The position numbers and the translations under genes were made by a program. 64,000 nucleotides of DNA from Agarophyton chilense (lineage: Eukaryota; Rhodophyta; Florideophyceae; Gracilariales; Gracilariaceae), in NCBI GenBank assembly GCA_030374765.1, contig JARGXX010000071.1, positions 2,356,001 to 2,420,000 on the forward strand. Direction: 5' to 3'. The notes below the pieces were generated by a model. It ran no database searches and was not told where the DNA came from. It worked only from the letters and a program-made list of their open reading frames with translations. Shown here piece after piece: positions 1 through 64,000 of this stretch; position 1 is the first letter of the stretch; each line of letters opens with the position of its first letter.

Positions 1-43
1 GAAAGGCGACTGTCAAAGCATAATCTCACCCTATTATTCCACA

Positions 44-1696
44 ATGCCCGTTGAAGCAGTTCAGGTGCGTCTTATGGGCGCTTGCAACTTGCCGGCTGTC
101 AATCGGGCGGCTAGAACCTCCGACCCCTACGCGGTTTTGCACATTGTGCGCACTAGGGAGACTCTAACCTCGCATTATTGTCTTAACAACATAAATCCAA
201 CATGGTATGAATGCTTCTTGTTTCATGACGTCAATCCGAGTGATGTGTTGGCTATCAGTCTCTTCGACAAGAATCATGTCAAGAGTGACGTTCCAATCGG
301 AACCGCCTTTATCTCTATCGGCCACGCGTTATCGCACGCCACCGCAGTGGTGTCGCAGGCTGCTTTTGAAGCCTCTCAAACCGCTTCCTTCGCCAATGCG
401 CCACACCCCTCACATGCATCTGTTCCGTTTCATGTTCCTCTCGAATCCATTCCCCCTCCGCCCAACCCCTCCTCTTCAATTCTGCATTCCTCAATTCCGC
501 CCTCTTACTACCCGCCGCCAGACTCGCCACCTTATTCTGCCACCACCTCCCACGATACACCCCGTTCCACCCCATCAACGTCAAGCATTTCTTCTTCAGA
601 AGTTCCATGTTATTACCATCCGTCATCAAACGATAAATGCCAGCCTGCAAAGCCGTATTTGTCTACTGAAGCGGGCATACGCAACTTTTCGCAAAATGTT
701 GCGCCTGCGGATGGCACTCCGGCGCTCGCAGACGCTCCTATGCAACGCTCGATGACCATGACTTACGCCGTCGCCCCGCAAGGCTCTATCACACTACTTG
801 TCGCGCCAGCAAGTGTCGCGAACTTATGTGCCATGGTTCCACCAAAAATGTACAAACGCTTTCAGATCAACAGAACTTTGGAACGAATTACAACCATGCA
901 CTCTAGGCCGTCACAAAGCCATCCATCTGGGCTCAGCTCATTTGGCCAACATGTAGGCAAGTTTATGAAGACGGGTCTTGAAAAAGCAAAACCTTTACAA
1001 ACTGTAATCAACTCTGTACAACCCATTCGACCCGTGTTTCAAGAGCATTCCACCTGGAAAATCACGATGCTCGGAGTATTGGACATCTTTGAGAGTAAGC
1101 GTCATGGATGGAATCGTTCTTACCCGGCTGCGCAAAGAATTTTTCAAGGCCCAAGTTCTGTGGTCGCAAAGCAAATCGTCAAATTGCAACACACATATCT
1201 CTACGGTGGTGCTGTTTCCGTCAAAGCATTGCAGAACTTGAGAGAAGACTTGCAAGAAGTACGGGGTAGCATACTCGATGGCAAGGACTTCTGCGAGGTG
1301 CTCAACTACGGCCATCGGCGGGGCAAGCCACGTTTGTTCACGTATGTGTTGATGCCTACAAAATTGTACTTGGCCGAAACAGGGGCTGAATTCTTCCGCG
1401 ATATGATGTCGAAACACGCCATGCATTGCTCAGCCAGTCCGGAAGTCGTCTACGCTGGAGAACTCCAATTTGTCGTTACCGGCTACGGCACCAATAATCC
1501 GAAGGCCAAGTTAATAGTCGATAATAATTCCGGCACCTACACACCTGGAAAGGAAGATCTGCCGAAGGTCGCAGAAGTATTCCATCGCAATTTTCCAGGC
1601 CTAGAGGTACAGGCACTTGATTTTCGAGATCCATACTTGAGTACACTCAGTGCTCAATTACCGCCTACCAATCTGCAAGAAGAAACCATTTACTAG
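44..1696 (+). CDS. C2-domain protein with conserved C-terminal region
   Basis: A 550-residue single-exon protein. Residues about 5-95 read as a C2 domain: a beta-sandwich pattern with SDPYAVLHI, NPTWYE and a DVLAISLFDKN strand, as in calcium/phospholipid-binding C2 domains. Residues about 110-200 are Pro/Ser-rich and probably disordered. The C-terminal third (about 330-540) is well ordered in appearance, with LIVDNNSGTYTP followed by NFPGLEVQALDF. I recall this block from other C2-bearing proteins of protists and fungi, but I cannot name its function. Inference: membrane-recruited cytosolic protein. No signal peptide or membrane segment is visible. The first ATG lies 43 bases from the window edge and directly precedes the C2 domain, so the start is plausible. 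Confidence 0.8.
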   Translation: MPVEAVQVRLMGACNLPAVNRAARTSDPYAVLHIVRTRETLTSHYCLNNINPTWYECFLFHDVNPSDVLAISLFDKNHVKSDVPIGTAFISIGHALSHATAVVSQAAFEASQTASFANAPHPSHASVPFHVPLESIPPPPNPSSSILHSSIPPSYYPPPDSPPYSATTSHDTPRSTPSTSSISSSEVPCYYHPSSNDKCQPAKPYLSTEAGIRNFSQNVAPADGTPALADAPMQRSMTMTYAVAPQGSITLLVAPASVANLCAMVPPKMYKRFQINRTLERITTMHSRPSQSHPSGLSSFGQHVGKFMKTGLEKAKPLQTVINSVQPIRPVFQEHSTWKITMLGVLDIFESKRHGWNRSYPAAQRIFQGPSSVVAKQIVKLQHTYLYGGAVSVKALQNLREDLQEVRGSILDGKDFCEVLNYGHRRGKPRLFTYVLMPTKLYLAETGAEFFRDMMSKHAMHCSASPEVVYAGELQFVVTGYGTNNPKAKLIVDNNSGTYTPGKEDLPKVAEVFHRNFPGLEVQALDFRDPYLSTLSAQLPPTNLQEETIY

Positions 1697-1781
1697 ACAT
1701 CCAAATGGCAGTTCTAACTGACGCCTATAACCCACATACGTACATACACGCAGATCTTACTCGCATTTGCTTGCTGTAAAA

Positions 1782-3698
1782 TCATTGTTCCCCCGCCGAC
1801 GAGGCGTTGGGCACAACATCTTGAACCACGCTCCCGTGGCTCTCCGCCATAGTCTCTGCAGCATCCGTAGCTCCTTCGATAAGAACAAATTGCTCCGCAC
1901 TTCCTGTTCTAATTCGAGCGAGAAATTCACGCATGAGAACCTTGGAACCGGAGCTGAGACGCGGCCCTTGTGCAGGAAGCTTTTCCATTATTGCGTCCAG
2001 CACTCCAACGCTAGTTTCCAACGGTTGCATTGCGCTGACCAAAGTCAACCCACTTTGTAACTCCGACAAAAAAAACTCTGAGCTAACGTTCTCGACAAGT
2101 TTGGACTGCTCCGGACAAGTAATGGAGGTTGTCCTCTCGAAAAAGGCGAGGCATCTCCGATGACATTCCTCTGATGTCCAACCTTGACAGGGATTATCAT
2201 CACCAACCAATTCAGGAACGGCCGAGAAGCGGGGTCTCTTCATACGAGATGGTTGTGGTGCGCCCGTCTTGACGAGCTCTTCAGCGTCACGCCCCGCAAC
2301 AGCAATTGCAGGGATCTTTGGGTCGACAGTCGGTAGGGCAATAGACGAAACGGCGAGGGGGGATGAAATCGAGGTAAGACCATGCGACAGGGGAAGGGTA
2401 AGTCCGCCAGGTGGCACGGTGGCTGGGGCAGGTTGCCGATGACTATGCTTGACTCTCTTGTGCCTCGAATATATTCCGCTCTTGACATAGCTCCGCTTTC
2501 CGCCCCTGGCCATCTGATTGATATGAGAGCGTTTGTGGCGTGCGCGACGATTCTTAAACCATAGCACGAGGTTATGCATCGGCATGCCGATAGCTTCCGA
2601 GAGATAAGTTAAAGTAGATGCATCTGGAGTTGGATTGTGTTCAAATGCGGAAACTAGGGTCTTGAGCTGCTCACCTGATGCGTGGTAGCGTTCCGAACCC
2701 CGTTTCGATTGCTCTGTGACGCGGCGCGGTGCGATAGATATAGCTTGGTGTGGAGCCTGAGGGCCCTTTGGGTCGAACTCATTGGCCACCCGTGTATGCT
2801 CATCATCTACAACCTTGTTGACTGCAAAATCAGTAATGGTAGCTGGAGCCGATACGGCTACGGCTGCTGTAGGAAACGCACTGGAATGAGCAAGTTGAGA
2901 AGCATGCTCTTCAGAGAGGACGTTGTGGGCATCCAGTTGTGACTCGGACTTTTGTAATTCATGCACAACCGCCTCGGCGTGGTGCATATCAGAGTCGGTA
3001 GCGCTTGTCACATCTGTCTGCACCAGCTGAGGCTCCGATTGCGACGGTATCATTTCCTGTGACGGAATCTCGTGTGATGTATGGATTGACTGGGTTTGTT
3101 GTTGCTCGGCTTCCACTATGGCCTGTTGAGCATGCAGAGTGGCTGAGCTGAACTCAATCGCACTCTGCGCCGGTGGCTCATCCAACTGTGTCTCAGTCAC
3201 ATGCGTGGGTTGCGACTCGAGTTGCGCGGGCGTTGGTGGTGGTGGATGTGACAATGGGTGCGGTAGTGGCTGTGGCTTTACATGCAAGGCGTGATGTGCA
3301 ACGGTTTGTAAATCATGTTGCAAATCCGAAGCCATGTCCGGAAGAGACGGTTGGGACGCATGAGTCATCTGAGAAGACGCCACCGCGATGTTGAGTACGC
3401 GGTCCGAGCGCGAGTGCTGTTCGTCGACAGCAGCATGGTGATCGTCACTCACTCCGCTGGCAGCCCCACGCGGAGCACGGTCAGCAATGGCATCATCAGC
3501 GCCGGAAGCCGCTTGTTGGTGAGGCTCAAGTGCAGACGCTTGAAGACGAGCGGGAGCGGGGAGACGCGCGCTGTGCGGCGAGGCAAGCGACTGAGGCGAT
3601 GACGAAGAAGGCGGCGGTTGCTGTTTAAACGATGTTGGTGAGGGTGTGACTGCGAGTGGAGACTGCGCGTCGTGAAGTGCGACGGGCTGGTCGTCCAT
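1782..3698 (-). CDS. Homeodomain transcription factor
   Basis: A nuclear DNA-binding regulator. From the chosen start the protein has 638 residues. A homeodomain lies near residues 330-392. Its recognition helix reads WFKNRRARHKR, with the invariant W48, F49, N51 and R53 positions and K at position 50. It is preceded by a helix-turn-helix pattern (LSEAIGMPMHNLVL). The N-terminal half is low-complexity Gln/Ser/Pro/Ala/His, typical of an activation region. A C-terminal region near residues 490-620 is ordered but unrecognised. The open frame extends upstream to 4067, but those 123 residues are Arg/Ala-rich translation of a GC-rich promoter. I therefore chose the ATG at 3698, after which the composition looks protein-like. 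Target genes cannot be inferred. Confidence 0.85.
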   Translation of the reverse strand: MDDQPVALHDAQSPLAVTPSPTSFKQQPPPSSSSPQSLASPHSARLPAPARLQASALEPHQQAASGADDAIADRAPRGAASGVSDDHHAAVDEQHSRSDRVLNIAVASSQMTHASQPSLPDMASDLQHDLQTVAHHALHVKPQPLPHPLSHPPPPTPAQLESQPTHVTETQLDEPPAQSAIEFSSATLHAQQAIVEAEQQQTQSIHTSHEIPSQEMIPSQSEPQLVQTDVTSATDSDMHHAEAVVHELQKSESQLDAHNVLSEEHASQLAHSSAFPTAAVAVSAPATITDFAVNKVVDDEHTRVANEFDPKGPQAPHQAISIAPRRVTEQSKRGSERYHASGEQLKTLVSAFEHNPTPDASTLTYLSEAIGMPMHNLVLWFKNRRARHKRSHINQMARGGKRSYVKSGIYSRHKRVKHSHRQPAPATVPPGGLTLPLSHGLTSISSPLAVSSIALPTVDPKIPAIAVAGRDAEELVKTGAPQPSRMKRPRFSAVPELVGDDNPCQGWTSEECHRRCLAFFERTTSITCPEQSKLVENVSSEFFLSELQSGLTLVSAMQPLETSVGVLDAIMEKLPAQGPRLSSGSKVLMREFLARIRTGSAEQFVLIEGATDAAETMAESHGSVVQDVVPNASSAGEQ

Positions 3699-5290
3699 GG
3701 CGTTTGGATTTGGGCGAGAGGAGGAATTGGCTCGGCGAGAGGATCTACGGATCAGCTTTAGGCCGGGCGACTGTGCGCACAGTCGCGCCACTTTTGTTGG
3801 TGCTGCTCGCCGCCGCGCTGCGTTTTGGCGAGCGGAAGCTGCGCTGCCGTACTGCGTCGCCGCCAACGCTGTACGGCGCTGCTGCCGCGCGCGTGCCGCT
3901 GCTGTTTGCGTGGCTGTGCGTGGCCGTGCGTGGCACACGTGGCGCTCGTGTGGCAGCTTACAGCCTCTGTACACGCATGCAAGCCTGGTGACCGCATTTG
4001 CTCTCCCTGCGGACAACGAGGCAAACATCTCACCGATTACAAACGGTTGATTACAAAGGGCTAACACAAATGCATCCCGTTCACGACAAACGTTTCTTTG
4101 TTTGCATACACACTCTCTCTGGTGAGTGCATCTCGGCCACGTCTTCCAAAACCCAGGTCAGGTATGAACTCCAAATGGAATGGCCATGTCGTCAGCGCCG
4201 GGAGTGATGACCCGGTGCAACTGGGCGCGTGGAAATGGAAATGCACAGGGAATAAGAAGACACAGGGTTCGAGCCGCAACACAGCAACACACAATACACA
4301 TGGGAAAGCACGGATGCATAACAGACAACACTGACAACTAATTACAACGGACAAAGTGGGAAAGGGGCGGGTACACCTAGATTGCGGCCTGGGAGGGTAG
4401 TCTGGGGGCTTGATACCCTCAAGATGCCCGGATCGTGAGAACGTGGTCCTGCTCCGTAGCTCCAAAGGGGGCTGGTCACTCCGCGGCGGGGCTGCGGGGC
4501 AGGGCGGATGCGATCCGCCTGGGCTCTGGTCTAGAAGGGGTCACTTGGAAAATGAAGATTCCAATACCCGGTCCCGGGGGAGTGGCCTGGGGTCCGCCGG
4601 TAGGGGGCTATCGGTTAGGGCTACTGGGCCGGTCCTCCGCGGTCCTTGGAAATGCAGAGTCCCTGGGGGGTGGGACCCACCAGAAGGGGGCCAGAGGGAC
4701 ATCTCCTGATCCTGGGCCCGGGGTGTGACCTCTTCGGGCCCGAAGGGCGCTGGGGGAAGGGAGGCGGGTGGGCCCCCAGTTAGCCTATTGCCACTGCCAC
4801 CACTTTTTGTGTGAAGTTGATAAATTCAGTTTTGCAGTTTTGCATTTATGCCTTCCCAAGCTACACATAGACGCGGACAACGCTGCATAATGCGCATCAT
4901 GCGCACGGGAGGCTGGTTGCTGAATGTTCCTCAACCCAGGCTTGACAAAAATCATGCCATTGTCCACGCATGAAACTAGTAGCCCGTGCATTTGGGAGAT
5001 ACCCTCTGCGCTTCCACATGGAGGATTGCTCGGAGTCCCACAACGCAAAAAAGGCATGAGCACTAACATCTTTTTAACTTCGGCTCAATACCGGGAAGGC
5101 GTGCTGATGGACGAATGCAGTGGTGCCGCGAGGCATTGATCGCCGTTTAAAACGTACCCGCGTCACGCGTTTATCGCTTGTATCGTATGGGGTAGTCAAG
5201 AAATTGACACCTTTCCGCACTGGTACCGGGGACACGCGAAAAAGGAAGGGCACGACAGCTGCAAAAAGGTCCGCTCCGCTCTCTCATCCC
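3699..5290. other. Intergenic region with a G-rich island
   Basis: The promoter side of the homeodomain gene, extending to the 3' end of the iron permease gene. The first 370 bases are very GC-rich. From about 4380 to 4790 the plus strand is strongly G-rich, with many GGG and GGGG runs. A 14-base perfect palindrome, cttcgggcccgaag, lies at 4732-4745. Short frames on both strands here are compositional and match nothing I know. No gene seen. Confidence 0.5.
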
Positions 5291-6787
5291 TCACACCGCA
5301 ACTGGCTCAGCAACTGGAGGAACGGCATACACTTCCTCCTCTGTGACCTTCTCCTCCTGGTCCAAAAGTTTTTCCTCTACACCATTGTCTCCAACGTAGT
5401 ACCCATCCGTGTCAACGTTGAATGAACTCATGAGAACAGTGAACGCAAGCGCGCCGAAGAAGTACACAGTGAGCACGATCGACACGGACAGCACCGCGAT
5501 ACCTGGCCATGATGTTTCCTGCCGTCCTTGCTCGTTGAAGTCAGGGTCGAAGATCAGTCCAAAGAAGAAGAACATGTCAAGGTTGCATCGATCCTCCTTG
5601 CCCTCACATTCCATTTGCACAAGGTGCAACACAAACATGAACGCCATCAACAGCACCCAGCCCACGCCGCTCGCCATCAACAACACCCGTCTCGATCTTC
5701 TCAACGGTTTCAGCAGACGCATGGTGCTTTCAAACAGGCACAGCACGGTGACAACAGACAAAACAAGAGAAAGCGTCATGGTGGTGACGCCGATCCAAGT
5801 GACATTCATGAGCGTGAACACAAACGCCACAAACGTGAACAGCAACGCACAAGCCGACAGTTGCTTCGCCAACGAGAGCATCTTGGAGCGCGATGCGCAA
5901 ACCAGTCGCCAATTGATGCAAATGAAGACGACGGCAATAATGAGCCAGTAGCCAAAGTACGTGGCCCACTCCACAAACGTGGGGGTGTCCTGGTATCCAA
6001 ACAGGGCGCGCAACATGGCAAAGAACTCGTTCTCCGAGTCATGGCAACAGCTCTTGGTTGACCACATGACAGCATTATACCAGTCGCGTTCCTCAGCCGG
6101 TTCCCAAGCGCCAAACCAATCCACTTCCTGCAGTTCATGGAAGGCATGACTGACCAGTCCCGCCGCAAACGCCATCAGCACAAAGCTGGACACCAGGAAG
6201 AACTTGAGGATATCCAATTGAAGCAGCCCCCGGAACACGAGGAATGACGCAGCGATGCCAACGACAATGGCGAGAATTCCCGGCAGCGGGATTGCGCGCC
6301 ACCCCCCGTTCTCATCGGCATTGGCGGTTCCAATGAGGAAGATGACCGTCTCGATACCCTCCCTTAGGACTTGCACGAACACCATGAGGAAGATGGCCAG
6401 CTTGCGTCGAAGCGGGCTCTTGTCGTCGTCATCGACGATGTGATCCACATGGGTCTCGAGTTTGGTGCGCAAATTCTTGCCCAGTACCATCATCCACACA
6501 ATCATCCACGTCAGCAGCGAGGCAGCCACCAGGAAGGTGATTCCCTCAAAGATCTTCTCGGCATCTTCCTTGAACAGCTGATCGCCCCTGGTCCACACAA
6601 CGATTCCGAACGCCAGCCCGACGGCAAGAGAGATGACAATTCCGCCGATGGCACCCCACCACACATATCGGCGGTACTGGGTGGCGCCGATCTTATTGAT
6701 GTAGGCGAGCACAATGCCGACGACGAGGCAGGCCTCCAGCACCTCCCGCAGCACAATGAAGAAGGCCGGGATCGAGAAGACACCCAT
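5291..6787 (-). CDS. FTR1: High-affinity iron permease, FTR1 family
   Basis: A plasma-membrane iron permease of 498 residues. In fungi and green algae, FTR1 works with a multicopper ferroxidase; none is visible in this window. Both hallmark REXXE motifs are present: REVLE at residues 14-18 in the first membrane helix, and REGIE near residue 142 (VLREGIETVIFLIG). At least seven hydrophobic segments are spread over the protein, with acidic loops (KEDAEK, VDDDDK) that could hold iron. The tail after the last helix is acidic and cytosolic-looking. The protein is longer than yeast Ftr1 (about 400 residues) because of an insertion with extra helices at about 280-420. The start codon lies 13 residues before the first REXXE motif, as the family requires. 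Confidence 0.93.
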   Translation of the reverse strand: MGVFSIPAFFIVLREVLEACLVVGIVLAYINKIGATQYRRYVWWGAIGGIVISLAVGLAFGIVVWTRGDQLFKEDAEKIFEGITFLVAASLLTWMIVWMMVLGKNLRTKLETHVDHIVDDDDKSPLRRKLAIFLMVFVQVLREGIETVIFLIGTANADENGGWRAIPLPGILAIVVGIAASFLVFRGLLQLDILKFFLVSSFVLMAFAAGLVSHAFHELQEVDWFGAWEPAEERDWYNAVMWSTKSCCHDSENEFFAMLRALFGYQDTPTFVEWATYFGYWLIIAVVFICINWRLVCASRSKMLSLAKQLSACALLFTFVAFVFTLMNVTWIGVTTMTLSLVLSVVTVLCLFESTMRLLKPLRRSRRVLLMASGVGWVLLMAFMFVLHLVQMECEGKEDRCNLDMFFFFGLIFDPDFNEQGRQETSWPGIAVLSVSIVLTVYFFGALAFTVLMSSFNVDTDGYYVGDNGVEEKLLDQEEKVTEEEVYAVPPVAEPVAV

Positions 6788-8388
6788 GACGATGCGGCTG
6801 CGGGGTATGCGGGGTATCTAGGTAGCTGTGCAGTTGGGCGGCGACGCACCGTTGGATGAGCAGCAGCGGTGCCGGGGGGCGCGGGAAGCTGGGCTGGAGA
6901 TGGGGCGGGCACGGACGCACAGTGCGAGGCACGGAGCTCCCCCCGCGGCAGCAACTGCGTGGTCTTGTGCTCCTTTTCAAGCGAGCTCGAGGTTGGAGGT
7001 CGGGAGGGGCGCGCGTCGCAGCGGAGACGCGAGGCGGCACCAACGGCGCGAGGGGCCGGTGACGGGCGGTGACGACGGGGCACGCCGCACGCGCGCGCGT
7101 GCGCCATTCGTGCGGCATTCGCGCCGAAGCGCGGCGCGGAGAGCAGACGCGTCGACGGCGCGGGGCGCGCTTTCCCGGCACGCGCCGCCGTCAGCGCCTT
7201 CGCCGCGCGAGGGCCACCACTGAGCTCCGCGCGCTGCGCGCCGCCCCCCGCGCCGTGTGCTCGTGCACGTGACTGGCGGCGGATCGCACCCAGCACGTGG
7301 TGCTTGTATTTGCGCGCCCCACTGCAACGCTTCCGCCAGACTGTGTGCCCGCCAATAAGTCGTCTATCGCTGTCAAAAGAGCGCTTTGGGTCACCGGCTT
7401 GCCGTGAAAGCTTCTGCCATGGAGCTTTGCGCGCTTTTGAGCCAAAATTGTGGGTGGCACTCGTCGTGCGAGCTTCTTGCGGACTGCCGCAGGAATGCGC
7501 GTGGCAATGCCGCCGAGCTCGAGCAGTCTGCAAAGAGCCCCGCTTTGGACCGCCCGTTGCTGTTGACGAGCGCTCCGTCGGTGCTCCTGATCGACTTCCA
7601 CAAACGCCGTGTTGCGTGGATGATATCATTCAAACTCGGATATTAGTCAAGCTCAGTGCGCTGTGAGTGGATCGATGATGCCTTATTGTGCTCACCTTGC
7701 ACCACCCCCGCCACCGACCTTGGCCCCAGGCAAGGTCCATTGGCGCGTTGTTGTAAGTTGCGTTGACGTAACGGTGCAAATTGCGGTGAGCCGGCGGCGG
7801 ATACACACGCGACCGTTTAGAGTTTTCTCTGCAGACTGTGATGAAGCGGGCGACAGCGCGTCACGCGCCAGTTCGCGAGCTCGGGGCCGCTCTCAAGGGT
7901 GTCAGGTGCGTCAAGTGTGACCGGCTGCACTGATTTGATGACGATGCCAGGGCCTTTCCAACCATGGCGGAATGCTGTACGTCGTGATTATGGTTGGTTT
8001 CACCGCTATCAACTACCCTTACAAGCTTCTGATTTTGCGATTGCAACTGCCCCGCTGCGCGTAACCTACGGTGATGGCGGTGTGATGTGCAAATGTTGGG
8101 GGGCTGGGAAGTATGCCTTCCGTAGGTTGACTACGATGTGCATTTGCGCAATCGGAGTTGCCCACACGTTGTCGATACTCCCCGGCTGTAAGCCGGCTCT
8201 GAAAACTACGTGTAAACAATTTACTGTTTCCATGTTCTCGCTGGATCCGTGACCAACATGAACACGTGGTATACGAGTTGGTCTGACGCTCAGAATGAGC
8301 TCGTGCTATGCTGCACCTCTTCGAACATTCCGCCAACGCCGGCGGCCATCAGAAGTTGCCGGCAGTCGCCTCGGGCACGGGGGAGAGA
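6788..8388. other. Divergent promoter region, GC-rich
   Basis: Lies between the iron permease gene (leftward) and the HIS3-type gene (rightward). The part from 6790 to 7300 is extremely CpG-rich and gives long open frames in several registers. These translate to Arg/Ala/Pro strings without domains, so I treat them as chance. From 7300 to 8388 the composition is ordinary and I see no gene. Iron-responsive elements cannot be recognised by eye here. Confidence 0.5.
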
Positions 8389-9210
8389 ATGTCAAAGGCC
8401 TCCATGGCTGCGATGAGGGCGCCTGGCTTTTGTGTGTACCCGCCGCTGTCGCGCGCTGTCTCGCGGCGGAAGGATCTCACGTCTTCCTCTCTAGCGCCGC
8501 GTGTTGCCCCGTTCTGTCTCTCATCTCCCCCCTCCACTCCCGCTCCGCCTTCCGCATCGCACGCCATCTCACACACATCGCGCCCGTCACGAACCGCTAC
8601 CGTCTCGCGCACCACCCGTGAAACGGCCATCACGCTCACGCTCAATGTCGATGGCACTGGCATCTGCGACGTAGAAACGGGCATTCCGTTTCTGGATCAC
8701 ATGCTTGCACAGCTTTGTTCCCATGGCCTTTTCGACCTTCACTTGCGCGCTAAGGGCGACTTGTGGATCGATGACCATCATACCAATGAAGACATTGCAA
8801 TCACGCTTGGAATGGCGCTTTCTAAAGCACTTGCTGATAAGAAGGGCATTCGTCGTTTCGGCCATTTTGTCGCTCCGCTGGACGAAAGCCTTGTGGAGGT
8901 TGTGCTGGACTTCTCGGGCCGTGGTCACTGTCAATACTCGCTAGATATTCCCACTCAGAGAGTTGGCACCTACGATACACAACTTGTGCGAGAGTTTTAT
9001 CATGCTGTTGCTGGAAATGCGCAGATGACTCTACATGTTATTCAACGAACTGGTATAAACAGCCATCATATTATCGAAGCCAGTTTTAAATCGTTTGCGA
9101 GAGCTATGCGAATGGCTGTGGAATATGATCCTAGAAGTATCAATACTATCCCAAGTTCCAAGGGCGTATTGACCGATGCTGCTGCGCTTGAATCCACCCC
9201 AAACGCCTAA
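8389..9210 (+). CDS. HIS3: Imidazoleglycerol-phosphate dehydratase, plastid-targeted
   Basis: Catalyses dehydration of imidazole-glycerol phosphate to imidazole-acetol phosphate in histidine biosynthesis. The catalytic core covers about residues 75-265. Visible family signatures are [12 protein letters not shown], the metal-binding [11 protein letters not shown] block near residue 128, the DFSGRG turn, and the C-terminal [15 protein letters not shown] block with its second metal-binding histidines. The first 70 residues are Ser/Ala/Arg-rich with few acids, like a plastid transit peptide, which is where this pathway usually sits in algae. The frame is open from an earlier ATG at 8308. I prefer 8389 ([13 protein letters not shown]) because the leader then looks canonical; 8404 is also possible. 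The gene ends 24 bases before the converging hydrolase gene. Confidence 0.95.
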
Positions 9211-9234
9211 TTTCTTTTTGGGGGTCCCATCCTC

Positions 9235-10428
9235 TCACTCATCCTTCTCTGAGTTTCTGCTTTGTGCCACCAGCCATTTTGTTACCTTGTCAACGTGCAT
9301 CGCCGAAAGTTCATGAGCTCCACGTACCACGCGTGCGATTTGCATCGCGCCTCTCTGCAATGAATTACTTGGCAGTTTGTTCGCTCTTAGTACTTCACCC
9401 AGTCGGTCTTCGTTTTGGCCAGCAGCTTCGTAAATCTGTTGGGATACTTTTTTTGTCAGAAGGGGTTCGTGCTCTCGGAATGTTGTGGCTGTGAAAGGAA
9501 CCTTCTGTAAAGAAAGTTCTCCTACCATGGAAACTTTTTTGCGAACCAGGATGTGACGAGAGGCTGCTATTGAAGAAGGTGGTGCGTAATAGCGATCAGA
9601 TGCCAGATGTACAAACAGCGTACTCGGATACTTGTTTGTTGCGTTGGTCAGCGCACGTTGGTTTCCAGCCGAGATGTAAAGAGCTTGACTCCCGATTGGT
9701 AGTTCCAATGACAAGATGCTCAGCAATGTGGCGCCAGATGAGACGCCTATAGCGATCAGAGGCGTTGATGGGGCTAATCCTTGTTCGGCTATCCACTGAC
9801 GTACAGCGACCTTGACTCGTGCTACATCCGCGTTCTCACGCCCAGGAAAGCGCGTGCTCCAACAGCGAGTCACACGGTTTTGAGAGGTAAGTGCTAGCAG
9901 TGCGAAACGCCTCTTGAGTAGATGGGAGCTTATAATCTTGTGTTCTGGCAGTTCAAACCAATCTTTGGCGGACTGAGAACATGCGTGGAATAGGAGCGCA
10001 AGCCCGCGAAGTGCTCGGGGTGTGAAGGGATTGTGGAACGCAATGTCCACATCTGCTAAGCGAGCTTCACGAAAGAGTGTTTGCGAACCTCGTGATGATG
10101 AAGATATGAAATCAGAAGAGAGGTCATCTTGTTTGGAAGAAGAGCGGAATGGCAGTACATGTGCGAACCACGTGGCGATACGCTTCAAGAAGTTTGGTTT
10201 CTCAACGGGTGAGGATCGGACCATTGGGTTCACGACTGCGTCCATTGCGTTGCTTTGATGAAACTTTTCTCTGCTCATGGTAGTTGAAGATAGAGTAGTC
10301 GGTTTTGAATCCAACAAGGAGTGCTCAGCCTGAGGTGAGGCATGTCCTATGGGGATCCATTTGCAAATTAAGGCAAGAACAAGGAATAGAATAATGTAAA
10401 TTCCTACGCATTTGGTGCCGGGATGCAT
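9235..10428 (-). CDS. Alpha/beta-hydrolase-fold protein with N-terminal membrane anchor
   Basis: A 397-residue protein whose residues about 8-28 form one hydrophobic helix, so it is a signal anchor or signal peptide and the rest lies outside or in the lumen. An alpha/beta-hydrolase fold is suggested by a LALLFHACSQSA strand-turn (oxyanion region) and a GVSSGA nucleophile elbow near residue 226 with the Ser in place. The GLxLLFHxCSxSAxDWFxLPE pattern resembles a plant and algal hydrolase family that carries HGC and GLPEE motifs. A late histidine in RGAHELS could complete the triad. Substrate unknown. It converges on the HIS3-type gene with very little 3' spacing. Confidence 0.75.
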   Translation of the reverse strand: MHPGTKCVGIYIILFLVLALICKWIPIGHASPQAEHSLLDSKPTTLSSTTMSREKFHQSNAMDAVVNPMVRSSPVEKPNFLKRIATWFAHVLPFRSSSKQDDLSSDFISSSSRGSQTLFREARLADVDIAFHNPFTPRALRGLALLFHACSQSAKDWFELPEHKIISSHLLKRRFALLALTSQNRVTRCWSTRFPGRENADVARVKVAVRQWIAEQGLAPSTPLIAIGVSSGATLLSILSLELPIGSQALYISAGNQRALTNATNKYPSTLFVHLASDRYYAPPSSIAASRHILVRKKVSMVGELSLQKVPFTATTFREHEPLLTKKVSQQIYEAAGQNEDRLGEVLRANKLPSNSLQRGAMQIARVVRGAHELSAMHVDKVTKWLVAQSRNSEKDE

Positions 10429-11989
10429 GTTGTAATGATGTCTTTTGTGATATGGGACTTGGCAAATACGAGCAGGCTGATATCGCTTTCAAGTGGATCA
10501 GGTCTCGATGCAGTTCATGTATGCTCGTACTGGCTCCGTCGAATTCGAACTGGGCAATGGAAGTGCAGTTTATTCAAGTTATTATTGCAACAATGTTTTA
10601 ATTAGAAGGGCACGTCAAATAGATGTTGAAGTGACACATTAATTTTACGAGCTGACTGCCTGTTCAATGCGGTGGTCAGTGTGTATCGCTGAGTTTGGGC
10701 TGAGGCACTGCTTCTCCGGAGTTTGAGATCTGGCTTCTGTACATCGCACCACAAGTGCGGGGGAAACTGAACAATGGAGGGCTTTCACTTTGAAAGTTGA
10801 TGCATGCCGCTATTAGAGTGTCCTTGAGTTTTTGCATCGGGCAGATCGTCAATGTCCAAAAACTAAGAAACGGCACGAAGACTTACCAAGAATTTCGGAA
10901 GCATGGAAGCAATAACAGGTACGGAAAGATGTGTAGATATTTCTTGTATAGAAGCCATCCAGCACCATGTTGCGTTTAACGTGAGGGTAGAGACGCATGT
11001 GACCCAGTTCACGCACAATATCGCGCTCATTTTGTCAAACGTTGTGATACTTGAGCTCCTGAGATGTGCAACATGGATTTGTACGCCGCTGTAATCATGC
11101 CCTCACAAACAATTGAGTGGTTCCATCAGTTCGGCGTCGTACATGTAATCAATCGTAATTTTGCAGTCTAGAAATGTGCATGAGTGTATCAGGTTTCCTC
11201 CCATTCACAGGATCATCAATTAAATGATCACAAACAGCAAGACGCCATCTTTGTAAGATATTTCTCGAGGTAGATAAGCAGCACAAGCATAGTAAATATG
11301 TTCTCAATCCGAAAGATTGTTGAAGTTTCCGGCCGTGGCCATTTCCATTTATAACACAAAGTCCCGCCGCGTACACAGTGCGCTCGTAAGAAGAGTGCTT
11401 CGTGTAAACATATCTTGTCCCCTCTCGCATTCACATACATGTGGAGCACAGCTCATGAGTTAGGCTCCCTAATTTGACAGAAGAAGCTCAAAGTTGACGA
11501 AGAACGTGATGCCACCAACAACGCTCGTTGGCTTACAATCCAACTGTATCATAGGCCAAAGAGCCTTTACTTACAAGTCCGTTCACTAATTACCAGCAAC
11601 ATATTTCTTTGATGGAGCTGTACGGAATAAAGCATTGCATTCATTTTATCCAGCAGTTCAACGGGGCGGGCGCGCTGCCTAATTTTTGCTTCGCTGAAAC
11701 TGCAGTTGACAGCATCTCGAACAAAAAACCACGACAGTACGTTGCCCAGAAGAGGCGTGCAAAACGACACGGGCATGCTTGACTGCGCTCAGTCAAATGC
11801 CCACAAACTCCACGTTTCCTCGATCGGCGGATGGTGCCTGATTGAGAACAACACAAGCCCCTCTCCCCACCGTAACCAAGGCCGCCATTCCTTTTGTCAC
11901 ATGTTTGTTCTACTCTCGAATACCCCTATAAATCTAAGCTAACCTACCAACGATTGTGAGCCACTGCTACTTTTCTTTATCGCAGTTGC
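10429..11989. other. Gene-free intergenic region
   Basis: About 1.56 kb between the start of the hydrolase gene and the INO80B-like gene, hence a divergent promoter region. Only short frames below 95 codons occur, with no recognisable domain or codon pattern. I see no tRNA or repeat here. Confidence 0.5.
11927..11933 (+). promoter_or_regulatory. TATA-like box upstream of the INO80B-like gene
   Basis: The sequence tataaat lies 57 bases before the ATG at 11990, in a locally AT-richer stretch. The spacing would suit a TATA box with a short 5' leader. Seen by eye only. Confidence 0.35.
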
Positions 11990-13264
11990 ATGACAATGTC
12001 GCCACAGGAATCTTACAGCAGTGACGAAGTCAATAAACTCCCCGCGGTACCTCGTGTTCGTCGAAGCAGTGGCGCTAAGCCCCCAGTTCCGCGACCAAGT
12101 CGCTCCGCAAGTAAGAGTAGTAAAGGACACGCAAAGGTCGCTGAAAAACGGCCTGTTCGACAATCAACGCGTCGCCGCGTTGCGAAGAGAAGTTTTCGAG
12201 AAGACTCCGCGAACAGCGAAGACGATGGAAATGAATCCTACATTGAGGTTCGACGCACATCGCGGCGCTCACAAAAAACCCGAAAGGTTATAGACGACGA
12301 CGATGACGACGAAGAGGATGAGGATGAGGATGAAGCCATCCTCGGTAATGAGAATAAAGACGAACTCTATGAGAAAGATGATAATGAAATGAGCGCGGGG
12401 ATGATGGATGATGACGATGACGATCATGATCATAATGATGATGATGATGATGATGATGACATTGACATGGAGGATGACGACGATGTTTCGAAGAGCGCAT
12501 CTGTGTTGGTTTCGCGCTCCAAGAAAAGACGCAAGACCATCAGGGAGAGTAGTAGTGACAGCCGAGATGTTGATCGAGAAGATGAGAACGGGAATGCAGA
12601 TGGAAACGAAGATAGCAACGATTTCACAAACGATAGTGTTGACGGCGAAGGCAACGAACTGATCAAGAGACAGAAAGACATCCTCGCCCAGTTAGAGGCA
12701 GAAGTTGGAAAAGATGATTCTGAAGACTTCAAGAGTGAATCTTCCGATGAGCCGAAGCCAAAGAGATCAAGAAGGCTTACAAGCAGGCAAAGGGCATTAC
12801 AAGGTGAGAATGTGAAGCTTGAGTATTCGAAGCTCGATTCTCCAAAGGCTAAGAAGAAGGATGTTCAAGAAGATTGGGACCATGACGAGGAAATGGAGAT
12901 GAAGAGACAGCAGAAGGCGAGACTTCGCCAGATGGTGTCGGAAAAAAGGAACAAGGAAAAGAGAGCAGCTATGGTGGACAAAGTATTGCGAGGTGTGACT
13001 TCTAAAAGAAAGAAGTTCACCCTGGCGACTGAAGCAAGAGCTGCGCAGATTGAAGATCGTCTAACTCAGAATGAGATGCGGGATGGATGCATGAGGTACG
13101 TCAGCAATCGAGAGGGATGCACGCTTTCCATCCCGAAAGATGCTGTCGTTCCCCCATACTTGAAGAAAAGTCTCAAAGCCGTTTATCCTCCGTTATGCAA
13201 ACGAGATCCCAAGACAGGAAAGAGAGAGTTTTCTAACGTTTCAACATCTGCCAGTGCTATGTGA
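11990..13264 (+). CDS. INO80 chromatin-remodelling complex subunit B (Ies2/PAPA-1-like)
   Basis: A 424-residue, highly charged nuclear protein. Residues about 1-260 alternate Arg/Lys-rich and Asp/Glu-rich stretches, including a polyaspartate run coded by a GAT repeat. The diagnostic part is the C-terminal third. Near residues 300-330 a PAPA-1 type basic helix reads KRQQKARLRQMVSEKR. It is followed by a short ordered tail with RYVSNREGCTLSIP and YPPLCKRDPKTGKR, which resembles the end of Ies2/INO80B proteins. In yeast and animals, this subunit activates the INO80 ATPase. The call rests on the C-terminus; the acidic N-terminus is not informative. Confidence 0.72.
   Translation: MTMSPQESYSSDEVNKLPAVPRVRRSSGAKPPVPRPSRSASKSSKGHAKVAEKRPVRQSTRRRVAKRSFREDSANSEDDGNESYIEVRRTSRRSQKTRKVIDDDDDDEEDEDEDEAILGNENKDELYEKDDNEMSAGMMDDDDDDHDHNDDDDDDDDIDMEDDDDVSKSASVLVSRSKKRRKTIRESSSDSRDVDREDENGNADGNEDSNDFTNDSVDGEGNELIKRQKDILAQLEAEVGKDDSEDFKSESSDEPKPKRSRRLTSRQRALQGENVKLEYSKLDSPKAKKKDVQEDWDHDEEMEMKRQQKARLRQMVSEKRNKEKRAAMVDKVLRGVTSKRKKFTLATEARAAQIEDRLTQNEMRDGCMRYVSNREGCTLSIPKDAVVPPYLKKSLKAVYPPLCKRDPKTGKREFSNVSTSASAM
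12435..12459 (+). repeat. GAT trinucleotide repeat inside coding sequence
   Basis: About eight uninterrupted ATG/GAT triplets, giving a polyaspartate run in the INO80B-like protein. They lie within a wider GAT/GAC-rich stretch from 12297 to 12485, which is likely to vary in length between strains. Confidence 0.8.
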
Positions 13265-13759
13265 CCTTGGAAACCTTGGAAACCCCCGTTCGCAACATTG
13301 ATAGGGAGCTAGGGATGTTTGCGTTTTATCTTTTCGCTATAGCATACTGGTAAACTTGTCTGCCTTCGAATAACCTTTAAGCAAACTGCATTGAAATGTT
13401 TATACAAGTCATGAATAACGCTATCAATGGTATCCCCACCCATTTGAGTCCACGAATCTCAAGATGAAATTTGGTCTTGCGGTGCGTTGCATGAACAGTG
13501 CTCATTCCTCTACAGTGGATTGTTTTCCTTGACATAACCCTCATTTTAAACCAGCTCAGCTGAAGCCATCAGTCGGCTTTGGATGTATTGAGGCTCATGT
13601 GCCGTGCAGAATGAGATGCAAATGGTGCCGCTCACAATGGTATAGCTTTCTCCGTATGACAGGACAGGGATGAAGTGCAGAAGCCTCGAACACATCGTTA
13701 GCCCAGGCACCCTTTACAGCCTGTATCCTTCTTCCTTGTGGTATCGAAGATAAAGTGTT

Positions 13760-15961
13760 TTATATTAACTCTGATCCCGATGGCAGAATGTATTTCGCCG
13801 ATAAAGAGGCATACTTGCAAATCCCAAGGTCTTTGTCGAACATCAAGAATCCATGCATCTTCAGCCGTTTTTGCTTCTCTCGTGATCCTTTTATCCAGTT
13901 ATTGTGCAAAATAAATAGGTTTGGAAACTCTAGAAGTATTGTTCCCGCAGGCAACTCCCATATACGATGTGTGTTTCCATTGGGGTACAAATTACGATCT
14001 AAGAGCTGCAGGGTCATCTCTCCGTACAAACAGCGGTCATTTCCGACCTTTCTCTCCCCCTTCTTGCCGCAAATTACATCGTAAAAACACGGCTGCTCTG
14101 ACATATTTGATTGCTTCGCGAAAGCGATGATATCCTCAAAAGCATTTATGGTTCTATTGTTCCTGTGAACCAGATAGAAACCTGAGTTAATCCTCCTTTT
14201 CTCATTCGCATTTTCACCGTCAGGGGCGTTCGACTGGATTATGAGATCGGCATTATGGCCTTTCAGGTCATTCAAAGGATTCCTAAACCAGACTATATCC
14301 GTATCTGTCCATACCACATCATACCCTAGCTTTAAAACCCGAAGCACAATTCTGGACTTCAACTTGCTCAATTGCTTAAAGGAATCAGTCCCGTAGGAAG
14401 CATCCAAAACACTCGAATTGAACATCATGGTGGTTTCCAAATATACTGGGACCCCCCTCAAAAAGGCATACCGGTACAGTTGGGCGTCAAACGCTGCAAC
14501 TACGAAGTTCATTATCTTCAGCTCCCTCATATTACAAACCCAGTTCATCATAATATCTCGATATCCAAAGTTCATAGCTGATAAAATCACTGTATTATCC
14601 TCGACGACGCGTTCGACGACCGTTCGAAGCGTAAGAGGTAGCCCAAAATATTGTGGTTCTTCATCCGAACCCGGAACCATGACCGGTATTTCGTAATCCG
14701 CCTTCGTTTCTTGTGAAATACTTCCACACTTAATAATTCTAGAACCTTGTCTAAAAATGGGGTCAGTCTGTGTCTCTGCGGATGACGGAGAGTATTCACA
14801 GTTGCAAATCCCCGGCCGTACTCGCCGAACTAAACATGTTCCTCCTGCTTCGAGACATCTCGAAATTCGCCAAGGAGCATATAGAATGTTACCCATTTGG
14901 TTTTTGTAAGATCCGAACCGAGAACTTAGATAGATGTTAACAAACAGTTCAAACTTTGATCTCTTTCCTTCGGACCAGAAGGTGTCCTGTAGACCCGATT
15001 TTCCAGATTGAAATACTCGACTGTGATCATGACGGATGTGGACACTCATTACTGACTCTGAAGCGTCGATGACGTGCCTTCGACCAGTTGCTATGGTTTC
15101 ATGCGTCAGCCAATTGTCATACTTCCCTCGTCCAAATATGAATGGTGGCATTTGTACATCAAACAACGGAGGTCCATCTGGATTCCAAGCCCACAAATCC
15201 ATTCCTCCGTATGTGTGAAGTTTTCCGTGATTCAAAGAGTATTCTCGTAGCTTTTCTTCGTAGCTATCATTTTCTTCGTTTATTTCATGGGGTAGTTTCT
15301 CTAGATCATATCGAGCACTAACCATCAGATAATCTTTGAATCTTGACCTGACTTTTTTCATTGTCGAAATGAAGTCATTTGTCAATATGATATCCCCGTT
15401 GATGATCACAGTAACATCGGCCTTCGAAGAGTTGGCAATATGAAACATAGAATTGAAAAGAGGAACTCCAAGAAAATTCTGATCCACATCAGATCGTATG
15501 TTTAGACCATACTCAGTGGCTACTTGGTCATATCCAAGTTCATGTCCAAGAAGAGTAATTTTTGGCCTTGGTGTTAATCTTTGCCACGATCTGATTGCTC
15601 GCAGGTTTACATTACGATCCTCACCGACAAACGGCTTTGGAGCTGAAAAGATTTCAATGTCAAACGAGGCAGGTTCGAAAGTATTCCTGGCAATATTAAT
15701 GCTTCGGGTACTCATTGAAGGTGAATCGGACAGTCTTTGAATGAAAACAACCGGAGACCTGTGAACGGGTGGAAGTAGGCTTGTGTCTATGTACAGAAGC
15801 AAAAGCAGCAAAGCCCAAATGAAGAGATAAAACTGCGGCGTTCGGTAAACCCCATTGAGAATTGGTCTTCTCAAAAGTTTCTCTCTCTTGCTGCGGCCAG
15901 CTTCTCCACGGTAAGTTGGCACCTTTGAAGCGTATCTGTTGAATGCTCGCATCTTTCTCAC
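13760..15961 (-). CDS. Type II membrane glycosyltransferase with two GT-A-like halves, GT77-like (copy 1)
   Basis: A 733-residue Golgi-type enzyme. A short basic cytosolic tail is followed by one hydrophobic helix at about residues 43-62 (signal anchor). The first lumenal domain (about 100-340) begins with DIEIFSAPKPFVG. It contains VIINGDIILTNDF near residue 188 and GGMDLWAW...FIFGRGKYDNW, a GT-A-like pattern. The second domain (about 450-720) is a nucleotide-diphospho-sugar transferase of the GT77 type (RRA/XEG113/RGXT relatives), with the DxD motif in WTDTDIVWF near residue 553, then INSGFYL and ILHNNW. Sugar and acceptor are unknown; a cell-wall polysaccharide or glycoprotein role is an inference. 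The next gene upstream on the same strand is a close paralogue. Confidence 0.87.
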   Translation of the reverse strand: MRKMRAFNRYASKVPTYRGEAGRSKREKLLRRPILNGVYRTPQFYLFIWALLLLLLYIDTSLLPPVHRSPVVFIQRLSDSPSMSTRSINIARNTFEPASFDIEIFSAPKPFVGEDRNVNLRAIRSWQRLTPRPKITLLGHELGYDQVATEYGLNIRSDVDQNFLGVPLFNSMFHIANSSKADVTVIINGDIILTNDFISTMKKVRSRFKDYLMVSARYDLEKLPHEINEENDSYEEKLREYSLNHGKLHTYGGMDLWAWNPDGPPLFDVQMPPFIFGRGKYDNWLTHETIATGRRHVIDASESVMSVHIRHDHSRVFQSGKSGLQDTFWSEGKRSKFELFVNIYLSSRFGSYKNQMGNILYAPWRISRCLEAGGTCLVRRVRPGICNCEYSPSSAETQTDPIFRQGSRIIKCGSISQETKADYEIPVMVPGSDEEPQYFGLPLTLRTVVERVVEDNTVILSAMNFGYRDIMMNWVCNMRELKIMNFVVAAFDAQLYRYAFLRGVPVYLETTMMFNSSVLDASYGTDSFKQLSKLKSRIVLRVLKLGYDVVWTDTDIVWFRNPLNDLKGHNADLIIQSNAPDGENANEKRRINSGFYLVHRNNRTINAFEDIIAFAKQSNMSEQPCFYDVICGKKGERKVGNDRCLYGEMTLQLLDRNLYPNGNTHRIWELPAGTILLEFPNLFILHNNWIKGSREKQKRLKMHGFLMFDKDLGICKYASLSAKYILPSGSELI

Positions 15962-17568
15962 TTAGAAAAGAGCAATTTTGTGCTTTCTTCTCCGCTTTTC
16001 CTCTCAGATCTCCGCGTGGGGATAGATCCTGACAGCACAGGGTCCCGAAGTAGATAATCTTCTCAAAAGGGACGAAACCCTAAAGAAAAAAAACCGAGTT
16101 CATTCTGTCTATCTCCACGGGGAATACGACCAAAAGAATCTGTCCGTTTCTGGCTGTTGTAAATCTGGCGACGAAATAAATACAGAACTATGTGATTATG
16201 TAGTTTCTCAATCTTCCAGCCGAGGACGGAGTCCTCGAAGAATCATAAAAACCTCCTTACAGAATAACTGTACATTCCAAAGTAAAGTCGAGAAATCAAC
16301 GAATACGTCGAGGAGGAACGCACTGGAATAGTAGATATAAACGCGTAGGTCGTTTATGTCTAAAGGTGAGAACTAACGCTTAAAACAGATTAGAATGAAG
16401 GGCATTGCCATACTATGCTCAAGCTAGAAACATGAGAACACCACAGAAATAGAAAATCACGGTTAAAGGAAGGGCTTCCAACCAATCCTCGGCGCTTTCC
16501 GGACTGACTATCAAGTGTGTGGAAGTAAGTCTACATGATGAAGTCATAGCAAGAACAGACGCCCTCTCCCATGTGCATGATAAACGACTTACACAGTGCA
16601 GCAAGTCCAATCCAAAACAAATCAAACTGCTTCATCTCCGAATTGGCATCAGATTCTAAAATTTCTCAGCGAGAAGGAAAACTTCACGGTGCAAAAACAT
16701 CAGGCCTCTGTCCAGTGCAAACCTTCTCCATAAACCATAACATATCGCATGCATTTCAATCCTTTTTGCTCTGTACCAGACGAAACAGGGGATTATTTCG
16801 CAAACGCTGTGGTTGCATTCAAAGTGCATAGATGTACTTTTTTCTGTCATCAAAAAACCGCAAAAAGGGGGTTTAGCCCTTCGAAGCCCTTGTCGTTTTC
16901 GTCAACATGAGCCGTACGAGTCTGTGCCTTACGTAGAGCAGGGATACAAGGAGTGCTTGCCATTTCGTGGCTGCGCTCTGGTGCAGTGTAAAGTATTCGC
17001 AGAATTTAGTTAGTGACCGTAAATTGCTGCCGTTTCAAGAGCCCAAGCCCGACGAGAGAGAAGACTTCTGCACGCCAGAAACAGCGCCTTCTGTCACATA
17101 GGGGCGTTGACGTATATGAGGGTTGACAACACTATTACCGTTGTACCCTTGGCCTAGTTTGAATAAGTTGAAAACAGCAAAGAACGAAAACGTCAAGACA
17201 GGAGTATCAATCTTTAAGGATGTCCACGCCCAAGTTCAGTAAGATGTTCCTCCGCCTTGGCCATATATCCAAGCCTCTTGTTAAACACCGTTTTGTGGTG
17301 CGTATTTTGTACTATTGAACAAACTCACAGGAGCAATGAAATGTGACACTGAAAATCCATCGCTGAGTCTCCAGAAGTAGATAAGTGCATGATGATATGC
17401 TTCACGACGTTGTTTGCAATCCTTAATGACGCCTACATCATTGTCAAATGAGGCGTTATGAAACAGTTTTTTCAACAAGAGAATCTCTGATTCATCATGA
17501 GAACCGCTTCATCGCCGTCTGATATTTGTCTCAGCATGTTGTTGCAAAGGACTTTATTGTTCTCTAGA
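15962..17568. other. Gene-free spacer between the paired glycosyltransferase genes
   Basis: About 1.6 kb with ordinary composition. It serves as the promoter of the 13.8-16.0 kb gene and as the 3' region of its paralogue. No frame above 90 codons resembles a protein, and no trace of a third gene copy is visible. Confidence 0.5.
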
Positions 17569-19689
17569 CTACCATGTTTCTGGATACACGCACAATTCAG
17601 ATTCTCTGTCGTATAGAATGAAGCCGTGTCGTTCGAATCGATCTCTTTTCCCATCGGCACCTTTCACCCAATTGTTGTGAAGAATAAAAAGATGAGGAAA
17701 CTTTTCGGGGATTTTCCCGGGAGTGGTGTCCCAGATTCCATCTGTAATGCCGTTGGGATAGAGATGGCGGTTCAGAAGCTTCACAATCATGCCATTATAT
17801 TTGCATGTGTCGCCTCCTTCAGCTCTTTGGCCTTCCTTTCCGCACATGACATCATAAAAACATGGTTGTTCTGACATTCGCGACTTTGAAGCGAAGAGAA
17901 TGATGTCTTCAAACGCCTGTATTGTGGCAGGATTACTCCTCGCCAGATAAAATCCAGAATTCAGCCTCCTTCTACCATTCATTGGTTCGTTGTCGGGCGC
18001 GTTGGTCTGAATTGAGAGATCAGCGTGATACGCCCACATGTCTTGCAATGGATTTCGAAAGTAGATAATGTCACTGTCTGTCCACATGACGTTAAATCCC
18101 TCCTTCAGAATTCTAACAACCACACGGGACTTCATTTTCGTCAATTGCTTGAAAGAGTCAGACCCGTAAGTGGCATCGCTGATAATTGAAGAGTTCAATC
18201 CTTGAAAGATGGTGTTCTCGAGATAGGTTGGCAAACCGCGGGTGTAGGCAAACTTATATAAATCCGCATCTAAGGCGGCGATCACAAAGTTTGTGATCCC
18301 TAAATGTCTCATATTGCAAACCCAGTTCATCATGATCCCACGATAACCGTAGTTGAGAGCTGATAATATGACAGTGTTGTTAACAACAACCTTTTCAATC
18401 ACCGATTTCATCGTGAGCGGGAGACCAAAAGCTGGGGCTTCCGTTGATCCTTCGGGAACAAGAACTGGAATGACAAAATTCTCTTTGGTCTCTACGGAGA
18501 TCATCCCACATCTAATGACTCTCGATCCGTTTTTCACAACGGGGTCGGTTTGAGTATTGCTCACGAAGCTTGAGAATTCGCAGTTGCAAATACCAGGTCT
18601 CTTTCGTTTCAAAAGGCACATCCCCATTGGCTCCATACAGAGAGAAAGCTTCCAAGGCGCAAACAAAACGTTTCCCATCTGGTTGGTATACGATCCAACA
18701 TGCAGGCTGAGATAAATGTTGATAAAAAGCTCAAACTTTGACTTTTTACCTTCAGACCAGAATGCGCCCAGCAGTCTTCGCTTACCCCCTGCCTTTGAAT
18801 CGCCCCCGCCCGTAACGAGATGGTAGTCATGACGGACATGAACGGTTAAACAAGTTTCAGAAGCATCCACAACTTGCCTTCTTCCAGCGGCGATCGTTTC
18901 ATGAGTTAGCCAATTATCGTACTTTCCTCGCCCAAAAATGAAATGGGGCATCACCGGATCAAACAATCTCGGCCCCTGAGTATTCCAAGCCCAGACATCC
19001 ATTCCACCGTAAGTGTGCAGAGTACCAGTAGAGAGAACATGTTGACGAATTTTTCGAACGTATTCCGGATCAGTATCTTCTAAATTATCCGGCAATTTGT
19101 CTACATCGTAACGAGCTGCAACTACAAGAAAGTGTTCAAAGTTAGAGATGACCTTCTTCACTGTTTGTACGAAATCGTCGAAGAGTAGAATGTCACCATT
19201 GATGATAACTGTCACCATTGCTTTCGAATCGTTAGCCCGTTGAAACATGGAGTTGAAAAGAGGCACACCGAGAAAGTTCTTATCAACTCGCCGTTCGATG
19301 TGCAATCCAAATTCCTCTGCAGCTTCCTCGTAGCCGGTTTCGTATCCTAACAATGTAATCCTCGGGGTAGGATTGAGGCGCAGCCATGATCGTATTGCTC
19401 TTTCGTTGCCTGGCTTATCATCTCCAATAAAGGGCTTGGGCGCTGAAAAAATCTCTATCGAAAGATCGCTGATTCTGTCACTGAAATCACCAACCTGTTC
19501 ACCCTCCGCATGCTCAGGCAGTCTGAGGGTACCCCGATAGAACGAATTTGCCTGGGGATTCCGAAGTTGGATAAAACTTATCAACAGGAGGGCTGCAGAC
19601 CAGAAGAATAGCCATGACGAAATGTTGTTGCTGTGTTTCGACGAGCTTTTGTTGCCTCTCCTGTACTCGCGGTCACGATCCCTACGCAT
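17569..19689 (-). CDS. Type II membrane glycosyltransferase with two GT-A-like halves, GT77-like (copy 2)
   Basis: A paralogue of the 13.8-16.0 kb gene with the same orientation and domain order. From the ATG at 19689 (MRRDRDREYRR) it has 706 residues: a basic tail, a membrane anchor at about residues 23-43, and a first domain starting DIEIFSAPKPFIGDD with VIINGDILLFDDF near residue 165. The GT77-like domain carries the DxD motif in WTDSDIIYF near residue 538, then LNSGFYLARS and FILHNNWVKG. Long blocks are identical or conservative between the two copies, for example FGRGKYDNWLTHETIA, which shows tandem duplication. The frame opens 26 codons earlier at 19767, but 19689 gives the standard short basic tail before the anchor. 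Confidence 0.87.
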   Translation of the reverse strand: MRRDRDREYRRGNKSSSKHSNNISSWLFFWSAALLLISFIQLRNPQANSFYRGTLRLPEHAEGEQVGDFSDRISDLSIEIFSAPKPFIGDDKPGNERAIRSWLRLNPTPRITLLGYETGYEEAAEEFGLHIERRVDKNFLGVPLFNSMFQRANDSKAMVTVIINGDILLFDDFVQTVKKVISNFEHFLVVAARYDVDKLPDNLEDTDPEYVRKIRQHVLSTGTLHTYGGMDVWAWNTQGPRLFDPVMPHFIFGRGKYDNWLTHETIAAGRRQVVDASETCLTVHVRHDYHLVTGGGDSKAGGKRRLLGAFWSEGKKSKFELFINIYLSLHVGSYTNQMGNVLFAPWKLSLCMEPMGMCLLKRKRPGICNCEFSSFVSNTQTDPVVKNGSRVIRCGMISVETKENFVIPVLVPEGSTEAPAFGLPLTMKSVIEKVVVNNTVILSALNYGYRGIMMNWVCNMRHLGITNFVIAALDADLYKFAYTRGLPTYLENTIFQGLNSSIISDATYGSDSFKQLTKMKSRVVVRILKEGFNVMWTDSDIIYFRNPLQDMWAYHADLSIQTNAPDNEPMNGRRRLNSGFYLARSNPATIQAFEDIILFASKSRMSEQPCFYDVMCGKEGQRAEGGDTCKYNGMIVKLLNRHLYPNGITDGIWDTTPGKIPEKFPHLFILHNNWVKGADGKRDRFERHGFILYDRESELCVYPETW

Positions 19690-20403
19690 GCTGGTGTTTT
19701 GAGGTTCCAAGGACGTTGAAAGCAACACGAAGACGTGTTCGAAACGATCAAAATGGGGTGTGGGCAAACGAGGGGCTACACAGACGCAGTGCTAAGTAAG
19801 GTTAAGCTTGGGTAGTAGGGTGGGCGACTTTGGTGTAGCTTTGGCAATTGTGCAGAATTAGCATTGTGTAGAAGGCAGACTAGCAGCAAAAGCGCCTCTC
19901 TCCGCACATGCAGACAGAAGGCGTGGACAGAGCAAAGAGGAAAAGTGAGTGAAACTTGGCAGAGACAGATGTGTGTACGGGGAATATAGATGAGTGTTGG
20001 TTCGATGATGAAAGAGGGGAAGCTGTGAGCGAGGCGTACAGTGTGGACGTGTGCAAAACACGGTGTCTGTTGTATATTTCAATTTGAGAGACAAGTGATG
20101 GTAATTCGAGAGGTTGATTGGTGCCACAGTGTGGGTACAGAAGACTGGTGCAGAGGGCGAAAGGGCGAAAGGGCGCAACGACTGTTCGAGCACGAAGGAA
20201 TGGGAAGAAAGTGTGTGTTTTTTTTTCTTTCCGCGCTTGTGTTTCAAAGGCGAGTGGTGGCAGAATGCGTCGTGGAAGGATCGAAAAACAAAGAATTTGG
20301 ACGGAAGAGGAGGGGTGTGGCTCGCACAAGAAACATGTATGTGGGCGTAGGTGAGGGGCGTTGTGGTTTGATACAGAGAATGTTGTAGACACGAGGCAAG
20401 ATG
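19690..20403. other. Intergenic region
   Basis: Promoter side of the second GT77-like gene and 3' side of the small Mediator-like gene. Several frames stay open because the minus strand is C/T-rich, but the products are low-complexity and unsupported. No gene seen. Confidence 0.45.
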
Positions 20404-20866
20404 TTACATATTGTATATGTGGCCAATGAGTCGGGTTTTGAGGTGTCGAAAGGTAGATTCGGACTTGCGAACAAGCTCCAAGGACTTTTCCAAAAGCTCG
20501 TCCTTCTCCTTGACCTCTTGTTGAAGCTTTGCAATATCCTGTAGTAGCACATGGAAACGGAGAGAAGGGCAGCAGGGTTAGGATTTGGAATTGCGGGTTG
20601 TATGGTAGTTGATAAAGAGTACAAAGGTAACGCACGGATTTAAGCACAGCTATGGGAAGGTCAGGGGGATGTAACAGGGACTGTAAATAAAGGTCGAGGT
20701 CGTTGGACACATCAAGAAGGCTCTTCGCCAGCGCCTCTATGTCGAGGTCTGAAGTGACACCATCCAGAGAGGGCTCCTTTTCGTTCTCGCCGGTGTTTGC
20801 CTTGACTCCCGTGGCCTGTGCTAGTTTTCTGACATGGAGGGCAATCTGATCGACCCTGCTCGCCAT
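20404..20866 (-). CDS. Small two-exon gene, Mediator subunit 28-like
   Basis: Two exons: 20866-20636 (77 codons) and 20538-20404 (44 codons plus TAA). They are joined in phase 0 across a 97-bp intron, 20635-20539, that starts GTGCGT and ends CTACAG. The spliced product has 121 residues: an N-terminal helix (VDQIALHVRKLAQ), an acidic middle, and a C-terminal coiled coil (DIAKLQQEVKEKDELLEKSL). The run from a V/I-L-K-x-D-I/V motif through ELxxKDxLLxKxL resembles the conserved coiled coil of metazoan MED28, a head-module subunit of Mediator. The gene model is well supported because both splice sites and the stop fit. The family assignment is tentative, since short coiled coils mislead. The ATG at 20866 follows a low-complexity GC-rich leader. 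Confidence 0.62.
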
Positions 20867-21243
20867 GGCTGCAGAGAAAGTCGAGCGAGAGTTAGGCACG
20901 CGAACATGGACAGGGGGGAGGGGCAGCGGCAAGGAGCAACGGGACGGACCAAGGGGGGAAGGAGGCTCTGTCTTGGACCAAAGTGGACACGTGTCACCAA
21001 GCATGACAGATCCAAAGTTGGGTGATCGATTTGTGGGTGTTTGTTGTTCGCTGTCATTGCGCTTCCCATGACAGATGACGCCGAGCGGAGCGGTGGCAGC
21101 GGCGCAAGCGGCCGCGGAGATGGCGCCACGTGTAACGACGTGGCAAAAAAGGGAGACAAAGAAGGCGGAAGGGGTGGCGGAAGGGGTGGCGGAAGGGGTG
21201 GCGGCAGCGCCGCGGACACTGCGTATGGTATCTACGAGGGCGA

Positions 21244-21244
<1 letters not shown>

Positions 21245-21274
<30 letters not shown>
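21245..21274 (+). repeat. GGCGAC hexanucleotide array
   Basis: Five perfect copies of ggcgac, followed by degenerate units (ggcaac, agcgac). The same hexamer array recurs at about 38678-38717, there coding for a Ser-Pro stem in a glycosyltransferase. Confidence 0.85.
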
Positions 21275-21277
<3 letters not shown>

Positions 21278-22204
21278 AACAGCGACGACAACGGCGAAGG
21301 AAACGGTAACGGTGTGAGTTGCGGCGAAGGGCACGGTGGAAGGCGCGGGCGGAAGCGGGGGCACGCACGGTGACGAGGGAGACGGTGACGAGGGAGGTGA
21401 GGTTTTGGTGAAGGGTTTGTTTCGTGGCGCGCACAACGCACGCACGAGGTTTTTGTGGGGGGGGGGGAGTGGCCGCGCTGTATGTTAGCAGTGCGAGCGC
21501 CGTGGCTCGCAGTGCGACGGTTTTAATATTTAGTGATATACAGTTTTATTTAATTTCAGCGCATATCCTCTTTTTTGGCGAATGTTTTCATTTGCTTGTT
21601 GGCTGGCTGCTTTCCGCCAATGGGCGCGCGCCGCCTGCGCGTGGGACGCCCCACCGTAACCAGCGGCAGCCAATTGCTAACCCTTTTAATTACGAGGTCC
21701 CTGCAAAACGACGCTAAACCCGCAGAGAGAGAGAGAGAGCACCTTGGCTGAGCGCTCGACCCGCAGCGCACATCGCAAAGCGTCTCCCCGCAACGCACCC
21801 CCAACAGACACCCACCAAGTACAGCGCGACACGCGGCCGCCAGCGAAGCGCAACGCGCCCAGCACACGGCGGCAACCCAGTACCAACTCCGCGAGCGCGC
21901 GCGCGTACGCGAGCGCCTTGCAGCGCAGCAGCGCCCCGCGGGCCGCGCCAAGCGGCCCCGTAACGGACCAGCGCGTGCCGCTGCCAAACGCGAAAAAAGC
22001 GCTCAAACAGAGCGCCACGCCCCCCCCGTTGCCACACGCAACGGGGCACAAAATCTGGCGAAGCGAGCCGCAGCTTGTCAAGTGTCCAATAGGCGTGCGT
22101 AGGGACGCGTGTGCGCTGCTCGTGCTCGCGCTCAACGTGCGTTGCGCGTTGCGCGTTGCGCCGATGCGCGCGTGTCGTGGGCGTGTTTGGTCGCCCCTTT
22201 CGCG

Positions 22205-22237
<33 letters not shown>
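22205..22237 (+). repeat. Homopolymer run of 33 C
   Basis: Thirty-three consecutive C residues, exceptional against the rest of the window. The true length may differ because such runs are hard to sequence. It lies in the low-complexity region between SGF29 and the Mediator-like gene. Confidence 0.85.
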
Positions 22238-22238
<1 letters not shown>

Positions 22239-22645
22239 ACCCCCTGCTATGATACGCATCGTACGCACGCTACCACTTCTCAAGTTTTTAGTACATTTCG
22301 TAGCGTTATTAGTTACTGCTTCTCACCACGCAGCAGTACACCCCCGTCCTGCAATAGATACCCCTTCAAAATACAAATCTACACCAAAACGAGCGTCTAC
22401 TACACTCATCGTAAACCAAACTAATGCATTCCTCGCCCCATGTTTGCACTCGTCCGTTCGTGTGGCTTACTCACCGCTCATTTCAACGCTGTACAACACA
22501 CACAAACAACACACACAAACAACACACAGGGACAGACAGGAGGGGGAGGGGGGGGGGGGGGCGGCGACAGTGAGAAAGGGGCCACCAGTTGACAAATAAT
22601 TAGCAGAGACCATGAGCAATCGAGTTGACAAAATAATGCACACCA

Positions 22646-23407
22646 TCATTCCTGGATGATGTGTCGACAATCCACCTCCTTCGACTTGTTCTCCTCATTG
22701 TCGTCCTCATCGTCAAACTCAACCACCCAATTTCGGCCCTTTCGCGACTTGAGCCACGCGGGGTAGAACACCGTAGTCTGCGGGTACACCGCAAGCACCC
22801 TCTTCTTCGAATCGAATGTTTGCGGTTTGGACGGCAACACGCGAAGGTCGCGCTTAGGCACCGAATAAATCTGCGCCTCCCCATCGGCGTCATCAATAAC
22901 TTCATACTTGCGCGTGTCAGACGAGTATTTGCTAACAGTGCCAAGCACCCATTGGTGCTCATCGGCATCGCCAGACCTATCCAAACATGCCACCTTGGCG
23001 CCGCTCGAAATAAGCGTAGACTTTCCATTGCGCTTTGGTTTCTTTGGGGGCTTGCGAGCCGGCGGCTCAGCTTCGGCGCGTCTCTTGCCGGTGACACGCG
23101 CGCCGCGGGAGGTGCGCGAGCCCCGTGAGGCGCGCGACGCGCGCGAGGCTCCAGAGCCGGCGGAGGAGCCCGCATCAGCGCCCGAGCCTGCGTCGTCGGA
23201 CAGCAGGTTGAGATCGATGGGATCTCTGTGGTCGCTGAAGGCAATGGCGGACAGGAAGCGTGTAGCGGCCTGTGCCAGTTCGTTGGTGTAACGAGAGCGA
23301 TCCCAGCCCAGCGATAACCACCTTTTCTCTTGGGCGGCAATGAACTTTTGGCGCTCGGCGGCGGCACTGGGAACCTGGACGTGCACGCATTCCTCTGTGA
23401 GCAGCAT
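22646..23407 (-). CDS. SGF29: SAGA-associated factor 29 (tandem Tudor chromatin reader)
   Basis: A 253-residue subunit of SAGA-type histone acetyltransferase complexes. In yeast and animals, SGF29 binds H3K4 di/trimethyl marks through a C-terminal tandem Tudor domain. Here residues about 145-250 show that domain: GAKVACLD, WVLGTVSKYSSDTRKYEVIDDADGE and VLAVYPQTTVFYPAWL. The AVYPQTTxFY block is the family signature. The N-terminal part holds a helix (residues about 10-60) and a Ser/Arg/Gly-rich linker with basic patches. The frame stays open upstream to 24448, but that stretch is Pro/Ser-rich translation of a GC-rich promoter. The ATG at 23407 (MLLTEECVHVQ) is where protein-like sequence begins. 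Confidence 0.85.
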   Translation of the reverse strand: MLLTEECVHVQVPSAAAERQKFIAAQEKRWLSLGWDRSRYTNELAQAATRFLSAIAFSDHRDPIDLNLLSDDAGSGADAGSSAGSGASRASRASRGSRTSRGARVTGKRRAEAEPPARKPPKKPKRNGKSTLISSGAKVACLDRSGDADEHQWVLGTVSKYSSDTRKYEVIDDADGEAQIYSVPKRDLRVLPSKPQTFDSKKRVLAVYPQTTVFYPAWLKSRKGRNWVVEFDDEDDNEENKSKEVDCRHIIQE

Positions 23408-25118
23408 GGTGCGATTGGAATGCGTGGAGAGGCAATGGGGCGGAGCGGGCGGAGTTGACAATGGGGGCCGCGGCGGTGGCGGGGGCAGGCACGGGGAGCG
23501 GTAGTGGAGGCTGCACAAGGAAGGAGAGAGAGGGGAGGTGGAGGAAGCGGAAAGGCAAGGGTGGTTGGGGTGGGGCTGCAACGCGGGAGCGAAAAATGCA
23601 GTGGAGAGGTAGAGACGGGAGCGCGGGCGATTGGATGGGTGGGTGAGAGAATGTTGTACGTTTTGGTCGCGCAGCGAAAGATGCACGAGGCGGGACGATA
23701 AGTAGACACAGTAGAGGGCGAGAGCAAGATACAGCAGCGGTTGGGCAGCAACGGGCAGCGAAGGCGTAGGATGTATGTGTCTCGGGCGAGACAAGCGGGA
23801 GGCAGGGGACGGAAGGCTGAGGGGCGGTGACAGACAAGCTGACAGATGCGGTAGTGGGGGGCGGGTGATGAGGGCGGGCGGAGAGAAGGTAGGCGGCAAT
23901 GGGCGATGGGGGAGGAGCCGAGCGAGAGGCGAAGAAGAAGAAGATGGGAGGATGATTGGGCAGCACGACAGACGAAGCAGACGGACGGGGAGCGCGAGGG
24001 GGTGACGGGGAAGGAGCGGGATGACGAGGATAAGAGCGGCAGCAGTGGAGGAGCGGGCGGGGGTGGGTGGGGGGGGGGTTATTTGAGGGGTGTGGAGGGG
24101 AGCGAAGCAAAAGTGAGGGCGACGCAGCGGGCGGCGGACGCGCGGAAATGGGAGCGCGTGTGCGCATGCTTTGCTGCTAAATGCAGCGATACGGAGAGAT
24201 ACGTGCGCAAACGACAGCCGGTGCGCACGCGCGCATCGGTGGTTGGCGTCGCTCGCAGAGCCAATTTGCGCGCGCACAACAATGGCTCTGCTGACGGCGC
24301 GTGCATGCGACACAGTCGTGTGTGCAATTAGACGCGCGCGGCACTTTTGACCCAATTTTGGCAAAAAACAAAAAAAAAGAGAGAGAGACCACCGGCAGCG
24401 TTGGCGCCAAAACAGCGCTGGCGGTGAACGCGCCCGACTGCCACGCACACCACGACTGCCACGCGCACCACGACTGCCACGCGCACCACGACTGCCACGC
24501 GCACCACGACTGCCACGCGCACCACGCGTGTGACGGAGGGCGTGTTCCGCGGGGCGACGCTGGCCGTTACGTCATGGCGTGGTCGCGAGACACACACGGC
24601 GGGCGACGCGTGACTGCCGGCGTGCGCAAGAGCGCCGTGCGCACCGAAACGATAGACGGCTCGGCGCCGCTCGGGCGCGTTGGCAAAGCACTGCGTCAAC
24701 GTTGGCGACGCGCGCGCACGGCGTCTGGCTTTGCGAGGCGTGCCGCTGCCGCCGCCGCCGCGAGGCGTGCCGCCGCCGCCGCGATATATCTTTACCGCCT
24801 TCCCGCATGCCGTCACACGCTCTCCGTCGTCTGCTGAGTGAGCAGCAGCGCGCTTTTGTCAAAAGCTGCTGCTGATCCGCGCCGCCGACGCGCCGATATT
24901 TCGGGCCGTTTTTTTTTTCTTTTCTTCTTGTGCGTGCGACGTGTCGTCACGCGTGCTTGCCGCTCAGCTTCGTGCTTGCGCTCCTCCCGCCGCCTTTTAA
25001 AATGCTGCCGTGCTCGCCCCCACCCCACCCCGTGCTGCCCCTCCGCCCCACCCCGTCTTACGCCCTCCTGCCCGCTCTCACTGCGCTTCTTCTCCGTCTG
25101 CTTGCCCGCCGCTCCGCC
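23408..25118. other. Divergent promoter region between SGF29 and a coiled-coil gene
   Basis: About 1.7 kb, GC- and purine-rich, with G runs near 24060 and the 18-bp minisatellite at 24436-24525. Long frames on both strands encode only Ser/Pro or Arg/Ala strings. No gene supported. Confidence 0.5.
24436..24525 (+). repeat. 18-bp minisatellite, five copies
   Basis: Five head-to-tail copies of gactgccacgcgcaccac. The first differs by one base (cgcaca for cgcgca). It lies in the divergent promoter region and overlaps no convincing gene. Confidence 0.9.
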
Positions 25119-27179
25119 ATGCCGCGCTTCTCGCTGCGTACCCGCACCCGAAACGCGCCCGCGCCCGCACCCTCACCCGCACCCGCACCCGCACCCGCGC
25201 TGCCCGCGTCGCCCGCGCTGCCCGCGTCGCCCGTGCCGTCAGCGTCGCCCGCGCCGCCGGATCGCCACGCCGAGCCGCCCAACAAGAAGCCGTTCGCGTC
25301 GCGGCTAGGTGCCCGAATTGCGCTCAACTCCTTCTCCAAGCTGGGCGCCGCTGCCGCCACGCACTCCTTCGTGTCGCTCAAGTCCAAGGCGGGCGTGCCA
25401 CCCACCGAGCACCTCGAAGCCACACCGCCGCACGCCTGCAAGTCGCCCGAACGCCAGGCTTCTCCGCTGTCCGTGCTGCTCAATTGCGACCACCATCCGT
25501 CGCGTAATCTCCACGGTCACGCCCTCCATTACGCCGCCTACACCCCGTCGCGCTTCTTTGTGCCGCCTTCGTCGCGCGCTCCGCGTCGACGCGCCCGTCT
25601 TGTGGCCCCCTCTGCTGCCGCGCTCCCGTCCGCCCTTGCGCTGGACTATGACACTGTGGCGCGCAGCGCCGCTGCTGCCACTCTTGCTGAGCCCGACTTT
25701 CTCCCGCAGGACAAGCTCATCAAGGCGGCCATTGTGCGCCTGCGTCAGCTGCTCACCAACGGCGACCGCATCGGAGACCTGCGCACGCTAAACGATCTCG
25801 CTGAAATTCTGCGCCAAAACATCGCCAGACACCACTCGCAAGCTGAAGCCAAGCGCACGCATATAAAGCACGCAAAGATCGTTGCTGGCTTTATCGACAA
25901 GACAAATCATGTCATTCATATCAAAAAGGTCTCTGGAAAGCCTGCCACCTTTCGCAGTCGAACCACCAGCGCCCTCAAGCTACGCGCCGCTTCCATGCGA
26001 TCCGCCTCTCGCCACCCGCGCAACGCCTGTGACAACAAGCACCGTTTCAGGCGCCAACCGCCCGCGGAAAGGCACTGTCATGGCCTTGGCACCCCCATGG
26101 ACCACCACCATCCCCACCACCAAAAATCCGATTGCAGTCGCCTCACCCGGAAGAATTCCTCGCATTTGCGACGTTTGCACAGTGCTGGCGCCGTTCTCAT
26201 CAGGAAGCTCAGCAGCAAGTCCACTGTCCCGTCTCAGCGCGCCCCGTGTCGCCCGGACTCTTCGCCAACCAACTCCCCGGTGCTGCATCCCGAGACCATC
26301 AAGAAGCTCAAGACTGATCCGGCCCCGATTATAAATGGCTTCCAAATGGAATTGCACGCTATCGAGCAGGAGCACTTGTTGGACCGCACCAAGCTGGAGG
26401 AAGTGGAATCCCAGCTTTGCGAACGTCGACGAATACACCAAGAGGCCATGCAAATCCTCGATCAGTTTTATGGCGCTCTACCGGGCTGGGAAAATGACCC
26501 TATATCGCAGAAGATGATTTTGGAAACAGTCGAATTAACGGAAGCTGGCGTCGATGCGGAGCATGACCTCACCGAGTCACGCGACTTGTTGCTGCGCGCT
26601 CAAGCTGCGCTTGCTGACCATCAGCGCACCCATCGCGCGTTGCAGGCCATTCGTGCCGACCTCACGAGCTTTGTTCAGATCCTGAGCGATCTCATTGCCT
26701 CGGCTGACGTCATTGTCGAGACGCGAGGCAGAGCAAACCTCCCCAGTAGACAGCGGCGCTATTCGGTCGACGTGCAAACCGAAGCGGGCGAGGGCGTCCT
26801 AGACACTCTGTCCCACCTTGAACGACTTTTGGATCGCTGCATTGGCCAGTCTCGGCTGGCCGTCGAATGCTGCCGCGAAGCACCGCGCGTCGACAATCTT
26901 CAAGACGACCTGGAGCACATTTCGGCTGCCTTCGCGCTTGAAGCGGAGGCAGTGAAGAAGAATGGCACCATTTATCATGATGATCTTGAACCTACGCTTC
27001 AGGTTTCGGTTACAGTGCTAGGAGATTGCAAGTTGGCCGAAGGATTCGTGGCAGAGAGACAAACACTGATTACCGAAGACCTGGAGCCTTTGAGAAATCA
27101 AGTCGAGCGCTGTGAAGAGTACGTCATGATGGAACGTCTGGCGATTTTGGACTTGCGGCATCCGCGAGATGACCGATGA
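25119..27179 (+). CDS. Coiled-coil protein of unknown function
   Basis: From the ATG at 25119 (MPRFSLRTRTR) the protein has 686 residues. Residues 14-45 are Ala/Pro repeats. An ordered block follows (FASRLGARIALNSFSKLG), then helices near residues 190-260. The middle part, about residues 275-395, is His/Arg/Ser/Pro-rich and unlike its surroundings. Residues about 400-680 are strongly helical with coiled-coil character (TKLEEVESQLCERRR, TLITEDLEPLRNQVERCEE). I recognise no family. The frame opens at 24930, but the extra 63 residues are Pro/Leu-rich promoter translation. Between about 25930 and 26320 the other two frames are also open and look at least as protein-like, so a frameshift, unrecognised intron or alternative reading is possible there. 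Confidence 0.6.
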   Translation: MPRFSLRTRTRNAPAPAPSPAPAPAPALPASPALPASPVPSASPAPPDRHAEPPNKKPFASRLGARIALNSFSKLGAAAATHSFVSLKSKAGVPPTEHLEATPPHACKSPERQASPLSVLLNCDHHPSRNLHGHALHYAAYTPSRFFVPPSSRAPRRRARLVAPSAAALPSALALDYDTVARSAAAATLAEPDFLPQDKLIKAAIVRLRQLLTNGDRIGDLRTLNDLAEILRQNIARHHSQAEAKRTHIKHAKIVAGFIDKTNHVIHIKKVSGKPATFRSRTTSALKLRAASMRSASRHPRNACDNKHRFRRQPPAERHCHGLGTPMDHHHPHHQKSDCSRLTRKNSSHLRRLHSAGAVLIRKLSSKSTVPSQRAPCRPDSSPTNSPVLHPETIKKLKTDPAPIINGFQMELHAIEQEHLLDRTKLEEVESQLCERRRIHQEAMQILDQFYGALPGWENDPISQKMILETVELTEAGVDAEHDLTESRDLLLRAQAALADHQRTHRALQAIRADLTSFVQILSDLIASADVIVETRGRANLPSRQRRYSVDVQTEAGEGVLDTLSHLERLLDRCIGQSRLAVECCREAPRVDNLQDDLEHISAAFALEAEAVKKNGTIYHDDLEPTLQVSVTVLGDCKLAEGFVAERQTLITEDLEPLRNQVERCEEYVMMERLAILDLRHPRDDR

Positions 27180-27369
27180 GCGCGTGCTTGTTTGGAAATC
27201 GTCCCACACAGCTGTGCTGCAGGACGGTCTTGTTGTGTTGTTTGAGAAACAATGTGCAAACTTGAACAAAAAAAAAAGAAACTTTTATGCTATGCTTCAT
27301 GCGATTGTTGCCTTACGATCCGCGGTTGAGAGTGTACAACATTCCGTTTTTCATTTGTTGATAAATACG

Positions 27370-27924
27370 TTAGTGCGATGATGATGTCACACGCATGCAT
27401 TCTTTGTTTGCTTTCCACTCTGAGCCATCTTCATATACCTCTTTCTTCCATATCGGAACCCGAGCTTTCAATTCGTCTATGAGCGAGTGACACGCCTCTG
27501 TGTGCCGTTCGAGCACGTCAAACAGTGTCAGTCGTGGTTGGTGCTAAGGACAACGTCGTTCAAGCGAGGGGGGGGGTTATTCAAACTTACCGATTGCATC
27601 TTTTCGATGCGGAGAGGAAACAGCAATGATCACAGAAGCCTCGCGCACTGGGACTACGCCTAAGCGGTGCATAACTGCCACAGAAGTGATCTGCGGCCAC
27701 TGGGATCGTGCAGCGTCACACAAAGCATTCATTTCCTTGACGGCCATTGGCCTGTAAGCCTCGTACTCCAAGCGCAACACAGTCTTTCCGTCGAAGTTAT
27801 CTCTCGTAGTTCCTACAAACAGTGAAACCGCACCTGCAGAGTCAGATGATACGGCATTCATCGCAGATTCAACGCTTAGCAATTCTTCGGTGAGCACGAC
27901 GGTATCACCGTGTGGCTGGCACAT
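27370..27924 (-). CDS. MOCS2B: Molybdopterin synthase large (catalytic) subunit, two exons
   Basis: Makes molybdopterin from precursor Z (cPMP) using sulfur carried on the small subunit. Exon 1 is 27924-27591 and exon 2 is 27497-27370. The 93-bp intron, 27590-27498, starts GTAAGT and ends CACACAG; the join falls in phase 1 and rebuilds a GAG codon. The 153-residue product shows the MoaE signature in order: [44 protein letters not shown], then across the splice [11 protein letters not shown] and VPIWKKE with the catalytic lysines, and WKANKEC. Without splicing, the frame stops seven codons into the intron. The start codon is 12 bases after the stop of the small-subunit gene, so both probably share one transcript. 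Confidence 0.93.
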
Positions 27925-27936
27925 GCTGCGGTAAGA

Positions 27937-28206
27937 TCAACCGCCGCTGATGGGCGGAATCAGGGCAAGTTCGTCCCCTTCCTGTAGCGGCTTTGATGCG
28001 TCCGTCACGTATTGCTGGTTTACGGCGAGTATTATATGTGGAATGATGGGTTTGAGCGTGGGGATCTGTTGAAGAATTGTTTGCTTTAGGGCGACATGTG
28101 GCGTTGTTCCTGGTGCCAGTCGGATTGTGGTTGAGCTTTGTGAAGCCAGCTCACGCGCCTTGGCGAAGAAAAGTACGTGGACTAGTATGGAGCTTTCTTC
28201 GCTCAT
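27937..28206 (-). CDS. MOCS2A: Molybdopterin synthase small (sulfur-carrier) subunit
   Basis: An 89-residue ubiquitin-fold sulfur carrier. Its C-terminal Gly-Gly becomes a thiocarboxylate that donates sulfur to the dithiolene of molybdopterin. Visible: an HVLFFAKARELA first strand and helix, LIPPISGG at the very end as in all MoaD proteins, and a hydrophobic ILAVNQQYV strand before the acidic GDELALIPP turn. The length matches the family. The frame opens at 28293, but the ATG at 28206 (MSEESSILVHV) places the first beta strand correctly. The stop codon is 12 bases before the MoaE start, the same order as in the bicistronic animal MOCS2 locus. Confidence 0.92.
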   Translation of the reverse strand: MSEESSILVHVLFFAKARELASQSSTTIRLAPGTTPHVALKQTILQQIPTLKPIIPHIILAVNQQYVTDASKPLQEGDELALIPPISGG

Positions 28207-28826
28207 CGGCCGCTTTTGGTGTTTCCTCCCTCGGGTTTGAGGAGCCGGAGTGCGGAGCTGTGCTTGTAGTAGATATTGGCAGATTTGGGTCAATTGGTTC
28301 TCTTCGAGGGAATGGGTGAACTCTTATTTAAGCATGGGGACGCCGATTACCAACTAAGTATAGCAGTGAAGGCAGAATGGTTCGCCTGAGATGTTGTTGA
28401 ATCATCGTCGATTTAGGTCTGTCAGGTGGTAGTATATCTACAAAGGGCAAGGCGTCTTTGTTCAGTACCTTTAAGGTACACTGTAGTGCACATTGACAGC
28501 GTGTGATGGGGTCCACGTCGGCCACCTTTGCGGAAAATTGATTTATTTTGTTCAAAGCTGATCTCCATATGTGAGAGCGTTTGGGAGCGCATTCGGAGAT
28601 ACGTGGGATGTGTGTCATTCTGGCATTTTCTTCTCTACTGTATTTGCCGTTCGCTTGCATTTGACGACGAAAACGAAACAAGGCGACCGACATTTGCATT
28701 CCGCACGAACAAGAGCTTCCGCCTTCTGACCAGCAGAAAATGAGTGTTAGCAAAGATATCATCCCTTCCTTGCTCCGCTGAACCAGAAAACTACCTCATC
28801 TCCTTCTCCGCCTTTCCGTTCACACC
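28207..28826. other. Divergent promoter between the molybdopterin synthase pair and the EH-domain gene
   Basis: About 620 bases. A 144-codon frame on the minus strand (28328-28762) has no recognisable features and is taken as chance. No repeats seen. Confidence 0.5.
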
Positions 28827-30809
28827 ATGAACTTTGGTGGCGGTCCAAACGGAAATGGTCCCTTTCAAAACCCCAACTTTGGCGCCTTTGCCCAATCAGC
28901 CCAGATGCCCTTCACAGGTATGCCAGCCTTCCCCATGCCCTCCGTCCATCCCATGCATCCCATGCATCCCATGCACCCTCCAATGATGCCCCCCGTGCAG
29001 AATTCATACCCTTCAGGGCAGGGTCCGTTAGCGGATCGTCCAGTTCAACGCGGAGCAAACGGGCTATACGAAGCACCGGAACCAGAGGCACCCGAACAAC
29101 ACCCAGCCAGTCAACATATAGCCCTCAATCCTGGAGAGCTCTCAAAGTACATGGAATATTGGTCGCAAGCTTGTGATGGTGCAGATGCGATTAGCGGTAC
29201 TGATGCTGTGCCGTTTCTGTCCAGAGCATCAAACGTTTCTAAAGGACAGTTGAGAAAGATATGGGATATTGCAGATCACAAAAAGGAAGGAAAACTTGAT
29301 CAGAACCAATTCTTCATTGCATTACGATTGGTAGCTCTGGCTCAACGAGGCGCCGCACTTTCTGAGGCTGGGCTTCGAAATTTCCGCGGAATCCAACTTA
29401 TTCCGCAGATTACTCCTCCTCCCGTCAAAGAGAAGCCCGCTGAACAACATCCTTCATCTGGCCCTGTAGCACCGAACCAAAACATAGGGTTCTCATGGAC
29501 GGTGCCAAAGCAAATTGTTCAACGATATGATTCGTTCTTCCATCAACTGGATGACCGCAAACTTGGAATGATTGACGGCAAACAGGGTGTGACATTTTTC
29601 GGAAAGAGCGGTCTTCCACGCTCGACGTTGAAGGTTATATGGCAACTTGCAGATGTCACGAAGGACGGAAAACTCTCGCTTGATGAGTTTCGTGCGGCGA
29701 TGCATATGGTGGCGAACATCCATAACAGAAAACTATCTGTTGACGCCCTACCTAGCGCGTTGGATCCTTCAGGGCCGAATTGGTTCAGAGTTGAGGGAGA
29801 ACAACAACCACATCCCATGGCAGCAAACCCGCATCAAGTATCTCAGCTAACTCCAAATGCTGTGCATTCTCACGCGTCGCCCACGGGCCATATACCAACC
29901 ATACCCAAGCTGTCTCCAACTGCCCACACTGTACAAATACCTGGCCACCGAAGACAACCATCATCATCTGGATCTCGCACCCCGGGAAAAGTAGCACCAC
30001 CTTCAGTGGCCATATCCCCTCAGCCTCATCTATCTAATCCAGCTTCGCAGCAACCGTTAGTACCATCACCACCACCACCACCACCACCACCACCTGTGCA
30101 AGAGAATGCTGCTGCAAATGAGCAGATGCTAGAAGCGTTGCGGAAGGAACGACAAGAAGTCGAGCGAGCGAAGCGTGAAATGGAACAAATGCGGGCAGAA
30201 ATGGAAAAGCTGCGCTTGGAGAAGGAAGCGTTGTCGAAGAAGTCCTCCAAACAAAAGACGCCAAACCGAACCCCATCTCACTCGAGAAAGCCATCAGCCT
30301 CTTCCATACCACTCCCGGTTCAGCATTCTGGGTACGGAGCGAGCCGAAAACAAGGCACGGCACAGACTGTACCGGATTTACTGAGCGGGTCTCATGGTGC
30401 TGCTCACGTTCTGCGTTCGCCGCTTAAAACACCGGAGAAGAAGCCTTCAAGTAGTAGCCTGAAGACGCCACCTGCAGTGCACGCAAGAAATGTCGCTGCT
30501 GTCGGTCAAGTATCGCCTATGAAGTCTTTGAATACTCCGGATCGCAGTAAACCCATTGATCTTGGGCTTGAAGATGATGACATATGGGACCAACCTTCGC
30601 CGAAAGCAAATGCTCTTCAAGGGCCTTCAAAATTGGCAAACAAGACAAATATGATTTCATCCAAAGATGACAGCGTGTCGTCTGATGATGACGATGATGA
30701 TTTCTGGGGTGATGTGGGAATGGGAAAGAAGCCCACTTTAGGACCATCTGGAGGAGGTGGAAAGGGAAAAGGGTTTGGTGGATCGGAGCTTGATGATTGG
30801 GCCTTTTAG
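28827..30809 (+). CDS. EH-domain endocytic adaptor (Eps15/Ede1/Pan1-like)
   Basis: A 660-residue protein predicted to act at clathrin-coated pits. Residues 1-75 are Met/Pro/His-rich. EH domain 1 lies near 104-176 (YWSQACDGADAISG, LRKIWDIADHKKEGKLDQNQF). EH domain 2 lies near 228-306 (YDSFFHQLDD, LKVIWQLADVTKDGKLSLDEFRAAMHM). Each has the W-x-x-A-D core and an EF-hand-like DxxxDGxLxxxEF loop; EH domains bind NPF peptides. A polyproline run follows near 415-422, then a coiled coil at about 430-472, a basic Ser-rich linker, and an acidic C-terminus with DDDDDDFWGD and a terminal DDWAF. Such tryptophan-in-acid motifs are typical of AP-2 or clathrin binding. Two EH domains is fewer than the three of Eps15. 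Confidence 0.88.
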   Translation: MNFGGGPNGNGPFQNPNFGAFAQSAQMPFTGMPAFPMPSVHPMHPMHPMHPPMMPPVQNSYPSGQGPLADRPVQRGANGLYEAPEPEAPEQHPASQHIALNPGELSKYMEYWSQACDGADAISGTDAVPFLSRASNVSKGQLRKIWDIADHKKEGKLDQNQFFIALRLVALAQRGAALSEAGLRNFRGIQLIPQITPPPVKEKPAEQHPSSGPVAPNQNIGFSWTVPKQIVQRYDSFFHQLDDRKLGMIDGKQGVTFFGKSGLPRSTLKVIWQLADVTKDGKLSLDEFRAAMHMVANIHNRKLSVDALPSALDPSGPNWFRVEGEQQPHPMAANPHQVSQLTPNAVHSHASPTGHIPTIPKLSPTAHTVQIPGHRRQPSSSGSRTPGKVAPPSVAISPQPHLSNPASQQPLVPSPPPPPPPPPVQENAAANEQMLEALRKERQEVERAKREMEQMRAEMEKLRLEKEALSKKSSKQKTPNRTPSHSRKPSASSIPLPVQHSGYGASRKQGTAQTVPDLLSGSHGAAHVLRSPLKTPEKKPSSSSLKTPPAVHARNVAAVGQVSPMKSLNTPDRSKPIDLGLEDDDIWDQPSPKANALQGPSKLANKTNMISSKDDSVSSDDDDDDFWGDVGMGKKPTLGPSGGGGKGKGFGGSELDDWAF

Positions 30810-31574
30810 TAAGAGCTGTAGAAGGATAACATACTACAAACACACGCACACACCACATCTAACTATTCCGAGGCTGCCAGCACCCACAAGATATCTACGC
30901 TTAGCTCCAAAGAGACAGAGTTCCTTGGTGCACTGTTCCATTGCATCCGTAGCTAGCTGACAGTGATGAAGATTGGGTAATCATCATGGCGTCGTGATCT
31001 GGAAAAGGGCAATTACAAACACGCCATGGCATAAGTACAGAGCTATTTCGCTCATGAGTTGTGCGGTATTCATAGCAACCTGTTTTTCTTTCTTGTGCAT
31101 GTCTTCTTAATACGAAGGTATACAGCGTGTATCGTAGTAAGTCAAAAGGCCAAGATCTTTCGTGTGTGATGTCTAATCGAGTGTGCGACATGTAAGGTTT
31201 ATGTTTGTCTCTGCGGCAGCAGCGTTTTACGCCAGGTGATGTTGCCAACAATTGTTGACAACAGGACATCAAAAATAAATCTGTACCCCATTCAAAGATC
31301 GTGCCACATTTGCAAACCAAGGTTTTCCTAAAAGCCAGAAACATAGGAGGGTAACAAAATGCGCTATAAAGAAAGACAGCAGTAAAAACAAAGTGCAGAA
31401 AGGGAACCGGTCGTGAAGACATCATCCTACGAAAATGTGCGCACACTGTATGCACACCACAGCAAGGACTTGAAGTACCTGGGAATGTGGGTTGATATTT
31501 CCAATTGTTTGTTCAAATAACGCTGTATGAGTTGTGAGACACCATCCTGTCTTCTTTTTCAATAGTTTTGTTGA
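30810..31574. other. Convergent 3' intergenic region
   Basis: Lies between the 3' ends of the EH-domain and transporter genes. A 184-codon minus-strand frame (30901-31455) is open, but its product is Cys/Arg/His-rich without any domain, signal or codon pattern like its neighbours. I do not call it. Confidence 0.45.
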
Positions 31575-32705
31575 TCATGCAGTTTGAGCGGTGACTGAAT
31601 GATAGTCAGTTTGTTGAGCTACAGGATTAGCATTGGCAGATGAGGTAGCAGTCAAAAATTCTTTCAGTGACACCGTAACAGCCGCCAAAAGAATCATAAA
31701 CACCCCGCCGAGCATTAGCAAAGAAGGGCTTTCACCAAGAAAAAGAAGTCCGTATGCGTACGAAAAAGGTATGGTCAGGCTTCTTACCAACAACGCAGGC
31801 CCCGCTCGACAATACTGCAAACCTTTACTCAGAGACGATTGAGCAATATATCCACAGAAACCAGCGATTACGTTTACGAACAAGCCAGGATGATTGTTGA
31901 ATATGTTATGAAATTCGTGATGTCGAGAGAAAATGATGGATGTGACAAATGTGCATATTGTCAGTGAACATACATTAATCATGAAGTTTACATCGTGACC
32001 CAAGGAACGAGTTATGACACTGACGGAAGATGAAAAGAAAGCGGCCATTAAAGCAACAAGGACACCCAAAGTGCTCTGCTGAGTGCCTTGCGAATGTGGG
32101 GACGACGAAGACAAGAAAGAAGGCTGGGAAACAAATAAAACACCGGTGGAAGACATGATTAACGAAATGACATCAAGCATTTGAATGGATTCGCCTAACA
32201 GCAAAGCAGCCATAACCATGGTAATAGCCGGACAGGTAAGTAAAATAGTGACAGCATTTCCAATAGAGATAAGCGACAGAGCAATAATTTGACACAAAAG
32301 ACTCAGGGTTCCAGTAAGCCCTCTTAGAAGAATCAAGCACCACTGCGAACGACTCAAGCGCCCGACACAGACTTGATAATCAACAAATTTGAAAAGGTAG
32401 CTAAAGGCCAAGCTGCCCTCGATAATAGAACGTATCAAAAGTGTGGAAAAAACCGGAAAATTGTAACGTGTAGAACCAAATCTCACGAAGAAGGACAGTG
32501 TGGCATGCGCAATGGCGGACACACACATGATGCAATAGCCATAGAGCTCAGGATTGCGGGATAAGACGGCACGAAGACGAGCGGGTAGCGAGTGGCGAGG
32601 AGGGGGATGATTTGACGTGAGCGCAATGCTGCGATAGTCTGGCGGCAGGGGACGCGGGCCGCTTGGTACGGCTTCGCGGCGGAAGGAGCTCTTCATCACG
32701 ACCAC
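31575..32705 (-). CDS. EamA-type transporter of the drug/metabolite superfamily (SLC35G-like)
   Basis: A 376-residue integral membrane protein with about ten hydrophobic helices in two repeats, as in EamA/DMT carriers. The first repeat includes LLRGLTGTLSLLCQIIALSLISIGNAVTILLTCPAIT, a pattern shared with SLC35G proteins. The helix-ending LLLGESIQMLDVISLIMSSTGVLFV repeats as LLFLGESPSLLMLGGVFMILLAAVTV in the second half. This internal GES...GGxxI repeat is the family hallmark. The N-terminal 45 residues are basic and Pro-rich and face the cytosol. The substrate cannot be told from sequence; SLC35G proteins are poorly characterised. A Ser-rich tail follows the last helix. Confidence 0.85.
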   Translation of the reverse strand: MVVMKSSFRREAVPSGPRPLPPDYRSIALTSNHPPPRHSLPARLRAVLSRNPELYGYCIMCVSAIAHATLSFFVRFGSTRYNFPVFSTLLIRSIIEGSLAFSYLFKFVDYQVCVGRLSRSQWCLILLRGLTGTLSLLCQIIALSLISIGNAVTILLTCPAITMVMAALLLGESIQMLDVISLIMSSTGVLFVSQPSFLSSSSPHSQGTQQSTLGVLVALMAAFFSSSVSVITRSLGHDVNFMINVCSLTICTFVTSIIFSRHHEFHNIFNNHPGLFVNVIAGFCGYIAQSSLSKGLQYCRAGPALLVRSLTIPFSYAYGLLFLGESPSLLMLGGVFMILLAAVTVSLKEFLTATSSANANPVAQQTDYHSVTAQTA

Positions 32706-32947
32706 CAGGATGAAGATGAGCCGCGCGCCACGGGGGGTGTGTACTTCCAGCTGGTAAGCTTTACGCGTTTGAGTCAGCGGCAGCCTTTAAGATTATCTCC
32801 CGGGGTCACAATGGGCGAGCGATGCGCGCCGCGCACGTGCGGCCACGGCGCATCACGCCGTCACGGCGCGAGTGACAGTGACACTGGCCCCCATGCACAG
32901 CTCCACAAAGCTTTGAGCTGAGATCCGTCGCCGCACACCACGCCGCC

Positions 32948-34258
32948 ATGGCGCCAAACGGCACGCACCTCCGCACCCCGCTCATCACGATGCCCTTCTC
33001 CCTCCCGCGTCGTTCTCTGCCATCAACCTTCCTCCCCTACCCACCACTGCTGCTGCAACCCTCCCGCAATCGCAACACTTTTCTACTGCACCGTCTTCGC
33101 GCTTGTGCGGCCGTGCCGCGCTCGCGAACGCTCGCTGAGGAGATACAGCAAGCCACTGAAGAGCGTCGTCGATTTCGCATCGACAAAAGCAAACTAACGC
33201 AGGCAGAGAAGCGTGAAATCAGACTGCGTTCAAAGTCCATTCCACTGGTTGCTGACCACGATCCGCTCGACATTGTTTTCGAGGATGATTCCTTTTTGGT
33301 GCTCAACAAGCCTTCTTATGTCAAGATGCATCCCAGCCACCGCTTTGAGGGCGGTTCCCTGCTTAATCGTGCTATTGGCTACTTGGGATATCCGCCACGA
33401 ATTCTGCATCGATTAGATATGGTACGTTTGAACCAACAGCACAAATGGCGCATTCTCGCTTTCTATTAACAATCGTCCCATACTATTTACGCGAAGCATA
33501 CCACAGGCGTTGTAAGTTATAGAGCTAATCATGACAATACCTTAACCCAGAAACACCTTGCAAAACTAACCACCATGCCCTGCAGGTGATAATGGCAAAG
33601 GAGAAACAAGTCTGCCATCCAATAATGCAACAATTCATGAATGGCCATGTAATCAAGCACTACCTCTGTCTAGTAGACGGCTACCAAAATCAACCAAAAA
33701 CCACGTCATTCACCGTAGACGCTCCAATACAGCGTTCAGGCGTCTCTTACATTAGACAAGTAGGAGACTCAAATCCCGATGCCAAACCTGCGAAAACAGT
33801 ATACACAATTCTTGACAAGTCGCAAACAAAACAGGTCATGTTGCTTCAAGCCACACCTCACACAGGTAGAACACATCAAATCCGCGTCCATGCTGCCAGT
33901 GAGTCGTTGCCAATAATTGGCGATAATCTGTACAACGCAAAAGAGTACGTTCACAAACACTTTCAATGCGCATTCGTTTTCATTTCAAAATCTCACAACA
34001 TCCGCCATCCTTTTTCCTTCTCCCACATCGCGTAGACAAGCGATGTATGCTACATACGATGAAATCAATGCTGCGGCTCGTGATGAAACACTAGTGAGGT
34101 TCGCCGATAATAATCCGCTTCGAAAAGGGCTCAAACTGCACGCGTGGAACATATCCCTTGTCAATCCTTTAACAAATGAGCGCATATCGTTTTCAGCACC
34201 GCCGCCATCGCACATGAACAATCTCATTGAATGGTGTGGCATGAGCCTACCGAGATGA
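32948..34258 (+). CDS. RluA-family pseudouridine synthase, four exons with a 15-nt microexon
   Basis: Converts uridine to pseudouridine in RNA. Exons: 32948-33421, 33497-33511, 33586-33944 and 34036-34258; 1071 nt, 356 residues. Introns are 75, 74 and 91 bp, with donors GTACGT, GTAAGT and GTACGT. Exon 1 ends with the catalytic HRLD motif (ILHRLDM). The 15-nt exon adds HTTGV and exon 3 begins VIMAKEK. Together they restore the HRLDxxTSGVxxxAK block of the family, which is otherwise broken. Exon 3 carries the ATPHTGRTHQIRVH motif and ends at IIGDNLYNAKE. Exon 4 carries LHAWNISLVNP and FSAPPP. The first 50 residues are basic and Ser/Pro/Leu-rich, like an organelle leader. A later ATG at 32990 is possible. 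Confidence 0.9.
33497..33511 (+). other. Microexon of the RluA-type gene
   Basis: Fifteen bases, phase 0 on both sides, preceded by gcgaag and followed by GTAAGT. They supply five residues next to the catalytic aspartate motif. Without this exon the conserved TSG-V part of the motif is missing, which is the argument for it. Confidence 0.75.
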
Positions 34259-34993
34259 TGCACATTTGCTCTCGCTGGAAAATTGTTATTACGACTGTGT
34301 CGTAACCGCGGCGACTTTACCTTTCTTTCACATGGAACGGATTGGAATCTATGTGGTGTAGATTTTTGGGTGGGCTTTCCATCTGGGATTTTGTGAGAAA
34401 GTAACACGATGGATCGATAAACAAGCAGGTTAGGAGTGCGACCCTTGTCCAGCGTTGGGAAAGAAACAATTGATATGTTTTGACTAGTTGAAATGGCGGA
34501 TTGAGCATTTTTGAAAAAGCCATAGCCCAGATTAGAACAAGGCAAGCTACTGATGCAAGTGGCTACAGTTTCAGTTCCATGAACGAAGAGCTTCGAAGTT
34601 GGATGCATTTCTTGTTCGAGAAAGAGAACTGTATCTTTCGTCATGGTCAGAGAGACTGGCGAAGACGAATAGGCTGCCGTGTGTCGTATGGAATACCATT
34701 TGCAATATTTTGGAAAGCTGTAAGTACGAATCCACGGACATACAGAGTGGTACGGTTCTTGCAATACTGTAGAAGCATTTACCTACCATACGCCCTTTAC
34801 CATCGCACTTTGATATATGTTTGTTTACGACATGCAATGTCAAACATTCAGAGAGGACTTTCTGGAATGAAATTGGCGCAAGGATACACGAGTATGTCCA
34901 CAACATTTTTTATCAAGAGATGTAGCTGAAATTGATCCCATTGTCAAAGGAATAAAGACAAGCTAAAGCGAAACGTGCCCCATGGCATTGATA
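34259..34993. other. Convergent 3' intergenic region
   Basis: Lies between the 3' ends of the pseudouridine synthase and the Pro-rich secreted protein gene. Frames up to 259 codons on the minus strand partly overlie the antisense of exon 4 and look like chance. No gene seen. Confidence 0.45.
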
Positions 34994-35647
34994 TTAATCC
35001 GAGTCGGAACTGCAGTCGCTGTCGCTGCTACCACCTCCGTCGCTATCGCTGCCACTGCCTCTGCGGCACCTCCTCCTCCTCCTCCTCGGAGCTTGGACGA
35101 CTGTCGGGCGGCGCTCCGGCACAAGCACCGGCCTCGGAACAAATCGTGGGAAGAACGGCTGCGGTTGCGGCGCCAAAGGCTGCGGCGGCAGAACCGGGCG
35201 TGGGGCAGGGACCTGAGGTAACGGACGAGGGGCAACTGGTGCAGGGCGCGGCGCGGGCGGCCTCGGGCGCGGTGCTGGCGGAGCGGGGCGCGGTGCGACT
35301 GGTACAGGAAGCGGAGCGAACGGCACAGCACCCGGGAACTGACCAACGCCGTATGGGTAATACCCGTATCCGTAGGACACTGGCACCGGTACGAACGGAG
35401 CAGGACCACGAGCGAAACCGAAACCTGGTCCACCACGACGACGACCATTATAATAGCCGCCGCCGCCGCCTCGACCATGCCCGTGGTTACCAGTGCGAGT
35501 ACTAGGCAGTAGATCGGCCTTCGTCTTCTTCAATCCATTCGACTCCGACTTTGACAAACCGTTTCCCTTCTTCTCGATGACAACGCTGGCCAGTGCAGAG
35601 TAACACAACAAAGCTGCGCACAGAAGAATAAAAATGGAGCCTTTCAT
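34994..35647 (-). CDS. Secreted Pro/Arg-rich extracellular-matrix-like protein
   Basis: A 217-residue protein with a clear signal peptide (KGSIFILLCAALLCYSALAS). It then has a Gly/Arg/Tyr segment near residues 55-75 and a long Pro/Ala/Arg/Val region at about 80-185, made of irregular APRP and PRPxPP units. The end is a polybasic block (RRRRRRCRR) followed by an acidic Gly/Ser/Asp tail with one Cys. The composition resembles cell-wall or mucilage structural proteins; function is inferred only from that. The basic-then-acidic end with two cysteines could allow ionic or disulfide cross-linking. No close family is recognised. It may be an easily diverging lineage-specific gene. Confidence 0.75.
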   Translation of the reverse strand: MKGSIFILLCAALLCYSALASVVIEKKGNGLSKSESNGLKKTKADLLPSTRTGNHGHGRGGGGGYYNGRRRGGPGFGFARGPAPFVPVPVSYGYGYYPYGVGQFPGAVPFAPLPVPVAPRPAPPAPRPRPPAPRPAPVAPRPLPQVPAPRPVLPPQPLAPQPQPFFPRFVPRPVLVPERRPTVVQAPRRRRRRCRRGSGSDSDGGGSSDSDCSSDSD

Positions 35648-37014
35648 GGTAGTCTGATGCTTGTGCGTCTGAAAGATGTGGGAAGTGTGGAGGAAAGAAG
35701 ATGAGCTGTTGGGGAGAATTGCATCTTAAATAGTCTTTGTGATGATGAAGATTTCACTTCTTTCTTCGGGAGATTGTCAACTGCGACTTGTAGTAAGCCA
35801 TTAGTTTAGCTGTTTACAAGAGAATATCTCGAAGTGTTGTTCGCCTTAATTATATGAATTGAGGTGTAGTCTTGGTAACCCCTCAACTGTTAGCAATCTC
35901 ATGAGCTTCCATGAGCTGAAGCATTAAGAAAGGCACAAAAAACGCAGGAGGGTGGGTCGCAGCATGATCCAGTATTGAGGGTTCCTTGATACAGCAGGGC
36001 ACATGTTCCTTCCATTAATGGCCTCAATGTTACTCCTTTGTGTCGGAGAAACGCTGCGGGGGTAGCAAGCCTAGCTTTTCATCGAGTCATTGTCAATGCT
36101 TAGTGTCGCCATGATAGAATGTAGCCCTATAATTCATTAGCGGTATCTCTGAATTGCTCTTGCCAGACAAAACGATCTGTCTACTTATGATATATGCTCA
36201 TTCCTGTCGCAGATTTTTCTTATTTTTCGTCATAATTTCAGGTGTTCTGAGTGCGTTTCGTTTTGTGATGGACGCTTACAGCTCGGTTTGTGAGCGCAAA
36301 GAATGGAATTGTCTTTCGCCAGTTCAAGTCAGGAATTCAATGATCTCGCGCAAAACTTGAATACAGGTTCAACTACGGTAACTCTAAATATAGGGAGGCT
36401 ATAAACTGTCGTAAGCTTATTTGGGTTTTTGGAAATGTTCACACGAGAACTGCCATTCAGGTTTTCTACACCTTCCCTCGCAAGGATAGCTGCTGGCTCG
36501 CGAAATCGATATCTTTCCATCTTCATCAGTAAGGAAAGAACTACGAAAAAGGGTCCAACAAGGCTTTACTGCTCCCTTCCGATATCTTCGTCTAACATAC
36601 TACCGTACAACAGAAGAAAAAAGAACAACCATAACGACGCGATAGAAGAAAAAGTGCTTCAACAACTTTCTCTGCGTTGCTTTTAAAGTAATTCGAAAAA
36701 GGCCGAAACATAAAGTGATCTCTTATGATGCCAATCCTCTTCTGGGACCAGTGGCTAAAACACCATAATCGTACATGAAACCAATACTGCATTCGATGGC
36801 TCCTCGCCACCGAAACTTTGGATAATTCCAAGCATGTACTTCTTCCCAGATTCCTTGGGTTACCGCGTCCTGCACTCTTCTCCAGTTGAAGGTGCTTCAA
36901 TGGAATCATATCAAAGGCATACTACTCAGTACCCTCTTTATCCATCGTTTACTCTTTTCGCATGTTCGCCCAAGAACGCGATGTTTCAATGATGGAAAAA
37001 TCTGTGTCTGTGCT
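35648..37014. other. Gene-free intergenic region
   Basis: About 1.37 kb upstream of the secreted Pro-rich gene and downstream of the third glycosyltransferase. Only short unsupported frames; no repeats noticed. Confidence 0.5.
35724..35733 (-). promoter_or_regulatory. TATA-like box upstream of the secreted Pro-rich gene
   Basis: On the minus strand an AT-rich ctatttaag lies about 80 bases before the ATG at 35647. This is plausible spacing for a TATA element in a highly expressed secreted-protein gene. Seen by eye only. Confidence 0.3.
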
Positions 37015-38676
37015 CTATGTCGCGTTCGACAAAGGAGGATACAGCTTCCACATTCCGATGCTTTTCGCAGCACGGGTTTGTAGTCTGTCTGATGTTCTGC
37101 TTCTCGTAGAACGCTTGTAAATGGAATCTTCGAAGGTTCCAGGCACTTCTTTGATCCAGCCTTCTTCGTGCGGGATTATCATCATTGGCATGTGTAGCTT
37201 TTGCACCAAAAGGCCGAACCAAACGTCGGCCATGTTCGGCTCTTGGAAGGTACTGTCGATGTCGATATGACCAACATCTTGAGGACGGTACATCATGGTG
37301 CCCGTGCCAATGATGTGGACGTTTTTTGGTTGGCGAACTTTTTCGACGGCCATGAAAACGCGACGGGAGCCATAGTATCCCTTGCTTTTCTCGCCCTTCG
37401 ACGGAGTAAGATGTTCTTGTATAATGCGAATGCCGTGCACACCGACGACCACGGGCGAAGAAAAGGAGTGCCAAAATTGTAGGAGCGATTTAACATAATC
37501 GGGTGGATAAATGATGTCGTCATCAGCCGTGAGATGGAAGTCAGTTTGGATGTGATTGCACCAGAAGAACTTTCCAATGTCCCCGATATCGCCTCGCGAA
37601 GAGTTGTGTTGACTGCGCATGACGGTAATGTACGGCGCGTAGAGGTAAGATGGAACTGAGTCGTAACCATTAAGGTACACGTTGAGTCGATCTACTTGAG
37701 GGGACAACGAATGTACGGCTGAATGAAGCGCTGTTTCGCGAGTCCATACTGACGCTATGGATGCGGTGACGGTGGCAGCGTCGGTCAAATGCTGGCGGTA
37801 GACTTGATTACCATCTGCAAAATACTTGGTAAGCAGAGCCGGGGCGTTGCTATCCCTAAATTGAGCGTTCATCTTGGATAGCGTGACGCCAATGTGAGCG
37901 ACAAATGATTGGCGTGTTTGATACATTCGGTATGCAGCGGAGTGAATAAGTTCGGATAGAGTGGCACCAACGCCTGATGAAATGGGTGGGTTCCTTATCC
38001 ATCGCTCGACGCCAATCGGCGGGAAGGACCAGTTTAAGAAGCGCAAAAAATGTTGAGTGCACATAAAGTTACCCGATTCAACCCAGCCGATTCGAGTGAT
38101 ATCGGCACCAATGTTGCGCGGTTTGAAGGCAGTCCACACCGCAACATTCTCGCGTGACTGCTCGACGTGAAGCATGAGTGTGAGCTTGCGCTGATGGTTA
38201 ATGGAGTGCCAAGCACGCGACACCCTTTGGAAGAAATTGGTGGCAAGACGATCGTCGTCAGGAAGAAAGATGTAGAAGGAGGAGGATATGGGGTGCAACA
38301 ACGCATGGGCCATGCGAACAAGATGCCAGTATCGACGACGCGCATGACGATAGTGGGACACATACAAGTTCCACGAATTGTTGGCTAGAAAGCTCTCGAC
38401 GTGGCGGAAGCGGTGGCGGGCGGTGCAGGGCGCGGAGCGATTGAGTTGAAGATGGTGCAAGGGTTGTGAGAGCGAGGAAGGCGGGTGGGGTTGAAAGACG
38501 TTGCGATGCGACGGGTGAAACACGCACGACAGAGAGTTATCATCGATGACATTGACGCCAAGTACAACGGACGCGCGCTGAGCCTCGCGCCTCAGGTCGA
38601 GAAGCAGGCACAAGAGCTGGCGCGGGCGGTCATACGAGTAGATGGTGACGAAGAAGTCATAGCGAAGCGGCAGCGG

Positions 38677-38707
<31 letters not shown>

Positions 38708-38952
38708 GGCGACGGCGGGGAAGCGACGGTAGAAACGGCGGCGGTAGCGCGAGTCGCGCGCAAGCGAAGCACAAACACACTACCAACAGTCAAGGCCAGC
38801 AGCGCCAGCAGCAAAGAAAGCGCGGCGGGACGACAGCAAGCGCGACGTCGCCGTTTGGCAGCGCGTGCAGCGTATGAGCCGCCACGCGCATCGAAGCGCG
38901 TCGCACCTGCACAGCGGTCGCGCGCGCGCGCGCGCAGTCCGTCGTCTGTCAT
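37015..38952 (-). CDS. Type II membrane glycosyltransferase with two DDD-type halves
   Basis: A 645-residue protein. An Arg/Ala-rich cytosolic tail of about 37 residues is followed by a membrane anchor near 38-60 (LSLLLALLALTVGSVFVLRL). A Ser-Pro repeat stem near residues 78-92 is coded by a GGCGAC hexamer array. The first lumenal half begins FFVTIYSYDRPRQL, has IDDNSLSC, and carries FLPDDDR near residue 232. The second half has a YLNGYDSVP strand and TADDDIIYPPDYV near residue 480, a typical GT-A metal site, then GTGTMMYR and MADVWFGL, which look like an acceptor-side loop. I recognise a GT-A fold but not the family number. The frame continues to 39537, but that part runs antisense through the next gene. 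The ATG at 38952 is therefore chosen. Confidence 0.8.
38678..38717 (+). repeat. GGCGAC hexanucleotide array in coding sequence
   Basis: About six copies of ggcgac with one ggtgac variant. Read on the minus strand they encode the alternating Ser-Pro stem of the glycosyltransferase. Confidence 0.8.
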
Positions 38953-39214
38953 GGCCAACGACCGCGTCGCAGGCTGTACGCGGCGCGTTTCGGTCTGCAG
39001 TCTTTTTGGGTGCACGTCACTGTTCACCAATGATTGGTTGTGCTCTCTGTCGCCGCGTCGGCGCCACGTGGCGCTCGCTATCCTTGGAAAGAGGGCTAAT
39101 CCGCGAGCGGTGCTGCCCGCGAGCTCAGCGCTGCCCATTGGCGTGTCATGTACCTCCGTACCTTTGTGTGTCTGTGCCTCGAGCGGCTTTACTTGTTGAG
39201 ACCACTGTTGCAGA

Positions 39215-40378
39215 ATGGCTCTTGCCTTTGTAAGCGCATCGGCCCCCATTGGCTTGTCAACCACTTCCTTCGCTGGCGCCCCACCAAAGCCACATTCGTC
39301 TCGTCCCACACGTGCGGCCACCCGGCGTGTGCTTCTGCGCGCTTCTGCTGCAGATGCACCCGTCGGCGTTGCTGTCATCGGCTGTGGCCGAATTGGACAG
39401 GTGCATGCCAGAACAATATCGCAGTTGAACTCAGCCTCCCTCATCGCAGTCGCTGATCCGTTTGAAAAGTTTGGTCGTAAGGTTGCCCAAGATTTCTCTA
39501 CCGAGTGGACCCCCAACTGGGAACACCTTCTGTCCAACGATGATGTTAACGGAATTGTGATCGGTTCCCCAACCCCGTTTCACGCCGAGCAGATCATCAA
39601 GAGTGCCGAAGCAGGCAAGGACATCTTTTGTGAAAAGCCCATTTCCAATGATCTTGCTACCATTGACAAGTGCCTCGCTGCCGTGGCTGCCAACGGCGTT
39701 CGTTTGCTTGTCGGCTTTCAACGCAGATTTGATTCCAATTTCATCAAAGTCAGGGAGCACGTATCCAGCGGTGCAATAGGACAGCTTCGTATGTTTCACA
39801 TCACCTCCAGAGATCCTGCCCCACCACCTGCCGAGTATCTGGCCAATTCGGGCGGAATCTTTTTGGACATGACTTCTCATGACTGGGATATGGCCAGATT
39901 TATCACCGGTGCCGAGATTGAATCCGTTTATGTCACGGCCACCGCTTTTGAGCAAGCTGCTAAAGAGGCCAATGACGTCGATACAGTCATCACCGTGTTG
40001 AAAATGTCTGATGGCAGCTTTGGAACCATTGACAATTCCAGAAGATGTTCGTACGGTTATGATCAACGCATCGAAGTATTTGGCAGCGAAGGCTGCATAA
40101 ACAGCAACAACAGGGCTCCTGACACCGTTGTTTTGAGTAATCAAAGTGGCCTTGCGGCTGGCTTACCATACTCTTTCTTCATGGATAGATACGCCGAGGC
40201 ATATTCTGGCGCAATGACTGCGTTTGTGCACATGATTAAGGAAGGAACCCCTGCTCCTTGCACTGGATCCGATGGGCGTGCGTCTATCGTCGCCGCTATG
40301 GCTGCTGCCAAGTCTCATGCTGAAGGTCGTGCTGTGCGGCTTGAAGAGTGTGACTTGATTTCAAACACCGTTTTATGA
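39215..40378 (+). CDS. Gfo/Idh/MocA oxidoreductase, inositol 2-dehydrogenase-like, plastid-type leader
   Basis: An NAD(P)-dependent sugar or polyol dehydrogenase of 387 residues. After a leader of about 48 residues rich in Ser/Ala/Pro/Arg (MALAFVSASAP start), the Rossmann motif VIGCGRIGQVHA appears. The family EKP motif follows in DIFCEKPIS (catalytic Lys), then LLVGFQRRFD, and DMTSHDWDMARFI with the catalytic Asp/His pair. The last block is close to bacterial IolG (DMTxHDxDMAR), which oxidises myo-inositol to scyllo-inosose. Substrate identity is inferred. The leader has few acids and ends near RRVLLRASAA, which suggests plastid targeting, an unusual place for this activity. The start lies 262 bases from the divergent glycosyltransferase start, so the promoter is shared. 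Confidence 0.85.
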   Translation: MALAFVSASAPIGLSTTSFAGAPPKPHSSRPTRAATRRVLLRASAADAPVGVAVIGCGRIGQVHARTISQLNSASLIAVADPFEKFGRKVAQDFSTEWTPNWEHLLSNDDVNGIVIGSPTPFHAEQIIKSAEAGKDIFCEKPISNDLATIDKCLAAVAANGVRLLVGFQRRFDSNFIKVREHVSSGAIGQLRMFHITSRDPAPPPAEYLANSGGIFLDMTSHDWDMARFITGAEIESVYVTATAFEQAAKEANDVDTVITVLKMSDGSFGTIDNSRRCSYGYDQRIEVFGSEGCINSNNRAPDTVVLSNQSGLAAGLPYSFFMDRYAEAYSGAMTAFVHMIKEGTPAPCTGSDGRASIVAAMAAAKSHAEGRAVRLEECDLISNTVL

Positions 40379-41276
40379 TGCAATTGCGTTTTTCTTTTTG
40401 TTGAATGGATTGTGAAGCTCTACCGTCGTTACGCCCTTCCATTCTGCGCTCTGCTTGAGGCCTTGTGTATCCGATATGAGCTGTAAACTACAACAAGACC
40501 GTTCCCACTTCGCACGTAGTTTTTTGTTTTGTTTTTTGGTTCACATCCGAGTTACGGATAGCTCTTTATACCTTTACATTTATTTCAAAGCCATGAAATA
40601 CCGTACATGGGTAGATGGTCAAAACTCGCATCTACGACCTTGTTTCAAGTGTATACTGTAGATGCAGTCAGAAAGATCACTCTCGCACAAATGAGTTCAT
40701 TCTTCGCTGCCTCTACAACCATTTTGTTCCATGTAAACCAGTATTTTGGGTCCAACCACAAGCGCCTTCACTCGCAAGACGTTTCTCCCAAGCCCGAAGG
40801 TAAGACCGATATCAACCGCGCCGCACATCTCTCGTGCTGATCAAACAAGCTTTGAGCGCATTTTGAAAGGGATGGCTGTAACGCTTTGTTCTTCTGCAAG
40901 ATCCCAAGCGGATGGTACATCTTTCCCGGACCATCCGTTGAACCTCGAGTTCAAACCAGAGTTCTGACAGGAACGAGCAAAATTGGGTTGTTTTGGGGGT
41001 TAATATGTCCTAACATTTGCGACATGTTTGCAAGAATCAGCATCTAATTGATATTTCGCGGGCTGTACTCTTGAGAGCATATCTATTTCTGTACTTGTGT
41101 TTTACGGATATGACGTTTACAGTACCAAAGGTTACATGTCAAAAGATCCTGCGACATTCGCACGCCACTTTATGTTCGCTTGCCATCTTGTAAGCACGAG
41201 CGCCTACCAAACGAGTCTCGGTGTTTTAGATTTTATTGTTTGCATAATTGCATTCGCTTCACACCACAAAACCCGA
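40379..41276. other. Convergent 3' intergenic region
   Basis: About 900 bases between the dehydrogenase-like gene and the secreted protein gene. Short frames only; nothing recognisable. Confidence 0.5.
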
Positions 41277-42254
41277 CTAGCCTTCATAAGGAATTAACGT
41301 TTCTACATCTCCGGCCGGAACGGTAACGCAGTAATTGGGAATTGCCATAACCTTTTTCGTACCTCCTCGTCGTCTAATACATATCTTCGTCCCCGATATG
41401 ATACACTCGAATTTCGGGTCGCACGGACGTGGGCGGCATCGTCCCGATTCTGCAGAAGTATCTTCCATGTCATAACATTGACCACCCCGTTCATCTGTTA
41501 GCTTACAGGCACAAAATCCTTCAGATGAATCATCATCGCCTTGCCCACTTAATTCATTTTCCGTCGGATCTGGCACTCTATGGAACGTAATCTCATCATT
41601 TACCTTCACTGGAGCACCACAGTTTTCTCCGCCGACTACCATTCGCACGTAGACAGTGCCTGCTGGAATGCCCATTTCACCAGGATTTGACTTTTGTCGC
41701 CATATGAAGGATGCTTTGTCGTCAAATACACCGGTCCTAATGTCCATGTTATCTGCACGATCCCAATGACAAAAAGTACGCGTGGCTCCTGTATCTTTTT
41801 GTGTGTAGGTCACGGCGGAGTTCCAAGCATGTTTCTCCCCCGCTTCCCACGTGGAATAATCTCCTCTAGCCGTGAAGCGATCTTCGCCGGTGAAATATTT
41901 GGTAGAGCCCCAAGTAACAACCGCCATCAAACCAGCCTTTTTACCGGTCTTTACAGCCTTGAAGGCCACTACGTCATTCCTTTTTAACTGCAATGTGACG
42001 GTTTCTGGGGATGTGGATGATACTTCTCGGAGCTCCTTTCCATTTTTATACAGAATAACCTTTCCAAACGCAGCGAATTTGATCGTTGACGTCGTACTTT
42101 CCAAGACTTTGGCAACAGGATGAAGCGAAAATAACGAGTTCAAACCGTTTATCAAGCCTCTATTCTGATCTGAATTATTCCAAAAGACTCCTCCACGGAC
42201 GACGGTGAGGGTGGCGGTGATAAAAAGCACTATGTATACAATAGCGATCTTCAT
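41277..42254 (-). CDS. Secreted protein of unknown function with Cys-rich C-terminus
   Basis: From the ATG at 42254 the protein has 325 residues and begins with a signal peptide (KIAIVYIVLFITATLTVVRG). Residues about 70-230 look like a beta-rich domain with repeated hydrophobic/charged strands (KVILYKNGKELREV, TVTLQLKRNDVVAFKAV, KAGLMAVVTWGSTKYF). GEKHAWNSAVTY and CHWDRADNMD suggest a binding surface. Residues about 240-325 hold eight or more cysteines, likely disulfide-bonded. I recognise no family; an extracellular-matrix or lectin-like role is possible but unproven. The frame opens 31 codons earlier at 42347, but the signal peptide argues for the internal start. Confidence 0.72.
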   Translation of the reverse strand: MKIAIVYIVLFITATLTVVRGGVFWNNSDQNRGLINGLNSLFSLHPVAKVLESTTSTIKFAAFGKVILYKNGKELREVSSTSPETVTLQLKRNDVVAFKAVKTGKKAGLMAVVTWGSTKYFTGEDRFTARGDYSTWEAGEKHAWNSAVTYTQKDTGATRTFCHWDRADNMDIRTGVFDDKASFIWRQKSNPGEMGIPAGTVYVRMVVGGENCGAPVKVNDEITFHRVPDPTENELSGQGDDDSSEGFCACKLTDERGGQCYDMEDTSAESGRCRPRPCDPKFECIISGTKICIRRRGGTKKVMAIPNYCVTVPAGDVETLIPYEG

Positions 42255-43405
42255 CGCAAGGGGTATAGTGCGCAATTTAATCAAGAGAATACAAGAATTT
42301 AAAGAATTGCAGAGGTAGGCCGACGGAATGTTGTTGTGAGGGAACATGTGGAGAACAGGGAATAGTGAGACTTTATACCCACCATAAGGTTTCTAAATAG
42401 GCGTCTCTCGACGATAAGTTGATTATCATGTGTTACGCAACGCCCAGAACGGCCTGTGTTCAAGTGGTTGTCTCAGCGATCCTGTTCCTGTTTGTTGTAT
42501 GTAACATGCCGATGTTTGTGCAGGGAGAGATGCAGTGCATTTTCTCTCTCTGGATTAACCAACAAACCAAGGGTTCCTCTCATTAAGAACGGTTAACCCT
42601 TACAAGACAGCGAGAATTGAACAAATCCCTTGAAACACGTTGGGAGCATGCCAGGAAATAAAGGCAACGTATGACGGTTGAAAGAGAAAACAATTGTATG
42701 CACCACCGCCAGATCAGCCTTTCATCTAGAAATTCAAGAGAGTCGTGTGAAAAATTATCTGTTGAAGGTTCACTCCACATGTTCCTTTCATGGTGTGATG
42801 AAGTAAGCAGGTCGCATGCGCTTAAGTATATACACCCAACCCCAGATAGGTGATTCGATTAAAAAATTCCCTCGAGGACCGAACCAACCCTTTGGTTTGA
42901 TCCCCGCCAAACCCCAAGCCCACAAAACCGCGATGGGCATGAGGTATAGAAAAACATCCTTTAATCCTCAAAGATACATGCTCCCAAGACTTGTGCTACG
43001 AACATGTGGCAGGTGACAGGTTGCTTGCGGCGGAACTATGCGCGGCGACAGGTCCATGAAGCGATTCGATAATACAGAATGGGGGAGAGAAACATTTGCA
43101 TCAATTTCGCCATCATGAGACACAAAAATTTCGTTATTTTTGTTCTAGTAGATCTCGTACATGTCCGGACTGATGAGTGTGCAGCTACCACAGTTGAAGA
43201 CTTACCTCTCCTTGAGCAATAGATCCCACGAACGTTGAATCTCGTTGCTATCCAAGAATTCTCGTCAGACTTTGCCGCGACCAGAAGCGTTGGCGAGCTC
43301 AAGTGTTTATACGAAACCAAAGCAAAGCACTTGTTACCTTCCACTCTTTCCAGACTGTGACCGACTTCTTTCAGCCCGGCTCATCTCATTTGAGGTCAAT
43401 CTGCA
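42255..43405. other. Divergent promoter region, no gene seen
   Basis: About 1.15 kb between the secreted protein gene and the CPP1-like gene. Only frames up to about 100 codons without features. Confidence 0.5.
42371..42377 (-). promoter_or_regulatory. TATA-like box upstream of the secreted protein gene
   Basis: Minus-strand tataaag about 117 bases before the ATG at 42254. Plausible but seen by eye only. Confidence 0.35.
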
Positions 43406-44260
43406 ATGGCGTTCGTACAAATTCCGGTCGTCACGGGACATTCCCCCAGACATGCTGCATTCTCTTCTTGTTTCAAAGGTTGTCAAATTAAGTCAACTAC
43501 GATGCCCCGTCCCGCACGGCCGTGCAATCGGCGGCTAGAGATGTTGTTTGGCTTCGGTAGTAAGAAAAAGAGCGCTCCAAACAAAAGTAAGTCTGGCACA
43601 AATCCGTACCGTGCGCTTGGTGTCGGCGAGGATGCGACATATGATGAAGTCGAAGCAGCTGTGAAAAATCTATCTGTAAAGTATGCAGATGATCCGAAGA
43701 AACTCATGATGCTCGATGTTTGTAAAGACCAAATCTTCGAAGATAAGCTGCAAAAGCGCATGTCTGGAGCACTCATGCCGAAGATTAAAGAGTCACCGTA
43801 CGAGCGGAAGCCGCAACCGAAAAAGAGATTCGTCATGCCTGTCTGGGCACAGGGTATTTTTAAGCTGCCAGACTTTGCCTACTTCAAACGCACAGGGATC
43901 ATAATGGGAATATTCTTTGCTCTTGGATTCGTCACCCCAACTCTAGCCGGTTCTTGCATGGCCATGGCCTTTATCGCAGCTGCTGGCTTCTTGTATAACC
44001 GAGGCCTCCCCGAACCTGTGCGAGACGATTACGGTGCATACGGTGAGATTCGCCCAGTGAAGCATCGTATCGTGCTCAAGACCGTTTTGATCAACCTCGG
44101 GGTTGCCGCTGTATTTTTCGGATTGGCACAATTATACATGCTGTACCTTCCACTTCCGGTGTGGTCACCACCAGATGCATTTGTTAATGCCGCCGTGGTG
44201 TTTGGGTTATGGATGTCTTGTTTATTGTTCATGGCCCAAGATCCAAACGATATCTACTAG
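43406..44260 (+). CDS. CPP1-like plastid J-domain-related membrane protein
   Basis: A 284-residue protein. The first 45-50 residues form a basic, Ser/Cys-containing leader that suits plastid import. A J-like segment follows (NPYRALGVGEDATYDEVEAAVKNLSVKYADDPKK), which keeps the DnaJ-like helices but lacks the HPD tripeptide. Three or four hydrophobic helices lie at about residues 160-280. This architecture matches the DUF3353/CPP1 family. In plants, CPP1 is a chaperone-like thylakoid and envelope protein that stabilises protochlorophyllide oxidoreductase; the cyanobacterial relatives are alike. Its client in this organism is unknown. The gene converges on the tryptophan synthase gene, with 161 bases between the stop codons. 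Confidence 0.83.
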   Translation: MAFVQIPVVTGHSPRHAAFSSCFKGCQIKSTTMPRPARPCNRRLEMLFGFGSKKKSAPNKSKSGTNPYRALGVGEDATYDEVEAAVKNLSVKYADDPKKLMMLDVCKDQIFEDKLQKRMSGALMPKIKESPYERKPQPKKRFVMPVWAQGIFKLPDFAYFKRTGIIMGIFFALGFVTPTLAGSCMAMAFIAAAGFLYNRGLPEPVRDDYGAYGEIRPVKHRIVLKTVLINLGVAAVFFGLAQLYMLYLPLPVWSPPDAFVNAAVVFGLWMSCLLFMAQDPNDIY

Positions 44261-44421
44261 ATGGACTAACATAATCGCCACCGATCTTTTCTTGGAGCTC
44301 CAGTGTATTGGCTACATGCATAAACTAAACAGAAATACGCTGCGGTTTAAGCACGTCTTTCGAAAATGTTTTGCGTCAGATTCTCCATTTCACTCAGCTT
44401 ATCGCCAATCGCTGTTTGCTC

Positions 44422-45807
44422 TTAAAGCTGTAAATCTGTATCTCCTCTATTTTTCAAATGTCCAATAACCGCAGTTACATCCTTGTCTCCACGCCCAGAA
44501 CAGTTTATCACAATTCGTGGAGATCCGTCGAGCGTTGGACACAACTTGTCGAGGTAGGCAATGGCATGAGAAGTTTCCAAGGCGGGAATGATACCTTCAA
44601 CTCGGCTCAGCAACTTGAAACCATCCAGAGCTTCATCGTCAGTTACGCTGTAATATTCAGCTCGCTTGGTATCGCGAAAGAAACTATGCTCTGGACCAAC
44701 ACCAGGATAGTCCAGACCAGCAGAAATAGAGTGCGCCTCTGCGGGCATGCCATGCTCATTTTGAAGTTGATAACTCATAGCCCCATGCAAAACACCCAAA
44801 GTTCCTTTCGTCAGAGTGGCAGCATGTTCTTCCGTCTGCAATCCCTTTCCAGCAGCCTCAACACCAATAAGACGAACATCTTTATCCGATCTGAAATCGC
44901 TGAAAAGTCCCATGGCATTAGAACCACCACCAACGCATGCTAGCAATACGTCAGGCTTTCCACCCCATTTTTCCATGGCCTGAGCACGCGTTTCTCGACC
45001 TATAACCGCTTGGAAGTCACGCACAATCATGGGATATGGATGAGGACCGGCAACACTTCCGACTATGTAATGGGTTTCAATTGGGTATGTTACCCAATCA
45101 CGGATTGCTTCTGATAGAGCGTCTGTGAGAGTAGCGGTTCCTGCCGAAACAGGACGAACCTCGGCTCCAAGTAATCGCATACGGAAGACGTTGAGAGCTT
45201 GACGTTCCATGTCTTTGGCACCCATGTAAACGATACATTGCAGTCCAAAGCGAGCGCAAACGGTTGCAGTAGCAACTCCATGCTGGCCAGCACCAGTCTC
45301 AGCAATGATACGAGTCTTGCCAAGACGCTTTGCTAATAAAACCTGGCCAAGGGAATTGTTGATCTTATGGGCGCCAGTATGATTGAGGTCCTCTCTTTTC
45401 AAAAAGATCTGTGGTCCACTGCCGTCAGCCCGGGCATAGCGTGACGTTAGTCGTTCAGCGAAGTACAACGGGCTTGGTCGGCCAACGTAATCACGCAATA
45501 GGCCATCAAGTTCTTCATTGAAAGAAGGATCGTTCTTGATATTTTCATAGCTAGATTCCAGTTCTTGCAAACATGTCATGAGAGTTTCTGGAACATACTG
45601 ACCCCCAAAACGACCGAATCTTCCACGTTCATTTGGGACGTCTGGATTGAATACCGTGTCAACGATGGATGCGTAATCTATGGCAACCATTCGCGGCGTC
45701 GAGAGCTGTGGAAAAGAGTGTTTTGGACGAAACGAGACCGCATTATTGGCGACACGTAGGGGGGTTTGGACGAGGAAGGAGCTGGTAGAAAATGCGATAT
45801 GATCCAT
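44422..45807 (-). CDS. TRPB: Tryptophan synthase beta subunit, plastid-targeted
   Basis: Condenses indole with serine to give tryptophan, using PLP. A 461-residue protein with a transit-like leader of about 55 residues. The mature start is [16 protein letters not shown], the family signature. The PLP lysine lies in [15 protein letters not shown]. The phosphate-binding loop is [13 protein letters not shown], and the C-terminal NCSGRGDKD closes the site. All catalytic features are intact. The alpha subunit is not in this window; in red algae it is commonly plastid-encoded, so a nuclear beta subunit that is imported makes sense. The ATG at 45807 ([11 protein letters not shown]) gives a typical leader. 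Confidence 0.96.
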
Positions 45808-47025
45808 GTCTGAACTAAAGGTTGAGAAGATGACACGGAAAAGTTACTCCAGTCGCTTGGATATTAGTAGCAGAACAAAATGTACCGGTCTTCCTTGTCG
45901 AATGCGCTCAAACCTTATTTGATCAGCGCGAAATATATGCGGTATCGATGATAACCGTACTCCCTTGGTTACAGCTAGAGTGTATCCCTGGGATCGGAAG
46001 ACTACCGTTTGTAGCTTTCTCCGTAGATCTAGGCTCTAGAGCTAGGGAGAGAGATTGGGATGTGTTGATCACAATTACTGCAATTTTAATAAAATAAATT
46101 AGTTCTCGTGAAAGCGGATAATGTACAGTATGATACTGCGAAGCCGGGCGCGAATGATCGACTGATTTCTTTGGCTTCATCAACAGAATGCATCTGCAGC
46201 ACTTACCAAAAGGTACAGTGCAGCGGACGTGCGTTTCGCCCGTCTGCCGAATGGGATACGCTACACAGAGCAATCGGGTGGTATTGAAGTTCAGGCTACT
46301 GCTTGGGTCAGTAAATGCCGATTACATGACGGATGGGTGGAAAGGAAGTCGTCTCTGGTTTGTTTGGCGGCAACCGTGATATAATTTGAAGGGCCCGGCC
46401 GCTAGTCGTTAGTCAGGATGTGCTTTGTGCCGCCACTGTTAGATGTTGATTATAGTAATTTGAGAACATGGCAATAATCGTCGGTAGTGAAATGCTGTTA
46501 AGGATTGTATACAACATAAAGACCAAATCCATCTCTCGTACTACATGTAGTAGCCCAGTCAGTTCACCACACTGATCTAAAGTTATCGCCTGTGGTAAAA
46601 GAATAAGAGTGTCGTAGGTGGATGAAATTCATGTCAAACTCTCGCGATGCGAGTAGATGGCATATTCGCGTTCGTGAAAGAACAAGAAGGGGTGTTATCG
46701 CTCGATGGAGAATGTGATTGGAAGTGGACAAGCTTCAACACGGGATGCCATCGAATATGAATGGATCGATACCTCTCCTTCTCAGTTTCGTCCGCTTTTC
46801 TACGGATGCGGAAAAACCTTCTTGCCTCTACCTTCCAATGCCAATGGAGCCATAAGACACAGTTCTAATTCCGTGATCACATTCATCTTCGCTGTGTCTT
46901 AAGTTTTGAGCCTACAAAAGTGTTCTGTTGCACATTACGCTTCATACTTAACAAGTCCGCGCTGAAATGAAGCTGATCAAGCTGCCCTTCAGCTTTGACC
47001 AAACTCATCAAAACTGTGCTTGATA
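45808..47025. other. Gene-free intergenic region
   Basis: About 1.2 kb upstream of TRPB and downstream of the SGNH hydrolase. Frames are short (up to 116 codons) and unsupported. No repeats noticed. Confidence 0.5.
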
Positions 47026-48015
47026 TCAAGTAACGGTCCCCGTTTCGGTTACCTGACGTTGCCCTTCGAGTTCTTTCTTAATGACATTGCGCAACAAAGT
47101 TGCCATAGCCTGGCCACCTTGTTCAGACGGTTCAACACGGGCAACGTAAAGATTGGTATCCTTGCCATTCATAACGCGATAAAACGGGACGGTGACTACG
47201 CGAACGCCCAGAATCTGAAATGTGGAAGCCGCGGCCTCATACACACTTTCAATCAATCGCTGCAATCCCTCAGGGTGCGAATTATACCGCAATGCACGTA
47301 GAATAAACGAAGCCCAAGATGGTACCAAAGCCTCGTCCGGAAAATATAGGCCACAAATTACGACCAGGCGCGGACGGCGACCAGACAACATGCGGGTGAT
47401 GTATTTCTGTACAGCGTAGCCAAACAATGAAACAAGATGCGAAAAGCCCAGCGAAGAAGCGGTATACGTCTGACACAGCACGGAAAACACTGTGCGTAAC
47501 GAAGGTCTCAAGGCAACGTCATTGCCGCCAAGACTGACCACGACGACGTCGTTCTCGCCGAAATTTTCACTCACAATGCGATCTTGCGGCAGCAATCGCT
47601 TGTTGCGCTGTGATACAGTTGTGGCCTCGACAGCGCAGTTGATGGTGGCGTACTCGGGATAAAGCTTGTTAAGCCAATACGAAACGTCGCGCTTGAGCAA
47701 CGAGTGGTCGAGAAGGCGTGCGTGTGAGGGGTCTGGATGGAGTTCTTCGCGAAACGGAAGCCAGTACTTGTTGTCCAGAGTGCTGTCGCCGAGCAACCAG
47801 ATGATGGGCTTTTCGCCGGAACATTTCGCCAGTTGTTGTAAGTGGGACGGGGGGTGTCCATAGTAAGTGGTGTAGAAGCTGCGCGTATTTGTGGGCGATG
47901 ATGAAAGGGGGATTGGGAGATAAGGAGAGGAAGAACTGCTCATGGCGGTAGCAAAGGTGGGCGCTAATGCGCAGCGAAACAGGTGAGCTGGTGCGAGGTA
48001 AGTGACAAATGCCAT
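47026..48015 (-). CDS. SGNH/GDSL-type hydrolase
   Basis: From the ATG at 48015 it has 329 residues. Block I is present as WLLGDSTLDNK (catalytic Ser in GDS) near residue 75, and block III as VVSLGGNDVA with the Gly/Asn oxyanion pair. The usual block V DxxH is unclear; the C-terminal region reads ARVEPSEQGGQAMA, so the histidine may be displaced or missing. Family members are esterases or lipases of varied substrate; none can be assigned. The leader is Ala/Ser/Pro-rich and may direct the enzyme to an organelle. An upstream in-frame ATG at 48090 would add 25 residues and cannot be excluded. Confidence 0.72.
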   Translation of the reverse strand: MAFVTYLAPAHLFRCALAPTFATAMSSSSSPYLPIPLSSSPTNTRSFYTTYYGHPPSHLQQLAKCSGEKPIIWLLGDSTLDNKYWLPFREELHPDPSHARLLDHSLLKRDVSYWLNKLYPEYATINCAVEATTVSQRNKRLLPQDRIVSENFGENDVVVVSLGGNDVALRPSLRTVFSVLCQTYTASSLGFSHLVSLFGYAVQKYITRMLSGRRPRLVVICGLYFPDEALVPSWASFILRALRYNSHPEGLQRLIESVYEAAASTFQILGVRVVTVPFYRVMNGKDTNLYVARVEPSEQGGQAMATLLRNVIKKELEGQRQVTETGTVT

Positions 48016-50273
48016 TGACTCACGTCTGTAGATGAGTGGAAGCACAGGCGAGGTGAAAGCAGTGACGTGTTCCCGCAGCAAGAGCGTCACGGCTCTAAGT
48101 GTGCATCAACAAAGGAATCCCAGGGAAGGTGAGATTCCTCAGGAGGGGTGGCTTTACGGCTTTAAGGTTGCGATTCCCCCCCCGCCATCTACTATCTCCC
48201 AGCTGTGGTTTTTGGAGTGCGTCCAGTCGATGATGTGGGAGGAAGAGGTTGGCGATGGCAGCAGTGCGCGCAGGTCTTCGAAAGGCCTTTTGTTGGGTGC
48301 AGATCTGTTTTTGCAAGTGAAAAAATTCAAATGCATAGCGAGGCCGGCCTCCAATGTGGCGTGCGCGACGCGTAAGAATAGCTCTCGGATCTGATCCACA
48401 CATGGGCGGCACCGCCGGCGGTATACAAGTTCGATGGCAGTTCGCGGAAGGTCAGCGAGGTCCCCGGCTTGCCTTTCTCCTTCACAGCGTCCCCATCACT
48501 TGGCTTAAGGCTTACTTCTGGCATGGTCAAACGAATAAGATTACCGGTGTTTTTACATCGTAACTCTACAAAATATCTACTCCACCCACCGAATTTAGCA
48601 TAAACCAGTTGACCGCTACCAATATTTTTGCAAAAGCAAAAAAAGTTGAGATAAAAGTCTCTCGCTAAAACCGTAATTGATGTATAAGAGATGGCTGCAC
48701 TCACACCCCAGAATTTTTTTCAAACACCACGATGGTGGTAGGTTGGTTGTCGGTTAGTCTATGCCTCCTTCACTCGGGAATAAGGGTTTTTATTGTACCA
48801 GAAGGCAAAGAATCTATTGTACTGTAATGTCTACACTGTCCTGTGCCACAAGATAATTATTCCAAAATTTACGAATTAAATATTTGGTGGTCGCAACGCA
48901 AAAGTTTACAGTAGTATAGTGCTATTCAATTAATCCTAAATCTTAATTTTTCTTTGAAGTATTCATTTTAATGTACACTTGTGTATAGTTGTGAAGACTC
49001 ACGGGGAATAGAGCGCTGCTGTAATGACTGTCAGCATGCCGCTCGTCCTGGCCGCGCGGCGCATTTAAGCACGCCGGAGCAGCCGAGACGCGCGTCGCCT
49101 ATACCGGTATGTCTTTCTCTCTCCCCCACCTCTCCCCTACACAGTGTACCGAGTCAACATGTCAATTCTCTCTCCGAGAATCTGCAATTCTTCCAGTCAA
49201 CGAAAATCTTACTTTCGTCGATATCCTTAAATTTCAGTAAACAGTACATTTGTCTTCATCTCTTAATATTCGTTACCCGTAGGTATGCCACGTGGTGTAT
49301 TTGGATGATTTCCGGCATACACCGTGAACTACAATTGTTTATTTAGCAATTAGCCTAGCTTTTTGCTAATTTAGTATTATTTAGATAAGAGTAAGTGGAT
49401 AGGGAGGCGCACTTCAAGTGCACCCCCTCTTGGCCACGTGGCAAGAAGCGCCACCGTAGATCAAGTGGCTGGTGAGATATATATCTTCACCAAGCATGGC
49501 CACCTCTGTCACTATTGTAAAAACAAGTACCTACTAGACTACTACTTTTACACCTTTTGGTTTCTACAGTCCACCATGATGAAAATCCAGTGTCCAAACG
49601 GTTTACAGGATCTACGAGAGGTTTTCATAATCGTCTACCATCTTTTTCTCATTGACGGTGGCTAGTAGTTGCTGCTGCCACATTTTAAGGCTATTTTAAC
49701 ACTCCTCCAACAATGTTGGTCGAATCCCGCGCTACCTAGGTGCTTGAAGTCTTACAATTCTTTTACCATTTTCGTTTATACCACATTTTGATTTCTTGAC
49801 TTTAAAATTGGTGTTCATCACGTTTAAATTTTTTTAAGAAGAATTTGAAAATTTATGCGGACCATGAATTGAAATATACACTGTAACAGCCACTTCTGGC
49901 TTATTTAATTATCTTAATAGACCAATCATCGGAAAATACATTGAAGAGCGTCACTAAAGCACTTAGTGCACTAGTTGGTGGTATTCCTCCATGCAAAAGA
50001 CTTGCAAAACCACTGTTTGACAACGTGGAGGAATTTTTTCGAAAACAAAGAATTATTCAGTGCAATACAAAAAGTAAAAAGACAACAAGTCCTTTGATAG
50101 AAACTTGACATAACAATGTTATAAATCCAAAATCAAAAACGCCTGGATTCGGTTTGAATATCGTTTTATTAACCCGTGTGTTGCTTGATCGGGTTTATTA
50201 AGCAGAGATGGATCGTATGTCGGTATTTATCATCAATTACATCTAAAACGAGATAAGAAGACAATTCGACCAA
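48016..50273. other. Boundary region: possible broken gene, then AT-rich gene-free DNA
   Basis: From 48154 to about 48700 the minus strand has two overlapping open frames whose products look protein-like (for example TFRELPSNLYTAGG in one, DQIRELFLRVAHATLE in the other), as if one gene had been broken by a frameshift. I know no family for them. From about 48710 the DNA turns AT-rich and contains no supported gene. A GCCACGTGGC palindrome occurs at 49433-49442. This marks the edge of the retrotransposon-rich part of the window. Confidence 0.4.
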
Positions 50274-51156
50274 TTGGGGATGCTATTCTTACAGAATCAT
50301 GATATCTGCCAACCCCAAGTAAGGGCGAAAGCAACCACCGTCAAGATGGAGGCCATAGTCTCTTTTCAAAATATTCATGGTATTTTCGGTGATCTCAAAA
50401 CCAACATTACTATTTCGAAAACTATTGAAAATTCACACGATCGAAATCTAGGAGATACAGAGTCTCCGGTTCTTGAAGGCCTAGGTTTTTATTACCTACC
50501 GAAACCTGTTGGTATAGCTGCGCAGAAAACCGTTGGTGGAGGCTTTTGTGGTAGAGATGGGTCTTCAAACTCGGAAAAAGAGCAAAACCGACGACCATTT
50601 AGTAAGGAAAAGAAGAAACCCAAAAAGGCAAACGGATAGGTGCACCGGTCGGACACTGAATCTTTGAGCTCGGAAACCGAATCAGGTTGGTCAACGGATG
50701 AAAGCGGAAAATATTCATGGAAACGCATGAAGAATTCTCGTCGTAAGAAGAGTAAAAATAACTGCAAATGTAAGACCAAACGGTATGATTCGTCGGAGTT
50801 AGATTTCGACAGCGATTCCGACCTACAGGTGATCTTTCCTTTGAACAACCTTTTTAAAAGAGTATTCTCCGAGAAACCTCCTTGATATACTCAGATATTT
50901 TGCTCTCTAAGTTTATAAAAGAGGTTGCTCAAAAGATAACTAAGCATCACCGGAAGCGTTGTTTCCAGATGAGAGATACCCGTTTTTCGGGAGATGAACC
51001 CATCCTTATCATAGACTTCTTTCAGAGGTTCAAGATAGATTGTGACCAAAACAGGTCTTCAGAAGATGCCGCGATGTGGCTATTTCAGTTTTACCTCAAA
51101 AACTAGACCGGTGACATGTTACACAGCCGTGTACAGGGCTACACCATGGCAGTGGA
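50274..51156 (+). pseudogene. Decayed Gypsy-type gag of an older element, first part
   Basis: Three broken frames on the plus strand (ending at 50639, 50885 and 51108) align by eye with the gag of the minus-strand element at 59.6-61.8 kb. In the same order they show a basic Lys/Arg run, a Ser/Asp/Glu stretch, then a helical block. That block ends RSSEDAAMWLFQFYL here against HEGAALYLFQFSL in the other copy. Stops and frameshifts show it is dead. It is interrupted at 51156 by a solo LTR. No LTR of its own could be found upstream; the similarity may begin as early as about 49.9 kb. Confidence 0.65.
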
Positions 51157-51789
51157 TGTCTTACAATCACCTCTGGGGTATGCTACTGTCTTGTCTTGGC
51201 AGAGTGGTGACGCTCAACCGTAAGGAGCGTGGTGACGCTCAACCTTAGAAGGTAGACGTAATAAACCTCGATGGTAACAGGACACCGTGAAACCCCGCAG
51301 GGGCAAACGGCGGGGCAACTAGCCTATACCGTGTATGTTAACGATGGTAGGCGTCGACGCGCGGGAAAACCTGTGTGGTAGTTGACAAACGATGAACCAA
51401 AAGGTATAGTCGTGACCCAAGTGGTGCCTGTCTTTATCAGATTAGGATGGGAGAGGTGCAGTTCCCTATATGCAGTGGACTGCACTCTCCAGAGCACCCG
51501 GTAGGTGCCAGCAAGGCACGGTCTCTGACCTAGTGTCAGAGACCTGGCCAGCACTGGCTACAGTGCCAGGTGGCCACGCCACTACTGTACTAAAATAAAG
51601 ATAATTACAATTACAATTACTAAAAGTTACTCAACCAGAAGGTGCATGTCAGTACTAGACGTGGCTGACAACACCTAGATGGTAGCCCGCCCGGAGCTGC
51701 ATGGCCGATGATCCCTAGCATCCATCACCTACAAGGTCAGTGTAGTATATTGACAACCTCAAAGGCCAGTCTTCCGCCACTATACGACA
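51157..51789. mobile_element. Solo LTR with 5-bp target-site duplication
   Basis: A 633-bp sequence starting TGTCTTAC and ending TACGACA, flanked on both sides by GTGGA (51152-51156 and 51790-51794). If it and one GTGGA copy are skipped, the gag alignment runs on without a break (MAVDDKQTEIM against HVDAQDREIL in the other element). That is strong evidence for a precise insertion. It contains an AATAAA-like stretch near 51594. It is longer than, and not clearly the same family as, the 445-bp LTRs nearby. Confidence 0.75.
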
Positions 51790-52296
51790 GTGGATGATAA
51801 ACAGACAGAAATTATGACTACATACACACAGCTGGTGATATTCTTATGAAAACCTATGCAACCGATGAGGTGATTCAAGAAGCCTACTCTGAGGTGCTCA
51901 CACACCGTCGGCGAGTAGTACAAACCGAATTAGATTATGGAAGCTCATTCTGAGAGACGGCGTACCCATGCGGTAGCGTTTTTACTACGACAAGGTTGAC
52001 GTCAATTTATGCTAGACAAACCAGTAATGTCTCAGGTATGGAATTACCTTTGTACAAACCATAAGGAGGCTTACAACGCCCTGGCGCGTATTGCACAGGA
52101 CATATGGGATATGATACGAACAGTAAAGAAGAGTTTGGCTCCCACATCGAAAAAAATAAAGGATAAACCGAAACGGTCAGATTTTGGCATCGAAGAAACA
52201 TTTACGACCGATGATGGATCAGCTGGACACACATTTTATAGGTCAGCGATTCATCTGATTAACACCTCTCAAGTCGGGTAATATTCGCTTCCCACC
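51790..52296 (+). pseudogene. Decayed Gypsy-type gag of the older element, second part
   Basis: Resumes the gag similarity after the solo LTR. It includes a block reading LMKTYATDEVIQEA here against LLETYAADDVIMDA in the minus-strand element. A later frame (52009-52281) matches the segment with FTTDDGSAGHTFY against FTESDMNASLHY. Frameshifts and stops occur. It is cut at 52297 by the larger Gypsy element, so the remainder should resume after 62416. Confidence 0.6.
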
Positions 52297-52741
52297 TGTA
52301 ACGCAATGACTGGTAGGTCAGCGTACTGGTCTCAACCTGCGGTTGCGTGGTAGAGCGAGTCCTAAGGTTTGTATCCTTGACAGCGGCACTCTCAGAGTAC
52401 TTGGTGCAATGGGCTGAAGTTTACTGCGTAATCCTACAGGTTGGAGCTACGAAAACGATGGCTTGAAGACCAATTGGTGGAACTAATGTACCTTAGGGGG
52501 TAACTTAGTATCCTAACGGTGCCTCCCTGATTCTAAGGGAGAAGCGTCACTCCGGCCAAGTAAATATTGAAGGAGAGGCGCTGGAATCTCCCTGGCACTG
52601 TAAAGCTATCCTATTATAAAAAATACAATTCTCAATTATCTAAATTTGTCCAGCGAAGGTCGGCCAGTCCACTTGGCGTCTGCAAGATATCTCAGGCTCC
52701 GGCGGCTTAAAAAGCTCAACCGTTATACTTGCTCATTCACA
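52297..52741 (-). repeat. 3' LTR of the Gypsy element
   Basis: 445 bp, same orientation as the copy at 61971-62416 and similar over its whole length. The first 100 bases show about 13 differences; later parts are more divergent. TG and CA termini are intact. Confidence 0.85.
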
Positions 52742-52755
52742 TATCTCCCTACTTA
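52742..52755 (-). other. Candidate polypurine tract
   Basis: Immediately inside the 3' LTR. The minus strand reads taagtagggagata, a purine-rich stretch in the position expected for plus-strand DNA priming. Confidence 0.5.
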
Positions 52756-53226
52756 GGATTCGACCGTCATGGCGAAGTCCAAATTGCCTCACACCTTCCT
52801 GACGGTCTGCGTCTAATTGGAACTATAGGCGAACCTCTACTCTTGCCATCGGGGCTGGAAAGTCGTGATCCTCAGCGTCTTAATGGCCTGGACACGAGCG
52901 GTGCCGTGTTCGATACGTCGGCGTCTTATGACCAATCCGGGGGTTAGTTGCTCTCGTTACCAGTGGGCGCGACGGGGCGTCGCATGGCCACCGTCCTCGG
53001 TGGTACCAGTGCGTATGAGCTGAGCCTTGGCGTCAGGTTGGCAATTAATTCACCTAAGGTACTGTACGCGCACCAAGGGGGGGTCCTTGCCGCTTTTTTT
53101 ATCCTTAGCTATTCCTTTGGCGACCCTACGCGCGTCGTCCGTCATCAACCACGCCGCGCGCTTCGTCCATTCGGGGTCACGTCGGTCATTCTGCCGGATT
53201 CGGTTTAATCTTCCCTTCTTCCCGTC

Positions 53227-55416
53227 GTGCTATTCCTCCATTGGTCGCGTGCGATGCCGTACTCGCCTTATAAACCCGTCGGATACGTCACTCTCCCTCC
53301 GGACTTTTTCGCTTCCGTCGGTTCCCCTATCCATTTCCCGGTGGACCAACCTGTAGGAAGCGGTTCCATGGCTTCGAACAACCAAGCGGGGAGTTTCTCG
53401 GGATACAAAATGGATTATGAGCGCCCCAAAGCGCGCTGTGACCATATCATGGGACGAAATTTGCGGGCCGTGCGTCTTGCCATTCTGCCATCCTCTTTGG
53501 AAGAATACCAGAGGTTTTGTCATGTGTATCTCGATTCCCGGAGTTTAGCTTAGATCACCGATTTCCGGAGGGGCAGTAAGGACGCGCGCAACGTCTCGTG
53601 GTATAACCTTTGGTTGCCATGTCCTGTGATTCCGTGTTCGGCGACGTTCTGTCGCACCCTCATCCAAGCGAACATGCCGTACGTTCGTTGTGAGTAGGAA
53701 GCCTAGTACCAGTTCAGGGTGAAAAAACTCCTCTCAGGCCTGTACGAGGACTTCAGTTCGCCTCAGATCAGATTTCCTCCGACGGGTTACAACCTCTTGG
53801 CGCTCATGTGCTTCAGACCGCCTTACGACGACCGGTTTTGGATGTCCAATAGGGTCTATTGAAACGAGATGCATGACCTCGATGTTCGTTTGCGTCAATC
53901 CCTGGAGTTTTTCTTCTGTTGGCACCAGGTGGAGTTTCACGACATGAACGCAGACAAACGTCCTCCGTTATGTCTCTCGCTTCCCCGCGTCGATGACAAC
54001 CAATGGGCCCTGTACTGGCGTATCGTCCTGCTCATTTTAGTTCCCACGCCGTCCGTAGTGGCGTACCACTCGTCACAACTCATGATCGATGACAATGACC
54101 GAAACTACTGGTTATCCTGGCAGGTACTCTCCTTTGAGTTCGGCGTGAAGTCCCTTATGGACCTCCTGGATACCCCGAAGTACGAAGTCCGTGGTAATGT
54201 CCGTTCGGATGATTGGAGGGTATGGCACGAAGAGCACATACCCGGTCCTCGAGGTCGTCTAGTCCCGTGTCCGGACATCATGGTCGGTTTGCTGAGGAAC
54301 CTGGGCATCCATAATATCGTTCGAGGGGCCCAGTTAGCCGTCCAGGAGGCCGTGGCCCTTTTGGATCATGTACTACAAGTAGAGGGGAGCAAGACTCCCG
54401 GGTTTCTTTTGTATGACCACGATACCGACTCGTTCACGCCAATTCCGCTACATCCACAGGGTCGGGATGAAACTCGTGTCGATCTCTCCAAGCCTTTGAA
54501 GAATCAACCATCGGACATTCCTAGGTGTCATGTGCCTCAGTCTTATCCGAACTCCATCGGTTTCGATACCCTGTGCTTCGAGCCTGACTTGGAAGCCAAG
54601 CCGTTGGTTCCTGCTGGTATGTCCGATGGAGAATACTTCGGTGGAAACCCCTTCATCTTTCCCGTGTAGGGCCTCAATCCTACGGTCGAGTCCGCTGTTG
54701 TGTTGCCGACCACTTTCCCTCCTCCAGTTTGTCCAGGCGCTGCTCCTCACGATGAACTCTCATATGAGCCACCGGTCGCTCAAGTGTACATCCCCCACGG
54801 CGAGTTTACTGTCGAAGCCGAAAGCCCTGTTCGTGATGCGATGGATCAGAAGTCCCCTGTGGGCGTAAACATCGCTCCGTCCTCTCCATCGTCTCATTTT
54901 CCCGCTTCGGTCACGACTGCAGCCAAGGATTTTCGTCATGTCTGCCGTACTGTTGGTATTACTGCCTCTATTGACATTGCGAGAGTCCTGAAGGAAGCTT
55001 GCTCCTGGGTGCGTCACTTGGCGCGCTACGCCGCGGTTGTTCAACAGGGTCAGGATCTGAAGACCTCTATGGTCAAGCTCCTGCTGCAGAATGCACAAAT
55101 GATGTCCCAGAGGGTTACTGCAGACATAGATGCCCAGTTTGGTCTGAATTTGAGCTACCGGGAGGCGTCTGAGGGTGACAATAGTTCTTCAGGTGAATCT
55201 CCGCCGAAGAAGCGTGCTGCAATCGCTGGTGCCCGTCCTATTGGTACAGTGGGACCCTTAGTTGCCCGTAGCCCTTCTTTCGTTGCTGCAGGTTCCAACG
55301 AGGGCGGCGGAGTTACTCTTGCGCCGCCTCAGTCAGTCCTGTTGGTGTTCGGAGCGCTTTTGCGAACCTTGACGTCATGGCAAGGGCTGTTCTGCCCCTG
55401 CTGTCAAATCAAATAA
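53227..55416 (+). pseudogene. Antisense accessory reading frame of the Gypsy element (decayed)
   Basis: On the strand opposite to gag-pol, one frame stays open from 53227 to the TAA at 55414-55416, apart from five in-frame stops (TAG at 53551, 53695, 53704 and 54667; TGA at 53860). About 730 codons remain. The product looks like real protein: aromatic-rich and ordered (YWLSWQVLSFEFGVKSLMDLL), then a Pro/Ser linker, a helical segment (ARVLKEACSWVRHLARYAAVV) and a basic PPKKRA patch. An AATAAA overlaps the stop codon. The frame may begin at 53254 or 53369, or further upstream, where two more stops occur (52945, 53206). I recognise no family. Antisense ORFs between integrase and the 3' LTR are known from some plant Gypsy elements. 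Confidence 0.65.
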
Positions 55417-55815
55417 AGTAATGCTTGTGCGATCCCAAAGTTTCTCCTGTATTCTTCCAATTTGTGTGCCCCGAGACGGCGTTCGAACCTTGAGAGCTTC
55501 TCAGGTCTTCCTCAGGTGTCGCTTGAGGACTGAAGTTGTTCTCTGATTCGGGTGCTACGGCGAACCGTCGTGTCTGAAGGCGTATCGAGAGCGTTTTGGG
55601 AGACGTTTTGGTATTATTCGGGCGAATGGTTGCCCCCCCTGAAGGCTGCGCTCTATGCTTCTGATTTTGCGCCAATATCGGGCGATAAAATTAGCCGGAA
55701 TGGTCTAAGGATGTTGCCAAGTGTTTTTTTCAGGAGAGTATCCTAACCAACGGAGGCGATTGCGCATTTTCCCATCTTCTCCTCGACCGGCGGAGATAAT
55801 TCGTTCAAGATTGTA
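55417..55815. other. Spacer between convergent integrase and antisense frame
   Basis: About 400 bases inside the Gypsy element, between the 3' end of the antisense frame and the 3' end of integrase. No gene seen; it may hold both polyadenylation regions. Confidence 0.4.
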
Positions 55816-57011
55816 TTACTGTCGGTATTCTTCCTCCGGAAGGACAATGTGGTCCAGAGAGGCGAATGCATCGGAGTCGGTGGGGAGCGATGGGTGGTAG
55901 TAGTTGGCATTGACCATCGTGTCCGTGGGGCTAGTCGAGTCCTCGGGAACTGCCTTAGGGGGTGTGGAGACTTGATCGTTGACCTGAGGTCGTGGTGCTT
56001 CCGTTGGGCCAGGGGACTGGGACGTTCTTGGTACGGAGGAACTAGGAGCTCGTGTCACGCGGTCAATAGACACGGTGTTCTGTAGGCCGTCAATGAGTAA
56101 CGTGATGGTGTGTTCATTGGCCTTAAGGACTGTGTATGGTCCCGTTGAGGGGGGTAAGAGCTTCCGCGTAGTGTCCTCGAGTTTTTTCACTGTCCTCCGG
56201 TGGCCGATCCAGGCAAACCAGATCTCCTTTCCCAAAGGTCTGTGTGTTCTAAACGGCTTTGTCTAAATTGATCTTGTAGCGCTGTTGGGCTTTGGTTAGT
56301 ACAGTTCTGGCCGATTGGAGAGTGCGGTCAATGCGTGGGCGCGAGTAGCGCTTCGCCTGGGTAGGATTCATCCCTTCGGTTATGCCCTAAGGCATGATAG
56401 ACTCCTGAAGGTCAACAGCTATCGGCGACGGCGCTCTCTTTAGCGTTAAGTCAAAAGGCGTTGTACCTGTGGAAGCGTGCTCCTGCGAGTGAGTTGTGGG
56501 CATTAAAAAAAGGCTCAACGTAGTCGTCCAAGACCAATTGGTGCTCCGAAACGTAGTGCGCCAATCGGTTCAGAAAGGTGCGGTGGATGCGTTCGGCTCG
56601 GCCATTGGTGTGCGGGTGGCAGGCGGTGGTGGTCACATGTTTGATTCCTAAGGTAGCACAAACGTGTGAGAAGAATTTGGATACAAACAGGCTGCCGTTA
56701 TCCGTAAGGAGGTAGAGTGGTGTGCAATATGGATATACCCAGTGGGACAAGAAGGACGTGGCGACATCCGGGGCTGGTGTCTTCCCGAGGGGTAGGGCTC
56801 GGGTAAGTTCGGTAAACCTATAGGTTACAACCAAAACAAACCGTTTCCCACTAGAAGACTTCGGCAAAGGCCCAAGTATATCCACTGCGACAAATTTCAT
56901 CAGACCTGCGGCGGGGAAGAGCTTATATTTGGCCTGATGGTTGGGGCGAGACCCCCGGATCTGTGCGCACGATGCATAGTTCCGTGCGGTTTCCCATAGC
57001 TCCTGCGCCAT
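55816..57011 (-). pseudogene. Integrase of the Gypsy element (broken)
   Basis: The catalytic core (57011-56451) has the D,D-35-E residues in context: AVDILGPLP, LLTDNGSLF and HPHTNGRAERIHR. The N-terminal zinc-finger region begins further upstream (to about 57150) and is decayed. After a frameshift, the C-terminal part (56235-55816) has GPYTVLKANEHTITLLIDG, the SH3-like DNA-binding fold, followed by a Pro/Ser/Thr tail. Core and tail are in different frames, so the gene is dead. There is no chromodomain with the usual aromatic cage. Confidence 0.82.
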
Positions 57012-57174
57012 TAGTGGCCAGAAGAAAAACTTCCCAGGTGAGGGAAATGGGCGAGGTATAGGAGTCGCGCCCTTGGTGAAGTTGGTATTACTCGTTGCAA
57101 TGTGCCATCTAGCCGTGAGCGGCGACTGAGTAGTCCAATTCGGTCAAAGACGAATAGGCATCCAGGGGTTCTTA

Positions 57175-57387
57175 CTAATCGGGCTGTTTCCTTGCAGTAC
57201 TCGTCTTCGACCTGAGGCTGTAGGAGTTCCTCAATAGTGATAGGGAGGAGCTCTTTTCCTCCGGGGCTATCGCGTTAACCTGAGGTGTAGTCGAGTTGGG
57301 CGGTACTGTGTTCCAATTTAATAGGTCTACTTTTTTCTCCTTTACCTCAGGATCCTCCGATTTTATCTTACCCATAAGGTCATTCAT
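57175..57387 (-). pseudogene. Linker between RNase H and integrase of the Gypsy element
   Basis: In the same frame as the RNase H segment, a Lys/Ser/Thr-rich stretch without a domain, separated from it by a stop codon. It corresponds to the variable linker of Gypsy polyproteins. Confidence 0.5.
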
Positions 57388-58797
57388 TTACGAATAGTCT
57401 TGTTGTCTATCTTCTGTAAAGGGGGTAGGAAAGAGGTCGTCCAATGGAGTGTCGTCATTTCCGTCGGTAATTATTCGCGAAAGGTCATCCGCTGCCTGGT
57501 GCTTGATGCCTGGCCTATAGGTTATCTCGTAGTCATATTCGGAGAACCTGAGGCGCCACCTAGCGAGGAGGCTCGATGCATCGGTCATATTGAGTAACCA
57601 GCGAAGTGAATCATGGTCTGTTGAAATGGTAAACCTGGTTCCCGCTAGGTACGGACGGATTGTCAATACAGACCATACGATGGCTAGACATTCCTTTTCA
57701 GTCGTACTGTAGTTTCACTCCGCGCTGATGATCGTTTTGCTCCAGCAGCGAATAGGTCGATAGTCCTTCGGTGACTCCTGTTCCTGTAGCAGTGTACAAC
57801 TTACTAGCACATCAGAGGCATCTGCATCCAGGACGAAATCCCTATCGGGCTTTAGTAAAGCCAATATGGTTTGGTTCAGCAATTTGTCTTTTAGGGTCTG
57901 AAATGCCTCGAACTGGTCGTCCGTAAGGGCTTCGAACTCCGAAGCTGTTCCGTTTTTCAGCATCGCGTTAAGAGGGGCCTGGATCTTTGAAAACCCTTGC
58001 ACGAACAGTCTGTAGACTTTGCCCAAGATTTCGAAGGATCTTAGTTCTGTGTGGGTCCTAGAAGGCTTAGACTGGCAATTCGCATTTGTGGTCCGTGTGG
58101 CCACCTTTAAATTTCCTGGGAGGACGACGTGACCTAGATAGTCCACTGGGGCCTGGAAGAAAGTGCATTTGCGGAGTTTCAGTTTTACTCTATCGTCCTG
58201 TAGGATTTTTAACACCTTCTTCACGTGGAGAAGGTGTTCCTTTACGGTCCATGAGAAGATTATAACTTCATCCAAATAGACCCGGGCGGATTTCCATTTG
58301 ACTCTGAACAGTATAATGTCCATTACCCGTTGGAAAGTGGCTGGTGCATTCTTCCAACCAAAGGGAATGCGAGTAAATCTGAACAGACCTTCATGGGTGG
58401 TAAAGGTTGTCAGCGCTCTCGCGTCGTCGGCCAAAGGGATTTTCCAGTATCCAGAGTTAGCTTCCAGTGTGGTAAATACGACAGCTTCGCCGAAGCAATC
58501 CAGACAGTCGTCCATGCGGGATATCGGGTTTGAGTCCCTCTTGGTTACTGCGTTTAGCTTCCAGTAGTCTACACAGAACCTGACGGAGCCATCTTTCTTC
58601 GCCACGAGGACAGGGGGACTTGCCCATTCGGATTGGTTTGGAGACGCCGTCTGTATGAATTGAGCTTTGCGCATCTTGTCCATCTGGTCGGCGACCATTT
58701 CCCTATCCTTAAGGCCGGTACAGCATGGGTGCTGGAACTGTGGGCTAGCATCATTTTGAAGGTCAATGCGGTGTGTAGTGGATTTGATTGTGCCCAA
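57388..58797 (-). pseudogene. Reverse transcriptase and RNase H of the Gypsy element (broken)
   Basis: RT blocks are clear: SEWASPPVLVAKKDGSVRFCVDY, FTTLEANSGYWKIP, FTRIPFGWKNAPATFQRVMD. The catalytic box reads YLDE where Gypsy enzymes have YLDD. RNase H begins at FVLDADASD, the TDASD-like motif. An in-frame TGA at 57715 interrupts it, and it resumes with NYSTTEKECLAIVW, FTISTDHDSLRWL and HQAADDLSR. The stop lies where an Arg codon is usual (ERNYS), so a CGA-to-TGA change is likely. The changed catalytic residue and the stop show loss of function. Upstream of 58797 the frame shifts. Confidence 0.88.
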
Positions 58798-58958
58798 TCT
58801 ACCTCATCACATAGCCTGATATCTTCGAGGAGATCAAGTATCTGGGTCCTATAGGATTCGAATTCTGCGCCGATAGAGACCGTCCCCTCCCAAGAGTTGG
58901 CGTCCGCGTCAAGAGGTGGCGTCGCAAGGTTATCTACTTTCCTTACAAGATCTTAGGA

Positions 58959-59582
58959 CTAGTAATGGACCGATACAGCAATTTGGGTCATCGGGGGTAT
59001 CGTTATGGCCTTTGACAGGCGAACCTTATTGGAATTCGTGTTTTCGGAGACAACCGCTCGTTTGCGGTTCGCTTCTGGCCCTGGGGCGGAACCAGTTATG
59101 GAGATGAACGGTGCGCGGTAGAACGCGACTTTCGTAAGGCCTGGATAAATGGCCTTAATGTATCGGCCGATATACGAGGTCCCTAAGCTTGCTTCAGAGC
59201 CTAAGTTAGGACATACAAGGAACCACGTGCGGACTTTGCATTTTCCTGCCTGGAGGTAAAGTGGTACTTTCTCTTTAATGTCCATCGGTCTACGTGGTGC
59301 ATCGGTAATCCTTGAGGTCTTCCTTGCCTGAACGAAATCTTGCCAACCCAGTGGTAGTAGCTTAAAATAGACCAAATTGGGATCAGCACCTATGTCCAAC
59401 ACAGCTGTGTTCACTTGAAAGTTGTTGGAACGAAGTCCTATGGTTACTCGAGCTTTATAGTTCTCTTTCCTGAGGATACAGACGGGATTTTTACTGTGTT
59501 CCAGTTGTGGTTCATCCTGAATGGTCCATTGTGGGAGGTTCGTATTGGGAGGGGAGGAACTCTTTGGCTGATGACCGTCCAA
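58959..59582 (-). pseudogene. Retropepsin-type protease region of the Gypsy element
   Basis: An aspartic protease core is visible as AVLDIGADPNLV, where the usual motif is LDTGA; the Thr to Ile change fits a C-to-T mutation. A later ILV-G flap-like block is weak. The region lies in a different frame from both gag and RT, so it was either joined by frameshifting or broken by indels. Confidence 0.65.
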
Positions 59583-59632
59583 TTGGTTAAGGCAGGGGCA
59601 TAAAGAGGGAGGATTTGCACCGCGCCGTCCCT

Positions 59633-61765
59633 CTAGCAGTTTTCCGATGGGGTTTCCGTTTTTTCCTGAGGATAGGGTTCTTCCACGGGCTCGTCCATAG
59701 GATCTACAATAGCGTAAACCTGTGGGGCTTTGATCGCAGTATCCGGGGGCGTGGAATAGCGTGAGCTTTCAGGGATCCCTATGGTTCGTTGCTGCGCCCT
59801 GTTATACATTCCTTCGGATCTTCGCATCCGGTAAATCTCTTCCCTTAGGGCTACGAGGTTTTTGCGTGCGTCCTCAAGCAGATACCTCGTACATTCACAA
59901 GGTTGGGTCACGGAATGGCAAAGGAAGCAAGCCCTTGGGGAGCGAACAAAAACGTCCTTGCTGGGCGGAAAGGGAGAATACTTGGGTGTGGGTGGCCCAG
60001 GGGTCGCTGTAGTTCCCTGGGAGGTATATGATGGGGGCCCGGACGAAGTAGCACTGAAATTGACGGCGAGGACATCTCCCGAACTGGCGTAATGGAGTGA
60101 TGCATTCATGTCCGACTCAGTGAAGCTAACCAATTGGGCTTGGTTGGGTTGACGCAATGAAGTTGCGTGTATTCTGGTTAAATTAGCGTCGCGCCTGGAG
60201 GTCCTGTAGGTTTTTCCATAACCCTCGGCGTAGGTAACGAGCCTTCGGAAGGAGTATTGCGGGTTTTTTGTGTGGTAATTGCGCACATGTGTCCGAATGG
60301 CAGGGACCATTCCTGAGATGAAGTGGCGTTTAAGCCATCCTTCGGAGATAACGTTTCCACATCAGTAAACCTTCTTCCATAGGTCGACTGCCAAAGCCGA
60401 TTCGGTCATTTTGGAGCTCTGTCTAAAAAATACTACTTCCTTGTGGGCATCCATTATAACGTCATCCGCGGCGTAGGTCTCCAGGAGGTAATGAACAACC
60501 TGATGGTATGACCTGAGGATCTCACGGTCTTGAGCATCCACGTGGTCAGTTGTGCCAGATATCTTCCAAACCACTCGATCAAGCACCTGTCCTGTAAGGG
60601 AGAATTGGAAAAGGTACAGAGCAGCGCCCTCGTGGACACCGTTCTGATCGCAGGCCGTACGGAACAAACTGAGAAATCTAAGGACAGCAATGGGGTCGGA
60701 ACTCGAGAACTTCTCCGTAATGGTTAGTTGCATCCGTTTGGCCCATTTGGCGACTCTGCGAGCCACCGAACCAGAATATTTCGCGGACCTGTCGGCCAGT
60801 CGGTAGTTCTGGTAATCTAGACCCTTGAGGAAACGTTTGTTGGTGGTTGTCAGTTGTCTGAGGCCTCGAACGGCAGCTTCATCTACTTCCCAGTCAGTCG
60901 TTTCGGTCGAAGCCGATTCAGAATCACTCGTGTTTGAATGGTCTCTTCTTTTGCTACTTCTTTTCTTCTTTCTCCTGCGGTTGCTTCTTTTCTTTCCAGT
61001 GGAATAGGGACCTAAAGGATCGATCTCTCTATCAGATCCGATGGAGCCCTGAGGTCGCTGTACCTCATATAATCCGTTGGGTGGGGCAAGTGGTCTATCT
61101 TCTAGACACGGAGTTTCTCTTCTTCTCCTCGCTTGTCCCTCCCTTGGATTCTCCTGATGGGCAACCTGTGTCTCATCTAAACGCGGAGCTTCTCTTCTGC
61201 TCCTAGATTGTCCCACCATGGGGTTTTTCTGATGGTATTCCCGGCGAGGGGCGGATCACGCCACCACTCCTGGGAGTTCGGTAGGGAGCTGCCATATGGA
61301 AGCCGGATGGTTGACATGTGGAGTGGTCCTAGGGACCGTGTTGCCTGACTGGCTGGTGACTTCTCCTTGAACGGCCTGAATGAGGGAGTCTAAGAATAGC
61401 TCAGTCTCCATGACCGTGGGGACGATTCGCGTAACAAGGTAATCCGTATGGTCAGTGATAACCGTGGCGAGTGGCATTTGCACAATGGAATCCACATGGG
61501 CTGAGCAGAGCTCACGGAGACGAGGCCAGAGAAGGTCGGCACGTCCGGCGGGAAAACTCTCTCTAATTCCTTCGGTCTTACGGGGTCCTCCTTGTGGTGT
61601 TCCCGGCCTAGAGGCGGCCCTGGTGAGGCGTTCTCGTAAACGCGCTGCTACTGTGGGGTCCCGGCGAATCCTTTCAGGGTCGTCGATGCGAGTCAGTACT
61701 TCTTGGGGCTGGCTTCTCGTGCTCCTGCGGTCGCTAACATTATAAACATGAGGTTCAGGCGACAT
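59633..61765 (-). pseudogene. Gag polyprotein of the Gypsy element (two in-frame stops)
   Basis: One frame with TGA stops at 61256 and 60362. It holds an N-terminal Arg/Pro-rich part, a helical part with VDSIVQMPLATVITDHTDY, a Lys/Arg run (RRRKKKRSSKRR), the conserved helical capsid-like block with ALYLFQFSLTGQVLD, and near the end a Cys cluster CFLCHSVTQPCEC that may be a zinc knuckle. Both stops can be explained by CGA to TGA changes. It matches the decayed plus-strand gag at 50.3-52.3 kb. Confidence 0.75.
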
Positions 61766-61951
61766 CGTTGTCGTTGTAGTGGCAGCTGTTCCTCCTGCCT
61801 TGGGAGTCCTATGGTCGGGTCGGTTGGGTGTGTTTCATGCATCCATAATGGCGTTTGCTTCTGTACTTCTGGTCCGTTGGGGAATTGAACCAAAGGTTAG
61901 AATCCGGATAATTCTTCGTTTCAGTGGTCCGTTCAATTATTGCAAAGGTTT

Positions 61952-61967
61952 CTGAGTCGGGAGACCA
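61952..61967 (-). other. Candidate primer-binding site
   Basis: Three bases inside the 5' LTR, the minus strand begins TGGTCTCCCGACTCAG, with the TGG that would pair with a tRNA CCA end. I cannot name the tRNA. Confidence 0.5.
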
Positions 61968-61970
61968 AAA

Positions 61971-62416
61971 TGTAACGCAATGACTGTTTGGTCAGCGTAC
62001 GGGTCTCAACCGGTGGTAGCGTGGTAGAGCGCGTCTTAAGGTTCGAATTCTTGACAGTGGCACTCCCAGAGTACTTGGTGCAATGAGCTGGCGTTTACTG
62101 CGTAGTCCTACAGTTTAGAGCTACGGAAACGATGGCTTGAAGACCAAAGGGTGGAGCTAATATACCAAAGGGGGTTATTTAGTATCATAACGGTGCCTAC
62201 CTAACTCTAAGGGAGAAGCGTCACCCGAGCCAAGTAAATTGTACTGGCGAGGTGCGGGGATCTCCCTGGCACTGTAATGCTAATCTTTTACACTAATTAA
62301 AATAAATTATTAAACTACATGAGTCTACCTGAGGTCGACTCGTCCACGTGTCCCCTGTAGGATACCTCAGGGCCTGGCGCCTTACAGGGCTCAACCGCTA
62401 TCATCGCTTCTTCACA
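61971..62416 (-). repeat. 5' LTR of the Gypsy element
   Basis: 446 bp, partner of the 52297-52741 copy. It includes a tRNA-like pair of boxes at 62014-62050 (see the findings). Termini TG and CA are intact. Confidence 0.85.
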
Positions 62417-62985
62417 AACCGTGACTTCAGTTTCCCTTCACTACCTTTGATGTTCTTGAACCATAATTGTCAAAAGTGAAGTGCGCTCAAGCCGTAGACG
62501 AATAGGAGAAAAAGAATTTTTTAGGGTCCGGCTTATTTGGTCACGTTCAGTGGACTGAAATCGCAATTCTAGCTCCATCTCCACCTTCAAACCGATTTTT
62601 GTTGGAGCAATATCAGCTCAAAGGGCTTCGTACAGTAGATAAGCTACTTTTGCAGGTAGAAGCGCTTGAGTTCCAACTGCTTTCCATTCAAAAGCAAGAC
62701 TCTTTTTCAACTTTAGTCAGTGTCAGGAAAATCGATGAAGGGTTCTGCTCGATAGTCGGAGTATGCAATGGTGTCCCATATTTACGAAAACAGAAGGTCA
62801 CTTTTCAGACGTGATGCTGGATATAGCTTTTTTATCAAGTCTGGCACTGACCTTCTGAAGTATTCTGCACTGTCGGAATGCCGATGCAATATTTTTTTGG
62901 CTAAGTATAATGATGATCATAAGTGAGTGCAACGGCTAGGATGAAGTTATGAAGCGGCACCCCGCAGATGGTCCGTGAGGTGGTA
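62417..62985 (+). pseudogene. Possible right-hand remnant of the older gag
   Basis: If the Gypsy element sits inside the older gag, that gag should continue here. A frame with RFLLEQYQLKGL near 62590 weakly resembles TRYLLEDARKNL of the other gag, just after its Cys cluster. Stops follow after 62814. The match is short and tentative. Confidence 0.3.
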
Positions 62986-63585
62986 TGTTACACGTGGGAC
63001 CTCGGTCTGCCACTGGGCATCCGATTCGACCCTTTGTAGGGAAATACCGGATTCGCAGCGGCGCATATACAGTAGCTAGTAGCCACGTGGCAACCATTAT
63101 CCCGTACTGTAGAGGGGTTACTCGGCTAACCAATTTTATATCTAGATATTATTATGTGCGGCGCTTACCCCTGTGCACTGTACTTAAGACACAGAAGGGA
63201 GCGCCGACTCCAAGGTAAAGGAGACAACAAACGGGTTCACAACTCACTTTCTCCTTGTTTGGGATTCCTTAACCGAAGATCTGGACAAGCTAAAACAAGT
63301 ATTTGTCCGTTCAATATTACCAACCATCTTCATTGGCGAGTGGAGCCTTACAAACCCCATTCTAGCTCGTTAGTGTTGTGCTCTACCACACTTTTCCCTT
63401 AACCGCAAGCACCCATTCGGCAGTCCCGAACAGTGTTGCAGGTGTGTGCTCTCTCCGTAGAGCGGATACTACACCTTCGATTCACTGGCTATCATATAGT
63501 TCCTTCTACGCCCTCTATTCACCGGCTGCGGCGTCCCTGGCCACTTAGTCCAAGATAGCGAAATTGTGACACTGATGATCCCGCA
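62986..63585. mobile_element. Candidate LTR (about 600 bp) flanked by TGGTA
   Basis: Begins TGTTACACGTGG, ends GATCCCGCA, with TGGTA directly on both sides (62981-62985 and 63586-63590). This could be a solo LTR with target duplication. Alternatively, the right-hand TGGTATCG could be the primer-binding site of an element that continues to the right. No coding support. Confidence 0.35.
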
Positions 63586-64000
63586 TGGTATCGCAATCAT
63601 GATCCTTTGCAACGTTGTCCGAGCACGCCCAGTTGTAGCTGAACCCATCCACATACTACAAAACCTGATAAAAAATGAAAGAGAAAGTAATCTCCTCCAT
63701 TCTTATCAAACCTTTGCGAAGAGTTTCCATCATAGCAACATCATAATAAATTCTTTGCTGAATTCCAGGACAAATTTCAAACCGCAAAGGATTCCTCCTC
63801 AGCCGACTTTCAAATTTTGTCCCTCGGTCATGTTTTCTATGTCGCAGTACTGATTGAACTCTGAGTGCTCAAATCCATGTACTTCAGTGCTGGGTGTGTA
63901 GTCAAAGTGCGTCTTAAGCAGTTTTTGAAACATATGAGCGCGAAGGATATGATCGTTTTTACGTTTCATGACCTTCGCGTTTTGACAGTTTTGCATAGCG
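63586..64000. other. Window end, nothing recognised
   Basis: About 415 bases, AT-richer than average, no supported frame. Confidence 0.4.

What the first reader, a model, noticed from the sequence alone, without database searches (positions are those of the whole stretch)
52742..55815. Ambisense Ty3/Gypsy element with an unrecognised antisense gene between integrase and the 3' LTR
Gag-pol reads leftward on the minus strand. From just inside the 3' LTR, a plus-strand frame runs for about 2.2 kb (53227-55416), broken by only five in-frame stops, and ends on its own AATAAA, converging on integrase. The translation is ordered and protein-like, with a long globular part, a Pro/Ser linker, a helical segment and a basic patch. 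The sense strand over the same span has no long frame, so the coding strand is clear. Some plant Gypsy elements carry antisense ORFs in this slot, but I recognise no relative of this one. It could be a retroelement-encoded regulator, silencing suppressor or captured host gene.
Basis: partly seen in the sequence, partly recalled or inferred. Interest (0 to 1): 0.8.

Follow-up and report, generated by a model that had tools for sequence, protein, structure and literature searches.

The report
Backwards accessory gene in algal retrotransposons
A jumping element in a red seaweed carries an extra protein gene written backwards between its enzymes and its end repeat; related elements carry it too, and selection kept it intact while the window's family spread, though what the protein does is not yet known.

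Summary
Confirmed. The window holds a decayed Ty3/Gypsy element with a plus-strand protein gene, antisense to gag-pol, at 53254-55335: 5 stops in 693 codons, against 13-28 in the other five frames. The genome is Agarophyton chilense. The frame recurs at 144 of 144 scored places, some stop-free. In 20 copies, changes shared by three or more are mostly silent (omega 0.23); private changes are neutral (0.97). So the protein was under purifying selection while the element multiplied and decayed after insertion. Three more families carry an antisense frame facing pol; homology is clear within A-B and C-D, moderate between the pairs, and the four RTs form one clade. Integrase ends in a chromodomain in B and one A copy. 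No Pfam domain, including plant TRP28, and no solved relative were found. It works like the antisense accessory genes of plant Retand and Grande elements, or HTLV HBZ, but is a different protein in a different lineage. I think it a nuclear, trans-acting regulator; function, expression and fold are untested (structure prediction was off). Deletion derivatives without it have multiplied, so it is not needed in cis. New variant of a known kind.

The parts
52297..52741 (-). 3' LTR of the element (445 bp; sense strand minus)
   Evidence: Direct repeat with 61971-62270, 85% over 300 bp; ends TG...CA read
52742..52754 (-). Purine tract beside the 3' LTR (PPT-like)
   Evidence: Sequence printed
53254..55335 (+). 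Antisense accessory gene, family limits; decayed in this copy (in-frame stops at 53551, 53695, 53704, 53860, 54667; no stop at the family's end)
   Evidence: Start ATG in 14 of 16 copies that reach it, stop in 18 of 20; stops; selection
53863..54669 (+). Longest open piece, holding most of the conserved core
   Evidence: 144 of 144 scored matches in the genome
54670..55416 (+). Second open piece: Pro-rich acidic linker and C-terminal part; the stretch 55336-55416 is beyond the family's end
   Evidence: 150 of 150 scored matches
55201..55215 (+). Basic patch PPKKR, nuclear-localisation-like
   Evidence: KKR in 16 of 20 copies, my count
55412..55417 (+). AATAAA, possible 3'-end signal of the antisense transcript
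   Evidence: Exact in 11 of 20 copies
55816..57143 (-). Integrase region in two open pieces (55816-56262, 56451-57143)
   Evidence: rve 29.3 bits, under the cut-off of 32.6, in the second piece; no Pfam match in the first
57388..58803 (-). Reverse transcriptase and RNase H
   Evidence: RVT_1 94.9 bits, RT_RNaseH_2 51.9 bits
58959..61834 (-). Gag and protease region, by position only
   Evidence: Open pieces; no Pfam match over a cut-off
61952..61967 (-). Primer-binding-like stretch beside the 5' LTR
   Evidence: Sequence printed; the tRNA was not searched for
61971..62416 (-). 5' LTR of the element

Best explanation
Shown: a protein-coding accessory gene of a red-algal Ty3/Gypsy lineage, antisense between pol and the 3' LTR, with related frames in the same place in four element families, and under purifying selection in family A while those elements multiplied. 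Inferred: it is transcribed against gag-pol from a promoter in or beside the 3' LTR, stops before pol, and makes a mainly soluble nuclear protein that acts in trans to regulate the element's own expression, in the manner of Grande GENE23 or HTLV HBZ. Selection keeps the protein, not only an antisense RNA.
For: Selection: shared changes 124:84:254 over codon positions with omega 0.23, private ones 544:524:539 with omega 0.97 and 0.89, shifted frames 1.4-2.5, flat 3' flank; omega 0.967, 0.598, 0.278, 0.112 as more copies share a change. Linkage: integrase downstream on the other strand in 15 of 19 distinct loci. Families: B in L036 with LTRs and a 5-bp target duplication, C and D; P 4.6e-5, probability 69%, between A-B and C-D against P 0.45 reversed; RT tree with the same split. 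Promoter: TATTTAAG about 110 bp before the start in 10 of 10 B copies and ACCATGG in 9 of 10. Nuclear: KKR patch in 16 of 20 A copies, Arg-rich tail in B. Trans action: L045 and L046 derivatives.
Against: No expression, localisation or binding data. L046-type elements, which lack most of the gene, have at least 6 places, so the gene may be dispensable. Family B's 10 copies show no clear constraint on their own (shared changes 7:13:11, omega 0.65 and 0.58). The integrase stretch used as a selection control was weak (omega 0.84 and 0.51). No TATA-like box was found upstream of the gene in 5 of 6 A copies examined, and the one in the sixth lies 15 bp before the start. The NLS-like patches are short motifs, and P0004 has none by the patterns used. 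The A-B to C-D link is moderate.
Confidence: 0.5

Rival explanations
1. Anti-silencing factor: the protein counters host chromatin or small-RNA silencing of the element, which would suit elements whose integrase carries a chromodomain.
For: Chromodomain in B (31.9 bits) and in A copy L034 (27.0 bits), both over the cut-off of 25.1; young, numerous D copies, all 71 scored with the full-length frame. The parallel with anti-silencing proteins of plant DNA transposons is recalled.
Against: No direct evidence; no match to a known suppressor in Pfam. C's chromodomain match is under the cut-off (22.9 bits) and none was found in the D pieces scanned.
Confidence: 0.24
2. Replication cofactor: a nucleic-acid chaperone, packaging or nuclear-import protein that works on the element's RNA or cDNA rather than on transcription.
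For: Basic C-terminal tails in B and P0004; accessory factors of retroviruses as discussed in PMC7264820.
Against: Elements outside the clade do without it; derivatives lacking it multiplied, though they could borrow it.
Confidence: 0.15
3. The functional product is the antisense RNA (double-stranded RNA with the genomic transcript); the open frame is incidental.
For: The full-length sense RNA would contain the complement of the gene; such a role is discussed in PMC7264820.
Against: Selection acts on codons in one frame only, and protein similarity persists between families. An additional RNA role is not excluded.
Confidence: 0.04
4. A captured host gene, or a separate mobile element nested in this one.
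For: Antisense orientation is unusual for element genes.
Against: Searches of about 5.8 billion proteins gave only A. chilense proteins and two proteins without organism; same place in four families and the same split as RT. The searches score a limited set of candidates, and the context of P0004 and P0009 is unknown.
Confidence: 0.04
5. Chance open frame.
For: The window copy itself is broken by five stops.
Confidence: 0.01

Closest known systems
Antisense additional ORFs (aORF-3R) of plant Retand, Grande and RIRE2 elements, in Retand mostly with TRP28 (PF04195)
   Same: Antisense gene between pol and 3' LTR, present in many copies, no homologue outside elements, long pol-to-LTR region; tandem repeats in that region in half of the Retand elements and in family B here. 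Grande's protein is nuclear with its own promoter (PMC7264820).
   Different: No TRP28 match; Retand is a non-chromovirus lineage of flowering plants, here a red-algal lineage with a chromodomain in B and one A copy.
HTLV-1 HBZ and related retroviral antisense genes
   Same: Antisense gene towards the 3' LTR, nuclear regulator; known here from passages of PMC11963269.
   Different: Far longer protein; no bZIP or other Pfam match.
Chromoviruses (chromodomain Ty3/Gypsy elements)
   Same: RT, RNase H, integrase and, in family B, a terminal chromodomain; red-algal members are mentioned in the abstract of PMC3605345 (seen in a listing).
   Different: An antisense accessory gene shared by a chromovirus clade did not turn up in the paper searches.
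Boty of Botrytis, a fungal element with an antisense ORF
   Same: Antisense ORF outside plants, as cited in PMC7264820.
   Different: Its protein was not fetched or compared.

Membership tests
Ty3/Gypsy LTR retrotransposon | LTRs, and pol in the order RT, RNase H, integrase | tested here: met
   LTR pair; RVT_1 and RT_RNaseH_2 over cut-off, rve under cut-off in the window; complete order in B copy L036
Chromovirus | Chromodomain at the end of integrase | tested here: inconclusive
   Over cut-off in B (31.9) and A copy L034 (27.0); under it in C (22.9); none in the window piece, the L048 pol or the D pieces scanned
[quoted passage not shown]
   Window and L036 with both LTRs; integrase in 15 of 19 distinct A loci. 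For C and D an LTR pair was not seen
Retand-type antisense aORF | TRP28 domain (PF04195) | tested here: not met
   No match in the A, B, C, D proteins or P0004, P0009 by Pfam scan; none in the genome, with a blank control. A distant shared fold is not excluded
Retand-type antisense aORF | Non-chromovirus Retand lineage of flowering plants | tested here: not met
   Red alga; chromodomain in B and one A copy
Grande GENE23-like gene | Nuclear protein from its own promoter | not testable with these tools
   Only motifs: KKR patch, TATTTAAG in B
HBZ-like antisense gene | bZIP domain | tested here: not met
   No such Pfam match
Env-like gene | Sense orientation and membrane segments | tested here: not met
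   Antisense; best 19-residue hydropathy 1.8 in A, 1.5 and 1.4 in B, 1.6 in P0004: no segment clearly membrane-like in all (the usual cut of 1.6 is recalled)
Transduced host gene | Homologue outside elements | tested here: not met
   the DNA context of P0004 and P0009 is unknown

The most novel reading that the evidence does not exclude
A protein family unrelated to TRP28 was acquired once at the base of a red-algal chromovirus clade and has been inherited with pol ever since as an antisense, trans-acting nuclear factor that keeps the element expressed against host silencing: an independent invention of the HBZ/GENE23 design in red algae, exploited by deletion derivatives that have dropped the gene and borrow the product.
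Probability: 0.2. Interest if true: 0.8.

Novelty: new variant of a known kind. Interest (0 to 1): 0.62.

Why it matters
Antisense accessory genes of LTR elements are best described in flowering-plant Retand-type elements, where their function is open. This case shows the same architecture in a red alga, in a lineage with chromodomain members, with a protein that matches no known family, in four element families, and with a clean separation in family A between selection before insertion and neutral decay after it. If the origin is independent, an antisense gene has arrived more than once in this one place, which says that place and orientation matter to the element. Families B, C and D have stop-free copies, so expression and localisation can be tested directly in a cultivated seaweed.

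Tried and rejected
Led nowhere: Pfam for the window pieces and homologues (only sub-cut-off chance-like matches for the accessory proteins); solved structures by sequence (none) and by profile (best E 0.84, a ribosomal protein); scans of viral contigs and genome contigs, no relative; PF04195 in the genome (with a blank control, so weak evidence); structure prediction, not available, so no fold was examined.

Considered and rejected: AATAAA as proof of the gene's end; the integrase stretch as a strong selection control, since the reference frame is broken; two minus-strand frames beyond pol in L047 as another accessory gene (no match to the profile); antisense RNA as the only function.

Rows dropped before counts: for I left out L009 and L021 (the window itself, used once as WIN), L023 (same copy as L015), L030 (same as L010) and L025 (near-duplicate of L024); 19 loci plus the window remain. 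One search uses columns with at least 12 copies. In some searches 144 and 150 of 733 candidates were scored. Of the 20 copies first asked for at 10 kb I read two. The test for lack of the gene in other Gypsy clades was made on one locus only, L047.

Full report
What is in the window. The element occupies 52297-62416 and reads leftward. Its LTRs (52297-52741, 61971-62416) are 85% alike over the 300 bp aligned. A purine tract borders the 3' LTR and a primer-binding-like stretch borders the 5' LTR; no target duplication was evident on reading the flanks. RT and RNase H pass Pfam cut-offs and the integrase core lies just under its own (29.3 against 32.6 bits). Gag-pol is in pieces. Between integrase and the 3' LTR lies a plus-strand frame with 5 stops in 693 codons; the other five frames have 13 to 28, and 1000 base shuffles give a mean of 25.6 and a minimum of 12.

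It is a repeated gene. Two open pieces of the frame, searched separately in the window's own genome (79.8 Mb), matched 144 of 144 and 150 of 150 scored places, at 60-73% identity apart from the window itself; 733 candidates were seen each time, so these are lower bounds. By my count 25 of the 144, the window included, have no stop in that piece. Two copies are naturally open over the gene: L033, 748 codons between stops and 682 residues from its ATG, and L034, 698 codons. The genome is Agarophyton chilense: P0001, an NCBI protein of that species, is 100% identical over its 418 residues at one place.

It belongs to the element. Of 22 loci, 19 distinct copies, the C-terminal part of integrase lies downstream on the opposite strand in 15; L012, L013, L017 and L024 lack it within the stretch held.

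It was under selection as a protein. Twenty copies were aligned to one of them. Changes shared by three or more copies, hence made while the element multiplied, fall 124:84:254 on codon positions 1:2:3, with omega 0.23. Changes private to one copy fall 544:524:539, with omega 0.97 for transitions and 0.89 for transversions and stops at about the neutral rate. The two shifted frames give 1.4-2.5 for shared changes, and the 3' flank is flat at 30:29:34. Omega falls with the number of copies sharing a change: 0.967 (one), 0.598 (two), 0.278 (three or four), 0.112 (five to ten); dropping each copy in turn gives 0.19-0.21; codons 150-300 are the most constrained (0.10), 560-683 the least (0.39). 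Upstream of the ATG there is no position bias. The same test on the integrase C-terminus was weak, with omega 0.84 and 0.51 and a broken reference frame.

It is older than this family. P0004, a 769-residue protein without organism, is 35% identical over 51% of the L033 protein; P0009 (300 residues) is 56% identical to P0004 over 278 residues. P0004 led to a second family, B, at 44-48% identity to it in 12 rows. B copy L036 has LTRs with 8 differences in 571 bp, a 5-bp duplication ATCCA, an 852-codon antisense frame, and a 1085-codon pol frame ending in a chromodomain; unlike L035 it shows no protease match. Six of ten full-length B copies are stop-free. TATTTAAG lies about 110 bp before the start codon in 10 of 10 B copies read, and ACCATGG in 9 of 10. 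These ten hold too few shared changes (31) to show selection on their own.

Families C and D. An RT tree placed L048, from a tandem array in contig C5, with A and B (support 1.0); it too has an antisense frame facing pol, with a weak colinear match to the A/B core (7.1 bits). Searching with it gave 40 rows of family C (87-100% identity, several with a 615-codon open frame) and 57 rows of a fourth family, D, at 35-39%. D copy L055 has a 640-codon antisense frame facing a pol 44-49% identical to that of B. In the D search 71 of 71 scored matches are full length at 94-100% identity, 42 of them stop-free by my count. Profile comparison links the A-B group to the C-D group with P 4.6e-5, probability 69%, over 265 columns, against P 0.45 for the reversed control; C and D match directly at about 1e-20. 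The RT tree splits the same way, A with B and C with D (support 0.88 each), apart from seven other Gypsy loci. The simplest reading is one acquisition before the four families parted and inheritance with pol. That other Gypsy clades lack the gene was looked at in one locus only, L047. For C and D no LTR pair was seen; a purine tract after a CA border lies 104 and 81 bp before the start codon, against 393 bp (B) and 512 bp (A), where LTRs are confirmed.

Derivatives. Six rows begin at residue 712 of the B protein; the one read (L046) lacks codons 1-711, with the junction inside the TATTTAAG box, and keeps the stretch of pol held (residues 442-1085) at 96% with one stop. Six places show a split at residues 300 and 546; the one read (L045) also lacks pol residues 156-785. 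The gene is therefore not needed in cis: it acts in trans or can be done without.

What the protein looks like. A conserved core (RCxEE.DY, WHxVEF, TPPVxAY, YAEW, GRLLPLP, TPGFLW in A, B and P0004) is followed by a Pro-rich acidic linker and a C-terminal part with basic patches: KKR in 16 of 20 A copies, an Arg-rich tail in B, an Arg-Gly tail in P0004, VKRPK in C. Hydropathy shows no clear common membrane segment. No Pfam domain over a cut-off and no solved relative. No structural model could be made.

What is known. Vicient and Casacuberta (PMC7264820; [quoted passage not shown] Grande's protein is nuclear and has its own promoter. Vicient 2025 (PMC11963269; abstract, discussion and passages) reports antisense coding regions in all recently active Retand clusters and TRP28 in 97% of clusters, in flowering plants and a non-chromovirus lineage. 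Searches for red-algal or chromovirus cases (listings only) showed none; the library lacks most subscription papers.

Verdict. The architecture is a known kind; the protein family, the host phylum, the element lineage and the presence in four families are new as far as these searches reach. Mechanism is inference.

Noticed in passing
G000 contig C5 (65 kb) and C78; locus L048: Five head-to-tail copies of a family C element with an exact spacing of 9734 bp on C5, and two on C78. Tandem LTR elements of this regularity are unusual and may mark a circular or unequal-recombination origin, or an assembly effect.
   Followed up: partly
L046; places on C111, C97, C10 (two), C28, C121: A family B derivative that lacks accessory-gene codons 1-711, with the junction inside the TATTTAAG box, has at least six places with the same start in the protein.
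   Followed up: partly
L045; places on C13 (two), C95, C68 (two), C100: A non-autonomous family B derivative lacks both the pol core (residues 156-785) and accessory-gene codons 300-545; six places show the same split in the gene.
   Followed up: partly
L035 5126-5393 (orientation) and L036 5299-5629: Tandem repeats lie between the accessory gene and pol in family B, as reported for about half of plant Retand elements.
   Followed up: no
G000:C13:983282 and G000:C68:1681383: Two decayed places are 46% and 44% identical to P0004 but only 37% and 36% to the B protein: perhaps remnants of another family nearer to P0004.
   Followed up: no
window 50247-52281, plus strand: Open pieces on the plus strand resemble by eye the gag region of the element (for example around DQN...FQF), next to its 3' LTR; perhaps another element or a gag relative.
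   Followed up: no
L047 5427-5996 and 6473-7087, minus strand: Two frames with hydrophobic stretches lie beyond pol of another Gypsy family; no Pfam match and no match to the accessory-gene profile.
   Followed up: partly
L034 1-1095 and 8742-10000: Inverted LTR fragments and an inverted repeat of the 5' part flank this family A copy, beside an open accessory gene.
   Followed up: no
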